Assembly: GCF_019703855.1 (NCBI RefSeq)
Contig: NZ_AP024086.1
Span: 806,001 to 870,000, forward strand
Length of the DNA: 64,000 bases
Source of the DNA: Desulfomarina profundi
GTDB taxonomy: Bacteria; Desulfobacterota; Desulfobulbia; Desulfobulbales; Desulfocapsaceae
Direction: 5' to 3'
Part shown: one piece after another, positions 1-64,000 of the stretch
Numbering within the stretch: position 1 is the stretch's first letter
Layout of the letters: every line of letters starts with the position of its first letter
The notes under the pieces: model-generated
Seen by the model: only the letters and a program-made list of their open reading frames with translations
Database searches by the model: none
What the model was told of the DNA's origin: nothing
Translations under genes and position numbers: made by a program

Positions 1-402
1 CATCGCAGCCCTAGTATCATCTTTTTAGGTCGCTTAACCAGCGAACAGGTCTATCATGAAATGTCTCAAGCCGCCTTTCTTGTTATGCCTTCAGAATGGT
101 ATGAAACTTTTGGATTGGTAATCATAGAGGCCTATGCTCATGGTACTCCTGTTGTTGTCTCAAAGTTAGGTGCTATGGCTGAGATTATTGAGGATGGTGT
201 TACAGGCCTTCACTTCGAGCCTGGTAATCCCCATCACCTGGCTGAAAAGGTGCAATGGATGCATGACCACCCTGAAGAATGTCGTCAGATGGGGCAAAAT
301 GCCAGGCAGGTGTATGAAGAAAAGTATACTCCTGAAAAGAATTACGAGATGCTGATGGATGTGTATCACCAAGCCATTGAGGCGAGGAAAGTTGATAAGT
401 AG
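1..402 (+). CDS. GT4-family glycosyltransferase, C-terminal part
   Basis: The reading frame is open from base 1, so the gene begins upstream; about 133 residues are visible. They form the second half of a GT-B fold glycosyltransferase. A surface-loop stretch (PSEWYETFGLVIIEAYA) is followed by GTPVV and by the region that binds the nucleotide-sugar donor. The E-x7-E style motif (ETFGLVIIEA) is typical of GT4 retaining enzymes that transfer a sugar from a nucleotide donor to a lipid-linked glycan on the cytoplasmic face of the membrane. Its position before a WecG-type transferase and other glycan genes suggests exopolysaccharide or O-antigen assembly. Donor and acceptor cannot be told from this fragment. 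Confidence 0.85.
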   Translation, partial: HRSPSIIFLGRLTSEQVYHEMSQAAFLVMPSEWYETFGLVIIEAYAHGTPVVVSKLGAMAEIIEDGVTGLHFEPGNPHHLAEKVQWMHDHPEECRQMGQNARQVYEEKYTPEKNYEMLMDVYHQAIEARKVDK

Positions 403-495
403 AAGTTTGCAGTTGGCAGTTTGCAGCAGGAAGCAGGTGGTATTTTTTGTGAAGACTGCCAACTGCTTACCGCAAACTTCTAACTGCATATTCCG
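401..495. repeat. Imperfect inverted repeat directly after a stop codon
   Basis: The left arm, starting AGAAGTTTGCAGTTGGCAGT, is mirrored by a right arm containing ACTGCCAACTGC and GCAAACTTCT, around a T-rich centre. It begins at the stop codon of the upstream glycosyltransferase (TAG at 400-402). It could fold as a long hairpin and act as a terminator-like or REP-like element. No second copy was noticed in the window. Confidence 0.5.
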
Positions 496-536
496 GCAAA
501 GCCGGTCTTCAGGAAAACACAAAATACATTGCCAAT

Positions 537-1307
537 ATGGAAGCGCCTTATAGAACAATATTAAAAATGCCAGTGGCAATTACTTCTTACGAGGATGCAG
601 GTCAGCGTATATTGAAGGCAGCCAGCCAGGGTTTAGGGTGGTATGTGTGCGTAGCTAATGTGCACATGTGCATGGAGACCTTTGATATCCCTGAATTTAA
701 AACAGTTGTAAACAATGCTGACCTTGTAGTGCCTGACGGTGTCCCTCTGGTATGGGCATTGAAAGCCCTGGGAGAAAAAACGGCGACCCAGGTACGCGGC
801 TCAGACTTGCTTCTGCACCTTTGCCGGGAATCAGAAAAAAGTGGAATCCCAATTGGTCTCTATGGTGGTACTCCTGACAGTTTGAACGATTTTAGAAAGT
901 TTTTAAAAAATGAATATTCAGACCTGAAAATCACTTTTTCATATTCACCCCCCTTTCGAGAGCTTACTCAAGAAGAGCAAGAAAAATATGTGAGAGAAAT
1001 CAGGGCATCAGGCTGCAGTATTCTTTTTGTCGGTATAGGCTGTCCAAAACAGGAAAAATGGATGGCTGGGCACAGAGATAAAATTCCCTGTGTTATGATT
1101 GGTGTTGGTGCTGCTTTTGATTTTTTCAGTGGAAGGAAGAAACATGCTCCCCGTTGGATGCAAAAAGCTGGATTGGAGTGGTTGTTCAGATTAGCTAGTG
1201 ACCCCAGAAGATTGTGGAAAAGGTATTTAAAACATAATCCCAGGTTCATTTATTATTTTGGCAAACAATATATAAGATATCGTTTCGGTAGAAATGAAAA
1301 GGTTTAA
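537..1307 (+). CDS. WecG/TagA/CpsF-family glycosyltransferase (GT26)
   Basis: 256 residues, the usual length for GT26. Members add a sugar (ManNAc, ManNAcA or glucose) to an undecaprenyl-diphosphate-linked acceptor at the inner membrane. Family hallmarks are visible: VVPDGVPLVWA near residues 64-74, the RGSDLL motif, a glycine-rich GLYGG segment, FVGIGCPKQEKWM near 160-172 and the GVGAAFDFFSG segment. The C-terminus is basic (RRLWKRYLKHNPRFI), as expected for membrane association. The ATG at 537 gives a slightly long N-terminus; the ATG at 567 is an alternative. Together with the wecB-like gene at 3726 it suggests a HexNAc-containing repeat unit. Confidence 0.88.
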   Translation: MEAPYRTILKMPVAITSYEDAGQRILKAASQGLGWYVCVANVHMCMETFDIPEFKTVVNNADLVVPDGVPLVWALKALGEKTATQVRGSDLLLHLCRESEKSGIPIGLYGGTPDSLNDFRKFLKNEYSDLKITFSYSPPFRELTQEEQEKYVREIRASGCSILFVGIGCPKQEKWMAGHRDKIPCVMIGVGAAFDFFSGRKKHAPRWMQKAGLEWLFRLASDPRRLWKRYLKHNPRFIYYFGKQYIRYRFGRNEKV

Positions 1308-1324
1308 AATTTTGGATATGTGAT

Positions 1325-2407
1325 TTGAACACCAGGAAAGTCATTTCAATTTTTATTCTTCTTGTTCTATTAAGTCTTTTCACTTACCACAATGTCCCCC
1401 GTTATCTGAAAATTAGTGAACAATTTTTATTGAATAATGACTTTGTTGCCGGGGCTGTCGGATGGGAGTTGATTAAAACTGATGATGGAGAGTTGCTGGT
1501 TGATCATGGAGAAGTTGGATTGGTTGAGAAATCTCCCGATCACTCTATTCAGTTTTTTCGAGCTATTGATATGGATGGCCCGGGTGGGCAGGTTGTTTTG
1601 CAGGTAACAGCCAGATCAAAAAATATTATGGCCGGGCCAAAAGGGTGGAACAAGGGCCGGGTCATTCTTGTGCAGTATTTTGACGGGAAGCCTCAATATT
1701 ATCTGTCTCATTTGCTTATTGCTCTAGAGGGCACAACGGATTGGAAAACATATCGAAAGGTTTTTCGTCTGAATCGCGCAACCACCGAAATCAAGGTGAT
1801 CCTCCAGTTAAGCCATTGTACCGGGGAATTATACTGCAAAGATCTTTCACTTTATCGTGTCGTGGTTAATCCCGTGTACAGGGTGGTGAAGTGGCTGGTC
1901 CCTGGGGGATGGCTGCTTTTTATTTTCGTGCTTTTTCTGCCTGTTTTTAAATCATTTGTTGCCGGGAGCCGGTTGGCCGGCGGGGTTGTCCTGCTGGTGG
2001 TGGCGGCCATTCTTTTCGGGACGATGATGCCGGGCTCACTAAAGAATGATCTGAAGCACGATCTGGTGCGGGAGGTCAGGGCGGTGGCAACAGCCGTTTC
2101 GGCGCCGGGACCGGGCGAGTTGAAAAAGCTGGTTGATATCACCAAGGTTGCCCATTTTTTTCTCTTTATGGTGCTGGCTTTTCTGCTGCTGCGGAGGTTG
2201 CCCCAGGGGAGGGGCTGGTATTTTGTTATACTGGATCTGGCGATGCTGGCCGTGGGGACGGAACTGGCCCAGCTCTTTATTGACGGGCGCAGTGCGCTTG
2301 CGGGGGATGTGGGGATTGATATGGCAGGAGTTTTTTTTGCATTGGTTATGTATCAACTGTATCCAGGATTGAATGAGAAAGGGCTGCGGGCCGGGATGGG
2401 GCGTTGA
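1325..2407 (+). CDS. Membrane protein with C-terminal VanZ-like domain
   Basis: 360 residues from a TTG start (18 bases after the previous stop). Residues 1-20 are one hydrophobic segment. About 50-180 look like an extracytoplasmic beta-rich region (runs such as GPGGQVVLQVTAR), and from about 190 there are four or more hydrophobic helices with the spacing of VanZ-like proteins, including KVAHFFLFMVLAFLLL and a GTELAQLF segment. VanZ-like domains of this kind are often encoded with exopolysaccharide genes; their biochemical role is unclear. I do not recognise the N-terminal half. The start is uncertain because no ATG lies nearby. Confidence 0.7.
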   Translation: MNTRKVISIFILLVLLSLFTYHNVPRYLKISEQFLLNNDFVAGAVGWELIKTDDGELLVDHGEVGLVEKSPDHSIQFFRAIDMDGPGGQVVLQVTARSKNIMAGPKGWNKGRVILVQYFDGKPQYYLSHLLIALEGTTDWKTYRKVFRLNRATTEIKVILQLSHCTGELYCKDLSLYRVVVNPVYRVVKWLVPGGWLLFIFVLFLPVFKSFVAGSRLAGGVVLLVVAAILFGTMMPGSLKNDLKHDLVREVRAVATAVSAPGPGELKKLVDITKVAHFFLFMVLAFLLLRRLPQGRGWYFVILDLAMLAVGTELAQLFIDGRSALAGDVGIDMAGVFFALVMYQLYPGLNEKGLRAGMGR

Positions 2408-2421
2408 ATGTGTTGACTTTG

Positions 2422-2668
2422 AACCTAAATCCTGCACTTCAGAAAATGAAAAAGATAATTATTTATTTTATATGAGGGTATTATGTAAAAAACAGAAAAT
2501 AAGTTGATTCACCGATGAGGTGAAATAATTTTTTTCATTTTCTTTGCCCTACGGGATTAGCGATTTTGCCGAATCTGCTTTGTTATCAATGGCTTGAAGT
2601 ATGCAAATACGTCAGCGCCATTGATGCCTCGCATCTTCGGTAAACTTGTTAATTGCAGGATTTAGGTT
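2422..2668. mobile_element. MITE-like element, family B, complete copy
   Basis: 247 bp bounded by perfect 15-bp terminal inverted repeats: AACCTAAATCCTGCA at 2422-2436 and its reverse complement at 2654-2668. It fills most of the 332-bp gap between the VanZ-like gene and the GGDEF gene and has no credible ORF. A second full-length copy lies at 62134-62380 in the opposite orientation, also about 247 bp, and a half copy at 8601-8716. Size, inverted ends and lack of a gene fit a non-autonomous transposable element. Confidence 0.8.
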
Positions 2669-2739
2669 GAACGTAAAAAGCTTTACCAAGGTCTTTGGAG
2701 CGCTGTTTGTATCCCTTTTGTGCAGGATTCAGGAAATAG

Positions 2740-3726
2740 ATGAAATCTCCCAATAATAAAATTGATGAAATTCCCGAGTTTCTGGTGAAGTCCACCCAGT
2801 GGGTTGCATTGGCATCCGTTGTGATTCTGCTGCCGTTCTGTATCGGTAATTTTATCCAGGGCCGTGTTCTGCTGGCAGGGCTGACGACGATAGTTGTTTC
2901 TGTCTGCGTTGTTAATTTCTGGTACTGCTGGCGAGGTGTATATTGCTATGGCATTAATCTGTTTGCCGTGGTTCCGGCCATTACTGTCGCCATTACTGTT
3001 GCCATCTTTCAACTGGACGTAAGGGGCTCGTACTGGGCCTTTCTTGGTGCGTTTTCCATTTATTATATCCTTCCAGAGAAACTGGCCTGGAAGATGAATG
3101 TCGTTTTCGTGGGGATTGTCTGTCTTGCTGCCTATCAGGTCCTGGAGATGCCCGTTGCCATACGGTTTATTGCCATTCTTCTGGGGACCAGTTTTTTTGC
3201 TTTTGCGGCCATCCATGAAATCTACAGGCAGCATTTCAAGCTGAAGAAACAGGTTATTCTTGATCCTCTTACCCATCTGTACAACCGCTTTCTGCTGCAG
3301 GATTCCCTGGAAAATGCTGTTTCCCGGAGCAGGCGTACCGGCAATCCCGTGTCCCTGATTATGCTGGATCTTGATCATTTCAAGGCGGTTAATGATGAGT
3401 TTGGTCATGATATGGGGGACAGGGTCTTAAAAGCTGTGGGTGGGATTCTGTCCCATAATTTCCGGGTGAGTGATATGCCCTTTCGTATCGGGGGGGAAGA
3501 ATTTCTTATAATATTGTATGATACCAACAGTAAAGGCTGCCTGGAGGTGGCCAGGAAACTGCAGGAAGAGATTGGGCATCTGTCCATACTGCCGGATCGT
3601 TCCATCACTGCCAGTATCGGCATCTCCACCCTTCTTCCAGATATGGACAGGGAAGCGTGGCTGAAAAAGTGTGATGAAAACCTTTATCGTGCAAAAAACA
3701 GCGGTCGCAATCGTGTGGTGGTGTGA
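2740..3726 (+). CDS. Membrane-bound diguanylate cyclase (GGDEF domain)
   Basis: 328 residues. About five or six hydrophobic segments (residues 20-160) form a membrane sensor, followed by a GGDEF domain (about 172-328) that would make cyclic di-GMP from two GTP. The active-site motif is GGEEF at 251-255, a functional variant. The product-inhibition site RxxD is at 242-245, at the canonical spacing upstream, so feedback inhibition is expected. ATG 2740 is the first start after the MITE-like element. It overlaps the start of the wecB-like gene (TGATG at 3724-3728), which suggests translational coupling and c-di-GMP control of polysaccharide synthesis. Confidence 0.9.
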   Translation: MKSPNNKIDEIPEFLVKSTQWVALASVVILLPFCIGNFIQGRVLLAGLTTIVVSVCVVNFWYCWRGVYCYGINLFAVVPAITVAITVAIFQLDVRGSYWAFLGAFSIYYILPEKLAWKMNVVFVGIVCLAAYQVLEMPVAIRFIAILLGTSFFAFAAIHEIYRQHFKLKKQVILDPLTHLYNRFLLQDSLENAVSRSRRTGNPVSLIMLDLDHFKAVNDEFGHDMGDRVLKAVGGILSHNFRVSDMPFRIGGEEFLIILYDTNSKGCLEVARKLQEEIGHLSILPDRSITASIGISTLLPDMDREAWLKKCDENLYRAKNSGRNRVVV

Positions 3727-4874
3727 TGACGAAAGTTCTGTCGATTTTCGGTACCCGGCCCGAGGCCATAAAAATGGCACCCGTAGCACGGGCTCTGGCG
3801 GAAGATAAGGGCTTTGATTCGAAGGTCTGTGTGACGGGCCAGCATCGGCGGATGCTGGACCAGGTGCTGGAACTGTTCTCCATTGTACCGGAGTATGACC
3901 TGAATATCATGCGGGCCGACCAGGATTTATATGATGTGACCAGTAAAGTGCTTCTGGGGATAAGGGATATTGTCCGGCAGGAGAAGCCGGACCTGATTCT
4001 GGTCCACGGGGATACGACCACCTGTTTTGCCGCCTCCCTTGCCGGGTTTTACGGTGGGGTTCCGGTGGGCCATGTGGAGGCGGGGCTGCGGACGGGCAAT
4101 CTCGCCGCGCCGTTTCCGGAAGAGGCCAACAGGGTGCTGACATCCCGTCTGGCCCGGATTCATTTTGCGCCGACGGAGAGGGCAAGGCGGAATCTTCTGG
4201 CTGAAGGGGTGGCGGATGAGCATATCCATGTAACCGGGAATACGGTTATTGACGCGCTGTTGTGGGTGCGGAACCTGGTCGGGGACAGGCGGGACTGGGG
4301 AAATGTTTTCGGGTCGGCCGGTGATGCGGTATTGGCCGGAAAGCCATATGTGCTGATAACCGGGCACAGAAGGGAGAATTTCGGTACAGGATTTCGTGAT
4401 ATCTGCGCGGCGGTTTCAGAGCTGTCCGCGGGGAATCCGGACCTGCATTTTATCTATCCCGTTCATCTTAATCCCAATGTGCAGCAGCCTGTGTATTCCA
4501 TCCTGGGGAATAAAAAGAATATCCATCTTATCGAACCGCTGGATTACGCGCCCTTTGTCTTTCTCATGGACAGGTGTCGGTTGATTCTCACCGATTCCGG
4601 CGGTATCCAGGAGGAGGCGCCGTCTCTTGGCAAACCTGTGCTTGTCATGCGTGAAACAACAGAGCGGCCGGAGGCCCTGGAGGCGGGTACTGTTGCCCTG
4701 GTGGGTACGGACAGAAAAAAAATTGTGCAAGGGGTGAAACGGCTACTGGATACGAGGGGAAAAGAGCCCCAGACCACTCATGGCAATCCCTATGGTGACG
4801 GCAGGGCCGCTGAGCGGATCAGAAAGAGTATTCAGCTTTGGAAAAAAGTGAGGGCTGAGGGAACAGGCGAATAA
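3726..4874 (+). CDS. wecB: UDP-N-acetylglucosamine 2-epimerase (non-hydrolysing)
   Basis: 382 residues, full length. The enzyme interconverts UDP-GlcNAc and UDP-ManNAc, supplying ManNAc-type sugars for surface glycans. Signatures visible: N-terminal FGTRPEAIKMAPV, HGDTTTCFAASLAGF near residues 97-111, GHVEAGLRTGN with the conserved HVEAG core, TGHRRENFG near 214-222, and TDSGGIQEEAPSLGKPVLVMR near 285-305. The ATG at 3726 overlaps the stop of the diguanylate cyclase gene; a GTG one codon earlier is also possible. The ABC transporter genes follow within 4 bp, so 2740-7136 reads as one operon. Confidence 0.93.
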   Translation: MTKVLSIFGTRPEAIKMAPVARALAEDKGFDSKVCVTGQHRRMLDQVLELFSIVPEYDLNIMRADQDLYDVTSKVLLGIRDIVRQEKPDLILVHGDTTTCFAASLAGFYGGVPVGHVEAGLRTGNLAAPFPEEANRVLTSRLARIHFAPTERARRNLLAEGVADEHIHVTGNTVIDALLWVRNLVGDRRDWGNVFGSAGDAVLAGKPYVLITGHRRENFGTGFRDICAAVSELSAGNPDLHFIYPVHLNPNVQQPVYSILGNKKNIHLIEPLDYAPFVFLMDRCRLILTDSGGIQEEAPSLGKPVLVMRETTERPEALEAGTVALVGTDRKKIVQGVKRLLDTRGKEPQTTHGNPYGDGRAAERIRKSIQLWKKVRAEGTGE

Positions 4875-4877
4875 GCC

Positions 4878-5873
4878 ATGGCGGATATTGAGCTGCATCA
4901 TGTAACCAAGGATTTTCCCGTGCGCAACTGGCGGAGCCTGCTGTCCGGCAGGGTTCGACGGGTGCGGGCCCTGGACGGAGTTTCATTTTCCGTTGAGAAA
5001 GGGGAGATCATGGGGCTGCTGGGACCCAATGGTGCAGGCAAGACAACGCTGCTCAAGATTCTTGCCACCCTGATCGTACCCGATGACGGTACTGTTTCCG
5101 TGCTTGGTCTGGATGGGGCGGAGGATGGAAAACGTATCAGGGAGCGGGTGGGATTTGTCAATACCAATGCCCGCTCCTTTTACTGGCGGCTGAGCGGCAG
5201 GGACAACCTGGCCTTTTTCGGTAAACTCCATAATCTTTCCGGCAGAAAACTGGCCCGACGGCTTGACTATCTTTTTGATCTTGTCGGTATGTCCGGAAAG
5301 GGCGGGGCGCGGTTCGGCACCTGTTCATCCGGGGAGCGGCAACGGCTGGCCATTGCCAGAGCACTGCTGGGTGATCCGCAGGTTCTCCTGATGGATGAGG
5401 CTACTTCCAACCTCGACCCCATCGGCTCCCGCGACCTGCTGGAGTTTATAAAGACAGAACTTTCCCGGCGGCAGAAGAAAACCATCCTCTGGTGTACTCA
5501 TAATCTTGCGGAAGCAGAACAGCTCTGTGACCGGGTGACCATACTCCATCACGGGCAGGTTATCGGCTGCCGGGAACCGGGGAAGTTGAAGGAGGCTGTG
5601 GCCGGGCGCCAGTGCTATTGTTTTTCCGTTGACCGGGTGGATGATATTCTTGCTGGCCTGGACGGGTTTGTGCAGGAGGGAGAGGATGATGGCAGGGTGG
5701 TGTGTCGCTGTTATGTTGAGGATGAGGATGTTCCGGAACTGATTGGCAGACTTGTCGACAACAGGGTGCTGATCTATGAATGCAGAAAACTTGAGCGCCC
5801 TCTGGAAGAGTCATTTGCGGAGCTTGTGAACAGTCAGGATCACACTGGAGGGTTGGATGGAACTGCTGCGTGA
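4878..5873 (+). CDS. ABC transporter ATP-binding protein (ABC-2 exporter)
   Basis: 331 residues. Walker A is GPNGAGKTT (about residues 50-58), the signature is SSGERQRLAIARAL near 150-163 (SSGE instead of LSGG), and Walker B is VLLMDEATSNLD, followed by the switch histidine in WCTHN. About 100 further residues at the C-terminus form a small accessory domain of the kind seen in ABC-2 and carbohydrate exporters. It overlaps the permease gene by 17 bp, so both subunits are made together. The cargo is unknown; context suggests a surface glycan, or a peptide linked to the lasso-B2-like protein downstream. Confidence 0.88.
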   Translation: MADIELHHVTKDFPVRNWRSLLSGRVRRVRALDGVSFSVEKGEIMGLLGPNGAGKTTLLKILATLIVPDDGTVSVLGLDGAEDGKRIRERVGFVNTNARSFYWRLSGRDNLAFFGKLHNLSGRKLARRLDYLFDLVGMSGKGGARFGTCSSGERQRLAIARALLGDPQVLLMDEATSNLDPIGSRDLLEFIKTELSRRQKKTILWCTHNLAEAEQLCDRVTILHHGQVIGCREPGKLKEAVAGRQCYCFSVDRVDDILAGLDGFVQEGEDDGRVVCRCYVEDEDVPELIGRLVDNRVLIYECRKLERPLEESFAELVNSQDHTGGLDGTAA

Positions 5874-6681
5874 ACTGATCTGCAAACCGTTGGCTTTTAT
5901 TGAGCGGGATTTCAGGATTGCCGCCAGCTACAGGCTGCAGTTCATCATGCAGGGAACGGGGGTGCTGTTTACCTCGACACTCTTTTTCATGCTGGCACGG
6001 ATGATCGGGGACCAGAAGCTTGTAGCCCTGGAGAGTTATGGCGGGGATTATTTCTCCTTTCTGCTGATAGGGGTTGCGGTGACCGATTATCTCTCTCTGT
6101 CCACCTCCAGTTTTGCGGCGGAAATCCGCAGCGGCCAGACGGTGGGAACTCTGGAATCGCTGCTGGTTTCGCCCACCTCCATCATGACTATTCTCTTTTC
6201 TTCCTACATATATAAACTGCTGGCCACCAGTTTTCGGCTGCTGTTTTATTTTCTGCTCGGTTTTTTTGTGTTTCAGGTGCGGTTTCATCCCGGCAGTATT
6301 GCGGCCCTTCTCCTTGCTTTTCTTCTTTTGCTGCTGCCTTTTGTCGGTATCGGGCTGCTTTCCGCTGCTTTTATAATTGTGCTCAAACAGGGGAGTCCTG
6401 TCAGTTTTCTGCTCAATGTCAGTTCCGGTCTGCTGGGCGGAGCCATGTATCCGGTGGCGGTGCTGCCGGACTGGCTGCAGCCTGTCTCGAAAATCCTGCC
6501 GATTACCCATGGGCTTGAAGCGCTGCGCCAGGTTTTATTGAACGGGGCCGGATTGGGGGATATTTCCGGTGAGCTTTCTGTGTTGGCGATTTTTTCCGCT
6601 GTTCTTCTGGCGGCAGGCGTCTGTGCCATTATCCTTGCCGTGAAAATTGCGAAGAAAGAAGGGTCTCTGTTGCATTACTGA
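5857..6681 (+). CDS. ABC-2 type transporter permease
   Basis: 274 residues with six predicted membrane helices, the usual ABC-2 permease architecture. The segments SYRLQFIMQGTGVLFTSTLFF, LLIGVAVTDYL, the long helix after RLLFYFLLG, and the final AIILAVKIAKKEG are visible, and the central GTLESLLVSPTS stretch is typical of the family's coupling region. It starts inside the 3' end of the ATPase gene and partners with it. A different 316-residue ORF lies on the opposite strand over this gene, but it is basic, Gln-rich and domainless, so it was rejected. Confidence 0.87.
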   Translation: MELLRELICKPLAFIERDFRIAASYRLQFIMQGTGVLFTSTLFFMLARMIGDQKLVALESYGGDYFSFLLIGVAVTDYLSLSTSSFAAEIRSGQTVGTLESLLVSPTSIMTILFSSYIYKLLATSFRLLFYFLLGFFVFQVRFHPGSIAALLLAFLLLLLPFVGIGLLSAAFIIVLKQGSPVSFLLNVSSGLLGGAMYPVAVLPDWLQPVSKILPITHGLEALRQVLLNGAGLGDISGELSVLAIFSAVLLAAGVCAIILAVKIAKKEGSLLHY

Positions 6682-6698
6682 ATGGGAACGGTGTTTTT

Positions 6699-7136
6699 AT
6701 GGCCTCTTTTCGCAGATTTCTCTCCCTTACCTTTTCTGAAAAGCTGGTGTTTTGCCAGGCGTTTCTGCTGGTGCTCCGTTTTCGGCGGGCATTGAAACAT
6801 CGTCCCTTTGATGATCTGTTGCGGGAGACACTTGCCCGGGCCGAAAAGAGACTGGCACGTTCCGGACCATCGGTCCTTTCTGCCGGGCGGATTTCCTGGC
6901 TTATTTCAAAGGCTGCCACGGCGGTTATCGAGAGCCGCTGTCTGCCCCAGGCCCTTGCGGGACATATCATTTTTGCCGAATACGGCTATCGGACCTGTTT
7001 TCATATCGGGGTCAGAAAGGGAGGTGACAAGCTGGAAGCCCATGCCTGGCTGACCCTTGATGAAAAGGTCATTCTCGGGGATCTTCCGGATCTGGAGTTG
7101 TTTGAGGAGCTGCCTGTTTTGGGGGGTGAGGGGTGA
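6699..7136 (+). CDS. Lasso-peptide B2-like transglutaminase-fold protease (orphan)
   Basis: 145 residues. It resembles the B2 leader peptidases of lasso peptide biosynthesis, a papain/transglutaminase-like fold. The likely catalytic triad is visible: Cys in SRCLPQAL (about residue 86), His in EAHAWL (about 117) and Asp in ILGDLP (about 129), with the family's GYRTCFHIGV strand between. No lasso cyclase, RRE protein or precursor peptide was found nearby, so it may process another substrate, as B2-like proteins in polysaccharide clusters are thought to do. It directly follows the ABC exporter. Its last residues (GGEG) and its stop codon lie in the heptamer array at 7125-7186, so the native C-terminus may have been replaced. 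Confidence 0.72.
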   Translation: MASFRRFLSLTFSEKLVFCQAFLLVLRFRRALKHRPFDDLLRETLARAEKRLARSGPSVLSAGRISWLISKAATAVIESRCLPQALAGHIIFAEYGYRTCFHIGVRKGGDKLEAHAWLTLDEKVILGDLPDLELFEELPVLGGEG

Positions 7137-7186
7137 GGGGTGAGGAGTGAGGAGTGAGGGGTTAGGGGTTGGGAGTTAGGGGGTAG
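7125..7186. repeat. Heptamer array (GGNGTNA), site 1
   Basis: About nine degenerate copies of a 7-bp unit, such as GGGGTGA, GGAGTGA and GGGGTTA. The array contains the stop codon of the B2-like gene (TGA at 7134-7136) and ends just before a higB gene that has lost its 5' half. This places it at a rearrangement junction. Confidence 0.8.
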
Positions 7187-7208
7187 CCGATGTTCGTAGA
7201 AAAAATAG

Positions 7209-7382
7209 CTTGATTCAGCAATTGACATCAATGAACTTAAAATTCCACCAGGAAATCGACTTGAAGCATTAAGAGGAGATAGAAACAGTGAATATAGTAT
7301 CAGGATCAGCAAGCAATTTCGTATTTGTTTCCAATGGACTGATAAAGGGCCTGATCTCGTTGAAATTGTAGACTATCACTGA
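7209..7382 (+). pseudogene. higB: higB toxin remnant, 5'-truncated
   Basis: Read in the frame of 7209-7382, the sequence encodes about 57 residues that match the C-terminal two thirds of HigB/RelE-type mRNA interferases: LKIPPGNRLEALRGDR, then YSIRIS..FRICF.W and the family ending VEIVDYH before TGA. The first ~40 residues are missing: an in-frame TAG lies at 7206-7208, and upstream is the heptamer array. HigB cleaves mRNA at the ribosome; this remnant should be inactive. The intact antitoxin gene follows 72 bp later, the normal toxin-then-antitoxin order. Confidence 0.8.
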
Positions 7383-7454
7383 ATTTACTGATTTTAAAAG
7401 AAAATTCATTTTTTTTTCACTTCCTTCTTAATAAAGCACTATAAAGGTGACATT

Positions 7455-7778
7455 ATGGTAAGAATACCAACTCATAGACCTCCGACACATCCAGGTGAAA
7501 TGCTATTGGAAGAGTTTTTAAAACCAATGGGTATTTCTCAACGTCAACTTTCTGATTCAATAAAAGTTCCATATCAAAGAGTGAATGAAGTGGTAAATGG
7601 CAAGAGGGGCATAACTCCAAGCACAGCCCTTCGGCTTGCCAAGGTTTTTAATATGTCGGAAGATTTTTGGCTGAATTTACAGTTGCGGTGGGATTTATAT
7701 CGAACGAAACAAAAAGAATTGAAAGAAATTAAATCAATACAGCCAATTAAACGAGTCGAAAAACAATTATCCGTATAA
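7455..7778 (+). CDS. higA: HigA-type antitoxin, XRE family
   Basis: 107 residues, typical for HigA. A Cro/C1-type helix-turn-helix is clear: a PPTHPGEMLLEEFLKP lead-in, then GISQRQLSDSIKVPYQRVNEVVNGKRGI, where the second half is the recognition helix, and TPSTALRLAKVFNMSEDFWLNLQ, the HigA family signature. HigA binds HigB and represses its own operon. Its partner toxin upstream is broken, so this is an orphan antitoxin that may still act as a repressor. The region is more AT-rich than the flanking operons, in line with acquired TA genes. Confidence 0.9.
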   Translation: MVRIPTHRPPTHPGEMLLEEFLKPMGISQRQLSDSIKVPYQRVNEVVNGKRGITPSTALRLAKVFNMSEDFWLNLQLRWDLYRTKQKELKEIKSIQPIKRVEKQLSV

Positions 7779-7937
7779 AAATCACAGAATCGGGTAGCCG
7801 GGGGTGTCTAGCCCCCAGCCCCATACCACCCCACAAGCGGCTCTGCAAAACCTTTCAGCACCTGCTGATTTTATTTTTCCCAAAGGTCTGAGTTACTGTA
7901 TCTGTCCTGCCGGGAGATTTGACATGATATTCTGATT

Positions 7938-7956
7938 GTATTACATTCTGTAATAC
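7938..7956. promoter_or_regulatory. Palindromic operator of the RHH/PIN operon
   Basis: Perfect 7-bp inverted repeat GTATTAC-ATTCT-GTAATAC, 12 bp upstream of the antitoxin ATG and next to its ribosome binding site (GGAGGTG). Ribbon-helix-helix antitoxins commonly repress their own operon by binding such short palindromes, so this is the likely autoregulatory site (inferred). Confidence 0.7.
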
Positions 7957-7968
7957 GGAGGTGGTGAT

Positions 7969-8211
7969 ATGATCACGATAAGACTAGACCAGAAATTAGA
8001 ACAACAGATTGAGAATACGGCTAAAAATCTTGGGTTGAGTAAGTCTGAATTAATTAGAAAAAGTATTAACGAATATCTCAGTAAACTTAAACAGCCTAAT
8101 GCGTGGGATATCGGTGAAGACTTGTTTGGCAAATATTCAAGCGGTCTTGGCAATTTATCATCAGACAGAAAAGAACTGATAAAAAATACAATTAAAGCCA
8201 AGAGAACATGA
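7969..8211 (+). CDS. Ribbon-helix-helix (CopG-like) antitoxin
   Basis: 80 residues. The N-terminus MITIRLDQKLEQQIENTAKN is a strand followed by a helix of the RHH fold, followed by LGLSKSELIRKSINEYL, the second helix with the usual S/E capping. The acidic and basic C-terminal tail would bind and block the PIN toxin. A strong GGAGG sits 7 bp before the ATG. The stop overlaps the toxin start (ATGA at 8208-8211), the standard coupling in type II TA operons. The operator palindrome at 7938-7956 supports autorepression. Confidence 0.87.
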   Translation: MITIRLDQKLEQQIENTAKNLGLSKSELIRKSINEYLSKLKQPNAWDIGEDLFGKYSSGLGNLSSDRKELIKNTIKAKRT

Positions 8212-8627
8212 AAAAAATCTTAATAGATTCCGGACCGTTGATAGCCTTGTTTGATGCCTCTGATAAATACCATAACAAAGCTGTTCATTTCATAAAATCT
8301 AATAAATATCCTTTGGTTACAACCATTGCATCGATTACTGAAACGCTTCATTTACTGGATTTCAATCGAAATGCCCAAATTGATTTTATTCAGTGGATAC
8401 ATCAAGGGGCTGTTGAAATACATAATATCGAAAATGATGATTTCGGAAGGATCAAAGAGTTAACGGAGAAATATCGGGATTTACCCTTGGATTTTGCTGA
8501 TTCGTGCCTGGTATACCTGGCAGAAAAACTCAGTCTGAATACAATCGCCACATTTGACCGGGATTTTTCAATTTACCGTATTAAAGGTAGAAGAAAATTC
8601 AACCTGATTTCTGCACTTCAGGAATAA
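8208..8627 (+). CDS. PIN-domain toxin (VapC-like ribonuclease)
   Basis: 139 residues. PIN-domain acidic residues are visible: Asp in ILIDSGPLIALFD (residues 4-16), a central Glu in ITETLHLL, Asp in LDFADSCLVYLAE (about 98) and the final TFDRDF (about 114-119). These would coordinate Mg for RNA cleavage. Start and stop overlap support pairing with the RHH antitoxin. The last nine codons (NLISALQE plus stop) coincide with the terminal repeat of a family B element (8601-8615 is AACCTGATTTCTGCA), so the C-terminus has either been replaced by, or happens to resemble, the element end. Confidence 0.87.
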   Translation: MKKILIDSGPLIALFDASDKYHNKAVHFIKSNKYPLVTTIASITETLHLLDFNRNAQIDFIQWIHQGAVEIHNIENDDFGRIKELTEKYRDLPLDFADSCLVYLAEKLSLNTIATFDRDFSIYRIKGRRKFNLISALQE

Positions 8628-8716
8628 AGAAAAAATATTTATACTGTATAAACAAATAATTACCAGGTCGCAGTGCGGGCTGTACTGCTCACTATCCGAG
8701 TGAGATTGTTTTTTTT
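8601..8716. mobile_element. MITE-like element family B, half copy
   Basis: From the terminal repeat AACCTGATTTCTGCA through a segment ending GAGTGAGATTGTTTT, this matches the reverse complement of the right half of the copy at 62134-62380 (shared features include AAAAAATATTTATA and GGGCTGTACT.CTCACTATC.GAGTGAGATTG). The other half is absent; instead the family A element begins at 8718. It looks as if A was inserted into, or recombined with, B. Confidence 0.72.
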
Positions 8717-8717
8717 G

Positions 8718-8876
8718 ATGGACTCGTAAAAACTCCGATCTACTGCGTTGTGGGGTGATCGTGTAATGCTCGACGTACTCTATGTACGTCTGCGCTTACA
8801 CGACACCGCCACGCCTTGTATATCGAAGTTTTTCCAGAGTCCATCTGGGAACGTTGAACGACTTTTTACGAGATCA
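8718..8876. mobile_element. MITE-like element, family A, copy 1
   Basis: 159 bp with imperfect terminal inverted repeats (ATGGACTCGTAAAAA and ATGATCTCGTAAAAA, read inward). It is about 97 percent identical by eye to the reverse complement of 33710-33870. It holds no coding sequence of its own: the 76-residue ORF over it has no homology-like features. Runs of T flank both ends, possibly a homopolymer target duplication. With the family B half copy it fills the 372-bp gap between the PIN gene and ugd. Confidence 0.85.
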
Positions 8877-8999
8877 TTTTTTTTTAATATTGCCAAAATT
8901 CATGAGAACTGCGGGTTAGGCTTGATTAGTTTTGTTATGGTGGATATTATGCTGTTTTTTCTGTGTTCCTGGAATTAATTTCTCCTTGTTGAGGGTCTT

Positions 9000-10343
9000 A
9001 TGAACGTTACTGTATTTGGTGTTGGATATGTCGGCCTGGTGCAGGCTGCGGTGCTGGCGGATGTCGGCCATAATGTCTGTTGTGTGGATGTGGACGAGGC
9101 CAAGATTGAAGGGTTGAAGAAGGGTGTAATCCCCATTTTTGAACCGGGTCTGTCCGATCTGGTTTTAAATAATCATGAGCGGGGACGTCTGGCCTTCACC
9201 ACCGATGCCAAAGAAGGTGTTGATCATGCCGAACTGCAGTTTATAGCGGTGGGGACACCTCCAGATGAAGACGGCAGCGCGGATCTCAAGTATGTTCTGG
9301 CGGTGGCGGGCAGGATTGCCGAACTGATGGAGGATACGAAAATTGTTATTGACAAGTCCACGGTGCCGGTGGGAACGGCCGACAAGGTTCGTGCCCATAT
9401 GCTCGGAATTCTAGAAGAACGAAAGAAAGAGTTGGATCTGTATGTTGTTTCCAACCCGGAATTTTTAAAAGAAGGCTCGGCCCTGGATGACTGCATGCGG
9501 CCGGAGCGGATTATTGTCGGCACTGATTCTGATGCGGTGGAGGCAAAGATGCGTGAGCTGTATGAACCCTTCAGCAGGAACCATGACAAGATAATGATTA
9601 TGGATGTGCGCAGTGCCGAGTTTACCAAGTACGCGGCCAACTGCCTGCTGGCCACCAAGATTTCTTTTATGAATGAGATGTCCAATCTTGCCGAGCGCAT
9701 GGGTGTGGATATTGAGCAGGTACGCCGGGGTATAGGATCCGATTCCCGTATCGGCTACAAGTTTATTTATCCAGGCTGCGGTTATGGCGGTTCCTGCTTT
9801 CCCAAGGATGTGCAGGCCCTGGAGCGGTCAGCCAGTGAAATCGGTTACGAGGCAAAGATCCTGCGGGCGGTGGAGAGTGTTAATTATGCCCAGAAGGAAA
9901 AGCTCTTTGAGCATATTCAGTCCTTTTATAATTGTGATATCGCCGGCAAAACTTTTGCGGTATGGGGACTTTCCTTCAAACCGAATACCGATGACATGCG
10001 CGAGGCGTCCAGCAGGGTGCTGCTGGAATCACTGTGGAAGGCGGGGGCCAGGGTACAGGCCTATGATCCGGAGGCAATGGAGGAGGCCCAGCGAATTTAC
10101 GGTACCAGGGACGACCTGACACTCATGGGCACCAAGGAGGCGGCACTCCATGGGGCCGACGGGCTGGTCATTGTCACCGAATGGAAAAGTTTTCGGGTAC
10201 CTGATTTTGAGCAGTTGCTGAAAGAGCTGAAAGACAGGGTGGTTTTTGATGGTCGCAATCTCTATGATCCGGAGCGGGTGGAGGCCCTGGGATTGGCCTA
10301 TTACGGCATTGGCCGCGGGCGTTCCATAAAGAAATTTTTATAG
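9000..10343 (+). CDS. ugd: UDP-glucose 6-dehydrogenase
   Basis: 447 residues, full length. It oxidises UDP-glucose twice with NAD to UDP-glucuronate, a precursor for acidic polysaccharides. The Rossmann motif [10 protein letters not shown] is at residues 7-16, the conserved EPGL at about 49-52, and the catalytic cysteine is Cys266 in [20 protein letters not shown] near 156-166 and [14 protein letters not shown] near 323-336 are further family signatures that separate it from shorter GDP-mannose dehydrogenases. The distinction from other UDP-sugar dehydrogenases rests on overall resemblance. It heads the nucleotide-sugar operon 9000-14180. Confidence 0.9.
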
Positions 10344-10358
10344 GTTTCAGGAAATATT

Positions 10359-11477
10359 ATGAAAAGGGCATTGATAACCGGTATTACCGGACAGGATGGA
10401 GCATATCTGGCAGAATTTCTTCTGAAAAAAGGCTATGAGGTGCATGGGATAAAGAGGCGGGCGTCTCTTTTCAATACGGACAGGATAGATCACCTCTACC
10501 AGGACCCCCACGAGGGGGAGAGAAATTTTATTCTCCATCATGGTGACCTGACCGACTCTTCCAGCCTGATTCATATTATCGGCAAGGTGCAGCCGGACGA
10601 GATTTATAATCTGGCAGCCCAGTCCCATGTTGCTGTCTCCTTTGAAGAGCCGGAATACACTGCAAATTCCGATGCTCTGGGAACATTGCGGGTCCTTGAG
10701 GCCATTCGTATTCTCGGTCTGACGGAAAAAACCCGTTTCTACCAGGCTTCCACTTCCGAGCTTTTCGGTAAGGTGCAGGAGGTTCCCCAGACGGAAAAGA
10801 CCCCGTTTTATCCCCGATCTCCCTACGCGGTTTCAAAGATGTACGCTTACTGGATTGTTGTCAATTATCGGGAGGCTTATAATATTTATGCCTGCAACGG
10901 TATTCTTTTTAATCATGAATCGCCACTGCGCGGAGAGACCTTTGTCACCCGTAAAATCACCAGGGCCCTGGCCCGTATCTTTCTCGGCCTGCAGGACTGC
11001 ATTCACCTGGGAAATATGGATGCCAGGCGTGACTGGGGCCATGCGAAGGATTATGTGGAGATGCAGTGGTTGATGCTCCAGCAGGAAAAGCCCGACGATT
11101 TTGTTATTGCCACCGGGGTGCAGCATTCCGTACGGGACTTTGTTGATACTGCTGCCTCTGAGCTGGGTGTTGGCCTGCGCTGGGAGGGTGAAGGCGTAGA
11201 CGAGATCGGTATTGTGGAATGTGTACCCGGCGGGGAGCTTGGTTGCAAAATGAATGTCGGTGATATTATCGTTCGGGTTGATCCCCGCTATTTCAGGCCC
11301 ACGGAAGTAGAGACTCTATTGGGAGACCCGAGCAAGGCAAGGGAACAGCTCGGCTGGGTGCCGAAAACAGACTTTGGTGAACTCGTGGCCGAGATGATGC
11401 GCTATGACCTGGAGGATGCCCGCCGTGATGAGCTTTGCAGGAATGAGGGGTTTGCTGTTCTTGAGAAGCATGAGTAG
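10359..11477 (+). CDS. gmd: GDP-mannose 4,6-dehydratase
   Basis: 372 residues. An extended short-chain dehydrogenase that converts GDP-D-mannose to GDP-4-keto-6-deoxymannose, the first step to GDP-L-fucose. The NADP motif [16 protein letters not shown] is at residues 7-22, followed by the Gmd-specific [18 protein letters not shown]. The active-site pair [10 protein letters not shown] (Tyr and Lys near 154-163) and the GDP-binding [16 protein letters not shown] segment are clear. The partner reductase fcl lies two genes on. The stop codon (TAG, 11475-11477) is the start of a short heptamer-like array. Confidence 0.95.
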
Positions 11478-11502
11478 GTGTTAGGCGTGGGGCGTTAGGT
11501 GT
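11475..11502. repeat. Heptamer-like array (GGNGTNA), site 2
   Basis: A short run, GTAGGTGTTAGGCGTGGGGC and on to GTTAGGTG, resembling the GGNGTNA unit at the other sites. The stop codon of gmd lies in it. Confidence 0.6.
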
Positions 11503-11523
11503 TTTTTTATTGGGGAGGTTTTT

Positions 11524-11886
11524 GTGGGGCGGGTACATTATAAATTGTTGGTTTGGCAGGAAGCTATGGAGTTAGTAACTGATATTTATGCAATCACAGA
11601 GAATTTCCCGTCCGAAGAGATGTATGGTTTGACTTCACAGTTACGCAGAGCGGCGGTTTCTGTACCAAGCAATATTGCTGAAGGTGCTGGTCGTGAGAGC
11701 AAAAAAGAATTTCTTCATTACCTTTCTGTGGCCAGAGGTTCCCTGAGTGAGGTGGATACCCAGCTTCTTCTTGCGCAAAAATTACGATATTGCAGGACAA
11801 TGACCAGAATGAATGAACGCATGGACAAAGTATTTGCCCTCCTCGGTGGCCTGATGAAATCCTTGAAAAAGGAGATAAACAAATGA
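11524..11886 (+). CDS. Four-helix bundle protein (23S rRNA IVP/S23 family)
   Basis: 120 residues from GTG. The family core is visible: [49 protein letters not shown] and [26 protein letters not shown]. It is the protein type first described within 23S rRNA intervening sequences and now known widely as a free-standing gene of unknown function, presumably diversity- or repeat-associated. Here it sits between gmd and fcl, two consecutive pathway enzymes, with heptamer arrays on both sides. Its stop overlaps the fcl start (ATGA at 11883-11886). It looks like an insertion carried with the repeats (inference). Confidence 0.85.
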
Positions 11887-13106
11887 GCAAAAATTCCCCT
11901 AACGCCAAACCCCAAACTCCTCACTCCTCACTCCAAACGCCTCCCCCCTCACCCCAAACCCCCAACTCCTCCCCCCTCACTCCTAACACCTCACCCCTAA
12001 CTCCTAACGCCTCACTCCAAATCCCTGACGAAAAAATCTATATTGCCGGACACCGGGGTATGGTGGGCTCGGCCATTGTCAGAAGGCTGAAAAAGATCGG
12101 CTGCACCAATATAGTTACCCGTACTCATAAGGAGCTTGATCTCCTTGACCAGGAAGCAGTTTTTTCTTTTTTCCGCAAGGAGAAGATTGATCGGGTGGTG
12201 CTGGCCGCGGCCAGGGTGGGAGGTATTCATGCCAATAACAGCTATCCCGCCGAGTTTATATATCAGAACCTGATGATCCAGGCCAATGTGATCCACGGAG
12301 CCTGGAGAAGTGATGTGGAGCATCTGCTTTTTCTTGGCAGTTCATGTATTTATCCAAAATTTGCGCCCCAGCCCATGAAGGAAGAGTATTTGTTGACCGA
12401 TGTGCTGGAGCCTACAAACGAGCCATATGCTATTGCCAAAATTGCCGGGATCAAGATGTGTGAGTCCTATAACCGTCAGTATGGAACATGCTATCGTTCC
12501 GTCATGCCCACCAACCTCTTTGGTCCGGGGGACAATTACCACCTGGAAAACAGCCATGTTATTCCGGCCATGATACGTAAGTTTTATCTGGCAAAAATGG
12601 CCATGGAAGGGGATGTGGAAGGTATTGTCCTAGATGAGAAAAGGTATGGGCCGATTCCACCGGACATCTGCGAAAGCATGGGCTATCGCGCGGACACAAA
12701 AACACTGGAGAGTAAAGTCATTCCCAGGGTAAGGTTATGGGGGACGGGGTCTCCCAGGAGGGAATTCCTTCATGTGGATGATATGGCGGCGGCATCCGTA
12801 TTTGTAATGGGGCTTGAGCAGTCTCATTTCGAGAATGGCAACCCGTCATTTCTCAACGTAGGGACTGGAGAGGACATAACCATTCGGGAGACGGCGGAAA
12901 TAATCTGTCGTCTGGTGGGTTTTCGTGGAGAAACCGTGTATAATCCCGACCAGCCGGATGGAACACCCAGGAAACTGATGGATACCGGCCGCATAAATTC
13001 ACTGGGCTGGCGACCTTCCCTCAGTTTTGAGGAGGGATTGAAGGATGCCTGTTCCTGGTATATGGACAGACACTTCACGAATTCAGGTGAATCAGAAAAG
13101 GAATAG
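11883..13106 (+). CDS. fcl: GDP-L-fucose synthase with repeat-encoded N-terminus
   Basis: 407 residues against about 310-370 for the family. The enzyme epimerises and reduces the Gmd product to GDP-L-fucose with NADPH. The conserved domain starts only near residue 50 ([19 protein letters not shown], the Rossmann motif); the [15 protein letters not shown] active site and [10 protein letters not shown] follow. Residues about 6-47 are a low-complexity Pro/Ser/Thr/Asn tract made of seven-residue units (such as TPNSSPL), because the DNA is a heptamer array (11900-12025) read in an open frame. No ATG lies between the array and the conserved domain, so the ATG at 11883, coupled to the previous stop, is the only good start. 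Confidence 0.92.
11900..12025. repeat. Heptamer array (18 units) inside the fcl reading frame
   Basis: Exactly 126 bp, eighteen contiguous units on the plus strand of the form NNACNCC (TAACGCC, AAACCCC, TCACTCC and so on), the complement of GGNGTNN. Because 7 and 3 are coprime the array encodes a seven-residue peptide repeat, and this frame has no stop. It is the longest intact array in the window. Confidence 0.9.
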
Positions 13107-15240
<2,134 letters not shown>

Positions 15241-15259
<19 letters not shown>

Positions 15260-15283
15260 CACCTTCCCCCCTAACCCCTAACA
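15241..15283. repeat. Heptamer array between convergent mutY and nth-xthA
   Basis: Units TAACCCC, TAACACC, TAACACC and TAACCCC, complements of GGNGTNA. It contains the mutY stop (TAA, 15257-15259) and the minus-strand stop of the Nth-XthA gene (TAG, 15278-15280), so both converging genes end in it. Confidence 0.85.
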
Positions 15284-16717
15284 GATTTCCAGCAAAACCG
15301 GACAGTGATCTGATCCCATCACATCCTTGAGTATTTCGGCCTTTTTTACCCGTTTTTCGGCCCTGCGGTTGACACAGAAATAGTCAATACGCCAGCCAAC
15401 GTTCTTGGCGCGGGCATTGAAACGATAGCTCCACCAGGAGTAATTTCCCGGTTCCCGGTTGAACATGCGGAAGGTGTCGATAAAACCGGCTTCAATAAAA
15501 GTGTCCATCCAGTGTCTTTCTTCCGGAGTGAAACCGGCATGTTTTTCATTGGCCTTGGGATGGGTGAGGTCAATCTCCTTGTGGGCCACATTGAAATCGC
15601 CACACAGCACCACATCCTTTTTCTTTTCCAGTTCTTTTGCGAATTTCAGCAGGCAGTCGTTGAAACGGAGCTTGAAATCCAGCCGTTTGAGATGATTGCC
15701 GCTGTTTGGAAAGTAGATATTGATGAGATAGAAGGTATCGAACTCCAGGGTAAGGACCCTGCCTTCCCTGTCAAACTCCGGTTCCCCTATCCCTTCCCTT
15801 ATTGAAAGGGGTTTGACGCGGCTGTAGAAAGCAACACCGGAATATCCTTTTTTTTCGGCACTGTGCCAGAATGAGGTGTAGCCAGGGATATTTTTTAATT
15901 CATCAGAGAGCTGGTCCGGCTGGGCCTTGGTTTCCTGGATACCGATGACATCCGCGTCCAGGTCCGGCAGCAGGTCGATAAAGCCCTTTTTTTCCATGGC
16001 GCGGATGCCGTTGACGTTCCAGGAAAGAAGGGTGAGCGGCTGGTTTTTCTTTCGTTTCGTGCCCGGAATTTTTCTCGGTTTCACGCAGTGTTGAGGGCAG
16101 TTCTCTTCCAGGGGGCAGAGATCGCAGTGGGGACTGATGGGGCGGCAGATTGACTGTCCGAAGGCTACCAGAATGGAGTTGACCGTGATCCAGTGTTTTT
16201 CCGGAAGTTTTTTCCTGAGGGCCATCTCCGTTTTCAGGGGTGTGTCGGTTTTTACATAGTTCCAGATATTGAGAATCCTGTGGACATGGGTATCGACACA
16301 GATGGCCGGTTTGCCAAAGGCTACGCTGACCACCAAGTTGGCTGTTTTGCGGCCCACACCGGGGAGGGTGATCAGTTCTTCAATGGTGTCGGGGACACGG
16401 CCGTCAAACCTGTCCAGGGCTTCGGGCAGTTTTGTCAGGTAGCGGGCCTTGTTTTTATAGAAACCGACAGGATAAATCAGTTTGGCTATTTTCTCTTCGG
16501 AAAGTTCGGCAAGCCCTTCTTTATCGGGTGCAAGTTTAAAGAGTTTTTTTGAGGCTCTGGCGGTGGTCTCGTCCTTGGTGCGGGCGGAGAGGACGGTGGC
16601 CACCAGGACCTTGAACGGGTCCCTGGTCTGAACCGCGATAAGGTCAACCACCGGGACATCCTTGTCCCTGATTGCTTCTGTTACTGTTTCAAGAAATGCA
16701 TCAATATCAATGGTCAT
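15278..16717 (-). CDS. Endonuclease III - exodeoxyribonuclease III fusion
   Basis: 479 residues in one uninterrupted frame. Residues 1-212 are endonuclease III (Nth): HhH LPGVGRKTANLVV with catalytic Lys124, Asp142 in CVDTHVHRI, and the [4Fe-4S] cysteines C191, C198, C201, C207. After a basic linker (about 213-228), residues 229-479 are exonuclease III/AP endonuclease (XthA): LLSWNVNGIRA (Asn234, Asn236), Glu262 in IQETKAQ, GDFNVAH (Asp374, Asn376), GWRIDYF and SDHCPVLLE (Asp470, His471). All catalytic residues are present in both halves. One chain could excise an oxidised base and then process the abasic site. The gene is third in an lrp-lysA operon (9 bp after lysA) and faces mutY. Confidence 0.93.
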   Translation of the reverse strand: MTIDIDAFLETVTEAIRDKDVPVVDLIAVQTRDPFKVLVATVLSARTKDETTARASKKLFKLAPDKEGLAELSEEKIAKLIYPVGFYKNKARYLTKLPEALDRFDGRVPDTIEELITLPGVGRKTANLVVSVAFGKPAICVDTHVHRILNIWNYVKTDTPLKTEMALRKKLPEKHWITVNSILVAFGQSICRPISPHCDLCPLEENCPQHCVKPRKIPGTKRKKNQPLTLLSWNVNGIRAMEKKGFIDLLPDLDADVIGIQETKAQPDQLSDELKNIPGYTSFWHSAEKKGYSGVAFYSRVKPLSIREGIGEPEFDREGRVLTLEFDTFYLINIYFPNSGNHLKRLDFKLRFNDCLLKFAKELEKKKDVVLCGDFNVAHKEIDLTHPKANEKHAGFTPEERHWMDTFIEAGFIDTFRMFNREPGNYSWWSYRFNARAKNVGWRIDYFCVNRRAEKRVKKAEILKDVMGSDHCPVLLEIC

Positions 16718-16725
16718 AAAAATGT

Positions 16726-17985
16726 TTACCGGGTGAGGGTATCGGGCGTAAAATCGAGGGTGGCAAAGTAATCATCCACTCTCTCTGCCCTTCTGATCAG
16801 TTCAACATCGCCATTTTCCCGTAACAGTAATTCCTTCGGCCGCAGATTGCCATTATAATTGAATCCCATGGAATGACCGTGGGCCCCTGTGTCATGAATA
16901 ACCAGAATATCGCCATCTTCAATGAGAGGGAGGTCACGCTGAATGGCGAATTTATCATTATTTTCACAGAGGGAGCCCACGACATCCACGGTCTCCACCG
17001 GAGCGGCGGAGTCCTTGCCGATAACATCAATATGGTGGTAGGCACCATACAAGGCGGGACGCATCAGGCTGCTCATGGAGGCGTCAACACCGATATAGGT
17101 GCGGTAAATTTCCTTGCGGTTTATGGCGCTTACGACCAGGGCACCGTGGGGTCCGGTCATGTAGCGGCCGCTTTCCATGAACAGGGCCGGCTGATAACCT
17201 TCTTCCCTGTCAAAGGTGTGAAAAAGCGCTGTGATTTCCCGGCCCATGCTTTCCAGGTCCAGGGGTGGTTCATCAGGTCTGTACGGAATACCCAGGCCGC
17301 CGCCGATATTAATGAATTCAAAACGGATGTCAAGTTCGGCTGATATTTCAGTGACCAGTTCCAGCAGCATGCGGGCAGTCTGGACCATGTAGGTGTAGTT
17401 CAGCTCGTTGGAGGCCACCATGGTATGGATGCCGAATTTTTTTGCGCCCAGCTCCTGTGCCCTGCGGTAGGCATCGATGATCTGTTCGTGACTGACTCCG
17501 TATTTGGCCTCAAGGGGATTACCGATGATATCGTTGCCGGTTCGTCTGGCCCCTGGATTATAGCGAAAGCAGATGAGTTCCGGCATCGAGGGTATCTTGT
17601 CGAGCAGAGAAATATCGTCCAGGTTGAGAAGGCAACCACCGTCTCTGGCCGCTTCGGCAAAATCCTCCGGTGAGGTGTTGTTGGAGGTGAACATGATGTC
17701 ATGAGCCCGGGCGCCGATTCTGCGGCTGAGCTTCAGTTCGGCAATGGAGCTGCAGTCAAAACCGAATCCCATGGATTGCATAATTTCCATGATTGTCGGA
17801 TTGGGCAGTGCCTTGACGGCAAAATATTCCCTGAAATGTTTAATTTCGCCAAAGACTTTTTGCAGCTGTTCACCCGTCCCACGGATACCGGTTTCGTCAT
17901 AGACATGAAAGGGGGTTTCAAAATGAGCCCTGATTGTTTCAAGGCGGGGATAGAGACGGTCTTTAAATGATTTTGACAGGGGCAT
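16726..17985 (-). CDS. lysA: Diaminopimelate decarboxylase-like PLP enzyme (fold type III)
   Basis: 419 residues. It would decarboxylate meso-diaminopimelate to lysine, using pyridoxal phosphate. The PLP lysine is Lys58 in YFAVKALPNP. GFDCSSIAEL, the glycine-rich phosphate site INIGGGLGIPY, an ESGRY stretch, the CENNDKF segment that supplies the other subunit's active-site Cys, and HDTGAHGHSMGFNYNG are visible. The exact substrate is not proven: related decarboxylases act on ornithine, arginine or carboxynorspermidine. Its position just after an Lrp/AsnC regulator fits lysine biosynthesis controlled by amino-acid status. Confidence 0.82.
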   Translation of the reverse strand: MPLSKSFKDRLYPRLETIRAHFETPFHVYDETGIRGTGEQLQKVFGEIKHFREYFAVKALPNPTIMEIMQSMGFGFDCSSIAELKLSRRIGARAHDIMFTSNNTSPEDFAEAARDGGCLLNLDDISLLDKIPSMPELICFRYNPGARRTGNDIIGNPLEAKYGVSHEQIIDAYRRAQELGAKKFGIHTMVASNELNYTYMVQTARMLLELVTEISAELDIRFEFINIGGGLGIPYRPDEPPLDLESMGREITALFHTFDREEGYQPALFMESGRYMTGPHGALVVSAINRKEIYRTYIGVDASMSSLMRPALYGAYHHIDVIGKDSAAPVETVDVVGSLCENNDKFAIQRDLPLIEDGDILVIHDTGAHGHSMGFNYNGNLRPKELLLRENGDVELIRRAERVDDYFATLDFTPDTLTR

Positions 17986-17999
17986 GGTTTTTGGTCAGG

Positions 18000-18452
18000 T
18001 CAGAGTTGGATGGGAATTCGGCTGGTTTCCTTGACGGTTGCCAGCACTGTTGAAGTTCGGGTGGAGAGAACACCGGGGATTGAGAGAATCTTTTCACAGA
18101 GCAGGCTGCCCAACTCCGTGGTATTGCCGGTTCGGATTTTCACAAGAAATCCGTCTGCTCCCGTCACCAGGTGCACTTCCTGAATTTCAGGAATTTCAGC
18201 CAGTTTTACGCCGACTTTTTCGCAATCATGCGGTGTTGTGGTCACAGTGATAAAGGCAACCTGGGCCCGGTTGAACCGTTCCGGGTTCAGTCGTACCTCG
18301 TAGCCGTCGATAATGCCGCGTTTTTCCATTTTGCGGATACGTTCCAGTACAGCGGAAGGGGCAAGACCAACCTGCCTGGAAACCTCCACATTGGGGATTC
18401 TGGCTTTTTCCTGAAGTATTTTTAGTATTTTAAGGCTAATTTCGTCAATCAT
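18000..18452 (-). CDS. Lrp/AsnC-family transcriptional regulator
   Basis: 150 residues. N-terminal winged helix-turn-helix (MIDEISLKILKILQEKARIPNVEVSRQVGLAPSAVLERIRKMEKRGII, in segments), then an RAM ligand domain (about 65-145) with the usual AFITVTTTP strand, TGADGFLVKI and a final IPGVLSTRTSTVL. Such proteins sense amino acids and switch transcription of nearby biosynthetic genes. It lies 14 bp upstream of lysA on the same strand and has a near-consensus promoter at 18477-18505, so it probably controls this operon. Confidence 0.92.
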   Translation of the reverse strand: MIDEISLKILKILQEKARIPNVEVSRQVGLAPSAVLERIRKMEKRGIIDGYEVRLNPERFNRAQVAFITVTTTPHDCEKVGVKLAEIPEIQEVHLVTGADGFLVKIRTGNTTELGSLLCEKILSIPGVLSTRTSTVLATVKETSRIPIQL

Positions 18453-18476
18453 TTGCTAAAATCTCCATTTTGGGTG

Positions 18477-18505
18477 AATATATTCTGTATTTTGGTTGTT
18501 GTCAA
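18477..18505 (-). promoter_or_regulatory. Near-consensus sigma-70 promoter of the lrp-lysA-nth/xthA operon
   Basis: Read on the minus strand: TTGACA (18505-18500), 17 bp, TATATT (18482-18477). The start codon of the Lrp gene lies 24 bp after the -10, leaving a leader of under 20 bases. The TonB-receptor gene diverges on the other side. Confidence 0.7.
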
Positions 18506-18666
18506 GAATGAACTTTTTTTGTTTTCAATGAGAAATAATTTCCATGCATTCTTTTTTTCTTATATCCTTGTAGAGAATAACGGTCTTTATTAAATTGGCA
18601 GATTCGTGTGAAAAACAGCTTGGAACAGCAAAAAAACATGCTTGTGATCAGAAACAGGAAGAAACA

Positions 18667-20742
18667 ATGACTTTGAAGGTGCACTATTTTAAGCAGAATT
18701 TCCCATTTGCTGACAGATATTATGCAGGGAAAATCAGTCCGCAACTGGTTGGAACATTGTTCCTTGGGATAGTCTTGATCATTATTCAGAGCAGTCAGGT
18801 GATGGCCGCTGCCGGAGATGACAACCTGGAGTACCTGAAGGGGCTTGATATCGAGGATCTGCTGCGCACGCAGGTAACATCCGCATCGAAACGACCGGAA
18901 TCATTGACAGATGCGGCAACAGCCGTTTTTGTCATAACGGCAGAGGATATAAAGAGAACCGGGGCGAGAAATATCCCGGAGGCTCTGCGCATGGTGCCGG
19001 GTATACAGGTTTCCCAGCTGGATGCCAATAAATGGATAATCAGTGCCAGGGGATTTGGAGAACTTTTCAGTAACAAGCTGCTTGTGCTCATGGACGGAAG
19101 GTCAGTCTATACGCCTCTCTTTTCAGGGGTGTTCTGGGATGTTCAGGATACCGTGATGGAGGATATTGATCGTATTGAGGTTATACGGGGGCCGGGGGCA
19201 ACACTTTGGGGTGCAAACGCGGTCAACGGTGTGATCAATATCATTACCAAGTCAACGTCCGACACCATGGGTGGCCTGGTTTCATTGACGGGAGGATCAT
19301 ATGATCCGATTGTCGCCACTGCTCGATATGGTGGTGAAATCGGAGCAATCGGTGGTTACCGTTTTTATGTGAAAGGGGCGGATCACAACGAATTTCCCAT
19401 GAGTGACGGTGAGGATGGCAAAGATGACTGGAGCATGACGCAGGGAGGATTCAGGGTTGACCTGGAGCCGGAGCGGGACAGAAGAATCCGGGTGCAGGGT
19501 GATATTCAGAATGGTGAGGAAGGTGTTGCTTATTCTTTTCCCGGGTTTCCCGAGCTGGAAAACCTCAGTACCGATTTTCATACCTTCACGGCAAATCTTC
19601 TGACAAAATGGGAAGGAGATTTCAGTAACGGCAACCAGGCTTCTCTCCAGGCATACTGGGACTATACGGAAAAAGATCTGCTGATTGTGGACGAGAAAAG
19701 GACGACGTTTGATCTGGATTTTCAGTATGTCTGGACAGCGTCACCGTTTCATGACGTGGTCTGGGGGTTTGGGTATCGGGTCAGTTCTGATGAGATTAAG
19801 TCGTCACAGTATACTTATTTCAATCCGGAAGAGCGGACCACTGAACTCTTCAGTGCCTTTATTCAGGATGAGATAACCCTGGTGGATAATCGCTGGTGGC
19901 TCACGATCGGCTCCAAGTTTGAGCATAATGACTACAGTGGTTTTGAGGTGCAACCCAATATGAGGATGCGTTGGAAAACCGATGATGACCAGACTTTCTG
20001 GGTCTCGGTGTCAAGGGCTGTCCGTACTCCTGCCCGTGCTGATCACGATATGACGATCTTTACAGTTGCTTCCCGGGATTCCAGCGGTAATCTGGTTGCC
20101 AGTACCATCGAGGGCAATCGTGATTTCGAGGCGGAGGAGCTGGTAGCCTACGAGGCAGGGCATCGTTGCAGACCGTTTCACAGGTTGTCTCTTGATACGG
20201 CTTTCTTTTATAATGTTTATGAGAATCTCAGGTCCCTGGAAGTTGGGGCTCCCTATTTTTCTTCATTCTCCGATTCACTCCTGCTGGCCCCCAACTATAT
20301 TACCAATGCGCTGTCCGGAAAAGCCTACGGTCTTGAACTTCTGGCAACCCTGCAGGCTGCGGACTGGTGGAAGCTTTCCCTTGGGTATTCCCTGCTGAAA
20401 ATGACTTTTGATGCCGATCCCGCTATCAGGATGACCAGTAAAAAATTTATACAGGACGACTACCCGCAGCATATGGTTCAAGTGAGGTCCTATATGGATG
20501 TGTGGGAGAATGTCTCCCTCGATAGTGAATTTTACTATATGGATCAATTGGGAGAGGGGCCAGTGGATGCCTACGTTCGATTTGATCTCAGGCTTGGCTG
20601 GCAGATAAATGATAATTTTGACCTGAGTCTCAATGCTGAAAACCTGACGGACTCCAGGCACGGGGAATATAGCTCGACTGTAAACATAGTCGGAACGGAA
20701 GTACCTCGAAGATTTTTTGCGAAATTAACCTGGAATTTTTGA
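18667..20742 (+). CDS. TonB-dependent outer-membrane receptor
   Basis: 691 residues from ATG 18667, preferred to the TTG at 18595 because of the AGGAAG ribosome binding site. A signal sequence with a long hydrophobic run (LVGTLFLGIVLIIIQ) ends in MAAAG. A plug domain (about 40-170) follows, with the TonB box-like region and VFVITAEDIKRTGARNIPEALRMVPGI, DGRSVYTPLF, and ATLWGANAVNGVINIITKS. The rest is a beta-barrel ending in an aromatic residue (ARFFAKLTWNF-type C-terminus, last residue Phe). The ligand is unknown. The next genes, YfiR-like and a histidine kinase, overlap it, so the receptor may be part of a signalling module and not only a nutrient importer. Confidence 0.9.
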   Translation: MTLKVHYFKQNFPFADRYYAGKISPQLVGTLFLGIVLIIIQSSQVMAAAGDDNLEYLKGLDIEDLLRTQVTSASKRPESLTDAATAVFVITAEDIKRTGARNIPEALRMVPGIQVSQLDANKWIISARGFGELFSNKLLVLMDGRSVYTPLFSGVFWDVQDTVMEDIDRIEVIRGPGATLWGANAVNGVINIITKSTSDTMGGLVSLTGGSYDPIVATARYGGEIGAIGGYRFYVKGADHNEFPMSDGEDGKDDWSMTQGGFRVDLEPERDRRIRVQGDIQNGEEGVAYSFPGFPELENLSTDFHTFTANLLTKWEGDFSNGNQASLQAYWDYTEKDLLIVDEKRTTFDLDFQYVWTASPFHDVVWGFGYRVSSDEIKSSQYTYFNPEERTTELFSAFIQDEITLVDNRWWLTIGSKFEHNDYSGFEVQPNMRMRWKTDDDQTFWVSVSRAVRTPARADHDMTIFTVASRDSSGNLVASTIEGNRDFEAEELVAYEAGHRCRPFHRLSLDTAFFYNVYENLRSLEVGAPYFSSFSDSLLLAPNYITNALSGKAYGLELLATLQAADWWKLSLGYSLLKMTFDADPAIRMTSKKFIQDDYPQHMVQVRSYMDVWENVSLDSEFYYMDQLGEGPVDAYVRFDLRLGWQINDNFDLSLNAENLTDSRHGEYSSTVNIVGTEVPRRFFAKLTWNF

Positions 20743-21380
20743 CGATCAGCTTTCATACTGCAATGATTTCACGACCCGATACTGCTCATTCAATGATACG
20801 GAAGAAAAGGAGAAGGCCCCGGTTTATGCTGTGCGCCTGTCTGCTCACTTTTTTCCTGTTTGGTATTGGTAACGGCTACATCCATGCGGCACACCCGAAA
20901 GTGTTCAAGGAAAATCAGGTGAAGGGAGTATTTCTCTACAATTTGATCAAATTTGTAACCTGGCCGGACTCGGAACATAAGGTTGATCCATTTATTATTG
21001 GTGTTCTTGGCGGTGATTCCTTCGATTACCTGTTGCGCAAGGTAGTGGAAGGTGAATACATCGGGCACAGGAAAATCATGGTTGAGCACTATGATTCATC
21101 GGATCAGGTTGTATGGTCCAGAGTGGATATGCTCTTTATTTCCAGGGGTGCTGCCCCGGGAGTTGACAGTCTTTCCCGTCTGGCGGCGAATAATAATGTG
21201 CTGACGGTGGGTGAGGAGGTTGGATTCTGCAGGAGGGGAGGAATGATTAATCTGGTTACCAGGGGAAGCAGAATTCTTATTGAGGTGAATATAGGGCAGA
21301 TCAGGAAAAGTGGATTCAGGGTGAGCGCACAGGTGTTGAAACTTGCAAGGATTGTAAAAACGGTTTCGGAGGAAAATTGA
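20739..21380 (+). CDS. YfiR-like periplasmic protein (DUF4154)
   Basis: Up to 213 residues; the TTG at 20739 overlaps the TonB gene, but ATGs at 20763 and 20793 are alternatives, and the Sec signal peptide (RFMLCACLLTFFLFGIGNGYIHA) follows the last. The mature region is a YfiR-like domain: VKGVFLYNLIKFVTWP near the start, FIIGVLGGDSF, and the ending GGMINLVTRGSRILIEVNI. In Pseudomonas YfiR is a periplasmic inhibitor of a membrane diguanylate cyclase. Here its likely partner is the kinase that begins one base before its stop codon (TGATG). Confidence 0.85.
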   Translation: MTISFHTAMISRPDTAHSMIRKKRRRPRFMLCACLLTFFLFGIGNGYIHAAHPKVFKENQVKGVFLYNLIKFVTWPDSEHKVDPFIIGVLGGDSFDYLLRKVVEGEYIGHRKIMVEHYDSSDQVVWSRVDMLFISRGAAPGVDSLSRLAANNNVLTVGEEVGFCRRGGMINLVTRGSRILIEVNIGQIRKSGFRVSAQVLKLARIVKTVSEEN

Positions 21381-23388
21381 TGATTCGTGGATTCGGAAAC
21401 CGTCCTGTTCAGGCGAAACTGGCCTATATCGTCATGGCTATCAGCAGTTTTCTTGTGATATTCATGGCCATCAGCTTTATCACCGACAAGGTTTACTCCT
21501 TCAGGCGTGACATGGTGGAGAATCTGGCCATTCTTGCCAATACTATCGGTAAAAACAGTACGGCCGCCCTGATATTTGATGATCCGCTGACGGCTGAAGA
21601 TACCCTTTCGGCCCTGAAAGCGGCGCCATATGTCAAATGTGCTACTATTTTCAGAAATGACGGCACGGTATTTTCCCGGTACTCAAGGCAGGGGAGGGGG
21701 CTAGAAGAGATCGACTATGCCATGAAGAAACACCTTCTCGGCCAGGCCATGAAGGCCAAATCGGGGGAGGAGATCCATAATTTCAATGAAGGATACCTGT
21801 CCCTGGCATCTCCCATCATGCTGGATAAAAAGCGACTGGGGTTTCTGGCGATCAAAGCAGACCTGGGGCGTTTGTATAATCGGCTGATCATCTCGATTGT
21901 TATTGTCATTGTTCTTATAGGAGCACTCGGTCTGCTGGCCCAGGTTGTGTCCGTCCGGCTCCATCGTTTTATTGCCTGGCCGCTTTTTGAACTGTTGCAA
22001 ACCATGGAAACTGTTAAACGGAAACAGAAATTTTCCGTGCGTGTACGTAAATTCAACGACGACGAGTTCGGTTCACTGACGGACAGTTTCAACAGTATGC
22101 TCGCCGAGATTGAAAAGCGTGACGAAAAGCTGGCTCATTACCAGAACCAGCTTGAGGAGCAGGTGGAAGACCGGACCAGGGAGCTGGTGAGGTCCAACGA
22201 ACAGCTGAAAAAAGAGGTTGCCGAACGAAAAATTATCCAGGATCAGCTGGCAAGGGCACAGAGAATGGAGGCTATAGGCACCCTGGCAGCGGGTGTGCCC
22301 CATGATCTGAACAATATTCTTTCTGGTATTGTCTCTTATCCGGAACTGCTGCTGATGCGGATATCCGAGGAGCACGAACTGCATGACCCGCTCTGCACCA
22401 TACAGGCTTCAGGTAAAAAAGCGGCTGCCATTGTGCAGGATCTGCTGACCCTGTCCCGTCGGGGGGTAACTGCCATGGAGGTGGTCAACCTGGAGAAGGT
22501 GCTGGATGAATATCTCGACAGCCCGGAATGCAGGAAAATGCTTGATCTGCATCCCCATGTGAAGATCATCAAAGACCTTGACCCGGGTATCATGCAGATC
22601 ATGGGATCAGAGCTGCATCTGGGCAAAACCATCATGAACCTGGTTATTAATGCGGCCGAAGCGATGAGGGAGCCGGGAGAGGTGGTTGTTCGACTTGAGA
22701 ACTGTTACCTGGATACACCCGTGCCCGGATATGGTAAGGTGAATGAGGGGTATTATGTTCGGCTGACTGTTCAGGATTCCGGCCAGGGAATTGATGAAAA
22801 GGATCTCGAGTTCATTTTTGAGCCGTTTTATACCAAGAAAAAAATGGGATTGAGCGGTACCGGTCTCGGAATGACCGTGGTCTGGGGAACTGTACTGGAC
22901 CATAAAGGGTATATCAGCGTGGTGAGTAGACCGGGGGAAGGAACAGTTTTTTCTCTTTATTTTCCGGCAACCATGGAAGAACAGAAAGAGATTCCCGTGG
23001 CGGAAGGAGAGCTGTTCCAGGGGCAGGGCGAGTCCATTCTTGTTGTTGACGATGTGGAGGAGCAGCGGTTGATTGCCACTGATATCCTGAGGGAGCTTGG
23101 TTACAATGTTTTTGCGGTTTCTTCGGGGAAGAGGCCGTGATTTATGCGCAGCAGAATGATGTTGATCTTCTCATTCTTGATATGATTATGGATCCGGGAA
23201 TTGACGGACTTGAAACCTTTCGCCGGATATTGCAGTATCGACCGCGGCAGAGAGCGATAATTGCCAGTGGCTATACCGATTTTGACAGAATCAAGGAGGC
23301 CCGAAAACTCGGGTTGATAATCTACTTGCGAAAACCCTATACCATGAGCAATATTTCCCGTGTGGTTCGTGAGGAGTTGGAGCGTTAG
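21380..23388 (+). CDS. Hybrid sensor histidine kinase (one frameshift)
   Basis: Two helices flank a periplasmic CHASE8-like sensor (about residues 15-185). HAMP, a coiled coil and the HisKA domain follow, with phospho-acceptor His308 in GVPHDLNNILSG (canonical A replaced by P), then an HATPase domain ending in GTGLGMTVVWG. A receiver domain begins at ESILVVDDVEEQRLI but is cut after SSG by a shift in the run GGGG at 23125-23128; one extra G restores SSGEEAVIYAQQ and joins the downstream frame (23137-23388), which has the phospho-acceptor Asp in LLILDMIMD and the conserved Lys in YLRKPYT. As written, two ORFs; one hybrid kinase is far more likely. It probably reads the YfiR-like and TonB components. 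Confidence 0.85.
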
Positions 23389-23532
23389 GTTTTGAGTGTC
23401 AGGAGTCAGGAGTCAGGAGTCAGGAGTTAGGAGTTAGGAGTTAGGTGTTAGGGGTTAGGGGTTGGTGGTGAAGGGTTAGGTGTGGGGTGTTAGGGGTTAA
23501 GGGTTAAGGGTTAAGGGTGAAGGGGTTAGGAC
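23384..23532. repeat. Heptamer array (GGNGTNA), site 5, about 20 units
   Basis: Mostly contiguous units: GGAGTCA x4, GGAGTTA x3, GGTGTTA, GGGGTTA, AAGGGTTA and similar. Its start overlaps the stop codon of the hybrid kinase receiver (TAG, 23386-23388). Variation is concentrated at the third and sixth positions of the heptamer. Confidence 0.88.
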
Positions 23533-23534
23533 TT

Positions 23535-24230
23535 ATGTGTTCTGTTACCGTTATTATTCCCACGTTGAATGAAGAGGAAAATATTGATCTTCTGCTGACT
23601 CGTCTGTTGGCCGTCAGGAGGGAATCCGGCCTGGGTTTTTCCATTCTTTTTGTTGACTCCGCATCCACTGACGGGACCGGGGAAAAGGTGATGGCCTGGC
23701 GGGAGAAGGGGGATATCTCCCTGCTTTGCCGGGATCCGGATGATGATCTGATGGAAGTGGTTGTTGCCGGTGCCTGCGCTGCAAAAACCCGATTTGTGGT
23801 AGTGATGGATGCTGATCTCAGCCACCCTCCTGAAATACTGCCGGAACTGGTGGCGCCTCTTCTGGACGGCTCCTGTGATATGGTTATCGGCAGTCGGTAT
23901 GTGGCCGGTGGCGCCACGCCTGACTGGCCGTTTTACCGCAGGTTTGCATCAAAACTGGCCACCATTCCAGCCAGGTTGTTTACGGATGTGAAAGACCCTC
24001 TTGCCGGATTTTTTGCGGTGGAACGGCAAAGACTTGCCACCCTTGACGGATCTGTTCACGGTTTTAAGATCGGACTGGAGGTGCTGGCGGAAGGGGGACG
24101 CTCCCTGCGGGTTAAGGAAGTACCCATCATTTTCAGGGACCGGAGTTTTGGGGTTTCAAAGATGAATTTCCGGGTTGTTTTTCATTACCTGGTGCAGCTC
24201 TTTCAACTGCTGGTGAAAAAATTTCGATAG
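23535..24230 (+). CDS. GT2-family glycosyltransferase (dolichol-phosphate mannosyltransferase-like)
   Basis: 231 residues from ATG 23535; the longer GTG start at 23517 lies in repeat DNA. A GT-A fold inverting enzyme: SVTVIIPTLNEEENIDLLL, the DxD-like DADLSHPPEILPEL, and SRYVAGGATPDWPFYRRFAS. The length and the basic LPEL/RY region resemble polyprenol-phosphate mannosyl- or glucosyltransferases, but there is no C-terminal membrane domain. It ends 3 bp before the convergent fumC gene. The substrate is not known. Confidence 0.82.
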   Translation: MCSVTVIIPTLNEEENIDLLLTRLLAVRRESGLGFSILFVDSASTDGTGEKVMAWREKGDISLLCRDPDDDLMEVVVAGACAAKTRFVVVMDADLSHPPEILPELVAPLLDGSCDMVIGSRYVAGGATPDWPFYRRFASKLATIPARLFTDVKDPLAGFFAVERQRLATLDGSVHGFKIGLEVLAEGGRSLRVKEVPIIFRDRSFGVSKMNFRVVFHYLVQLFQLLVKKFR

Positions 24231-24233
24231 GAA

Positions 24234-25640
24234 TCAGTGTTTTTTCCCTTTCTCTTCCATCTGCCAGTCCGCCAGGTTTTTCGGATCAAGCAGTCTCTCA
24301 AGGTCAGTTTCAGGTATATCCGTCATTTCCTTTGCCACATCAAGGACTGGTCTCTTGTCCCTGGTTGCGGTTTTTGCAATTTCCGCGGCCTTCATATAGC
24401 CGATTATCGGGTTGAGTGAAGTGACGAGCAGGGGATTGAGGAGCAGCTTGCTTTTACATGTTTCGCGGTCGACCCGCATGTGGGGAATCACTTTTTCGGC
24501 CAGGGAAAGACAGCTGCCGCTCAGGAGCTGAATGGAATCCAGGATAGCTGTTGCCGCCACCGGCAGCATGGTATTGAGCTGGAAGTTACCGCCAAGGCCA
24601 CAGACCTGGATGGTTGCATCGTTGCCGATGACTTTTGCCATGGCCATGCAGACCGCTTCCGGAATGACCGGGTTGACCTTGGCGGGCATGATGCTTGAGC
24701 CGGGCTGCAGCGGTTTCAGATGTATTTCTGACAGGCCGGCATCGGGCCCGGAGTTCATCCAGCGCAGGTCGCCGGCAATCTTGTAGAGTGCGGTTGCCGT
24801 GGCTTTCAGGACACCGGAGAATTCCACAACCGTGTCCAGGCTGCTGATGCCCTTGTACAGGGAAGGGGCCCTGGTAAATGTGAGCCCGGTCAGTTCGTTT
24901 AAAAAAGCAATTGCCTTACCGGGAAAATCGGGATGGCAGTTGACACCACTGCCCACCGCTGTTCCCCCCAGGGGCAGCCGCTGCAACCTGTCCAGGGAAT
25001 CCCTGATTCGTTCGCATGATTCAAAAAGCTGCATGACCCAGCCGTCAAGTTCCGCCTGGAGACGGATGGGCAGGGCGTCCATGAGATGGGTTCTGCCCGT
25101 TTTTATCACATCACTGTGAGCTTTGCCGAACTGGAGAAGTTCATCGGCAAGTCTGTCGAGAGCGGGAAGGAGCCTGTCCCGTGTTTGAATGGCTGCGGAG
25201 AGGTGCAGGGCGGTGGGAATAACATCATTGCTGCTCTGGCCGAAGTTGACATGATCGTTGGGCAACAGGTTTATGCCGTTTCGGGCCGCCAGGCCGCAGA
25301 TGACCTCATTAACGTTCATATTGGTGCTGGTTCCCGAGCCGGTCTGGAAGACGGAGATCGGAAACTGGTTCTGCGGTCTGGTGGAGAGGAGTCTGTCGGC
25401 GCAGTCAACTATTGCTGAAGCCAGATCCTGTGGCAGGAGTTTCAGGGCACCATTTGCTTTGGCGGCGGATTTTTTGATAAGAAGCAACCCTGTGATAAAA
25501 CTCCATGGAAGAGATTCTTCGGAAATGGTAAAATTATCGATTGCCCTCTGGGTCTGGGCTCCATACAGGCTTTCTGCCGGAACCCGGATATCACCCATGC
25601 TGTCTGTTTCCGTGCGGTATTTTTTCCCTTTATTGGCCAT
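24234..25640 (-). CDS. fumC: Fumarate hydratase, class II
   Basis: 468 residues from ATG 25640, which has an AGGAGA site; a GTG 18 bp earlier is less likely. It hydrates fumarate to malate in the oxidative/reductive citric acid pathway. Fumarase signatures: TGSGTSTNMNVNEVI, the region HVNFGQSSNDVIPTALHL, GGTAVGSGVNCHPDF and the superfamily signature GSSIMPAKVNPVIPE. The related aspartate ammonia-lyase cannot be excluded, but the GTAVG.G.N motif favours fumarase. It lies 24 bp downstream of a WrbA-like gene, likely cotranscribed. Confidence 0.9.
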   Translation of the reverse strand: MANKGKKYRTETDSMGDIRVPAESLYGAQTQRAIDNFTISEESLPWSFITGLLLIKKSAAKANGALKLLPQDLASAIVDCADRLLSTRPQNQFPISVFQTGSGTSTNMNVNEVICGLAARNGINLLPNDHVNFGQSSNDVIPTALHLSAAIQTRDRLLPALDRLADELLQFGKAHSDVIKTGRTHLMDALPIRLQAELDGWVMQLFESCERIRDSLDRLQRLPLGGTAVGSGVNCHPDFPGKAIAFLNELTGLTFTRAPSLYKGISSLDTVVEFSGVLKATATALYKIAGDLRWMNSGPDAGLSEIHLKPLQPGSSIMPAKVNPVIPEAVCMAMAKVIGNDATIQVCGLGGNFQLNTMLPVAATAILDSIQLLSGSCLSLAEKVIPHMRVDRETCKSKLLLNPLLVTSLNPIIGYMKAAEIAKTATRDKRPVLDVAKEMTDIPETDLERLLDPKNLADWQMEEKGKKH

Positions 25641-25664
25641 GATTTTTCTCCTGACCACACTGCA

Positions 25665-26228
25665 TCATGCGGCAAAAACAGTCTGGTCTTTCAGTGCCGC
25701 TGCCGCCCTGGTGACATTTGCGCCATGTGTCCTGCATACGGCAAGGGCATCGTCAGTCACGCCTGTGTGTTCCATGGCTTCATCGGCACTGCGGCCATAG
25801 GGACCCCAGTGAAGACCACCCTTTGTATAGAGAGCTGTATTCTTGGGTAAGGGTACAATAAGCATACCGAGTTCCGCAATATTATTCAGCATGCTGAGCA
25901 TGGCCAGTTCCGCTCCGGCTCCACTGCCTCCGAAACCGCCACCGGACATAAAGACACCGGCAACCTTGCCGTTCATGCTGTCTTTCATCCAGAGTCCTGA
26001 ACAGATGCGGTCGATGAATTTTTTCATCTGCCATGCCATACTGCCCATATGAACCGGGCTGCCGAACAGGATACCGTCGCTGTTTTTCATATCCTCTTTT
26101 GTGACTTCTTCTGCTTTTTTCACAAGAGGTTGTGCCCCGTTCACCGAACGTACTCCATCGGCTGTGGCCTGGGCCATTTTTTCCGTGTTACCAAAATCGC
26201 TTGCATATATTATAAGAATTTGTGTCAT
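25665..26228 (-). CDS. WrbA-like flavodoxin-fold NAD(P)H:quinone oxidoreductase
   Basis: 187 residues. The N-terminus ILIIYASDFGNTEKMAQATADGV is the FMN phosphate-binding loop of flavodoxins, and ILFGSPVHMGSMAWQMKKFIDR, FMSGGGFGGSGAGAELAM and the LHWGPYGRS segment are typical of WrbA-type quinone reductases. These pass two electrons to quinones, protecting cells from oxidative stress. It is a little shorter than typical WrbA (about 200). It may function as a single operon with fumC. Confidence 0.82.
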   Translation of the reverse strand: MTQILIIYASDFGNTEKMAQATADGVRSVNGAQPLVKKAEEVTKEDMKNSDGILFGSPVHMGSMAWQMKKFIDRICSGLWMKDSMNGKVAGVFMSGGGFGGSGAGAELAMLSMLNNIAELGMLIVPLPKNTALYTKGGLHWGPYGRSADEAMEHTGVTDDALAVCRTHGANVTRAAAALKDQTVFAA

Positions 26229-26263
26229 GGTGTCTCCTTTCCGGAATAATCCGGACTATGATG

Positions 26264-26338
26264 CTGCCTGAACTGACCTTGGGTGAATATTGTGTAAATG
26301 CAGTTCAAGCTCGATGTTCATGAGAAATGCGGCTTAAA
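26264..26338. mobile_element. MITE-like element family C, right-end fragment
   Basis: The segment GCCTG.ACTGACCT..GGTGAA.ATTGTGTAAAT, then GTTCATGAGAAATGCGG, matches the right half of the complete element at 36491-36715. The left end is missing. It lies in the 254-bp gap between the flavoprotein start and the desulfoferrodoxin terminator. Confidence 0.7.
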
Positions 26339-26429
26339 CCTGATCCGGGTTACAGATCACTATTAACAAACTGGGGGCTTTTATCGGTTCTGTCAAGGAG
26401 AAGAGGTGGGAGAACAGCGTGGAGAAAAG

Positions 26430-26471
26430 AGAGAAAAACTTCTTCCCCGAAAGTGTTTTCCGGGGAAGAAG
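26430..26471 (-). terminator. Rho-independent terminator of desulfoferrodoxin gene
   Basis: On the minus strand, an 11-bp perfect stem CTTCTTCCCCG/CGGGGAAGAAG with an 11-base loop is followed by TTTTTCTCTCTTTT, 12 bp after the stop codon. Confidence 0.85.
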
Positions 26472-26482
26472 ACTATCAGGTA

Positions 26483-26857
26483 TCAAGCCTTCCAGAGGCC
26501 ATGGAGGTTGCAGTAAGCCCTGGCGGTGACATCACCATCCAGTGGCGGGAAGTTGGCTGCCGGCTTGTCAGTCGGATCGAGAAACTGACGATATACGGTT
26601 TTTCCGGCGATGAGTTCAATCCATTCAATATAATGGTCTTCCGTCATGGGATGATCTACAGAACCCACGGTTACGGTCCATCCCTCGTCGGTTTTGGTGA
26701 GAACGGGAACATGTTTTTCAACAGCGGCATCGGTTGTGTTCTCTGCCATCATGGTCATCTGCTGGCCGCAGCACATGAGATCCGCTGTACCGGCAGTGAG
26801 AACTTCCACAATGTTTCCACAAAGCTCACATTTGTAAACTGCCATTTTGTCTGCCAT
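26483..26857 (-). CDS. dfx: Desulfoferrodoxin (two-iron superoxide reductase)
   Basis: 124 residues from ATG 26857, with a strong AGGAGG site; upstream in-frame ATGs are unlikely. It reduces superoxide to peroxide without making oxygen, in the cytoplasm of anaerobes. The N-terminal desulforedoxin centre has C10, C13, C29 and C30. The catalytic iron centre has Glu47 and Lys48 plus ligands His49, His69, His75, Cys116 and His119. All ligands are present. Rubredoxin at 34585 and a peroxiredoxin at 33888 could complete a detoxification chain. Confidence 0.95.
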   Translation of the reverse strand: MADKMAVYKCELCGNIVEVLTAGTADLMCCGQQMTMMAENTTDAAVEKHVPVLTKTDEGWTVTVGSVDHPMTEDHYIEWIELIAGKTVYRQFLDPTDKPAANFPPLDGDVTARAYCNLHGLWKA

Positions 26858-27153
26858 GCATCTTCCTCCTGTTGTATGGGAATCATATATAACCGGCTGC
26901 AATAATTTGTAACGTCGGTTATGTTGATTGAAGCGGTCTTGTCTACTCCTTTAGATCGTTACAACACAAGAACGTAATCATGGTTTGAAGTCCTTTCAAT
27001 TTATTTTTACAAAAATGTTTTAAAAGAAAAAATATTTGATTTTTCTTGCCGGATAAGTTGAGGAAGGCCTTACTTTGTACCACTATGTGTGATAAAGTTT
27101 CGGGTAAGCTGCAGTTATTTCAGAACAATGAAAAGAACAGAACAGGAGTATTT

Positions 27154-27702
27154 ATGAGAAACAAAAGTAGAGCGTGTCTGGTGTCTGCCTGGTGTTTTCT
27201 GATGATCTTTTTTGTCACCGCGGTTCATGGTGCTGATTACAGCCATGAGGTTAAGGCCAAAAAAATATCTTTCAGCTGGAGGGTGGATGGTGACAGGCTT
27301 GCTGTCCGGCTGTCTGCGAAAACAACAGGATGGGTTGGGATCGGTTTTAACCCCAGTGAAGAGATGAAGGATGCAAATTTTATTCTCGGCTATGTCAAGA
27401 AGGGAAAAGCGAAACTGACCGATGAATTCGGGGTGGGGGAAACAAAGCATTCCCCGGATAAAAAGCTGGGCGGCGGTGTGGATGCTGTGCTGGTAGGCGG
27501 CTCCGAGGAGGGTGGAATTACAACCCTGGAATTTACCATTCCTCTTCAATCCAAAGATAAGTATGATTCCGAAATCAAGGTGGAGGGAGACACGGTGGTT
27601 CTTCTTGCCTATGGGCCAGGAAGAGACAGTTTCAGAACCCGTCACAAGTATAGAACTGCCCTGAAGGTCAATCTGGCAACGGGAGCATCTTCACCATTAT
27701 GA
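27154..27702 (+). CDS. Exported DOMON-domain protein
   Basis: 182 residues from ATG 27154, with AGGAG 7 bp upstream; earlier in-frame starts are rejected. A signal peptide (SAWCFLMIFFVTAVHGA) precedes a DOMON-like beta-sandwich (about 35-175): VRLSAKTTGWVGIGFNPSEEMKDANFILGYV, then LEFTIPL. DOMON domains bind haem or sugars and often feed electron transfer proteins. Four bases separate its stop from the overlapping Sco gene, which suggests a periplasmic redox component of the oxidase operon, perhaps in place of a cytochrome c domain (inference). Confidence 0.8.
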   Translation: MRNKSRACLVSAWCFLMIFFVTAVHGADYSHEVKAKKISFSWRVDGDRLAVRLSAKTTGWVGIGFNPSEEMKDANFILGYVKKGKAKLTDEFGVGETKHSPDKKLGGGVDAVLVGGSEEGGITTLEFTIPLQSKDKYDSEIKVEGDTVVLLAYGPGRDSFRTRHKYRTALKVNLATGASSPL

Positions 27703-28598
27703 TACAACGCTGCCTCTCTCTTATCCTTTTCCTTCTGTTCCAGATGGCTGTCGCCGGTCAGGTCTGTGCCGGGGGACAGGAGGAGATGGCCGGGGGGCAT
27801 GACCACCATGCCATGGAGAAAATGGCTGAAGCCTCCCCGGCTGATCAGAACGTAAACCCGGATAAGTGGGTCACGGAAAAGGGTGGGGAGATTCTTCCCC
27901 TTGGGCTCAGCTTTACAGATGAAACCGGAAAAACACGTACCCTTGGTTCCATAATAGACAGGCCCACCATTATCCTTCCCATTTATTTTTACTGCCCCGG
28001 AATATGCAGCCTGAACCTGGCCCATCTTGCAGAGGCTCTCAGGGATTTAAGCCATATTCCCGGCAGGGATTACCGGGTAATCGCCTTCAGCTTCAATGAG
28101 CTTGAAAGCAGCGATGACGCAGCCCGCGCAAAGGAAAACTATTTGAAAATTGTCGGAGATGGTTTTCCCGCATCGGAGTGGTTTTTTCTGACCGGAACAA
28201 AAGAAACTATCCGCCGGTTGACCGATTCCCTCGGGTTTCGTTTCAAGCGACTGACTGATTCCACCTTTATCCATCCCTCGACTCTGGTCATTACTGGACG
28301 TGACGGGAAAATTATCCGTTATGTTTACGGTTCCTTTCTCGCCGGGGATATTGATATGGCGCTGCTGGATGCGAAAAAGGGCACCCCGTCGTTTTCCGTC
28401 CGCCGACTTCTGGCCTTCTGTCTGAGTTATGATCCGGACAAAAACAAATCTCTTTTCCAGATTATTAAACTGTCTGTTCTGGCGGTTTTTGCTGTCGGTC
28501 TTGGTCTGCTCTTTTTTGTGTTCAGAAAGAAAGGTCGACGACAGGCAAAGGCCGGTGGAGATGATTTGGGAGAAGGGAGGGAGCAAAAAAATGAATAA
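27699..28598 (+). CDS. SCO1/SenC-family copper chaperone
   Basis: 299 residues. A signal peptide (CLSLILFLLFQMAVAGQVCAG) is followed by a His/Met-rich segment (GGHDHHAMEKM) and a thioredoxin fold with the copper-binding CPGIC (about residues 98-102) and the distal His in TFIHPSTLV, then a C-terminal membrane helix (IIKLSVLAVFAVGLGLLFFVF). Sco proteins load the CuA site of subunit II. The ATG is inside the stop of the DOMON gene, and its own stop overlaps coxA, so all are one operon. Confidence 0.9.
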   Translation: MIQRCLSLILFLLFQMAVAGQVCAGGQEEMAGGHDHHAMEKMAEASPADQNVNPDKWVTEKGGEILPLGLSFTDETGKTRTLGSIIDRPTIILPIYFYCPGICSLNLAHLAEALRDLSHIPGRDYRVIAFSFNELESSDDAARAKENYLKIVGDGFPASEWFFLTGTKETIRRLTDSLGFRFKRLTDSTFIHPSTLVITGRDGKIIRYVYGSFLAGDIDMALLDAKKGTPSFSVRRLLAFCLSYDPDKNKSLFQIIKLSVLAVFAVGLGLLFFVFRKKGRRQAKAGGDDLGEGREQKNE

Positions 28599-30218
28599 AT
28601 CCATTTCCTTTTATGATACGCCGTCACCCCCGGGATTAAAGGGTATCTGGGCCTGGCTGCTTACCCATGACCACAAGCGTCTTGGTCTTATGTATATGTG
28701 GGCTATTCTTTTCTGGTTTGTGCTGGCCATGTTTCTTGGCCTGCTTCTGCGGTTTGAACTGATGAGCCAGGGAAGAACGATCATGGGGCCGGAAGCGTAC
28801 AACTCCCTGTTTACTCTGCACGGGGTCATCATGATCTTTCTTTTCGTGATTCCTGCGATTCCGGCAATATTCGGCAATTTTTTCCTGCCCATCCAGTTGG
28901 GAACCGATGATGTTTTTTTCCCGAGACTGAACCTCTTCAGTTGGTATCTTTTTATGTTCGGTGGTCTTTTCGCCCTGATTTCCCTGTTCAGCGGGAGGGA
29001 TTTCCCGATACCGGCTGGACGTTTTATGTCCCCTTCAGTGTGGAGATCAATACCAATGTCAGTCTGACCGTTATGGCAGCCTTTACCCTTGGCATGTCTT
29101 CCATGCTGACCGGTCTTAATTTTGTCACAACCTTTCACCGCATGCGGGACAGGCGGATGGGGTTGATGCAGATTCCTCTCTTTACCTGGTCACTTTATGC
29201 TACGGCCTGGGTGCAGATTCTGGCGACCCCGGTCATATCCATTACTCTGCTGCTCGTGGTGGCCGAGCGATTATTTTCCATAGGCATTTTCGATCCGGAC
29301 AGGGGTGGGGATCCGATTCTTTATCAGCACCTGTTCTGGATGTACTCCCATCCGGCGGTGTATATCATGATCCTGCCGGGTATGGGTGTTATTTCGGAGA
29401 TCATTCCGGTTTTTTCCAGAAAGTCCATTTTCGGATACAAGGCGATTGTCTGGTCCTCCATGGCTATTGCCGTGGCCGGCTCCCTGGTCTGGGCCCATCA
29501 TATGTATACCAGTGGTATGAGTGATGTTTCGGTCTTTATCTTTTCCCTGCTCACCTTTCTGGTTGCCATACCGTCAGCGGTGAAGGTGTTCTCCTGGATT
29601 GCCACCATGTACAAGGGGTCCATTGAGATGACACCGCCCCTGCTCCTCTCTCTGATCTTTATCTACCTGTTCAGCGTGGGAGGTTTGACCGGGCTGGTGC
29701 TTGGCGCGGTGGGGACGGATATCCATGTCCACGATACTCAGTTTGTTGTTTCCCATTTCCACTTTGTCATGTTCGGTGGGACAGGGTTTGCCTTTTTTGC
29801 CGCACTGCATTTCTGGTGGCCGAAGATGTTCGGTATCATGTACGATTTTAAAAAGGCGTATATCGGCAGTGTCCTGGCGGCTGTTGGTTTTCTTTTTCAT
29901 TACGTGCCCATGTTTATTCTCGGGCTGCAGGGAATGCCACGGAGATATTATGATTATCTGCCGAAATATGAGACGGGTAATTTTCTTGCGGGTTTCGGAG
30001 CTATAATTCTCTGTGCCGGTATTCTTCTCATGTTCGTGAACCTGTTCATGAGTTTTAAAAAGCGTGTGCCTGCACCGGCCAATCCATGGGGAGGGACCAC
30101 TCTTGAATGGATGGTGCCATCACCTCCACCCATGCACAATTTCACAGAAACTCCTGAAATCAAAAGTTTTCCTTATGATTTTACTGCGATAGCCACAGAG
30201 ATGGAAAAGGAGGAATAG
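28591..30218 (+). CDS. Cytochrome c oxidase subunit I, A2-type (one frameshift)
   Basis: About 542 residues once one extra G is placed in GGGAGGG at 28993-28999; without it two overlapping frames result (ending about 29067 and starting 28941), the second carrying PDTGWTFYVPFS. The subunit holds heme a, heme a3 and CuB and reduces oxygen to water in the inner membrane. Helix VI reads MYSHPAVYIMILPGMG: the YSHPxVY motif marks A2-type heme-copper oxidases, which lack the helix VI glutamate. The HHMYTSGM and HVHDTQFVVSHFHFVMFGG segments are canonical. The start ATG overlaps the Sco stop. Confidence 0.9.
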
Positions 30219-30227
30219 AAAGACTCC

Positions 30228-30824
30228 ATGACACAAAAAATTGACAGGACAGGAGTGAAAATCGGGATGTGGCTGTTTCTCTATTCCGAGATTATTTTAT
30301 TCGGCGGTCTCTTCGTGCTTTATGGCGCCTATTTTTATGAATATTCGGAGTTCTTCTCCGAGGGTGGAAAGGAGCTGAACAGAATAATCGGCAGTATCAA
30401 TACCGTTGTTCTCCTGGTCTCAAGCTTTACCGTTGCCGCCTCCATTACCGCCATACAGTTACGGAGAAAAAAGCAGGCGGTGGGCCTGCTGCTCTTTTCT
30501 CTACTCTGTGGTGTTGTTTTTCTGGTGAACAAGTATTTTGAATGGGGCACGAAAATTCACCATGACATCTATCCCAATTCGGAAACCCTGACCTCAGGAG
30601 AGCCTGGTCTGAATATCTTTTTCGGACTCTACTATATTATCACCGGCCTGCACGGGCTCCATGTGATCATCGGTATGGTGCTGCTGTCAATCAGCCTGGT
30701 GCTGGTATTGAGGGGGAAAATTACGGAGACCAGGTTCGGAATGCTGGAGAACGCCGGCCTGTACTGGCATCTTGTCGATCTGATCTGGATCTTTGTTTTC
30801 CCCCTGTTCTATCTTGTTTTATAG
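30228..30824 (+). CDS. Heme-copper oxidase subunit III
   Basis: 198 residues with five or so hydrophobic helices, typical for a bacterial subunit III of the aa3/caa3 class. MWLFLYSEIILFGGLFVLYGAYFYEY, SSFTVAASITAIQL, FFGLYYIITGLHGLHVIIGMVLL (the conserved helix) and GLYWHLVDLIWIFVFPLFYL are visible. It carries no cofactor and stabilises proton transfer. It sits 9 bp after coxA. Confidence 0.92.
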   Translation: MTQKIDRTGVKIGMWLFLYSEIILFGGLFVLYGAYFYEYSEFFSEGGKELNRIIGSINTVVLLVSSFTVAASITAIQLRRKKQAVGLLLFSLLCGVVFLVNKYFEWGTKIHHDIYPNSETLTSGEPGLNIFFGLYYIITGLHGLHVIIGMVLLSISLVLVLRGKITETRFGMLENAGLYWHLVDLIWIFVFPLFYLVL

Positions 30825-30838
30825 GAGACTGAGAATCT

Positions 30839-31126
30839 ATGGAAAAGGAAAAAGAGGTACATATCCTCAGTTATACAAAACTGGCCCTGGTTCTTGGGGT
30901 TCTCCTTCTGCTCACCGGGCTTACGGTGGGAGTATCCTATGTTGACATGGGCTTTTTCAATGTGCCCGTGGCCCTGGGAATAGCCTGTGTGAAGGTCAGT
31001 TTTGTTCTGCTGTTTTTCATGCATCTGAAGTATGAAGGCCCGATTATTTACCTGTCGTTTATCGGTACGGCCGGTTTTCTGATGATCATGATCGGTTTTG
31101 TTTTCTGGGATGTTGCATTCAGGTAA
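30839..31126 (+). CDS. Cytochrome c oxidase subunit IV-like membrane protein
   Basis: 95 residues with three hydrophobic segments (LVLGVLLLLTGLTVGVSYV, IACVKVSFVLLFFMHLKYE, AGFLMIMIGFVFWDV). The first half of the second segment, KVSFVLLFFMHLK, matches the bacterial subunit IV (CyoD/caa3 type) pattern. It lies 14 bp after subunit III. These small subunits aid assembly, and their role is otherwise unclear. Confidence 0.85.
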   Translation: MEKEKEVHILSYTKLALVLGVLLLLTGLTVGVSYVDMGFFNVPVALGIACVKVSFVLLFFMHLKYEGPIIYLSFIGTAGFLMIMIGFVFWDVAFR

Positions 31127-31139
31127 GAGGGAGAGATAG

Positions 31140-31730
31140 ATGACCCCTGTTGAAGGTGTGGATCAGGCATTTTGGTATATTCTCGGAATTTCCATTGTTC
31201 TGCTGTTTGGAATTACCGTTGTCATGGTCTATTTTGTCATACGATACAGACGAAGCAGGAATCCTGTTGCCTCGGATATCCGGGATAATTATGTCCTGGA
31301 AATTATCTGGACAATTATTCCTACACTCATTGCCCTGTCCATGTTTTACGTGGGCTGGAGTTCCTACATGGGGTTGCGGGATGTTCCGGAGGGCGCCCTT
31401 GAAATCGAAGTGTTAGCCCAGAAGTATTCCTGGATTTTTGTTTATGACAATGACAAGGAAACCGAAGATGAGTTGGTGGTTCCTGAGGGCCAGGCGATAA
31501 AACTCAATGTTTCCTCGCTTGATGTGCTGCACAGCCTTTACATCCCTGCATTTAGAATAAAAGTGGATGCGGTGAAGGGTATTAACACGTATGCCTGGTT
31601 TTATGCGGATAAGGTGGGTGAATATGATATCCAGTGTACGGAATACTGCGGGGTCGGTCATTCAGCCATGCTGGCGAAACTGCGGATTATTCCCCCGGAC
31701 GAGTTTGAGCAATGGCTTGAGGAAGAATAG
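31140..31730 (+). CDS. Cytochrome c oxidase subunit II (CuA)
   Basis: 196 residues. Two membrane helices (12-35 and 51-74) precede a periplasmic cupredoxin domain with complete CuA ligands: His131, Cys166, Glu168, Cys170, His174 and Met177 (in CTEYCGVGHSAM). No signal or C-terminal haem c domain follows, so an external cytochrome c or other donor is needed. Gene order is unusual: subunit II is last of the four, just before heme O synthase. Confidence 0.93.
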   Translation: MTPVEGVDQAFWYILGISIVLLFGITVVMVYFVIRYRRSRNPVASDIRDNYVLEIIWTIIPTLIALSMFYVGWSSYMGLRDVPEGALEIEVLAQKYSWIFVYDNDKETEDELVVPEGQAIKLNVSSLDVLHSLYIPAFRIKVDAVKGINTYAWFYADKVGEYDIQCTEYCGVGHSAMLAKLRIIPPDEFEQWLEEE

Positions 31731-31738
31731 GGGGAGCA

Positions 31739-32602
31739 ATGCGATTACCAGCCGGACTGCGTGCTTCAATGGATCTTGCCAAGATTGTTCTCTGTTCTCT
31801 CATTGGCTGTTCGGCCCTGTTCGGTTATTTCCTTGCCGCTTCTGATATTTCGGCCGGAGCTTTTATCACAGGTTTCGGTATCTTTTTTCTTGCCGCAGGT
31901 TGCGGAACACTCAACTCCATACAGGAACGCCATCTTGACAGGCTCTTTGTCCGAACGCGGAAAAGACCTCTGCCCGAAGGCCGGATAGGTGTGTCGTTCA
32001 GTTTTTTCCAGGCAATCGTGCTGTGGGTGGGCGGGATGCTTTTTCTCTGGTCTGTGTCGACCGATTTTCTACCCCTTTTTGTGTCTTTTCTGGCTGTTGT
32101 TCTCTATAACGGAGTATACACTCCCTTGAAACAGTTGACTGTCCTGGCGATATTCCCCGGTGCTGTCTGCGGCGCACTGCCTCCCTATATCGGCTGGCTC
32201 GCCGGTGGTGGAAAGCCACTTGCCTTTGAGGCACTTCTGCTCTTTTCTCTGCTGTTTCTCTGGCAGGTCCCCCATTTCTGGCTTATTCTTCTGCGCCATG
32301 GAGAGGATTATAAAAAAAATATCATCCCGAGTTTTTTTTCGATCTTCGGGGAAAAGGTGATTAAACGGCTTTTTGTGACCTGGATCGGCAGCCTGGCAGC
32401 GGTGATGATTCTCTTTACAGTACTGCCTGCAGGAAACGTTGTACGTTTTCTGGTAGTGCTGAACGGGCTTGCTCTTTTATCCTGTTTTTTTTCAGGGTTG
32501 ACCGGGAAGGGACCTCTGCGATATCGACAGCTTTTTGGAGTGCTGAATTTCTCTCTGCTCTTTCATATGGTGATAGTGTCTGTGGGAAACATTGTCTCGT
32601 GA
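31739..32602 (+). CDS. ctaB: Protoheme IX farnesyltransferase (heme O synthase)
   Basis: 287 residues of the UbiA prenyltransferase superfamily with about eight membrane helices. The first Asp-rich motif is replaced by N in CGTLNSIQERHLDRLFVRTRKRPLPEGRI, the form found in CtaB, and LWQVPHFWLILLRHGEDYKKNIIPSFF carries the second conserved region. It farnesylates haem b to haem O. No CtaA is in the window, so haem a may not be made, giving an o-type oxidase, unless CtaA is elsewhere. Confidence 0.9.
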   Translation: MRLPAGLRASMDLAKIVLCSLIGCSALFGYFLAASDISAGAFITGFGIFFLAAGCGTLNSIQERHLDRLFVRTRKRPLPEGRIGVSFSFFQAIVLWVGGMLFLWSVSTDFLPLFVSFLAVVLYNGVYTPLKQLTVLAIFPGAVCGALPPYIGWLAGGGKPLAFEALLLFSLLFLWQVPHFWLILLRHGEDYKKNIIPSFFSIFGEKVIKRLFVTWIGSLAAVMILFTVLPAGNVVRFLVVLNGLALLSCFFSGLTGKGPLRYRQLFGVLNFSLLFHMVIVSVGNIVS

Positions 32603-32734
32603 CCCCGGGCCTTCATAAAAAACTGGCATTTCAGCCGTTCAGTTCTTATTGTAAACACAGTTTGCTTTCAAGGTGACAGCCATCTGTTCTGTCATTTAAA
32701 TTCGAAGTATTAACATGTTACGGGAGTACAAAGT

Positions 32735-33244
32735 ATGATCAGTGAAAAAATAAACACGGCCATCAATGGTCAGATTAATGCGGAAATGTATTCATCCTAT
32801 CTCTACCTTTCCATGGCTACCTGGTTTGCGGAAAAAAGCCTCTCCGGGTTTGCCACCTGGATGCGCGCACAGGCACAGGAAGAGATGTTTCATGCGATGA
32901 AGATGCTTGACTATGTTCTGGAAAGAGGTGGCCATGTGGAGTATGCCGCTATTGATCAGCCGGAATGTAACTGGTCCACACCCCTGGAGGTTATGGAGGA
33001 GACGGCAAATCACGAAGCGAAGGTAACAGGACTTATCAATGATCTGGTTGATCTTGCCCTTGATGAACGTGATCATGCAGCCAATATCTTTCTGCAGTGG
33101 TTCGTGGCCGAACAGGTGGAGGAAGAGGCCTCGGTGGGTGAAATCGTTGACAGGATGAAAATGATAGGTGATGGAAGCCAGGGGCTTTTTGCCATGGATA
33201 TGGAGATGGGAAAAAGAGTTTATACACAGCCGACTGATGAATAG
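32735..33244 (+). CDS. ftn: Ferritin
   Basis: 169 residues, a four-helix bundle ferritin that stores Fe(III) in 24-mer shells and lowers Fenton chemistry. Ferroxidase ligands Glu17, Glu50 and His53 are at exact FtnA-like positions, and the HDERDHAANIFLQWFVAEQVEE segment carries the next Glu/Gln ligands. The C-terminus is slightly longer and ends in PTDE. It is followed at 55 bp by the selenoprotein gene and a shared terminator (33666-33700). Confidence 0.95.
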   Translation: MISEKINTAINGQINAEMYSSYLYLSMATWFAEKSLSGFATWMRAQAQEEMFHAMKMLDYVLERGGHVEYAAIDQPECNWSTPLEVMEETANHEAKVTGLINDLVDLALDERDHAANIFLQWFVAEQVEEEASVGEIVDRMKMIGDGSQGLFAMDMEMGKRVYTQPTDE

Positions 33245-33298
33245 TTTTTTACCAGATTGAATTTCAGTTGAAAGAGAAAAGAGTTTCGAGGGAGAACA

Positions 33299-33637
33299 AT
33301 GGCAATTGACTGGGCGTATATGCGTAAAGGGTGAGTTTCCTGTAAAAAAGCCTGGACGGCTTTTGATGAAAAAAAGATTGAGGTGTCGGAAGAAGTCAAT
33401 GCTGCAAAGGAGACCGTCAAAAGCGACGGTGCCTGGGAGCTGTTAAGCAGTGCGGAAAAAGTCTATGTGGCGAGTGGTAAAAAAATCCTGGAGTTTGATC
33501 CGGCAAGTGCTGACCGGGAAGAGCTGCTGAAAAAGGCCACAGGCAGAACCGGAAACCTGCGGGCGCCGACCCTGAGGAAAGGGAATGTATTTTATGTTGG
33601 GTATAATGAAGAAATGTATTCGACCCTGGTGAAATAG
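33299..33637 (+). CDS. ArsC-family selenoprotein (Sec at UGA codon 12)
   Basis: 112 residues if the in-frame TGA at 33332-33334 is read as selenocysteine. The N-terminus is MAIDWAYMRKG-U-VSCKKAW, so U replaces the first Cys of a CxxC-like redox motif (U-x-x-C) of a thioredoxin-fold ArsC/Spx-like protein; the C-terminal TGNLRAPTLRKGNVFYVGYNEEM matches the family's substrate loop with its cis-proline-type TxRxPT region. ATG 33299 has GGGAGAA upstream. The TGA is followed by a 7-bp hairpin with loop TGGAC at 33353-33357, fitting a bacterial SECIS. Without Sec, the ORF would start at 33383 and lose the active site. The likely role is a redox or metalloid-related enzyme; the substrate is unknown. 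Confidence 0.82.
33346..33364 (+). promoter_or_regulatory. Bacterial SECIS-like hairpin
   Basis: AAAAGCC (33346-33352) pairs with GGCTTTT (33358-33364) around a five-base loop TGGAC. It begins 11 bases after the UGA, and the loop G residues fall about 19-20 bases after it, within the reported spacing for SelB recognition. It is inside the coding frame, as in E. coli fdhF. Confidence 0.7.
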
Positions 33638-33665
33638 AACTTGAGGGCGCCTTAAAAGAAAGAAA

Positions 33666-33700
33666 TGGCCCGGATTTACTCCGGGCCATAATTCTTCTTA
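33666..33700 (+). terminator. Terminator after ferritin-selenoprotein operon
   Basis: A 9-bp perfect stem TGGCCCGGA/TCCGGGCCA with loop TTTAC (33666-33688) is followed by TAATTCTTCTT, 28 bp after the selenoprotein stop. The U tract is weak but usable. Confidence 0.65.
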
Positions 33701-33709
33701 ACCATTCTT

Positions 33710-33870
33710 GATGATCTCGTAAAAAGTCGTTCAACGTTCTCAGATGGACTCTGGAAAAACTTCGATATACAAGGCGTGGCGGTGTCGTGTAAGCGCAGGC
33801 GTACATATAGTACGTCGAGCATTACACGATCACCCCACAACGCAGTAGATCGGAGTTTTTACGAGTCCAT
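33710..33870. mobile_element. MITE-like element, family A, copy 2
   Basis: About 160 bp, the reverse-complement counterpart of 8718-8876, with only a handful of differences visible. It is flanked by CATTCTT on both sides (33703-33709 and 33871-33877), which looks like a target-site duplication. It lies between the ferritin operon terminator and the 3' end of the peroxiredoxin gene. Confidence 0.88.
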
Positions 33871-33887
33871 CATTCTTAAGGAAAGTT

Positions 33888-34484
33888 TTAATCATCAGCG
33901 TGGGCACTGAGGTATTCGGCCACTCCTTCCGCAGTGGGCTTCATCGCCTCGTCTCCCTTGTTCCAGTTGGCCGGGCAGACTTCACCATGCTCTTCGGTAA
34001 ACTGCAGGGCATCCAGAACCCGAAGGGCTTCATCCACGTTTCGACCAAGAGGCAGGTCATTTACAACCTGATGCCTGACTATTCCTTCCCTGTCGATGAG
34101 AAAAAGACCGCGCAGGGCGATTCCCGCATCAAGAAGAACCTCGTAGGATTTTGAAATGGATTTATCAAGGTCCGCCACAAGGGGGTACTGAATATTGCCT
34201 ATTCCGCCCTCGTTGACCGGGGTGTTCTTCCAGGCAAGGTGGGAGAAATGAGAGTCGATGGAGATACCGATCAGCTGGCAGTTTCTCTCTTCAAACTGTT
34301 TTACGGCCTTGTTGAACGCCAGGATCTCAGAGGGACAGACGAAGGTAAAATCGAGGGGATAGAAAAAAAGGAGAACATATTTTCCTTTAAAATCAGAGAG
34401 TTTGAAATTTTCCTTGAATGAATTGTCTGCCAGTACGGCGTTTGCAGTAAAATCCGGGGCTTGTTGAGTGACTAGAAGGCTCAT
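33888..34484 (-). CDS. 2-Cys peroxiredoxin (AhpC/Prx family)
   Basis: 198 residues. Peroxidatic Cys in DFTFVCPSEI (about residue 51) and resolving Cys in GEVCPANW (about 171). Thr and Arg of the active site lie around PLDFTFVC and FLIDREG. It reduces peroxide, the product of the superoxide reductase encoded at 26483, and rubredoxin or thioredoxin may re-reduce it. The ribosome binding site AGGAG is 8 bp upstream. It has its own promoter, because a terminator separates it from the rubredoxin gene. Confidence 0.93.
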   Translation of the reverse strand: MSLLVTQQAPDFTANAVLADNSFKENFKLSDFKGKYVLLFFYPLDFTFVCPSEILAFNKAVKQFEERNCQLIGISIDSHFSHLAWKNTPVNEGGIGNIQYPLVADLDKSISKSYEVLLDAGIALRGLFLIDREGIVRHQVVNDLPLGRNVDEALRVLDALQFTEEHGEVCPANWNKGDEAMKPTAEGVAEYLSAHADD

Positions 34485-34540
34485 TTGTTTTCTCCTGTTT
34501 TATGGCAATATAAATAAATAAGATGTGACTAACTTTAATG

Positions 34541-34576
34541 GGAAAAAAGAACCGGGAAGAACAGTCTTCTTCCCGG
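34541..34576 (-). terminator. Rho-independent terminator of rubredoxin gene
   Basis: On the minus strand, a 10-bp perfect stem CCGGGAAGAA/TTCTTCCCGG with loop GACTG is followed by TTCTTTTTTCC. It lies 9 bp after the rubredoxin stop. Confidence 0.88.
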
Positions 34577-34584
34577 CCCACAGA

Positions 34585-34743
34585 TCAATCAGCTTTAAAA
34601 AAGGCTTCTTTTTCAGCACCGCAAAGAGGGCAGACCCAATCTTCGGGGACATCTTCCCACTTTGTTCCCGGAGCTACTCCGTTGTCTTCGTCACCTTCAG
34701 CCGGATCATAAACATAACCACAGGGGCATTCCCATTTGTCCAT
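34585..34743 (-). CDS. Rubredoxin, CxCG variant
   Basis: 52 residues, too short for a typical ORF cut-off but unmistakable: [21 protein letters not shown], then [28 protein letters not shown], with four Cys for the Fe(SCys)4 site. The first pair is Cys6-Pro-Cys8 (C-x-C) rather than the usual C-x-x-C, while the second, Cys38-x-x-Cys41, is normal. The single-electron carrier probably serves superoxide reductase or peroxide reduction. ATG has AAGGAGG 8 bp upstream. It is transcribed alone, from the consensus promoter at 34797-34824, with a Fur-like site between promoter and gene. Confidence 0.92.
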
Positions 34744-34765
34744 TGTTTTCCTCCTTGGAATTTTT

Positions 34766-34785
34766 AGAATAATGATAATTATTCT
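34766..34785. promoter_or_regulatory. Fur/PerR-like operator upstream of rubredoxin
   Basis: AGAATAAT-GATA-ATTATTCT, a perfect 8-bp inverted repeat with a 4-bp centre. It resembles Fur/PerR boxes (GATAATGATAATCATTATC-like) and lies just downstream of the -10, where a bound repressor would block initiation. Metal or peroxide control of rubredoxin is inferred. Confidence 0.65.
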
Positions 34786-34796
34786 CGTTTGTCTCT

Positions 34797-34824
34797 ATTA
34801 TAATCGTATCAGGCAAAGAGTCAA
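34797..34824 (-). promoter_or_regulatory. Sigma-70 promoter of rubredoxin
   Basis: On the minus strand TTGACT (34824-34819), 16-bp spacer, TATAAT (34802-34797). It is 54 bp before the rubredoxin ATG, with the operator between. Confidence 0.8.
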
Positions 34825-34950
34825 TAACCTATTTTTATTTTTTCTGATTACCAGTGAAACCCAACCGGATCGGAGATGAATCTGCTTCATCAGTATTGTA
34901 TGTTTATTATCAACGTATCTGGTAGTTTCGAAACCGGATAGTCTATAATA

Positions 34951-36345
34951 TCAGCCAGCTTCTCTTTTTACAATCTCCTTTGCGGGGATAAGTGCTGTTG
35001 CTGTGGCAGAAACGATATTGCCGGCGACACCGGGACCATCTCCTGCAACAAAGAGACCTGAAACAGCAGTTTCCAGGGTATTGCCGGTGTGAACCTGGGT
35101 GGCGAAAAACTTGATTTCCGGAGCATAAAGCAGGGTTTCATCATTGGCGACACCGGGCACAACGGCGTTGAGCTGTTCAAGTCCGTCCACCAGGTTTGTT
35201 AATATTCTTTCCGGCAGGGCCATGGCAATATCCCCGCAGGTGACGTTTTTAAGAGTGGGTTCAATATAGCTGTTTTTTACCCTGTTCCAGGTTGATCTTC
35301 TGCCCCTTTTGAGATCACCGTAGCGCTGGAGCAGCGGTTTTCCACCCCCGATCAGGGTGGCTATTCTTCCAATTGATTCACCATAGGCGGTGTTGTCTTC
35401 CACCGGATCTGTCAGAACCACTTTAGAGAGAAAGGCAAAATTGGAATTATCCGATTTCTGATCCATAAAGGCATGGCCGTTGACGCAGACAAAATCCTGG
35501 TAATTTTCAAGGGCCACATATCCTCCGTAATTGGTGCAGAATGTCCGTGTCTGGTCATCATATTTTGCGGTGCGGACAAAAAACGTGGGGTCATAGATGA
35601 TGGAACAGAGGTCCTGCATGATTTCGTTATGGACTTCAACCCGGACACCGACCTCGATGCCCCGCTGGGAAACTTCTATGCCGTGGTTTTTGACCACGCC
35701 CGCAACCCATTCTGCCCCGACCCGACCGGGAGCCAGAATTACATAGGGAGCGTTATATGAAACCTTGTTGGTTTTTACACCCTCTATACGCCCGTTTTTC
35801 ACCAGCAGATCCTCCACCTCCTCCATATGGTGGAATGTTACACCCTGTTCAGACACGTAGTCGGCCATCAGGGAAATATGGCGGGGCAGATTGTCACTGC
35901 CCAGGTGTTTTTGTTTGATAACCAGGAGATCGATACCGTGTTTTCTTGCTTCTTTCCTGATTTCCCGGGCCTTTTCCCGGTCAGTTGGAAAAACCCGACC
36001 GTCCATATTGAAACGGTTAAAAATAGTTTCCGTCTCGTTGATCAGGGCCATTGCAGCGGAGGTATCCATGAACTGGGTGAGATCGGTTTTTCCCAGTTTG
36101 TGAATAAAATTGAGTTTCCCGTCGGAAAAAAGCCCGGCTCCCCCGATACCGCAGAGAATATTACAGGGGCTGCATTTTATACAGCCGTTGTCTTTGATAG
36201 GGCATTTACGCTTGAGGGAGGATTTGCCCTTTTCAATCACCAGAACATCAAGGTTGCTGTGTTCTCCCAGGTAATAGGCGGCAAACAGTCCCGCCGGTCC
36301 GCCGCCCACAATTATCACATCAAAATTTTTCCGTGTTTTGCTCAT
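34951..36345 (-). CDS. FAD-dependent oxidoreductase (COG2509-like) with Cys-rich loop
   Basis: 464 residues. N-terminal FAD motif VIIVGGGPAGLFAAYYL (residues 9-25), the ribose acid in VLVIEKG, and a C-terminal FAD contact SGLFVAGDGPGVAGN. After the FAD motif a loop of four to five cysteines (CPIKDNGCIKCSPCNILCGIGG, about 49-71) could hold an iron-sulfur cluster. Similar proteins are annotated as FAD-dependent dehydrogenases of unknown substrate. The stop is separated from the rubredoxin promoter by about 120 bp. Function not established. Confidence 0.78.
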   Translation of the reverse strand: MSKTRKNFDVIIVGGGPAGLFAAYYLGEHSNLDVLVIEKGKSSLKRKCPIKDNGCIKCSPCNILCGIGGAGLFSDGKLNFIHKLGKTDLTQFMDTSAAMALINETETIFNRFNMDGRVFPTDREKAREIRKEARKHGIDLLVIKQKHLGSDNLPRHISLMADYVSEQGVTFHHMEEVEDLLVKNGRIEGVKTNKVSYNAPYVILAPGRVGAEWVAGVVKNHGIEVSQRGIEVGVRVEVHNEIMQDLCSIIYDPTFFVRTAKYDDQTRTFCTNYGGYVALENYQDFVCVNGHAFMDQKSDNSNFAFLSKVVLTDPVEDNTAYGESIGRIATLIGGGKPLLQRYGDLKRGRRSTWNRVKNSYIEPTLKNVTCGDIAMALPERILTNLVDGLEQLNAVVPGVANDETLLYAPEIKFFATQVHTGNTLETAVSGLFVAGDGPGVAGNIVSATATALIPAKEIVKREAG

Positions 36346-36490
36346 TGTCTGTTTAACTCTTTTCCAAAGGGCACGTTGAATAATTGCTATTTTCCCTATT
36401 TCATCGTCGCTACGATAATAAAAATGCTCACATATAATTAATATGCTGCGCTTTTTATTGTCTATGTTCCTCGAACTCGAACAAAATATC

Positions 36491-36715
36491 TAACCCGGAT
36501 TTCTCATGAGTTCAGGCGGCGTCAGGTTCAAAGTTTTTGGCAGTGAATTATAGTGATCTATATTTACTGCCGAAATACTGCAGAAGATGGCGTCGCCTGG
36601 ACTGACCTCTGGTGAACATTGTGTAAATTTTTCTGGGTCACTGATAATTGTCTCATTGTTTGTGTTCCATAATTATTCTCAAAATTGACACAATGTTCAT
36701 GAGAAATGCGGGCTA
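36491..36715. mobile_element. MITE-like element, family C, complete copy
   Basis: 225 bp bounded by imperfect terminal inverted repeats TAACCCGGATTTCTCATGA and (inward) TTAGCCCGCATTTCTCATGA. No ORF. Fragments recur at 26264-26338 (right end), 44864-44882 and 43909-43926 (right tips) and 47183-47235 (left end). Confidence 0.75.
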
Positions 36716-36740
36716 ATTATTCAAGGCACCCTGACGTCGC

Positions 36741-36779
36741 AAAAAAGGCCCGGTGCCCTGAAGGGACAGTATCGGGCCT
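36741..36779 (-). terminator. Terminator of recA
   Basis: On the minus strand, AGGCCCG pairs with CGGGCCT across a 20-base loop with an inner CCCT/AGGG pair, followed by TTTTTTGCG. It begins 17 bp after the recA stop. Confidence 0.75.
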
Positions 36780-36795
36780 GAAATGCGGAATTGGC

Positions 36796-37833
36796 TTACT
36801 CGGTTTCGGAAGCGGCCCCCGCAGCCTGAGCCTCCTGCATACCGTAGGCAAGTCTAACCTTGTTTTCTATATCGGCACACATTTCCGGCTGGTCGGCCAG
36901 AAATTTTTTGGCATTTTCCCGTCCCTGGCCGATTCGTTCGTCCAGGTAGGAATACCAGGAGCCACTCTTGTCGACAATTTCAAGATCCACCGCAAGGTCA
37001 AGCATATCGCCGATTTTGGAGATGCCCTCACCATAAATAATATCAAATTCGGCAAGTTTGAAGGGTGGAGCCACTTTGTTTTTCACCACTTTAACCTTGG
37101 TGCGGTTTCCGATTACGTCCTGGCCGTCCTTGATCTGACCGATCCTGCGGATATCCAGGCGCAGGGAGGAATAGAATTTCAGGGCGTTACCACCGGTGGT
37201 GGTTTCGGGATTGCCGAACATTACTCCTATTTTCATCCGGATCTGGTTGATAAAGATAAGAACGGTATTGGAGCGGTTAAGGACACCGGTAAATTTTCTC
37301 ATGGCCTGGGACATGAGCCTGGCCTGCAGGCCCACGTGGGAATCTCCCACGTTGCCGTCTATTTCGGCCCGGGGTACAAGGGCGGCAACGGAGTCGATGA
37401 CAATAACATCAACTCCACCTGATCTGATGAGGATTTCAGCAATTTCCAGAGCCTGCTCACCAAAATCGGGCTGTGAAACCAGCAGGTTGTCCACGTCAAC
37501 TCCGAGGCGTTCAGCATAGTTTGTATCAAGGGCATGTTCCGCGTCAATGAATGCGGCAGTACCACCGGCTTTCTGGGCTTCCGCGACGACGTGGAGGGCC
37601 AGGGTCGTTTTTCCCGATGACTCCGGGCCATAAATTTCAGTTACTCTTCCCTTGGGAAAACCGCCGACGCCAAGAGCGATATCCAGGCTCAAAGCTCCCG
37701 TGGGAATAACGGGGATATTTTCCGCTTCCTGGGAACCGAGACGCATGATCGATCCTTTGCCGAACTGCCTCTGGATTTGACTGATGGCATTGTCTACACT
37801 GCTGATCTTCCCTTTTTTCGCACCTGCGGCCAT
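36796..37833 (-). CDS. recA: RecA recombinase
   Basis: 345 residues. Forms nucleoprotein filaments on single-stranded DNA, drives strand exchange, and activates LexA self-cleavage. Walker [11 protein letters not shown] is at about residues 70-79, followed by the L1/L2 loops ([25 protein letters not shown]), the Walker [15 protein letters not shown], and a variable acidic tail ([12 protein letters not shown]). The terminator follows. The 130-bp leader has two AGTTACAA direct repeats, but I could not assign a LexA box. Confidence 0.97.
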
Positions 37834-37965
37834 ATTTCTTCTCTCCGGTTAAAAGGATTTTAAAGTTTTTGTCATTGAGCAGTCACAACAGTACCAACTG
37901 ATATATTGTAACTGGTCACAGGATTTGTAACTCTGTGTTTTCATCTATCTTACCCCTGTAAGTGA

Positions 37966-39225
37966 TCAGGCAGTTTCTTCCTCAAGATCCTGTTGCAGAA
38001 GATATTTGCGTACCAGATCCAGCCCGCTCTGGGCTGTAAGGGTGCGAATCTGCCTTCGGTTTCCAGAGAAACGAAATTTAGTGACCCAGTTTTCCTCTTC
38101 AGTGGCGATACCGATATAGACAGTGCCAACCGGTTTCTCCTCAGTACCGCCGTCGGGTCCGGCAATACCTGTTACCGACAAACCGATATCTGCGCTGCTG
38201 CCTGTTCTGACTGTAACTGCCATGGTTTCCGCAACTTCTCTGCTGACAGCTCCAACATTTTCCAGCAGACTGTCGGGCACTTCAAGATAGCAGCTTTTAA
38301 GGGAGTTTGCATAGGAAATAATCCCACCAAGAAAATAGGCGGAACTGCCGGGCGTATCGGTGAGTTTTTTAGAGATCAGTCCTCCCGTACATGATTCTGC
38401 AACTGCCAGGTTCAGGTCGTTTTTGATAAGAAGCCTGCCGACAATCCGCTCCATGGAATCACGGTCGTGACCGTAGATCGAGTCGCCTAGAACGGTGTTG
38501 ATCGCCTTACAGGCGGACTTGAACAACCGCCTGGCATTATTGGTTTGCTTGTCCCGGACGGTGAGGCTTAAATGCACTTCCGGGAAGACAGGGTAATAAC
38601 CGATATGTACATCCGGATCAAGGTCCACAGTGGCGATACGACGGTTCACTTCCGCCTCGGGCAGGTTGAAGATACGGAAAATTTTCTGGTAGGTTGTGAG
38701 ATGGTGATCCTTGTGCCAGGTTGCCAGGGTTGGCAGTACATGGTCCACCATCAGGACCTTCATCTGGCTGGGAACACCAGGCAGGAAAAAGATCGGTTTA
38801 TCCTCATGGATGAGTTGGTAGCCGGCCATGCGGGATTCGGGACTGAGGGCCTGGGCCCCCTTGGGCAGCCATGCCAGTTTTTCCAGTTCCCCCACGGGGG
38901 CGTTGGTGATTTCATCCAGGTGGGCGCGAATATTGGAGAGAATTTCCAGGTTGGGCATGGTCGGGCGATTCAATGCCCTGGAGACAGCTTCATTGGTGAG
39001 GTCGTCATCCGTTGAACCGAGTCCGCCGGTTACTACTATGGCATCGACCCTGGCGATGGCCCGTTTCAGCGCTTCACCGATCAGGCTGGGGCTGTCACCG
39101 ATGGTGTGCATGGCATAGATTTCATACCCCGCATCAAAAAGATTTCTGGCGGCAAAAGCACTGGTGGTGTTGAGGATCCTGCCGGAAGTCAGTTCATCGC
39201 CGATGGCTATGATTTCAACCTTCAT
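37966..39225 (-). CDS. cinA: CinA-family protein (nicotinamide-nucleotide amidase)
   Basis: 419 residues from ATG 39225, with GGAGGAAGAC upstream. N-terminal molybdopterin-binding-like domain (MKVEIIAIGDELTSGRILNTTS, then IVVTGGLGSTDDDLT) and a C-terminal NMN deamidase domain (about 270-415) with LAVAESCTGGLISKKLTDTPGSSAYFLGGI.YAN and GIAGPDGGTEEKPVGTVYI. It converts NMN to nicotinate mononucleotide in NAD salvage. It follows mtaB with a short overlap and precedes recA, the frequent CinA-RecA neighbourhood. Confidence 0.93.
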   Translation of the reverse strand: MKVEIIAIGDELTSGRILNTTSAFAARNLFDAGYEIYAMHTIGDSPSLIGEALKRAIARVDAIVVTGGLGSTDDDLTNEAVSRALNRPTMPNLEILSNIRAHLDEITNAPVGELEKLAWLPKGAQALSPESRMAGYQLIHEDKPIFFLPGVPSQMKVLMVDHVLPTLATWHKDHHLTTYQKIFRIFNLPEAEVNRRIATVDLDPDVHIGYYPVFPEVHLSLTVRDKQTNNARRLFKSACKAINTVLGDSIYGHDRDSMERIVGRLLIKNDLNLAVAESCTGGLISKKLTDTPGSSAYFLGGIISYANSLKSCYLEVPDSLLENVGAVSREVAETMAVTVRTGSSADIGLSVTGIAGPDGGTEEKPVGTVYIGIATEEENWVTKFRFSGNRRQIRTLTAQSGLDLVRKYLLQQDLEEETA

Positions 39226-40537
39226 TGTCTTCCTCCGGTCGCGCGAGTACATGTTCTCCATGCAGAGAGACAAGCTGCACGGTGGTTCTGGTATGGTAAA
39301 AAGTGTCGGGACCTCTAAAAATAACGGATACGTAGTTGCTTGTAAATCCTTTTAAATAACCATTTCTGTCTCTTCTGCCTTCAACCAGTACCGGCAGGCT
39401 TCTGCCGAGCTGACTGGCGTAAAACGTGGCTTTTTTCTGTTTGCTCAGTTCCTGGAGTCGTGCAACCCGTTTTTCCTTTGTTCTGCCGTTCACCTGGTTG
39501 GGGAACTTTGCGGCAACCGTACCGGGACGGATGGAGTAGGGAAAGACATGGAGATAGGTAAAGGGCAGGGAGTTGAGAAAGTTTAGGCCGTCCTCAAACT
39601 GTTCATCAGTTTCCCCGGGAAAACCGGCGAGGATATCAATACCCAGGGCCGCTTCGGGCAGGTTGCAGCGGATTTTTTCCAGGACCTCCCTGAACTGCGC
39701 GGTGGAATATCTCCGGTTCATCCGTTTGAGAATTTCATCATTTCCACTCTGCAGGGGAATATGGAGATGGGGTTGGATATTTGCTCTCTCGACCATCAAC
39801 GATAAAAGTTTATCAGAAATTTCAAGAGGTTCAAGGGAACTTATGCGATAGGCAACATCAGGAGTTGTCCGGGAGAGTTCATCAAGAATGGAAACCAGGT
39901 CCGTTCCGGCTTCCAGATCACGGCCGTAGTATCCCAGGTGGATACCCGTGAGAACGATTTCCCGGTGACCCTGCTGCTCGAATATTTTTGCCTGGTTTAT
40001 CACTTCTTCCCGGCTGAGGCTCCTGCTGCGGCCCCTGGTGTAGGGGACAATACAGTAGGTGCAGAAGCTTTCGCAGCCATCCTGGATTCGCAGCCAGGCG
40101 CGGGCCTGGTCATCAAACCGTTTTACCGGCAGGTGACAGATTGTTTTTGTTTCGCGAATGGAGCCGGGAAGAAATGGAAGAGATGTCCCCTGTGTACTGG
40201 TATGTACCAGGGTGTCTTTGCTGCTGTTCCCGATAAAGACAATATCCCTGTTTTTTAAAACTTCATCGTTCTTCAGCTCATCTGTGCCGATTTCGGCAAA
40301 ACAGCCGGTTACGATTATGCGGGCATCCGGATTGTTTCGGGCGGCCTGGCGGATGGTCTGCCTCGACTGGGCGCCTGCCTTTGCTGTTACCGCGCAGGTA
40401 TTGATGACAACAATATCCGCCTCATCTTTCCCGTTAACCTGGCTGTACCCGGCCTCGGTAAAGCCGGTAAGAAAGGAGGCTGATTCATACTGGTTGACCT
40501 TGCAGCCCAGGGTCTTGATAAAAATCTTTTTTTTCAT
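39215..40537 (-). CDS. mtaB: tRNA threonylcarbamoyladenosine methylthiotransferase
   Basis: 440 residues from ATG 40537, chosen by homology (KKKIFIKTLGCKVNQYES start); an ATG at 40630 would add a 31-residue leader. Adds a methylthio group to t6A37 in tRNA. N-terminal UPF0004 with cysteines in TLGCKVN, INTCAVT and VTGCFAEIG. Radical SAM CESFCTYCIVPYTRGRSRS holds the CxxxCxxC cluster. The C-terminal TRAM domain is in the last ~65 residues. It ends 10 bp inside cinA. Confidence 0.9.
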   Translation of the reverse strand: MKKKIFIKTLGCKVNQYESASFLTGFTEAGYSQVNGKDEADIVVINTCAVTAKAGAQSRQTIRQAARNNPDARIIVTGCFAEIGTDELKNDEVLKNRDIVFIGNSSKDTLVHTSTQGTSLPFLPGSIRETKTICHLPVKRFDDQARAWLRIQDGCESFCTYCIVPYTRGRSRSLSREEVINQAKIFEQQGHREIVLTGIHLGYYGRDLEAGTDLVSILDELSRTTPDVAYRISSLEPLEISDKLLSLMVERANIQPHLHIPLQSGNDEILKRMNRRYSTAQFREVLEKIRCNLPEAALGIDILAGFPGETDEQFEDGLNFLNSLPFTYLHVFPYSIRPGTVAAKFPNQVNGRTKEKRVARLQELSKQKKATFYASQLGRSLPVLVEGRRDRNGYLKGFTSNYVSVIFRGPDTFYHTRTTVQLVSLHGEHVLARPEEDNEG

Positions 40538-40626
40538 TTTACGAAGTGGAAAATTAAGGTCACCCATGACCTGATTACGATCAAAATTCAATTTGGCTGA
40601 GCTTTCCCGGTCATCAGAAAACAACA

Positions 40627-41678
40627 TCATAAAGCTGTTGCGGATCCGGTAATGATTCCGGAGCCGAGCAGCTCATTCTCAATATATATTACCGCATACT
40701 GTCCAGGAGTTATGGCCCGTTGAGGTTCATCAAAGAGGAAGTGTCCTTCATTATTGTTTCCAAGGACCAGTGTCGCGCTGGCCCCCCGGTGGCTGTAACG
40801 TATTCTGACCGTATATTTCTTCCTGTTTTCCGGGGGAGTGCCACTCAGCCAGTGCAGGTCTTTTACCCGGATGGAGGTCTTCAGCAGTTCCTCGTTACCT
40901 CCTACGATAACACTGCCCGTGGCTGGGTCAAGTGCGGTGACATAAAGGGGGTGGCTGCTGGAGATACCAAGTCCTTTTCGCTGGCCGATTGTGTAGCGGA
41001 AAATGCCCCTGTGTTCACCGAGCTTTTTTCCCGAGCGGGTAACGATTGAACCATGGTGAAGTTCCCGGGGGCTCTTTTTTCTAGAAAGCAGGAAATTTTC
41101 CCGCCTTCCAGAAAACAGACATCCTGGCTCTCAATTCCGCGGAAATCATCAAATCCGTGCTCTTCAACCAGTCTGTATGTCTGTTCCTTTTCCATACCGC
41201 CCAGGGGAAAGATGACTCTTGAGAGTTGTCGCTGGTCAAGGCGTGAGAGAAAATAGGACTGATCCTTTGACCTGTCGGTACCGCAATAAAGATGATAAAT
41301 TCCGTCGATGCAGACCAGGTTCGCGTAATGGCCTGTCGCTGCCATATCCATGCCATGGCCCATCATTCTGTCGAAAAAGAGGCCGAATTTAATTTCCCGG
41401 TTGCAGACCACACAGGGATTCGGCGTGAGTCCCTTGAAGTAGTGGCTGGTGAAATAGTCGAGAACTTTTTCTTCGAATTCGTTTCTCAGGTCAATGATGT
41501 TCAGTTTGATGGAAAGTTTTTCGGCGATGCTCTTTACCCGCTCTTTCTGTTTTTCAAAATCAGGCTGGTGAAGTCGCATGAAAAAGCCTTCGACTTCACC
41601 CTGTTTTTGTAAAAGAAGGGCGCAGGCGGTGGAGTCCACTCCGCCGCTCATGGCGATACCTGTTTTCTGTCTGCTCAC
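40627..41678 (-). CDS. mnmA: tRNA-specific 2-thiouridylase (one frameshift)
   Basis: About 350 residues if one extra G is added at the CCC/GGG run at 41064-41066 (minus strand GGGAAC to GGGGAAC). MSGGVDSTACALLLQ is the ATP pyrophosphatase motif, NPCVVCNREIKFG carries the first catalytic Cys, and SQDVCFL the second. As read, frame 0 is lost after LEKRAPG and ends in unrelated residues, while the next frame continues with GELHHGSIVTRSGKKLGEHRGIFRYTIGQRKGLG and runs to a stop at 40627. It thiolates U34 of tRNA, for accurate decoding. Its stop overlaps the ATG at 40630. Confidence 0.9.
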
Positions 41679-41815
41679 GGGATTTTTTTACCTTGCAGTT
41701 GAATGGCGCACAGTTCTTCTGTAAATGGGTTGACCGGCCAAAGGGTACTGGTTATCGTAGTGCCGTAATTTGCCTGGGGGGCACCCCGGAAACCAGAAAA
41801 ACACATTACCCCACC

Positions 41816-43087
41816 ATGAAAGAAAAAAAAAGACGCAAAAAATCAGTTCCACGGTTGCCTGAACTGCTGGCTCCTGCGGGAAATTATGAAAAACTTGTTA
41901 CAGCCATCCACTACGGGGCAGATGCCGTGTACCTCGGGGGCAGACAGTTCAGCCTGCGGGCCAAGGCGGGAAACTTCAGCGATGAGATGATTCGCGCCGG
42001 GGTGGTGTACGGTCATGAGCATGGGGTGAAACTCTATGTGACGGTCAATATATTTGCCCATAACAGTGACCTTGAGGGGCTGGAAGAGTATCTGCTTCTC
42101 CTGCAGAAGACGGAAGTGGACGGTATAATTGTAGCTGATCCCGGCATTTTTGCCGTTGCCCGGCGGGTTGTTCCCTCGTTACCCATCCATCTTTCCACCC
42201 AGGCCAATGTGACCAACTATGGTTCCGCATCCTTCTGGTTTGATCAGGGGGCCGTCCGGCTCAACCTGGCGCGGGAACTCTCTTTGCAGGAAATTGAAAC
42301 CATCAGGAGAAAGGTGGAGGGTGAGCTGGAAATCTTTGTTCATGGCGCCATCTGTATTTCCTATTCGGGCAGGTGCATGCTTTCCAACTATATGACGGGT
42401 AGGGATGCCAACCGTGGCAACTGTGCTCATCCGTGCCGCTACAGCTACAGTCTGGTGGAGGAAAAGCGTCCCGGCGAGCTGTTTCCGGTGGAGGAAGATG
42501 ACCGGGGTACCTATATATTCAATGCCAAGGATCTCTGTCTGCTGGAGAAGCTGCCTCAGCTGGTTTCGACCGGTGTGGATTCCCTGAAAATTGAAGGGCG
42601 GATGAAGTCGATTTTTTACGTGGGAGGAACGGTACGGATTTACAGAGCAGCCCTTGATTATCTGGCCGATCTTCCGGCTGAAGCCTGGGACAAGCCTGAT
42701 AAAATCGTACTTCCAGAGGAGTTTATGGAAGAAACAGCCAGGATTGGTACTCGAGGAACAAGCGAGAATTTCATTCTTGAGAAACCGGGTGCAGAAGAGA
42801 TGATCTATTCTTCATCCCGGGCCAGGCAGAGTTATGAACCGGTGGCAGTTATCCGTAAAAGGGGCGAGATACCTCTGGTCGAGATACGCAATACAGTTTT
42901 CCCCGGGGAAATGGTGGAATACATGTTTCCCTCCATGGAGTTGATACGGGTCCGTATCGTGGAGTTGATTGATGAAGATGGGGCAAAAAGGGACAAAGCT
43001 AATCCCGGTAATACCTTGTTTTTACAGACGGAACCTCCCCTGGTCCAAGGGCAGGTCAACGGGATACTGAGGCGGAAACGAAGGTAG
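41816..43087 (+). CDS. U32-family protein, TrhP/YegQ-like tRNA hydroxylation factor
   Basis: 423 residues from ATG 41816; upstream in-frame starts would add 41 odd residues. LPELLAPAGNYEKLVTAIHYGADAVYLGG is the U32 start. EIFVHGAICISYSGRCMLSNYMTGRDANRGNCAHPCR gives the conserved Cys-rich motif that holds iron-sulfur in TrhP. Known relatives make 5-hydroxyuridine-type modifications in tRNA with prephenate. Next to mnmA and mtaB it completes a tRNA-modification cluster. A collagenase role is an older label and unlikely. Confidence 0.87.
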   Translation: MKEKKRRKKSVPRLPELLAPAGNYEKLVTAIHYGADAVYLGGRQFSLRAKAGNFSDEMIRAGVVYGHEHGVKLYVTVNIFAHNSDLEGLEEYLLLLQKTEVDGIIVADPGIFAVARRVVPSLPIHLSTQANVTNYGSASFWFDQGAVRLNLARELSLQEIETIRRKVEGELEIFVHGAICISYSGRCMLSNYMTGRDANRGNCAHPCRYSYSLVEEKRPGELFPVEEDDRGTYIFNAKDLCLLEKLPQLVSTGVDSLKIEGRMKSIFYVGGTVRIYRAALDYLADLPAEAWDKPDKIVLPEEFMEETARIGTRGTSENFILEKPGAEEMIYSSSRARQSYEPVAVIRKRGEIPLVEIRNTVFPGEMVEYMFPSMELIRVRIVELIDEDGAKRDKANPGNTLFLQTEPPLVQGQVNGILRRKRR

Positions 43088-43171
43088 TGTCAATCTCATT
43101 TCCGGACAGACACAAGGTAGCCTGGGGGCTGTCCCTGAGCAGGTTAAGATCTGCTGTTTTTTGTTACGGGA

Positions 43172-43372
43172 TCAAAAAGCCCACCATGGTTTACGGCCGG
43201 TCGGCTCCATCCAGTTCAGTTCCTTTTTGCAGGTATCACACCAGAAAAGAGTTTTAAAACCGGTATCGGCCAACTGGGGATCAGAGTTCGTGGAATGATG
43301 GTGTGCATTCAATTTTCTCATATCATATTTTTTTATCAGTTGCAGTTTTTTTGAACACATTGGACATTCCAT
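43172..43372 (-). CDS. Small zinc-ribbon-like protein
   Basis: 66 residues from ATG 43372, with AGGAG 8 bp upstream. Two CxxC pairs, CPMCSKK and CDTCKKEL, are spaced about 45 residues apart, so it probably binds Zn. HHH and polar residues follow the first pair. I do not recognise it further. It may be cotranscribed with the gene at 43398, which ends 25 bp upstream. Confidence 0.6.
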   Translation of the reverse strand: MECPMCSKKLQLIKKYDMRKLNAHHHSTNSDPQLADTGFKTLFWCDTCKKELNWMEPTGRKPWWAF

Positions 43373-43397
43373 CGAAGCTCCTGTTTCTGAAAATTGT

Positions 43398-43715
43398 TTA
43401 TTTGACAGGGTCAAGTTGAAGGTAATCAAGGCCGGAAACGAGGGTCTTGAGAATGGTATCTGCCATGACAACATTTTGTTGCAGGTTGCTGCCATTATCT
43501 CTCAGGCCGGCGGCATGGGCGAGGGTCACACGCAGTTCAAGTATCTTTTCATGGATAAACCAGTCGTCAATGCCACTGTTTCTGGAGTGCGTTTCGATGT
43601 CGTCGAGCAGGTGTACTATTGTTGTATAGGTTTTGTACCTGTCGGACGCAGATTCCTTTTCAAGACCACTCAGGAGAGTGGAAATGGCGGAAGAGGCAAG
43701 ACGAAAATCGAGCAT
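43398..43715 (-). CDS. Hypothetical helical protein
   Basis: 105 residues with GGAGAG before the ATG. Predominantly alpha-helical with no motif I recognise; two runs, ISTLLSGLEKESASDRYKTY and GIDDWFIHEKILELRVTLAHAAG, look like amphipathic helices. Small size, good ribosome binding site and operon position support it being a real gene. Confidence 0.5.
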   Translation of the reverse strand: MLDFRLASSAISTLLSGLEKESASDRYKTYTTIVHLLDDIETHSRNSGIDDWFIHEKILELRVTLAHAAGLRDNGSNLQQNVVMADTILKTLVSGLDYLQLDPVK

Positions 43716-43985
43716 TTCTCTCCTTCAACAGAGTTATACTGACCAATATTTCTTTTTCAGCAGTAATTCTATCAAAAGGGGCGTCGATTTTGCAAGTTTT
43801 GCCAGCAGTTTTGCTCAGCTGGATGGGTTGATTTGTGATCGTGGCCTGTCAGAAGTTTTTGCCACATTGTAGTTGTTATTGTCATGACTCCTGTTTACAA
43901 AATTAATATATGAGAAATGTGGGTTGATTCTGTCAAGAAATCGATTTACCCATTCCTGGATTTTTATCATGGAGTTGAAAAATAA

Positions 43986-44810
43986 ATGAAATCTGCAGAG
44001 GAGAAGAATGTCGGATGTGAACTCCCCGAAATCGGAGCAATTACCGGTATCCGTGGGGGCCATATCCTGTGGAATTATTTTGAATCATTTCTTGCTCCCC
44101 TGGGTTTGAGTAAAAAATCAGTAGGTGTTGTAACGGCCGAATTTGCCGGGAAATTTTCAGGACGTGATGTGTCTGTCAAGCTGTTTCACAGAAGACAGAG
44201 CAGGTATTTCGGCTCACGGGATCATATGTCGCGCTTTCGTATATTCCAGGGGCTGGATTTAACAGTGAGCATACCGGTTGCAGTAAAAACCCGTGCGGTT
44301 ATCGGTACACGGGTAGGCGGAAGTGGTCTTTTACGAAAGTTCCTGTTGTGGTTGGCCGGTCGAAAGGGAAGTCATCTGGTCACCTGCAACCATCCTCTGT
44401 TTCGGGCGATGGACGTATTTGCCCATGATGAAACCTGGATGAACCATTTCCTGGTTGATCCGGTTACCCTGGACCTGCTGCAGGATCTGATGAATGAGAC
44501 GATGTTGCTGGTGAGTTGGAGTGTGAAGTTCATTCCCGGTAAGATGATTGTCAACAGGCGCCTGTCGAGCCTTGCATTGACCAATGCCGAATCCATGGAA
44601 ACGCAGTTAAATCAGATCATTTCGCTGGCGGAAATGGCGGAATCAAAACCGGTTGGGAAAGAGATTCAACTCACTGAAATTGAACGTCTGCAGAAGAAAT
44701 CCCCGGCCAGGGCCATCGCACTGGCGGGATTACGTCTCCTCGGATTAATCGTTGTCAGTTTTATCCTGCTGATTGGAATTCCCTTTTCACTGGTATTGTG
44801 GTTCAGGTAA
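43986..44810 (+). CDS. Hypothetical protein with C-terminal membrane helix
   Basis: 274 residues. Residues about 1-245 are soluble, with strands such as HMSRFRIFQGLDLTVSIPVAVKTRAVI, then GLRLLGLIVVSFILLIGIPFSLVLWFR near the end forms one hydrophobic anchor. I do not recognise the family. The gene stands alone on the plus strand between two minus-strand blocks and has an upstream family C tip (43909). Codon use and length suggest a genuine gene. Confidence 0.55.
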   Translation: MKSAEEKNVGCELPEIGAITGIRGGHILWNYFESFLAPLGLSKKSVGVVTAEFAGKFSGRDVSVKLFHRRQSRYFGSRDHMSRFRIFQGLDLTVSIPVAVKTRAVIGTRVGGSGLLRKFLLWLAGRKGSHLVTCNHPLFRAMDVFAHDETWMNHFLVDPVTLDLLQDLMNETMLLVSWSVKFIPGKMIVNRRLSSLALTNAESMETQLNQIISLAEMAESKPVGKEIQLTEIERLQKKSPARAIALAGLRLLGLIVVSFILLIGIPFSLVLWFR

Positions 44811-44863
44811 GCCTTTGGTCATCTTGAAAAAATGCTTTTTCGTCTAATCTCTGCACCATAGGA

Positions 44864-44882
44864 AAATGAGAAATGCGGGCTA
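44864..44882. repeat. Family C element tip at the 3' end of the TPR gene
   Basis: AATGAGAAATGCGGGCTAA equals the right end of the element at 36491-36715. The stop codon of the minus-strand TPR gene (TAG, 44882-44880) lies in it, and the downstream context (AAGGCAC) matches the flank at 36722 as well. Confidence 0.6.
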
Positions 44883-45716
44883 ATTTTTTAAGGCACTCAC
44901 TAACTGTTTGTTCAAAGTTTTATAAAGTTGGTTGATTTGCTCTGTGGTCTTACGCCTGTAGATTCTGTCCTGGAGGGTCAGGGTTTTCATGGACTGTGCT
45001 TTTTGAAATTGAACAAGGGCTTGTTCCTTCTGGTTTGTTCTGAGGTAAAAAAGACCAAGATCATAGACATACACGACACTGTCCGGTTTCAGAGTTTCGG
45101 CCCGGTTTAAGAATGTGAAGCCGTTTTCTACAGTGAGATTTTCCGGCAGCCCACCGAAGAGGACGGAGGCGAGAAATTTCTGAATAGAGGAAATACGACC
45201 GACCTTGAAGTTCAGCCAGCCAAGAAGATAGAAGACATCCGGGTCATCATGTTTCCGGAGCAACAGAGTTTTTGTATCCTTAAGCAGTTTGTGAACCATG
45301 CGGACCTGGTCACCTGGTTGGAGGTAGTTGATTGTCTTGGCATTGGCAACAGTCAGTAGAAGAAAGCTCCTGTAATTCTCGGGAGAAAGATAGTATGCCT
45401 GTTTTGCATATTTAAGAAGCGAAAAGAAATGTTTCTTTTTGTCGACCTTTTCTCCGTAGAGCCAGCCCAGGAGATAGTGCAGGTAGGCACATTTCCTGAG
45501 AAGGACGGGGTTTTCAGGAGTCTTTTTCAGCTCAGCTTCACAGGATAACAGTGATTGTTCCAGTTCGCTCTTGTCGTGAAGCATCCTCTGCACTGTCTCT
45601 GGATTTTCGTCCAGATCCGGAGGGAGTGCCGCAGCTCTCAAAACGCTGGATTGAGGAAAAATCAGATAGAGCAGCAGGGCTAAAAAAAAGCAGTGTTTTT
45701 GAAGATTGCTCCCCAT
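44880..45716 (-). CDS. Exported TPR-like protein
   Basis: 278 residues from ATG 45716 (the earlier ATG lies within the previous gene's end). Signal peptide MGSNLQKHCFFLALLLYLIFPQ, then TPR-like helical pairs with the recurring pattern YLHYLLGWLYGEKVDKKKHFFSLLKYAKQAYYLSPENY, and VFYLLGWLNFKVG and YDLGLFYLRTNQKEQALVQFQKAQS. Probably periplasmic and perhaps involved in envelope assembly; no exact family recognised. It follows ino1 by 7 bp on the same strand. Confidence 0.68.
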   Translation of the reverse strand: MGSNLQKHCFFLALLLYLIFPQSSVLRAAALPPDLDENPETVQRMLHDKSELEQSLLSCEAELKKTPENPVLLRKCAYLHYLLGWLYGEKVDKKKHFFSLLKYAKQAYYLSPENYRSFLLLTVANAKTINYLQPGDQVRMVHKLLKDTKTLLLRKHDDPDVFYLLGWLNFKVGRISSIQKFLASVLFGGLPENLTVENGFTFLNRAETLKPDSVVYVYDLGLFYLRTNQKEQALVQFQKAQSMKTLTLQDRIYRRKTTEQINQLYKTLNKQLVSALKN

Positions 45717-45723
45717 GTCAGGA

Positions 45724-46833
45724 TCAGGAAATTGCCTGAACATCCTGGCTGATGAATTCTTCCATCAGCTGGTATGCCTTGTCATCCGTATACTGGATCG
45801 GAGGATGTTTGCAGAAATAGCTGGAAGGTGCAGTCAGCGCACCACCCAGTTTTCGCTCCAGGGCAATTTTGGCACAGCGAATGGAATCAATGGCCACTCC
45901 GGCGGAGTTTGGTGAATCTTCAACGGAAAGGCGCATTTCAATATTCATGGGAACATCCCCGAAGAGCTTGCCCTCCATACGAATAAAACAGACCTTGTTA
46001 TCCTTCTGCCAGGCTACATAGTCGCTGGGACCGATATGAATATTGTTTTTTTCCAGACGTGCCGCTGTCACCGCCTGGACAGCTTCGGTTTTCGATTCCT
46101 TTTTGGAAGAAAGGCGGGTCTGGTTGAGCATATTCAGAAAATCAGTATTACCACCTGTATTGAGCTGGTAGGTTCTTTCCAGTTTGACTCCCCGTTTGTT
46201 AAAGAGGTCTGTCAATGCCCTGTGGACAATGGTGGCACCCAGCTGTGCCTTGATATCGTCACCTATTATGGGGATGTTTTTGGCCTTGAACCGATCACTC
46301 CATTCCGGATCGCTGGCAATAAATACTGGAATATTATTGACAAAAGCGACACCGGCTTCCAGAGCGCAGTTGGCATAGAAGCGGGTTGCCTGTTCCGACC
46401 CCACCGGCAGGTAATTCATGAGTACCTCGGTGCCGGTACGCTGCAGTTCTTCTATGATCTCTTTTGCATCAGGTTCTTCTTCGTCTGCAGGAAGAAATGT
46501 AGACTCGTCGTTATAATCCTTCATATGGTCCGAAAAACCATCAAGAATTTTTCCCATCTTGACAACTGTTCCCGTTTCAGCAATTTCCGGGCAGAAAATT
46601 TTTGTGCAGTTGGGTTTGGCGAAAATGGCCTGATTGATATCCAGCCCGACTTTACGCCTGTCAATATCAAACGCGGAGACGATTTCAATATCAGTGGGTT
46701 TATAACGTCCGATTTTCCAGTGCATTAAGCCGATTGCGTCTTCGCCGTCCGTTTTTCCGTAATGATTGATACCCTGGATAAGTGAGCTTGCACAGTTGCC
46801 GACCCCGATAATCCCAACTTTGATTTTGCTCAT
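45724..46833 (-). CDS. ino1: Inositol-1-phosphate synthase
   Basis: 369 residues of the short type found in archaea and actinobacteria. Cyclises glucose 6-phosphate to L-myo-inositol 1-phosphate with NAD. N-terminal VGIIGVGNCASSLIQGI is the Rossmann motif. AFDIDRRKVG, MNYLPVGSEQATRFYA, IIGDDIKAQLGATIVHR and RTYQLNTGGNTDFLNML are family signatures, with the active-site Lys in KKESKTEAVQA. In bacteria inositol is unusual, so this points to inositol lipid, di-inositol phosphate or glycan chemistry. A cytidylyltransferase for the product may be encoded at 49535. Confidence 0.93.
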   Translation of the reverse strand: MSKIKVGIIGVGNCASSLIQGINHYGKTDGEDAIGLMHWKIGRYKPTDIEIVSAFDIDRRKVGLDINQAIFAKPNCTKIFCPEIAETGTVVKMGKILDGFSDHMKDYNDESTFLPADEEEPDAKEIIEELQRTGTEVLMNYLPVGSEQATRFYANCALEAGVAFVNNIPVFIASDPEWSDRFKAKNIPIIGDDIKAQLGATIVHRALTDLFNKRGVKLERTYQLNTGGNTDFLNMLNQTRLSSKKESKTEAVQAVTAARLEKNNIHIGPSDYVAWQKDNKVCFIRMEGKLFGDVPMNIEMRLSVEDSPNSAGVAIDSIRCAKIALERKLGGALTAPSSYFCKHPPIQYTDDKAYQLMEEFISQDVQAIS

Positions 46834-47338
46834 GTCATTTATATTTAAGTGAAAAAAGAAATTTCACCGGAACATGGCCCTGTTCAAGTGAAAAGTGAAG
46901 TTGACATTCCGCCGGAACAGTAGCATATACAGCTTGTGCTTACAAGAACAAGAATTTCAGAAACTGTTTTTTTATAACCAGCATGGCTGGATCAAATTAT
47001 AGATCACAGCCACAACGAACGATGAACGTGATGCGAGTGCTCATTTTCTTCGTCACTTTCATATAAACTCTGGCCAGGTGATCTAATAATCTCTTTGCAG
47101 AAGCGGCAAAAACTGTTTTGATTGGTTGAAGTAAAAGGCTGTTGATGATCTGTAAACACGAACATACCGGCATGGCCGGATCTTAACCCGCATTTCTCAT
47201 CAGTTCAGGCGGCGTCAGGTTAAAGTTCGGCAACAGTAAGAAATCCTTGATATAACCAGATCGTTCATGTCCGGACACGGCCTTTTTGAATGAAAATTCT
47301 TATTTCCGGACAGACACCAGATACGAGAGATACACGTT
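46834..47338. other. 505-bp intergenic region with element fragments
   Basis: Separates the divergent ino1 and tolC-like genes. It contains the left end of a family C element (47183-47235) and the dispersed motif TTTCCGGACAGACACCAGAT at 47303. Promoters presumably lie here but none could be assigned. No RNA gene seen. Confidence 0.6.
47183..47235. repeat. Family C element, left-end fragment
   Basis: TTAACCCGCATTTCTCATCA, then GTTCAGGCGGCGTCAGGTT, as in the first 45 bp of the element at 36491. Confidence 0.7.
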
Positions 47339-48775
47339 TTGTTACACGGTTTATTTACAATTTTCACAGTTGTTTTTTTGTTTTCGACCGTTTTGTTCAC
47401 TCCGGTCAGCTCCGGTGCGGATTGCCTGGCTCTTGACCTGGCAGCGGCCATGGAAATGGCACGCAGGCAGAGCCCGGCCATTTCAGAGAACCGCATTGCA
47501 ATTACTGAAGCCCGCAAGGAAATAAAGGAAATTTTCGGTCTTTTCCATTCACCTCAATTTGAACTGATCTCCTACGGAGGCATGGTTTCCGATGCCCGGG
47601 GTGATATTACGGATACCCCGGACTCAAACGAGGATTATGGTCATATGGGGCCTTTTTTCAAGGCGGATATCACTGCTGTGCAGCCGATTTATTCTTTTGG
47701 AAAATATGACAATGCCATGGGCGCCGGGAAAAATAATGTGGCCATGAAAAAGGCAGTTTTTCGTGAATCGGTAAATATCCTCGGGTTTGAAGTGGCCAAA
47801 GCTTTTCTGGGTGTTGCCGCCGGCAGTGAAGGGGAAAGAATCGGCAGGGAACTGGTTCAGCATTATAGAGAATTACTCGATCGCCTGGAAAAAATGGTTG
47901 AGGAACAGGATGGGGATATTGATGCCGGTCATCTGCTGGAAGCAAAAACGATGCTGTTTGAGGTTGAAAAACAGGCGTCCAGACCTGAAGTGGACAGGGA
48001 AAAGGCCATGCTCTATCTCCGCGGGTTACTGGGACGGGACCAGGATTTTGCAGTCGAGGTCATACCTGTAGAGGAACCGGGTCTTGATTTGAACAGTAAT
48101 TTTTTCCCACTCTTTCTTGATTTTTCCCGTCACCATTCACCCCTGTTACAGAGTTACGATTTTGGTCTTGAATCCCTGAAACAGAAAGCGGCTCTGGAAA
48201 AGAAGATGAAATATCCTGATCTGTTTGTGGCCATGGGTGCCGGCTACGGTATTGCCCCAAACAGGGACAAACAGACAAATGCATTTATCAACGATGATTA
48301 TAACTATAAAAAACTGGGTGGAGTCCTGGGGCTGAAATGGGATTTTAATTATCATATCAACAGTTCTAAAGAAGAAAAGGCCCTGCTTGAATATCGAAAA
48401 ATTGCCGCAAAAAAGAAAGTGGCAATGCTGAAGCTGGAGGGTGGGCTCAGGAAAGCCTATACCGAGGCACGAAACAATAAAAAACTTCTTCTGGCTGTTG
48501 AAAAGTCTATAAAATCAGCGAGGACATGGCTCAGGCTTGAAAATGAAAACTTTGACATGGGCATCGGTGATGTAAAACGGCTGGTGAAGGCATACCAGGC
48601 CTACTACAAATTAAAGGGAAGTGAAATTGAAACACGTTTCCATTACCTGCTTTCCCTCGCTGAGCTGGCAAAAGGGGCGGGAGACATGGATCTTTTTCTT
48701 CTCTGGATACAAAATGGCAAAGTTGCAATACCCTTAAATGAAAAAAATGAAAAATATGAACAAGATGAAAAATAG
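47339..48775 (+). CDS. TolC-family outer-membrane efflux protein
   Basis: 478 residues from a TTG start. The hydrophobic start LFTIFTVVFLFSTVLFTPVSSGADCLAL is a plausible signal peptide; the second TTG or an upstream start is possible. The mature domain is long-helical with TolC/OEP repeats: CLALDLAAAMEMARRQSPAISENR, FFKADITAVQPIYSFGKYDNA (the beta-barrel start) and a second copy of the helical hairpin ending NFDMGIGDVKRLVKAY. It forms a trimeric outer-membrane channel. The next gene, MlaC-like, overlaps its 3' end by 38 bp, an unusual pairing suggesting lipid or toxic-solvent export. Confidence 0.78.
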   Translation: MLHGLFTIFTVVFLFSTVLFTPVSSGADCLALDLAAAMEMARRQSPAISENRIAITEARKEIKEIFGLFHSPQFELISYGGMVSDARGDITDTPDSNEDYGHMGPFFKADITAVQPIYSFGKYDNAMGAGKNNVAMKKAVFRESVNILGFEVAKAFLGVAAGSEGERIGRELVQHYRELLDRLEKMVEEQDGDIDAGHLLEAKTMLFEVEKQASRPEVDREKAMLYLRGLLGRDQDFAVEVIPVEEPGLDLNSNFFPLFLDFSRHHSPLLQSYDFGLESLKQKAALEKKMKYPDLFVAMGAGYGIAPNRDKQTNAFINDDYNYKKLGGVLGLKWDFNYHINSSKEEKALLEYRKIAAKKKVAMLKLEGGLRKAYTEARNNKKLLLAVEKSIKSARTWLRLENENFDMGIGDVKRLVKAYQAYYKLKGSEIETRFHYLLSLAELAKGAGDMDLFLLWIQNGKVAIPLNEKNEKYEQDEK

Positions 48776-49433
48776 CAGCACGACGGGCAGTTTTGCCGTG
48801 GCAGAACCTTCCGGACCAGCCCTGCAGGTCTGTCGGCTGATCATTGTTTTTCTCCTGGTATGTTCTGCCCATTCACTTCGTGCGGAAATTACTCCCCTGG
48901 ATGTTATTCGCAGCTCGAATACGCTTGTCCTTGATATTTATGAGGCATCCCCTGAGATTACGCGGAAAGTGCTTGATGATATCACCAGGGTTATGGAAAA
49001 AGTAACGGATTTCGAGGAAATTGCAGACAGGGTGGTGCAAAAAACCTGTGTGGGCGGAAGCGGGGATTCATGCGAGCAACTCAAAACTGAATTTATTGCT
49101 CTCTTGAAACTCAATGCCACCCGTAAACTCGGTCGGTACCGGGCTGATCGTTTTGATTATCTCGGCCAGGTGGTGGAGGGGCGGACAGCCAGGGTGAAGA
49201 CCATCGCCTGGTTTCAAGAAGATTCGGTGGAACTCGATTATATTCTTGAAAAAAAAGAGGGTCGCTGGGTTATTGTCAATTATATTGCCGACGGGGTGGA
49301 TACTGTTCGTAACTACCAGAGCCAGTTCAGTCGGATTATCTCTAAAAAATCGGTCAATTTTCTAATTGGCAGGCTGGAGAAAAAAAACAGGCTCTACCGC
49401 AAGGAACGCAGTGAGATCAAAAAGCAACTCTGA
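48738..49433 (+). CDS. MlaC/Ttg2D-like periplasmic phospholipid-binding protein
   Basis: Up to 231 residues; four Met codons lie in the first ten (48738-48765), so the start is uncertain. Signal peptide VCRLIIVFLLVCSAHSLRA, then the MlaC domain (ITPLDVIRSSNTLVLDIYEASPEITRKVLDDITRVMEKVTDFEEIADRVV). A RVKTIAWFQEDSVELDYILEKKEGRWVIVNYIADGV stretch matches the family's lipid-binding sheet. Mla proteins ferry phospholipid between membranes. No MlaD/E/F neighbours, so this may work with the TolC-like protein or the MMPL exporter. Confidence 0.82.
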   Translation: MKKMKNMNKMKNSSTTGSFAVAEPSGPALQVCRLIIVFLLVCSAHSLRAEITPLDVIRSSNTLVLDIYEASPEITRKVLDDITRVMEKVTDFEEIADRVVQKTCVGGSGDSCEQLKTEFIALLKLNATRKLGRYRADRFDYLGQVVEGRTARVKTIAWFQEDSVELDYILEKKEGRWVIVNYIADGVDTVRNYQSQFSRIISKKSVNFLIGRLEKKNRLYRKERSEIKKQL

Positions 49434-49534
49434 TTCCGTACAACGCTCAGCCTGGAAAAATTGTCACATCTCCAGGTTGGCTCAGTTTCAAGGGTAATCG
49501 GGAAGGCAAGTGTTTGAGTACCTGTTACAACCAC

Positions 49535-50284
49535 TTATGCGGCAACTTTTTTGACCAGGCGTTTACGTAATTGCTCTTCCGCATGCTTCAGCATTTCTTC
49601 TGTATCAACATCCTGCCAGAAGCCATCACCGATATCCAGACAGTTCATCAGGTTGTTTTCACAGAGCTGCTGTACACCCTCCGACAGGGAGACATCACCT
49701 TTGGCCTTGTAAATGCTTTCAAGAGCCTTCAATAATCCGGATGTGCAGATAAAGAGACCCGTATCCACACAGTTGAAAGTCTCCAGCTCTTTTCCTATTG
49801 ACCGGATTTGCCCGTCCCGTTCAAAAACCTTGGTGGCGTCGGCCATATCAAATATTGTGTCAAGTTTGTAGTCCACCAGCAAGGTTGCTCCACCGGTGAC
49901 AGGGGTGTGATGCAGGGCCAGTTCCACGAGACTGCTTTCCATGATATGGTCGGCCATGGTAAGAATAAAATCGCCGTCCAGGTATTCTTTTGCGGCAAGA
50001 ACGGAAACACCATTTGCCAGGACATAGTTGCGGTTGAAGGCAAATACCAGCTCCATTGTGCCGGTATAATGGTGTTTTACATAACTGTGGATTGTTTCTC
50101 CCTCAAAGCCCAGAACTATGACAGCCCTGTGGCAGGCCAGTTCCAGACTTCTGAGGGTTCGAAGAAGAAGGGAAATACCCTGGACCGGCACAAGGGGTTT
50201 TTCGACATATCCGGTTTTTGCCAGACGTGAGCCGAGTCCTGCCGCCAGAATAACACCCGTCCGTTTTTTTTCGGTTTGCTGCAT
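49535..50284 (-). CDS. Inositol-phosphate cytidylyltransferase-like nucleotidyltransferase
   Basis: 249 residues from ATG 50284 (TTG 50296 possible). Nucleotidyltransferase start GVILAAGLGSRLAKTG..EKPLVPVQG, then features resembling archaeal and Thermotoga inositol-1-phosphate cytidylyltransferases: NGVSVLAAKEYLDGDFILTMADHI, MADATKVFERDGQIRSIGKEL, FNCVDTGLFIC and FWQDVDTEEMLKHAEE. The metal-binding Asp is in TMADH. It would make CDP-inositol from CTP and inositol 1-phosphate (supplied by Ino1). Choline-phosphate or other sugar nucleotidyltransferases remain possible. The TagF-like gene ends 20 bp upstream, the same strand. Confidence 0.72.
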   Translation of the reverse strand: MQQTEKKRTGVILAAGLGSRLAKTGYVEKPLVPVQGISLLLRTLRSLELACHRAVIVLGFEGETIHSYVKHHYTGTMELVFAFNRNYVLANGVSVLAAKEYLDGDFILTMADHIMESSLVELALHHTPVTGGATLLVDYKLDTIFDMADATKVFERDGQIRSIGKELETFNCVDTGLFICTSGLLKALESIYKAKGDVSLSEGVQQLCENNLMNCLDIGDGFWQDVDTEEMLKHAEEQLRKRLVKKVAA

Positions 50285-50304
50285 GCTGTTTTCCAAGTAG
50301 TGTT

Positions 50305-51480
50305 TCAGCCCCTGCGGACAGACATCTTTTCCAATTCCGTAAGGATTCGAGCACAGTTCTTTCTGTCTGCTCCAAGCATATATTTTGTCAGGAATTTATC
50401 GGCCTTTTCCCGGCAGCATCCAGGTTCTTCAAGTATTTTGTCCACATGGGACATGAGCTCGGAAAAAGAACAGGCCAGAAGACCGCCGTTTTCCTCCGGG
50501 GCCAGCTTCCATATATATTTTACTGAATTGACTTTTTTACTGTAGATACCAGCAGGAGTGTATCTTCGCCACATAAATTCTTCATCACAGTCGGCAACGG
50601 GATAAATATGAATGGTGGGACGGCCTGTAGCATAAAAAAGGTTGGCAATAGACGAAAAATTGGTTATCAGCCCGTCGGCTACCTGCATATCGAGAAAATT
50701 ATCAGGGGAGTGATTTTTGAATTTAAGCACGATACTGCCGTGATTTTCCGCAAGTTCATTGAGAGTTCTGATGTAGTTTTTCGGATATCTGAAGGAATCA
50801 TGGAGCCGAAGAATGACATTAGTGTCACGGGCTTTAAGCCTGGAGAGGAGTTTGTGGAACAATTCTGCATCATTGCCCCAGTGGGCGAAGACCTCGCCGT
50901 AATGCCAGGTCGGAGCAATGAGAACAGTTTTTTTCCCGACAACATCAAAGGGGTAATACGGTTGGAGGAGTTCCCTGTCCAGGGGAACGCGGAGATCGTC
51001 GTGACAGGCCGAACCGGTAATGCAGCAGTTGTGGGGATGAAAGCCGCTGATTTTTGTCCGATGAGCAAAATCCCATTGGCCGAAAGTCTGCCAGCGGAAA
51101 AGGTCATTGGGGGCCATGGCTGAACCCCAGCAGCGCCTGATGGACCTATGGAGATGGGCAAATTCATGGAGATCATTGGGCCCCTTCCAGCCGAATCCGT
51201 GCCAGAGCATAAAGCCCTTGGGAGACAGTCGCCGAAGAGGTACGCGATTATCCATAACGGTGATGTCAGGAGAGTAACCCGGAATTCCCATGAGGTGGCT
51301 GTACAGTCGTCTCTTTACGATTTCCGAGTGCAGGGGGAAAAGTGTTGCGATTCCTTCCCGGAGGTGGAGTTTCGGGTTGTCCATTATGATTTTCAGGGTG
51401 ATCTCGGGGCGTTTGTCCAGGTATCGGGCAAGACTCCACAGGTCACCGCCGAAGGTGGTTGCCCATATGAGTATTTTCAA
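50305..51480 (-). CDS. TagF/TagB-like CDP-polyol phosphotransferase
   Basis: 391 residues of the CDP-glycerol glycerophosphotransferase superfamily (GT-B fold). The hallmarks are KTVLIAPTWHYGEVFA (variant of the YAPTWR motif), RLHDSFRYP (His for catalysis), and DGLITNFSSIANLFYATGRPTIHI (DxxITDYSS-like). Members move a polyol phosphate from a CDP-linked donor onto a lipid-linked or glycan acceptor to build teichoic-acid-like polymers. With the cytidylyltransferase next door, CDP-inositol is the natural donor guess. It is divergent from the flippase gene across a heptamer array. Confidence 0.78.
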   Translation of the reverse strand: MKILIWATTFGGDLWSLARYLDKRPEITLKIIMDNPKLHLREGIATLFPLHSEIVKRRLYSHLMGIPGYSPDITVMDNRVPLRRLSPKGFMLWHGFGWKGPNDLHEFAHLHRSIRRCWGSAMAPNDLFRWQTFGQWDFAHRTKISGFHPHNCCITGSACHDDLRVPLDRELLQPYYPFDVVGKKTVLIAPTWHYGEVFAHWGNDAELFHKLLSRLKARDTNVILRLHDSFRYPKNYIRTLNELAENHGSIVLKFKNHSPDNFLDMQVADGLITNFSSIANLFYATGRPTIHIYPVADCDEEFMWRRYTPAGIYSKKVNSVKYIWKLAPEENGGLLACSFSELMSHVDKILEEPGCCREKADKFLTKYMLGADRKNCARILTELEKMSVRRG

Positions 51481-51565
51481 GGTTGGACTCCGTAGGTTTT
51501 TGGGAAGTTTTTTTATGTATTGCTTTCTTAGTGGGAAACTGCAACAATCTCAACTTAATTCTTTT

Positions 51566-51620
51566 GGGTTTGGAGTAGGGGGTGAGGAGTTAGGTGTTGG
51601 GGGTGAGGGGTTGGAGGTTG
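51566..51620. repeat. Heptamer array (GGNGTNA), site 6
   Basis: Degenerate units such as GGAGTAG, GGGGTGA, GGAGTTA and GGTGTTG between the divergent starts of the TagF-like and flippase genes. Confidence 0.75.
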
Positions 51621-51639
51621 ATTTGCTGGGGGATGGGAA

Positions 51640-53190
51640 TTGGCAGTAGATTCTGGAAAACAGCCGTTTCAGGCGATGGCGCTGATAGTCGGGAAAATTC
51701 TTGCTTCTCTGTCGGAAGCGATTATTCCCATTATCCTGGTTCGTTTTCTGTCCATGGAGGAAGTGGGTATTCTCAGTGGTGTGCTGCTCGTTTATGCTCT
51801 TCTGGCACCTGTCTTTGCCACTGCTTTTCCTGATGCCCTCGTTTACTTCCTGCCCACCAGGATGCCTGATGAGCGGCGGGCCATTGCCGTCAAAGTAGCC
51901 CTTATCATGTTTCTGATGGGGGTTGTTGCCGGTCTTCTTCTTTTATTTCTCGGGCTTGTTGCTTTTTTCCTGCCGGGATTTCTCGCCGGGATTACGGACA
52001 GCGTTGTCGGAGGTGTTTCAGTGATGGGGCCTTCGGGATTAAAGTATCTGCTGGTGCTTGCTCTCTATCCCCTGGGGGATTTTCCGGCACGGATGCTACC
52101 CAATCTCCTAATTATTGAAGATCGGGCAAAGACGGCGGCCACTGTGGGGGTTGTCAAATCCCTTCTGGCCGTTTTCGCCATTCTTGTTCCTGTTCTTCTT
52201 CACCTGGATCTCTGGGTGATTATCAGCTGCTACAGTATTTCCGGGCTGCTGTATGGCCTGTTCCTGGTTTACTATCTTCTTGTTCTTTTTCCACGGGCAA
52301 ACGGGAAAAAAACTGTGGTTGATGTCAGCGCGGGTCAGATTGTCAGGTTTGCCGTACCCATGGGGATCACCGAGGCGACGATGCTGCTCTATAACCGGGT
52401 AGACCAGTTTCTGGTTGCCCTGGTTTTTGCTGCCTCCCTTGTCGCCCAGTATAAAATAGGGGCCTGGCAGATTCCCTTTGTCACCTCCATAGCCTACTCG
52501 GTGGGGTCTGTATATGCCCCCCATTTTCGCACCCTGATGCATGAGGGAAAGGCGGAAGAGGCAATTCGTATCTGGCGTCTTTCTATTGAAAAGGTTGCCC
52601 TTATCTCCGTGCCTCTGGGCCTTGTTTTTGTGGTGGGGGCCGAGGAACTGATCGAGCTGCTTTTTACGAAAGAATACCTGGGAGCGGCCATGGTTTTCAG
52701 GCTGTACTGTTTTCTTACTGTCGGACGTGTTGCTGCCTTCGGCAATGTGCTGGTTGCCGCCGGCAGACCGGAACTGATTTTCCGTGTGGCTGTTCTCTCC
52801 TTTGTCGCCAATATTGTGTTCAGTGTCCCGGCCATGTTTCTTATCGGTCTTGAAGGACCGGCCCTTGGAACCTTGCTGGCATTTATTGTTCATGTGGTTC
52901 TGTTTTGCCGATGCATAGCTGAGGCCACCGGGATGAGAGGACAAAATGTTTTTCCCCTGGTCAGTTACTTGAAGACGTTATCGATTGGTTTTGTTGCTGC
53001 GCTTTGCGGATTCCTTTTGAAGATGAATCTGGGAGGGAGCGCCGGTCTGCGTTTTGCGGCGATTGCCTTCTGTGTGATCGGCTGTTTTGCCCTGTTCGGG
53101 ACCTTGAGCGGGCGGATAAAAGGGGAGGACTGGAATTTTATCCTGAGTCTTCCTGGAACGGTATTGAAAAGGCGGGTGGCAAATGGCTAA
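51640..53190 (+). CDS. Polysaccharide flippase (Wzx/MviN-like)
   Basis: 516 residues from TTG 51640; ATG 51676 is an alternative and would still give all helices. Twelve to fourteen hydrophobic segments, N-terminal ALIVGKILASLSEAIIPIILVRFLSMEEVG, a typical PST/MOP-family start, with charged NRVDQFLVALVFAASLVAQYKIGAWQIP in the seventh helix. Moves lipid-linked glycan across the inner membrane. Its stop overlaps the next gene start by eight bases. It probably exports the product of the neighbouring GTs. Confidence 0.85.
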   Translation: MAVDSGKQPFQAMALIVGKILASLSEAIIPIILVRFLSMEEVGILSGVLLVYALLAPVFATAFPDALVYFLPTRMPDERRAIAVKVALIMFLMGVVAGLLLLFLGLVAFFLPGFLAGITDSVVGGVSVMGPSGLKYLLVLALYPLGDFPARMLPNLLIIEDRAKTAATVGVVKSLLAVFAILVPVLLHLDLWVIISCYSISGLLYGLFLVYYLLVLFPRANGKKTVVDVSAGQIVRFAVPMGITEATMLLYNRVDQFLVALVFAASLVAQYKIGAWQIPFVTSIAYSVGSVYAPHFRTLMHEGKAEEAIRIWRLSIEKVALISVPLGLVFVVGAEELIELLFTKEYLGAAMVFRLYCFLTVGRVAAFGNVLVAAGRPELIFRVAVLSFVANIVFSVPAMFLIGLEGPALGTLLAFIVHVVLFCRCIAEATGMRGQNVFPLVSYLKTLSIGFVAALCGFLLKMNLGGSAGLRFAAIAFCVIGCFALFGTLSGRIKGEDWNFILSLPGTVLKRRVANG

Positions 53191-54081
53191 TGTCTCTCTT
53201 GTGAGTCTGGTGCCCCGTAGGTTTGAGGACGGTGCCTGGTCGGGAGTTCCCCGGTTTGATTGGGAGCTCCGCAGGGTTTTTCCTGATATTCTTTCCCTGA
53301 ACACATCATGGAAAAATCGCTTGTATTTGCAGAAACTGGCTTATCAGGCACCCGAAACCATAGTTATAACCGGTAGTGAAACCTCTCTTCTTGTCCCTGA
53401 AAGGTTGCGTACTATCGTTGTTCATCATGGTTGTGCCCAGACCCATTTTGATCGTGATCCCCGGTGGCGCAGCAGGAAGAACAGAAAAATCTGCCTGGCC
53501 CAGGAACGGATGTATTTAAAAAAGAACCGGTTTTTTGTGGCACCATCCCGATGGACCGCGGAGCAGTTTTCCTGTCATTACCGGGTGGAACAACCACCGG
53601 TAATACCGTCATGGGTGGAAAGTATTGATGGTGTTTTACGCCGTGGACGACCGGTTATCCTCGGAGACTGGAGAACCTGGAACAAGGGGAACGGTGAGCT
53701 CATAGATAAGCTGAGAAAAAAACTGCATGAATATGAGTTCTGCCACCTGGACTGCAGTTATGAAACCCGAAAAGAGGCCTATCGACGGGCTCATTGTTAT
53801 CTCTGTCTCAGTTTGAGCGAAGGTGCCAGCTATGCAATGGCCGATGCTGAAGCGGCCCGTCTGCCCGTTGTCACAACTGATGTGGGCAGTTATCTTGAGT
53901 ACGGTGACAGTGTGGTTATTTCCTGGAAAGAACGGGGAATATTGAACTGGTGAGCAGGGCTCTGCGGCAGGCTCTTGAAATGGAGCGACGGAAGAGTTTT
54001 TTTGATACATGGACTTTTGAGAAATGGAAGACTGCCTGGCAGCAATTTGTGGATTATGTGGCCGGGTTGGAAATAATATGA
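53183..54081 (+). CDS. GT4-family glycosyltransferase (one frameshift)
   Basis: About 299 residues with one extra G in GGGG at 53934-53937 (read as written, the frame stops at 53953 after RGILNW; corrected it reads RGNIELVSRALRQALEMERRKSFF and stops at 54079-54081, overlapping the next ATG by four bases). Short N-terminal domain, then an SLSEGASYAMADAEAARLPVVTTDVGSYLEY donor-binding region of the GT4 type (E-x7-E like). Donor and acceptor unknown. The coupled start of the next gene supports the restored end. Confidence 0.85.
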
Positions 54082-55154
54082 ATAAAGTTAATTTGTTAAT
54101 AAAAGAATTTAAGCTGAATTATGCGGGTGAAGTTGCTCTCTTTACTCACGATGGACAAGAGGGACAACTGTGGGGAAAAACCGATCCCCGGGACAGGATA
54201 GAACTCTGGAAGCCCACGGGCAGGAGGTATGACCTTGTTATTGGTGTTGTACCTGGGGGACATGGAAAATTTGACAGGGCAGTTGAGGCGGTTATGGAAT
54301 CCTGCCACTATTATCTTCATATAGGAGTCCCTCCCTCAGGTGATTATGCGGGGAGAATTGTACTGCGGCATCGATTGGCTTTTGGTGAGGATATGATTGA
54401 CATCACAGTATACATGGGGGATCTTACCGGGGAACTTATCCGTATTGATGATTATCCCACCGGCGTCCGTCCCCTGGTTGCGGATAGAGATAAAATACAC
54501 GAGATCCTGCTCAAATTTGAACAGTTGGAAACGGACTATCGTCTCGGTATTGTTCCGGCCATTCTGGACGAAGACATGAAATTATTCCTTTCAGGTCTTC
54601 GTTATATGCGACCCGTTCTCCATGGATATGATCACGGATATCCACATTTTTCAAAATACCTTGTGGAGCGTGGCGATCCGTATAACCAGAGAGGAACGGT
54701 TGGAGGGTTTGATGAATTTGAACATGATAATTCATCGGTTATTTTCGAAAAACTGCAAAAGGGGAAGAAGCTTCTGGAAGAGATTACAGGACTGCAGGTA
54801 AATGAGTATATTCCTCCCTGCAACAGGGCCGGTTTCAGGACCGGCCGGATACTGGAAGAACTCGGCCTGAGGAGATATTTTTCAGAAAAAAGAATTCCTC
54901 GTTGTCGGCTGGAAAGAATTGGATCAGATTTTTATGGTCGCACTTCTGATTTTCCGATGGGGGGACAGGCACGGGTCATTACCCTTCATGTTACGTGGGA
55001 ATATGACCTGATCAGAAAAGGTGATTCAAGCTCTCTAGTTAATTTTCTCTACTATCTTCGACGTTGCCGGAAGAGGAGGAGGGATCTTGCGGAACGTGTG
55101 TTTGCTGATCTTGTCCGGGTGATTGAGGCTGGTCTGGTGCCGGAGTGTTGTTGA
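54078..55154 (+). CDS. Polysaccharide deacetylase-like protein
   Basis: 358 residues from ATG 54078, the one overlapping the repaired GT stop; a start at 54024 would overlap it by 58 bases. The C-terminal half has a NodB-like fold with HGYDHGYPHFSK (metal-binding His pair) and YIPPCNRAG, the latter a conserved catalytic loop; the N-terminal 150 residues are a nonconserved domain. It would remove N- or O-acetyl groups from the growing glycan or from glycolipid GlcNAc. The 3' end overlaps the minus-strand gene at 55039 by 116 bp. Confidence 0.72.
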   Translation: MNKVNLLIKEFKLNYAGEVALFTHDGQEGQLWGKTDPRDRIELWKPTGRRYDLVIGVVPGGHGKFDRAVEAVMESCHYYLHIGVPPSGDYAGRIVLRHRLAFGEDMIDITVYMGDLTGELIRIDDYPTGVRPLVADRDKIHEILLKFEQLETDYRLGIVPAILDEDMKLFLSGLRYMRPVLHGYDHGYPHFSKYLVERGDPYNQRGTVGGFDEFEHDNSSVIFEKLQKGKKLLEEITGLQVNEYIPPCNRAGFRTGRILEELGLRRYFSEKRIPRCRLERIGSDFYGRTSDFPMGGQARVITLHVTWEYDLIRKGDSSSLVNFLYYLRRCRKRRRDLAERVFADLVRVIEAGLVPECC

Positions 55155-55593
55155 TAAATGACGGATAGAGTCTGTCCACACATTCCGGGCAGAAACCGTG
55201 TGTGAGTTGTATTTCGGAATGTTTATCAAGGTAGGATTCAAGATCGTTCCATTTTCCTCCCGTGTCCCGTATTTTTTTACATGAAGAACAGATGGGCAGC
55301 AGACCACTGAGGGTCCTGACTTTTTCTGCTTCTCGTTCCAGATCCTGGTTTTTTTTTCTCAACAGCTCTTCTGTCCTGTTGAGTTTCAGGAGCATCGAGA
55401 AGAATATTTTTGCGGGAACAGGGAGGATGAGAAGAGGTGCTGCTATACAGATTATGATACCCAGTGTGTCAATATACCCCTGGAAAACAACAAGGGACAG
55501 GGAGGTGATGATAACGGACAGCGTTATGACGATAGCTGTTATCAGTACCGAAATTTTGCCGGGACCATATTTTATGAGAATTCCTGTGAACAT
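55039..55593 (-). CDS. Membrane protein with cytoplasmic Cys-motif tail
   Basis: 184 residues from ATG 55593. Two hydrophobic stretches (ISVLITAIVITLSVIITSLSLVVF and GIIICIAAPLLILPVPAKIFFSML), a coiled coil (EELLRKKNQDLEREAEKVRTL), then CSSCKKIRDTGGKWNDLESYLDKHS and HGFCPECVDRLYP. This tail is widely seen at the C-terminus of Desulfobacterota sensor proteins (usually after PAS or histidine-kinase modules) and may bind metal. Its terminal 30 residues overlap the deacetylase gene and may be a read-through. Function unknown. Confidence 0.65.
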   Translation of the reverse strand: MFTGILIKYGPGKISVLITAIVITLSVIITSLSLVVFQGYIDTLGIIICIAAPLLILPVPAKIFFSMLLKLNRTEELLRKKNQDLEREAEKVRTLSGLLPICSSCKKIRDTGGKWNDLESYLDKHSEIQLTHGFCPECVDRLYPSFINNTPAPDQPQSPGQDQQTHVPQDPSSSSGNVEDSREN

Positions 55594-55613
55594 TCTACAC
55601 TCTTCTTCCTGCT

Positions 55614-58166
55614 TCAGTTTTTTAAATTCTCGTCTATTTTCACGTGTTCTGCAAGAAAAGAATGAAAGGCGTTCTGCCAGCTTTTTTCTTCCACCAGCGC
55701 TCTTCCTTTTTTCCCCATTTCGTGGCAAAGTTCAGGATTGTTCAGCAGGCGAAGCAGACCGTCAGTAAAACTTTCCACGCTTTTTGCCCTGGTGACCAGG
55801 CCGGTTTCCCGGTCGACGATGACCTCTTGAGGGCCGCCTGAATCACTGACGATGGCAGGCAGTCCGGAACCCTGGGCTTCCAGGAGAACGGTTCCGTAGG
55901 TGTCGGTGGTGGACGGAAAGACAAAAATATCACAGCTTCGATAGATTTCAGCCAGTTCTTCTCCAACAATAAAGCCTGTAAAAATAATTCCCGGCAGATC
56001 GGTTGTCTTTTCCTTCAGTTCGTTGAGATAGGGTCCATCCCCAACGATGACAAGGGAGATGTCTTCACGGGATGGACGGATTTTCCGGTAACTTTCCACC
56101 AGGATATCCAGGTCTTTTTCTTTTGAAACCCGCCCGACGTAGAGCAGAATGGTACTGTCCCGCGCGTCCCAGCGTTCCCTCAGTTCCATATTGGCCTTGC
56201 CGGGCCTGAAAAAGTCAACATCAATACCCTTGGCAAAGAGGTGGAGTTTTTCTTCGGCAATACCATGTTCAATCAGCTTCTGTCTGTATGCTTCGCTCAG
56301 TGTGAAGACCTTGTCCATTCTTCCATAGAAAAAGCGGATTAACTGCCAGGCTGCCTGTTCCATAGTCGGATCACCAGTGAGACGGCCCGTGTAGCCGGGA
56401 AGGTCGGTGTGATAAATACCGGAGACCGGGATGGAGAGAAGGTTGGCGATCCACAGGCCCAGCAGCCCGATCGGTCCCGGGCTGGAAATGATCAGTCGTG
56501 TATAACCCTGCTGTTCACAGTGGTGGATGAGGTCCAGTATCGGTGGTATGGCCAGGGTCATGGATTCATATTCCGGGAGGGGGAAATGGAAGAGCGGTTT
56601 GAAATTAATGAAATCCCCGTCATAATCGGGCTGAACCGGATGACTGGTGATGGCGGTTATGGGAACGGTGCTCTGCCTGGCCAGTTCCGTATATTTCCGG
56701 ATGATCTGGGCGGCGCCGTTCACATCCACCAGGGTGTCGGTAAACCAGGCCCATTTTTCTGCCTGGTTGGTGGGGGAGTGTTGTAGATTCCAGGTGGTAC
56801 CTATATTATTCAAGTATTCATTATCATAAAAGAAATGTTTGTATCCCATGATATAGGGGACTGCCGGCAGGATACCCGGTACAATCAGGGAGAGTTTGGC
56901 AAAGGCCTCCGGAATATTGCCTGTCTGTATATGGTAAAGCCACTGGCCGAAGGAGTACCTGTAGAGGGTGTTAAAGATGGTGGAAATAAACCTGTAAGTC
57001 TCTTCCTGCAGATCACGTGACGGGTTGCGGTTAAACAGCAGGTCCGTGTCCCGCCAGTCCTTCATCAGCTGTTTTATTGTTGATTTAAACGATTCCAATT
57101 CTATGGCTGAACCGATGGGTACATCCATGGCCAGGCATTCGCAATCATCCTGCAACTGCTGGTTGAGAAATTTTTTCTGGGCAAAGAGAAAGAGAAGCAG
57201 GCGCAGGCGGATGAGTTTCTTGAGGATGTATTTTTTTATAAACGAGGGGCGACGGCCCACTACGGTTTTTGTTTCGCTGACCGAGGCCAGTCGGTTGATT
57301 ATTTTCCGGGTTCGTGACTGGGGCCTGACTTTTGAGACAACTTTGATCAGTCGGTCATCAAAGGAGCCGGGTTTGCAGTACTGGTCGAGAATGGCATTGA
57401 TCCAGTTTGACTGGGTGGAATGGCTGAAAGCCAGAGCTGTCATACTCTGACCCCTGCCGCGACTTTTTTTTGCCTTTATACCGTCAAGAAAGGATTGATA
57501 ATCTGCTGCGTTTTCCACTTCAGTCCAGCAGCGACCCAGGAAAAAGGAGGAGTGATCATCAGAGCCACCGATCCTGCTCTTCTTCCAGGGTTGCCGGCCA
57601 ACGGGGGTGATATCATGTTTTTCCTGGAGGACATGTAAAAATTCCGGGGTGAGATTCTCAAAAAATTCCTGCTGCATGCGGTTGGCAGTTTCCATCTGCA
57701 GTCCATTTATTTCCTCAAAGCAGTCAAAGAGCAGGAGGACCTGTTCCAGATGGTTCAGTGTCAGTTTTCCCCTGTTGCAGTGAAAGGGATGGGGAACTGA
57801 GACAAGGGTGTTTTCTTCCCTGAAAAATTCGGCAAACTCCCTTATGTCATGGCGGAGTTTCAGGGCTGCCGTAAACTGCTGTTCGGTGATGTCATAGGCA
57901 CAGAGATGGATTTCCGCCGGCTCGTGCGGAAAACTGACAGTAAATTCACAGCTTATAAAGGTGTCGTCATATTTTTCTTTCAGTTCAAGACAGCCGTCTA
58001 TCCGGTTATGGTCGGTGATGGTGACAAAATCCATTCCCAGGGATTTCAGGCGATGATACAGTTCATCCGGCGGAGTATAGCTTTCCCTGGCGCCGAGTTT
58101 CCTGAATATCCAATGGATGGGCTGGTCGGAATGGATCGAATGGCAGTGCATGTCAACTTTTGCCAC
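55614..58166 (-). CDS. PHP-domain phosphoesterase fused to GT4 glycosyltransferase
   Basis: 850 residues from GTG 58166, chosen for the GGGGAG site and because the PHP domain starts at once (KVDMHCHSIHSD). PHP metal ligands: HCH at about 7-9, TITDHN at about 51-56, and a GSDDHSSFF motif near 220-228. A helical middle section (about 250-450) is unfamiliar. The C-terminal GT4 half has GVYHTDLPG-like, LYVGRVSKEKDLDILVESYRK, GDGPYLNELKE and the donor site FPSTTDTYGTVLLEAQGSGLP. Fused hydrolase and transferase could combine trimming or regulation with transfer. Both halves keep their motifs. Confidence 0.83.
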   Translation of the reverse strand: MAKVDMHCHSIHSDQPIHWIFRKLGARESYTPPDELYHRLKSLGMDFVTITDHNRIDGCLELKEKYDDTFISCEFTVSFPHEPAEIHLCAYDITEQQFTAALKLRHDIREFAEFFREENTLVSVPHPFHCNRGKLTLNHLEQVLLLFDCFEEINGLQMETANRMQQEFFENLTPEFLHVLQEKHDITPVGRQPWKKSRIGGSDDHSSFFLGRCWTEVENAADYQSFLDGIKAKKSRGRGQSMTALAFSHSTQSNWINAILDQYCKPGSFDDRLIKVVSKVRPQSRTRKIINRLASVSETKTVVGRRPSFIKKYILKKLIRLRLLLFLFAQKKFLNQQLQDDCECLAMDVPIGSAIELESFKSTIKQLMKDWRDTDLLFNRNPSRDLQEETYRFISTIFNTLYRYSFGQWLYHIQTGNIPEAFAKLSLIVPGILPAVPYIMGYKHFFYDNEYLNNIGTTWNLQHSPTNQAEKWAWFTDTLVDVNGAAQIIRKYTELARQSTVPITAITSHPVQPDYDGDFINFKPLFHFPLPEYESMTLAIPPILDLIHHCEQQGYTRLIISSPGPIGLLGLWIANLLSIPVSGIYHTDLPGYTGRLTGDPTMEQAAWQLIRFFYGRMDKVFTLSEAYRQKLIEHGIAEEKLHLFAKGIDVDFFRPGKANMELRERWDARDSTILLYVGRVSKEKDLDILVESYRKIRPSREDISLVIVGDGPYLNELKEKTTDLPGIIFTGFIVGEELAEIYRSCDIFVFPSTTDTYGTVLLEAQGSGLPAIVSDSGGPQEVIVDRETGLVTRAKSVESFTDGLLRLLNNPELCHEMGKKGRALVEEKSWQNAFHSFLAEHVKIDENLKN

Positions 58167-58313
58167 TGGTATGCTCCCCTGTGTTATCTGGTGCCTGTTT
58201 ATAAATGGCTTTTTTGCCTGATTTCCGCGTCGCTGCGGAAAATCTGATTGTTCAAGGCACCCTACAGTCAAATTGAAGATGTACCTGCCTGGGTATTGTC
58301 CGTAATCAGAATT

Positions 58314-59480
58314 TTACCGGTGGTTGGAAGGTACAGGTTTATAATTGTATAACAGGTGTCTGTAATGAACTATCATCCGTTCAATGGCCTGATCCCAGCT
58401 GCCGAATTTTCTGGCGTAATTGTGTCCTCTTTGGGCCCACGGTTCAAGATTACTGCTGCAGGCGTGTTTGATTTTCTCTATAAAATCCTGTTGATCTCCC
58501 CCCCTGTACATAAATGGGGAGTAGAGATGTCTCAATCGCAGGCCGGTTTCTCCTCGATCCGGACCAACCACCACGAGTCCGGCGGCCATGGCTTCCAGCA
58601 CCGCAAAACCAAATGTTTCATACTGGCCGGTTGCAAGAAAAACCTGGTTCCTGTTGAAAAGTTCCGCCAGTTTGCTCCTTGAGGAAATAAAACCCGCAAA
58701 ATGATACCGGGGATGGCTGATTGCGGCAAACTTTTTCTCATATTGTCCCCTGCCTGCCACGGTAATGGAGATATTCTCGTTCAGGAGAAGTTCCGGGATA
58801 CTGTTCAGGAGGATATCGATGCTTTTTTCACCATCCAGTCGTGCGGCATAGAGCAGTGCTGTTTTTCCCTGGTTTTGGGTGAACTTTCTTTCTGTATATG
58901 TTTCCAGCATCAGCGGGTCACTGCCGAAGGGTGTATATTTTACCCGTCGAATACCATGGGTTTTTAATTTATCTGCGAGCAGAAGCGAGGGAACCAGGGT
59001 CGTGTCAAATTTTTTCTGCATGGCAAGAAACAGCTTTTTCCCAATTCCGGCGATGGTCTTTCCTGCGGGAATTTTTTTCCCGGCCAGCCATGGGTCCAGG
59101 TAGGTTTCCGGTGAATCAGAGTGGAAAAAGGAGGCGCGGATCATTCTGTTTCGGAAGGGGGAAAAGAGTGTGAAAAATTCGGTCAGGTAGGGGTCTCCCG
59201 CCTCAATAACGTCCGGTTTTGCTCTCTGAATGAGCTGAAAAAGCCGGGAATAATCGAGCAGGAACCTGTAACCATCCGGGTCGGAGGTAATCGCCTTGCC
59301 ACGCAGTTGGACCAGATGTACATTCTGGCCGATTCTCTGTTCCCGGCGGTCGGGGCCGGGGTAGATGAGAATGTAGGAATCGGCAGGGTGTGTCAGGAAA
59401 TAATTGATTTTCGCCTGGTGATAGGTGCGAATACCGCCGCCGCGTGGCCCGTAGAATGTATTGATATCCAGAAAGATCAT
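58314..59480 (-). CDS. GT4-family glycosyltransferase
   Basis: 388 residues. Start MIFLDINTFYGPRGGGIRTYHQAK, the loop that receives the acceptor. DVIEAGDPYLTEFF and TLVPSLLLADKL follow, then the donor-binding LLYAARLDGEKSIDILLNSIPELL and LATGQYETFGFAVLEAMAAGLVVVGPDRG (E-x7-E). Its ATG overlaps the stop of the MMPL gene (ATGA), so the two are coupled. Substrates unknown; two GT4s with an MMPL exporter resemble glycolipid assembly. Confidence 0.87.
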   Translation of the reverse strand: MIFLDINTFYGPRGGGIRTYHQAKINYFLTHPADSYILIYPGPDRREQRIGQNVHLVQLRGKAITSDPDGYRFLLDYSRLFQLIQRAKPDVIEAGDPYLTEFFTLFSPFRNRMIRASFFHSDSPETYLDPWLAGKKIPAGKTIAGIGKKLFLAMQKKFDTTLVPSLLLADKLKTHGIRRVKYTPFGSDPLMLETYTERKFTQNQGKTALLYAARLDGEKSIDILLNSIPELLLNENISITVAGRGQYEKKFAAISHPRYHFAGFISSRSKLAELFNRNQVFLATGQYETFGFAVLEAMAAGLVVVGPDRGETGLRLRHLYSPFMYRGGDQQDFIEKIKHACSSNLEPWAQRGHNYARKFGSWDQAIERMIVHYRHLLYNYKPVPSNHR

Positions 59481-61842
59481 CTGTTCCTGTTTTTTTCAAG
59501 GAGCCAGGGGAACAGTACCAGGGATGTTACCCAGATACATGCAAGTCCCAGGGAAGCCAGGAGGCCGATTGAGCGTAGTCCGGGATGGTTAGCGAAAACC
59601 ATGCCGGAATACCCGGTAATGGTGGTGAGGGTACAGACGGAAAGCGGTGTGAACAGTTCACGCTGGCACGTGGGTGTGTCACCTTTGAGCTCCTTCCAGC
59701 GCCGGTAATAGTGAACCCCGAATCAACACCCATACCGATGAGAGCGGGAAAAATAACCACGTTGAAAAAGTTGAGTCTGAAATCTGTCAATGCCATGATG
59801 CCGGTGGTCATTATCAACCCGGTTACTAGGGGAAGGGAGATGAAAAGACTTTCTTTCAGGGAGCGGACGGAAAGAAAAATCAGCAGGAAAACTCCGGCAA
59901 ATGAAAAGATAAGTGTCCAGGGACCCTCATCGATTACGGTCCACAGGATTTCAGCGAATACAGGCATTTCTCCCACGGGGCCCTGGACGCTGTCCGGCAG
60001 TTTCAAATTATACATTTCCCTGGTGAAGGCCATGGCGTTTTTACCGTTTCCCCTGGAAACATTGGGGTAAATTCCCGCCAGGTAAAACAGTTTGCCATCT
60101 TCGTTCTTCGCGGTCAGTGAATTGAGAAGGTTTTTCGGCAGCATATCGAGGTCTGGTCCCTGTTCCGGTAGCTGCCAGTCCCTGATGTCCAGAGCCCAGT
60201 CGTGGATAAGGGGATCTTTTATTTTTCTGATCCAGCTGCCCTGGAGCTCCTCCTGGATCTTTCCGATGAGAGCGGCTCGCTGTAGTCTGTCTTTCCGGGT
60301 GGGGGCAAAGGTGCGAACCGATGTCACTTTCTGGAAAAAGGAATGTTCCAGTTTCATGCTGGTGTTGACAGCCTGCAGGAGCCGATCCAGATTGGGGATG
60401 TCCGGAGCCAGGTAGAGAGCCCCGGGAGACATGTAACGCGTCTTGTAAACCTCTTTATTCCGTTTGTTAAATGTTTCATCCTGGACGATCTGCGGCTTCA
60501 GTTTATTGAAATCATAATTGAATTTCAGGTTTTTAACGGAGAGAAAGAGACAGAGGGGAAGAAGTAACGTTGTGATGACGGCTGTTTTGGCAAAGAGTTT
60601 TTTTCGGTGATTTTTCGGTGGTGCAAGGGGTTTGACAAGCCCAAACCTGTAAGCGACAAGCATTGTCGGCGGCATCACCGTAACCATGGACAGGAGCATG
60701 ATGAGAATCGTTCCGCCACCAATAAGGCCGAATTCAGAAAAACCGCGGAAATCAGAGGCGGTAAGGACCAGGAGGGCCAGGCCGGTGGTCAGTCCTGAGG
60801 CCATCACGGAAATTCCCGTCGACTTGTATGTAAGGATGAGTGCCTGTTCCGGAGTATATAAACGCAGTTCCTGCTGGAACCGTTTCACGAGATGGATGGA
60901 ATAGTCTATACCCATGCCGAACAGGACAATCAGGAGAAAGGAGGTGATAATATTCAGGTCACCAAGAACAGGCGGAACCAGGGCAAAGGCCCAGAGCAGC
61001 CCTGCTCCGAGAGGGTAGAGTAGCACCGGTAATACGGAAATGGAGCGGAAACTGAGGATAAGAATCAGCACCACAGCGATCATTGTAATTGTACCCGAAC
61101 GTTTGAGATCAGAGAGAATTACATCATATTCCTTGAGGTTATTGATCTGGGATCCACCAACTCCCGACCATAAGCCTGTGGTAGCGGTGATTTCCCGGCT
61201 GATGGTTTCCAGTTTTACAAGCAGGGAGTGGAGATTGGCAATGTTGGAGAAACCCGCCTTTGGACGGATGAAAATACCGATTATTTTACCGTCCGGGCTT
61301 TCGTGGTACCGGGTCAGTTTGGAATAGCGGTCGAAGAGTCGCTTGATTTCATCCTCATCTCTATCGGAGACTGCCGCGACACCATTTCCTTCTCCTGAGA
61401 GAAGATCAGTGGTAAACGGATTCAGTTCAGCCTTGATGGAAAGGGTATAATCAAGTATTTTTTCAAGATAATTTGTCGATATAAGCAGGTAGCGAAAGTG
61501 GTCGATAAAGCTCTTTGGGTAGGTATAGGTTACGCTGCCGACCACATCAATCCGCTCAACTCTTTTGGCTGTTTTCTCTACTGTTTTTATGAGTTTTGCA
61601 CGGTCGTCACCCTTGATGAGGATGGTGAAAAATCCACCGTCTGAAACAGTTTTTTCCAGTTTTTTTGTCCACATGGCAGCGGGACTTGAGTCCGGCAGGA
61701 GACGGATGACATCTGTATTGAGAGCAAGCCTGGAAATGTTGTAAAAAGACGGCAGTGTCGGTAGAAAAGTAATGACAAGCCAGATGAACGGGTGTCGGCA
61801 GACAGAACGCGCCAGGGCGTTAAGAAGGTTTTGCAGCTTCAT
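59477..61842 (-). CDS. RND/MMPL-family exporter, HpnN-like (one frameshift)
   Basis: About 788 residues with one extra C in CCCC at 59716-59719 (minus strand GGGG to GGGGG). As read the frame leaves the family after GMGVDSGF and ends in unrelated residues at 59527, but the corrected frame gives DSGVHYYRRWKELKGDTPTCQRELFTPLSVCTLTTITGYSGMVFANHPG and LLASLGLACIWVTSLVLFPWLLEKNRNR to a stop at 59477, overlapping the next gene. Two RND halves, each with a large periplasmic loop and GMGIDYSIHL (first) and GMGVDSG (second). Moves lipids such as hopanoids to the outer membrane; substrate here unknown. Confidence 0.88.
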
Positions 61843-62687
61843 ACGCAGTTATAAAGTACCTTATGGTCGCCTGAATCCGTTAACGTTTGATACGCAATGA
61901 GAAGAATATTAAAATCACAAAACCGTGACGGACCAGGTAAGACGAAAAAACAAAACCACCAGGCCGATACGAATTCAGGATATGGAAATTTTGGTTGAAG
62001 TACTACTACTCAGATGGAGAGAAAAAATCAATGTCTCAAATTGCAACCTGAGTATATGTGAAACCCGGCCTGTCAGAAATTGTAAAAAGGGGGCTGTTAA
62101 CTTTTCCAATGACTGAGAAAAAAATATCTGTATACCTAAATCCTGCAATTGGCAAGTTTTTCGGAGATGCGAGGCATCAAGGGCGCAGACGTATTAACAT
62201 ACTTCAAGCACTTGATAACGAAGCAGATTCGATGAAATTGCCAATCCCCCAGGGCAAGGGAATAAAGAAAAAACAATCTCACTCTGATAGTGAGTAGTAC
62301 AGCCCCTGTTGTAATATTATAACTATCTGTTTATACATTATAAATATTTTTTCTTTGTTCCCGAAGTGCAGGATTTGGGGTATAATAATTTCTGGTTACC
62401 CTTGAAACTCAGCCAACCTGGTAATGCGGCAATAGTTCAGGCTGGCCTGTGGTTAACAATCATAAAAAACCCATTTCTGAACAGACACCAGATAATATTT
62501 TTCCTGATTATCCGGTTTGGACAGGTTCGGTGTAGCCTTTATTTATTATTTCAGGTAATGGTTAATTGGAAAATTGCAGTTCGGGTAGAATTTATTTCGT
62601 AATTGAGGGTTCCATTGTTTTGTAGTCAAAGGGGAAAAATGGCTGTGTTGTATGCTCAGCCAGGCTTTAAGGGGGAATGTGTCTGCA
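61843..62687. other. 845-bp intergenic region
   Basis: Holds the second family B element (62134-62380), the dispersed motif TTTCTGAACAGACACCAGAT at 62474, and about 290 bp upstream of the element with no structure I recognise. Several short ORFs have no codon bias or motif. The GTG of the activase follows at 62688. Confidence 0.6.
62134..62380. mobile_element. MITE-like element, family B, second copy (inverted)
   Basis: About 247 bp, ends ACCTAAATCCTGCAA and GCAGGATTTGGGGT (one mismatch in the inverted repeat). It is the reverse complement of 2422-2668, with matching internal blocks such as GATGCGAGGCATCAA and AAAGCAGATTCG-like stretches. Confidence 0.8.
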
Positions 62688-64000
62688 GTGAATAGGAGCG
62701 TTACAGCATCACTTGGTATCTGTCTGGGGGCTTCGACGATTTCTATCGTCGAGATGGCTGAACAGGACGAAAAGAGAAAGATTGTCAGCAGAACCAGAAA
62801 GCCTCATCTCGGTGATGTGCGTGGCACATTGCGGGAAATACTGGCCGGTGTCAGTTCCCTGGAAAAAAAACGAATCTGTGTCACCGGAAGGCAGTTAAGA
62901 AATTCAGTTCGGTGCAGTTCCATTTCCGAACCCGAGGCTGTTGAGCTGGCTGTCCGCCATATTCTACCTTCTGGCCATCCTTTCAGGGTGATCATCAGTG
63001 GCGGGGGAGAGACCTTCATGGTCTACCATCTCGACGATTTCGGCTGCATTCAGAACATCAAAACGGGCAATAAATGCGCGTCCGGCACGGGAGAATTTTT
63101 TCAGCAGCAGTTGCGCAGAATGGATATCAGTATGGAGAGTGTTTCATCCATGGATATTCCGGAAAACCCGTTCAGGGTGTCGGGCCGCTGCTCCGTTTTC
63201 TGCAAAAGTGACTGCACCCATGCCCTGAACAAGGGTATTCCGAAAGAATCCGTTGTGGCCGGTCTGACATTAATGATGGCTGACAAGCTGGAAGAACTCT
63301 TTAAGGAGTTACCGAGTCGCCATGTGTGCCTGGTCGGCGGATGCAGCGAAAATAAGGGGCTGGTCCACTACCTGAAAAGTCGTGTTGATGAACTGTTCAT
63401 TCCAGATGAGGCGTCATTTTTTGAGGCTATGGGGGCAGCCTGCTGGGCCCTGGAACATGAAACCCGGCCGTTTTCGGGAATTGAAAAACTTTTCACTGAC
63501 AATCTTTCCCGTTTTTCCTGTCATAAGCCACTGAAAGAATACAGCCATCTTGTTCATTTCAAAGCCAGGCCCCATGGCAGGGCACGGGCCGGTGACAAAA
63601 CGATTCTCGGCCTTGACGTGGGATCGACAACGACCAAGGGTGTGATTCTCCGCTGTTCAGACAGGAAGATTCTCGCATCTTCCTACCAGCGGACAAACGG
63701 TGACCCCATCTGTGCTTCAAGAAATGTTTACAAGGCCCTGGCGGAACAACTGGAGGCTGCGGTCGTTATAGACGCCCTGGGAATTACCGGGTCAGGAAGA
63801 CAGATTGCCGGGTTGCATGGTTCCGCTACGGCCGTTATCAACGAGATCACCGCCCACGCGACTGCTGCGGCATTTTTTGATCCGGAAGTGGATACCATCC
63901 TGGAAATCGGGGGACAGGATGCCAAATATACCTATCTGACAAATGGTGTTCCAAACGATTATGCCATGAATGAGGCCTGCAGTGCCGGAACCGGTTCTTT
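62688..64000 (+). CDS. BadF/BcrA-type acyl-CoA dehydratase activase, N-terminal part
   Basis: The frame is open from GTG 62688 (GGGGG 9 bp upstream) to the window end, at least 437 residues. It has two ASKHA ATPase modules in tandem: GICLGASTISIVEM with KTGNKCASGTGEFFQQQ, then ILGLDVGSTTTKGVILR with LEIGGQDAKYTYLTNG and AMNEACSAGTGS. A Cys-rich stretch SGRCSVFCKSDCTH would hold a bridging [4Fe-4S] cluster. The family activates 2-hydroxyacyl-CoA dehydratases and benzoyl-CoA reductases by ATP-driven electron injection. Full-length relatives are about 1,000-1,400 residues and often include the substrate domain itself. Confidence 0.88.
   Translation, partial: MNRSVTASLGICLGASTISIVEMAEQDEKRKIVSRTRKPHLGDVRGTLREILAGVSSLEKKRICVTGRQLRNSVRCSSISEPEAVELAVRHILPSGHPFRVIISGGGETFMVYHLDDFGCIQNIKTGNKCASGTGEFFQQQLRRMDISMESVSSMDIPENPFRVSGRCSVFCKSDCTHALNKGIPKESVVAGLTLMMADKLEELFKELPSRHVCLVGGCSENKGLVHYLKSRVDELFIPDEASFFEAMGAACWALEHETRPFSGIEKLFTDNLSRFSCHKPLKEYSHLVHFKARPHGRARAGDKTILGLDVGSTTTKGVILRCSDRKILASSYQRTNGDPICASRNVYKALAEQLEAAVVIDALGITGSGRQIAGLHGSATAVINEITAHATAAAFFDPEVDTILEIGGQDAKYTYLTNGVPNDYAMNEACSAGTGS

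Follow-up and report, generated by a model that had tools for sequence, protein, structure and literature searches.

A table published in 2006 lists ArsC-like selenoproteins in Desulfotalea psychrophila and Desulfuromonas acetoxidans (PMC1794560), and the 2008 Global Ocean Sampling survey includes an 'Arsenate reductase 2, UxxC'. A 2026 catalogue of prokaryotic selenoproteins gives the NCBIfam family NF041106 as 'Arsenate reductase-like protein, UxxC' and attributes it to the 2008 survey (PMC13188914). The gene analysed here lies at 33299-33637 on the plus strand of a 64,000-nucleotide stretch of the Desulfomarina profundi genome (the window), and is an ordinary member of this already catalogued selenoprotein family, which is common in sulfate-reducing bacteria. 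A preliminary description of the locus had regarded the protein as new-looking. This does not survive comparison with the record, since NF041106 is exactly this family and ArsC-like selenoproteins were in print by 2006. A literature search joining selenoprotein, arsenate reductase and Spx returned nothing. The gain from this locus is consequently modest, a well-documented extra member with SECIS covariation evidence in a family that is itself already catalogued.

The reading frame runs from ATG 33299 through TGA at 33332-33334 (codon 12, the U of U-V-S-C) to the TAG stop at 33635-33637, giving 112 codons plus stop in one frame, and every coordinate proposed beforehand proved right. A Shine-Dalgarno-like GAGGGAG was seen by eye a few bases 5' of the ATG. 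Read with TGA as selenocysteine (Sec), the product is 112 amino acids long (MAIDWAYMRKGUVSCKKAW...TGRTGNLRAPTLRKG...). With U written as C it matches NF041106 over model positions 1-107 of 107 at 128.3 bits against a cut-off of 85, far above its score for every other family, and a genome search recovers the same match with one TGA inside. The U/C-x-x-C motif that marks the family is present as UVSC, in which the partner Cys is codon 15 (TGT, 33341-33343); 44 of 45 aligned homologues keep this Cys, and its counterpart in Spx is the latter Cys of CxxC. Without recoding, the conventional open reading frame would be that from GTG 33383 to 33637, which encodes 84 amino acids and, as anticipated, lacks the active site and also most of the first helix. 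Ahead of the UGA, and again in the 3' portion of the gene, substitutions follow a codon pattern. Codons 13-28, which hold the hairpin discussed below, have more nonsynonymous than synonymous changes (37 to 13), and for these codons the substitution counts were not taken as evidence.

The in-frame TGA is widely shared. In an order-level search the gene was present in 84 of 146 sampled genomes, and of the 85 hits 80 had exactly one internal TGA and five had none, the latter all from one genus; no internal TAA or TAG was reported among the 85. In the family-level search 75 of 93 genomes gave a match, every one with a single TGA. Named relatives in a scan of the genome collection were mostly Desulfobulbaceae/Desulfocapsaceae, Desulforhopalus, Desulfopila and Desulfobulbus. 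Reading 81 loci in full (the window and 80 others) placed TGA at codon 12 in 78 and TGT or TGC in three, so that homologues do have Cys or Sec where the UGA had been proposed to stand in for the active-site Cys; the motif is UxxC in 77, UxxS in one and CxxC in all three Cys homologues. The UxxS homologue (UKSS, L160:3042-3365) comes from a Desulfobacterales MAG. Across 45 homologues W5, Y7, R9, C/U12, S14, G82, G85, L87, R88 and P90 are invariant. Conservation of the read-through frame in most genomes of the order puts it far outside what chance would produce. The competing view, that the UGA is a true stop, with the 84-residue frame from GTG 33383 as the real gene, or no gene at all, and the upstream part a relic or sequencing error, draws on the existence of that conventional frame and on the conceivability of base errors in an assembly that seems to carry one or more frameshifts close by, in cytochrome c oxidase subunit I. 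It was rejected as extremely improbable, given that W5, Y7, R9, K10 and G11, all ahead of the UGA, are kept in 42 to 45 of 45 homologues, that about 80 other genomes have TGA in this position, and that the shorter product would be without its catalytic centre. We hold with very high confidence, from sequence comparison, that UGA codon 12 is decoded as Sec and that the gene belongs to NF041106.

The genome is equipped for such decoding. Its single 4.3 Mb contig encodes selA (635 bits), selB (364 bits), two high-scoring selD genes (3598297 and 581421), each with one internal TGA, and one tRNA-Sec with a UCA anticodon (74.9 bits). The check for selA, selB, selC and selD that had been recommended thus found all of them, and selA, selB, selD and tRNA-Sec occur together, as expected of a bacterium that makes selenoproteins. 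SelB and tRNA-Sec would decode UGA codon 12 as Sec, directed by a hairpin about 18 nt downstream.

This hairpin, a bacterial SECIS element at 33346-33364 on the plus strand, folds as AAAAGCC[UGGAC]GGCUUUU, with a 7-bp stem, a 5-nt loop that begins 18 nt after the UGA, and a minimum free energy (MFE) of -7.8 kcal/mol. Published rules for bacterial SECIS elements ask for a stem of at least 4 bp, a loop of 3-9 nt with G in its first two positions, a distance of 16-37 nt after the UGA and an MFE of -7.5 or lower (PMC13188914); the hairpin conforms in stem, loop (G at position 2), spacing and energy. The perfect 7-bp stem, TGGAC loop and suitable distance first noted are all there, but chance could account for the stem by itself: when this stretch is recoded at random with synonymous codons, 39% of the versions give an equally long stem with G in the loop, and the single-gene fold z-score against dinucleotide shuffles is only -0.9, which is not significant. 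The single-gene hairpin was accordingly rejected as stand-alone evidence in favour of a family covariation test, and its significance comes from relatives rather than from the window gene alone. Twenty relatives carry the hairpin in the same register, and 97.9% of their helix cells are paired against 86.8% in shuffles, a comparison in which most rows were picked for their shared register, which favours pairing. Two-sided changes number 12 cells against 2.5 in shuffles, and none of 500 shuffles reaches 12. Given the register-based choice of rows, these compensatory changes are the stronger part of the test. The covariation score of 0.41 compares with 0.17, and a shift of one column reduces pairing to at most 67%. 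Conservation of the hairpin in relatives, which had been left to be checked, is thereby established. Elsewhere in the family the loop begins mainly at +18, +20 or +23, which suggests that the hairpin can shift between registers. A rule-conforming stem follows the UGA in 77 of 78 Sec genes, 67 of which also reach an MFE of -7.5 or lower, while among the three Cys genes two have no such stem and the third has one of only 4 bp, so that no G-loop stem longer than 4 bp occurs with Cys. An Rfam scan of the window produced nothing that reached a gathering score, an outcome that does not count against a bacterial SECIS.

Structure prediction gives an ArsC/Spx-like fold, nearest to Spx. The AlphaFold2 model, built with 45 homologues, has a mean pLDDT of 90.7, and Foldseek returns Spx as its best matches (E 5e-5). 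VIA-align gives Z-scores of 9.1 for Spx, 8 for YffB/ArsC-related proteins and 6.4 to 7.7 for arsenate reductases, several of which are too close to separate, with thioredoxin-like folds alone reaching 7 and the Spx score near that level. Spx also heads the sequence profile search (E 9e-5), its CxxC lining up with U12 and C15. Just before the cis-proline, where Spx has Arg, 43 of 45 homologues have Ala. ArsC also has a catalytic Arg before its cis-proline (R94 of R773 ArsC), a general correspondence rather than a residue-by-residue alignment with ArsC made here. With Ala in place of the Spx Arg, proteins of this family are unlikely to be arsenate reductases. A Sec-containing ArsC proper would be in keeping with a weak Pfam ArsC match (PF03960), with the ArsC structures in the fold lists, and with the one Sec form of ArsC (UxxS) known from ocean metagenomes; it is nonetheless highly improbable, as the Pfam score of 18.9 bits lies below the gathering cut-off of 24, Spx provides the better sequence and fold matches, the Arg shared by Spx and ArsC is replaced, and ars genes were not noted among the neighbour clusters. 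Arsenate reductase was rejected as the primary reading on the Pfam score, the nearness of Spx and the Ala before the cis-proline. Of the original assignment to the ArsC family, membership of the ArsC superfamily with a U-x-x-C motif stands, and identity as an arsenate reductase does not.

The closeness to Spx raises a different prospect, a redox-sensing regulator whose switch would be a selenenylsulfide instead of the CxxC disulfide. U12 and C15 align with the C10/C13 switch of Spx, the leading match by both profile and fold. We consider such a regulator unlikely, because the NCBIfam Spx/MgsR models score far below their cut-offs (TIGR01617 21.3 against 75 bits; PRK13344 19.6 against 152) and a Sec residue would suggest catalysis more than sensing. 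From sequence and model together, we infer a selenol/thiol oxidoreductase and not an arsenate reductase. The product would be a 112-residue thioredoxin-fold protein of ArsC/Spx type whose Sec, in the U-x-x-C active site, may attack a disulfide or other oxidised substrate. Cys15 would resolve the resulting selenenylsulfide, and a thioredoxin-type system could then re-reduce the protein.

What such an oxidoreductase might serve is hinted at by its neighbours. A ferritin gene (32735-33244, plus strand; NCBIfam non-heme ferritin match below cut-off) ends 54 bp upstream on the same strand, in agreement with the reported position downstream of ferritin, and the two genes are probably co-transcribed. 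Downstream lies a convergent 2-Cys peroxiredoxin gene (33888-34484, minus strand; NCBIfam PRK15000 259 bits, below its cut-off of 301). In 11 loci a ferritin gene precedes the NF041106 gene on the same strand, and in 12 a peroxiredoxin of the same protein cluster lies nearby. In some Desulfocapsa-type loci (L120, L125, L139) a SelD-type FAD oxidoreductase gene precedes the NF041106 gene, which is followed in turn by those for a rhodanese/ferritin-like protein, a PerR-like regulator and rubrerythrin, and the peroxiredoxin comes next after rubrerythrin in L120 and L139. Ferritin and peroxiredoxin here, with PerR, rubrerythrin and a putative Sec-rhodanese elsewhere, suggest a selenol/thiol redox role in oxygen or iron stress. 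By eye, Desulfobulbus-type loci have a BioF-like biotin-synthesis neighbour, and others ComM/YifB-like or arginine-synthesis genes. That neighbours differ among lineages indicates that the linkage is lineage-specific and weakens the case for stress defence, so that a role in oxygen, peroxide or iron-stress defence is put forward only tentatively. Equally tentative is the broader proposal that NF041106 may be a dedicated selenol-based part of the Desulfobulbales defence against oxygen, peroxide and iron stress, acting alongside ferritin, peroxiredoxin, PerR and rubrerythrin, with the putative Sec-rhodanese/ferritin-like fusion encoded directly beside it as a further partner in some lineages. 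The recurrence of ferritin, peroxiredoxin, PerR and rubrerythrin nevertheless provides a first lead to what the NF041106 family does.

Several features of these neighbourhoods deserve description in their own right. Directly downstream of the homologue in L146 (6336-7139) and L120 (1811-2623), and also in L114 and L125, a rhodanese domain is fused to a ferritin-like domain. At its rhodanese active site the fusion carries a TGA in frame (VY-U-HSGVRSK), the L139 version having Cys there (VYCHSG), and by its sequence it is apparently a second selenoprotein beside the NF041106 gene. UxxG Sec-rhodaneses are already catalogued. When the D. profundi genome was searched with the Sec-rhodanese protein, the best relative lay elsewhere and was without an internal TGA. 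Within the window, the intergenic region between the selenoprotein and peroxiredoxin genes contains a 162-bp element (33710-33871), most of which forms a single long imperfect palindrome (fold z -7.5). The genome has at least 40 copies of the element at 99-100% identity, a mobile repeat family that is MITE-like or of another type. A heme-copper oxidase set (cox subunits and heme o synthase, 28429-32602), in what is apparently a relative of sulfate reducers, adjoins ferritin and peroxiredoxin and is conserved upstream in several relatives. Its cytochrome c oxidase subunit I (28507-30212) is split over two frames, 28429-29067 and 28941-30218, with the break near 28900-29030. The subunit is intact in relative L088, and the split is an apparent frameshift, arising from an assembly indel or marking a pseudogene.

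Set against known systems, the protein is closest to NF041106 (ArsC_rel_Se_1, 'ArsC family (seleno)protein'), which it matches over its full length with the same UxxC Sec position and the same size. Nothing of substance is different: the window protein has W19 for the usual Gln, and its hairpin is shifted yet kept. The ArsC-like selenoproteins of Desulfotalea psychrophila and Desulfuromonas acetoxidans, likened here by description, come from a related host group and are ArsC-like redox selenoproteins (PMC1794560). Bacillus subtilis Spx (PDB 1z3e, 3ihq) has the same fold and CxxC position but differs in having Cys rather than Sec, in being a transcription regulator and in sharing only about 20 to 25% identity. 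With ArsC of the plasmid R773/E. coli type the superfamily fold is common to both, whereas the window protein has Ala for the Arg before the cis-proline, U-x-x-C for the single catalytic Cys and a sequence match that falls below cut-off.
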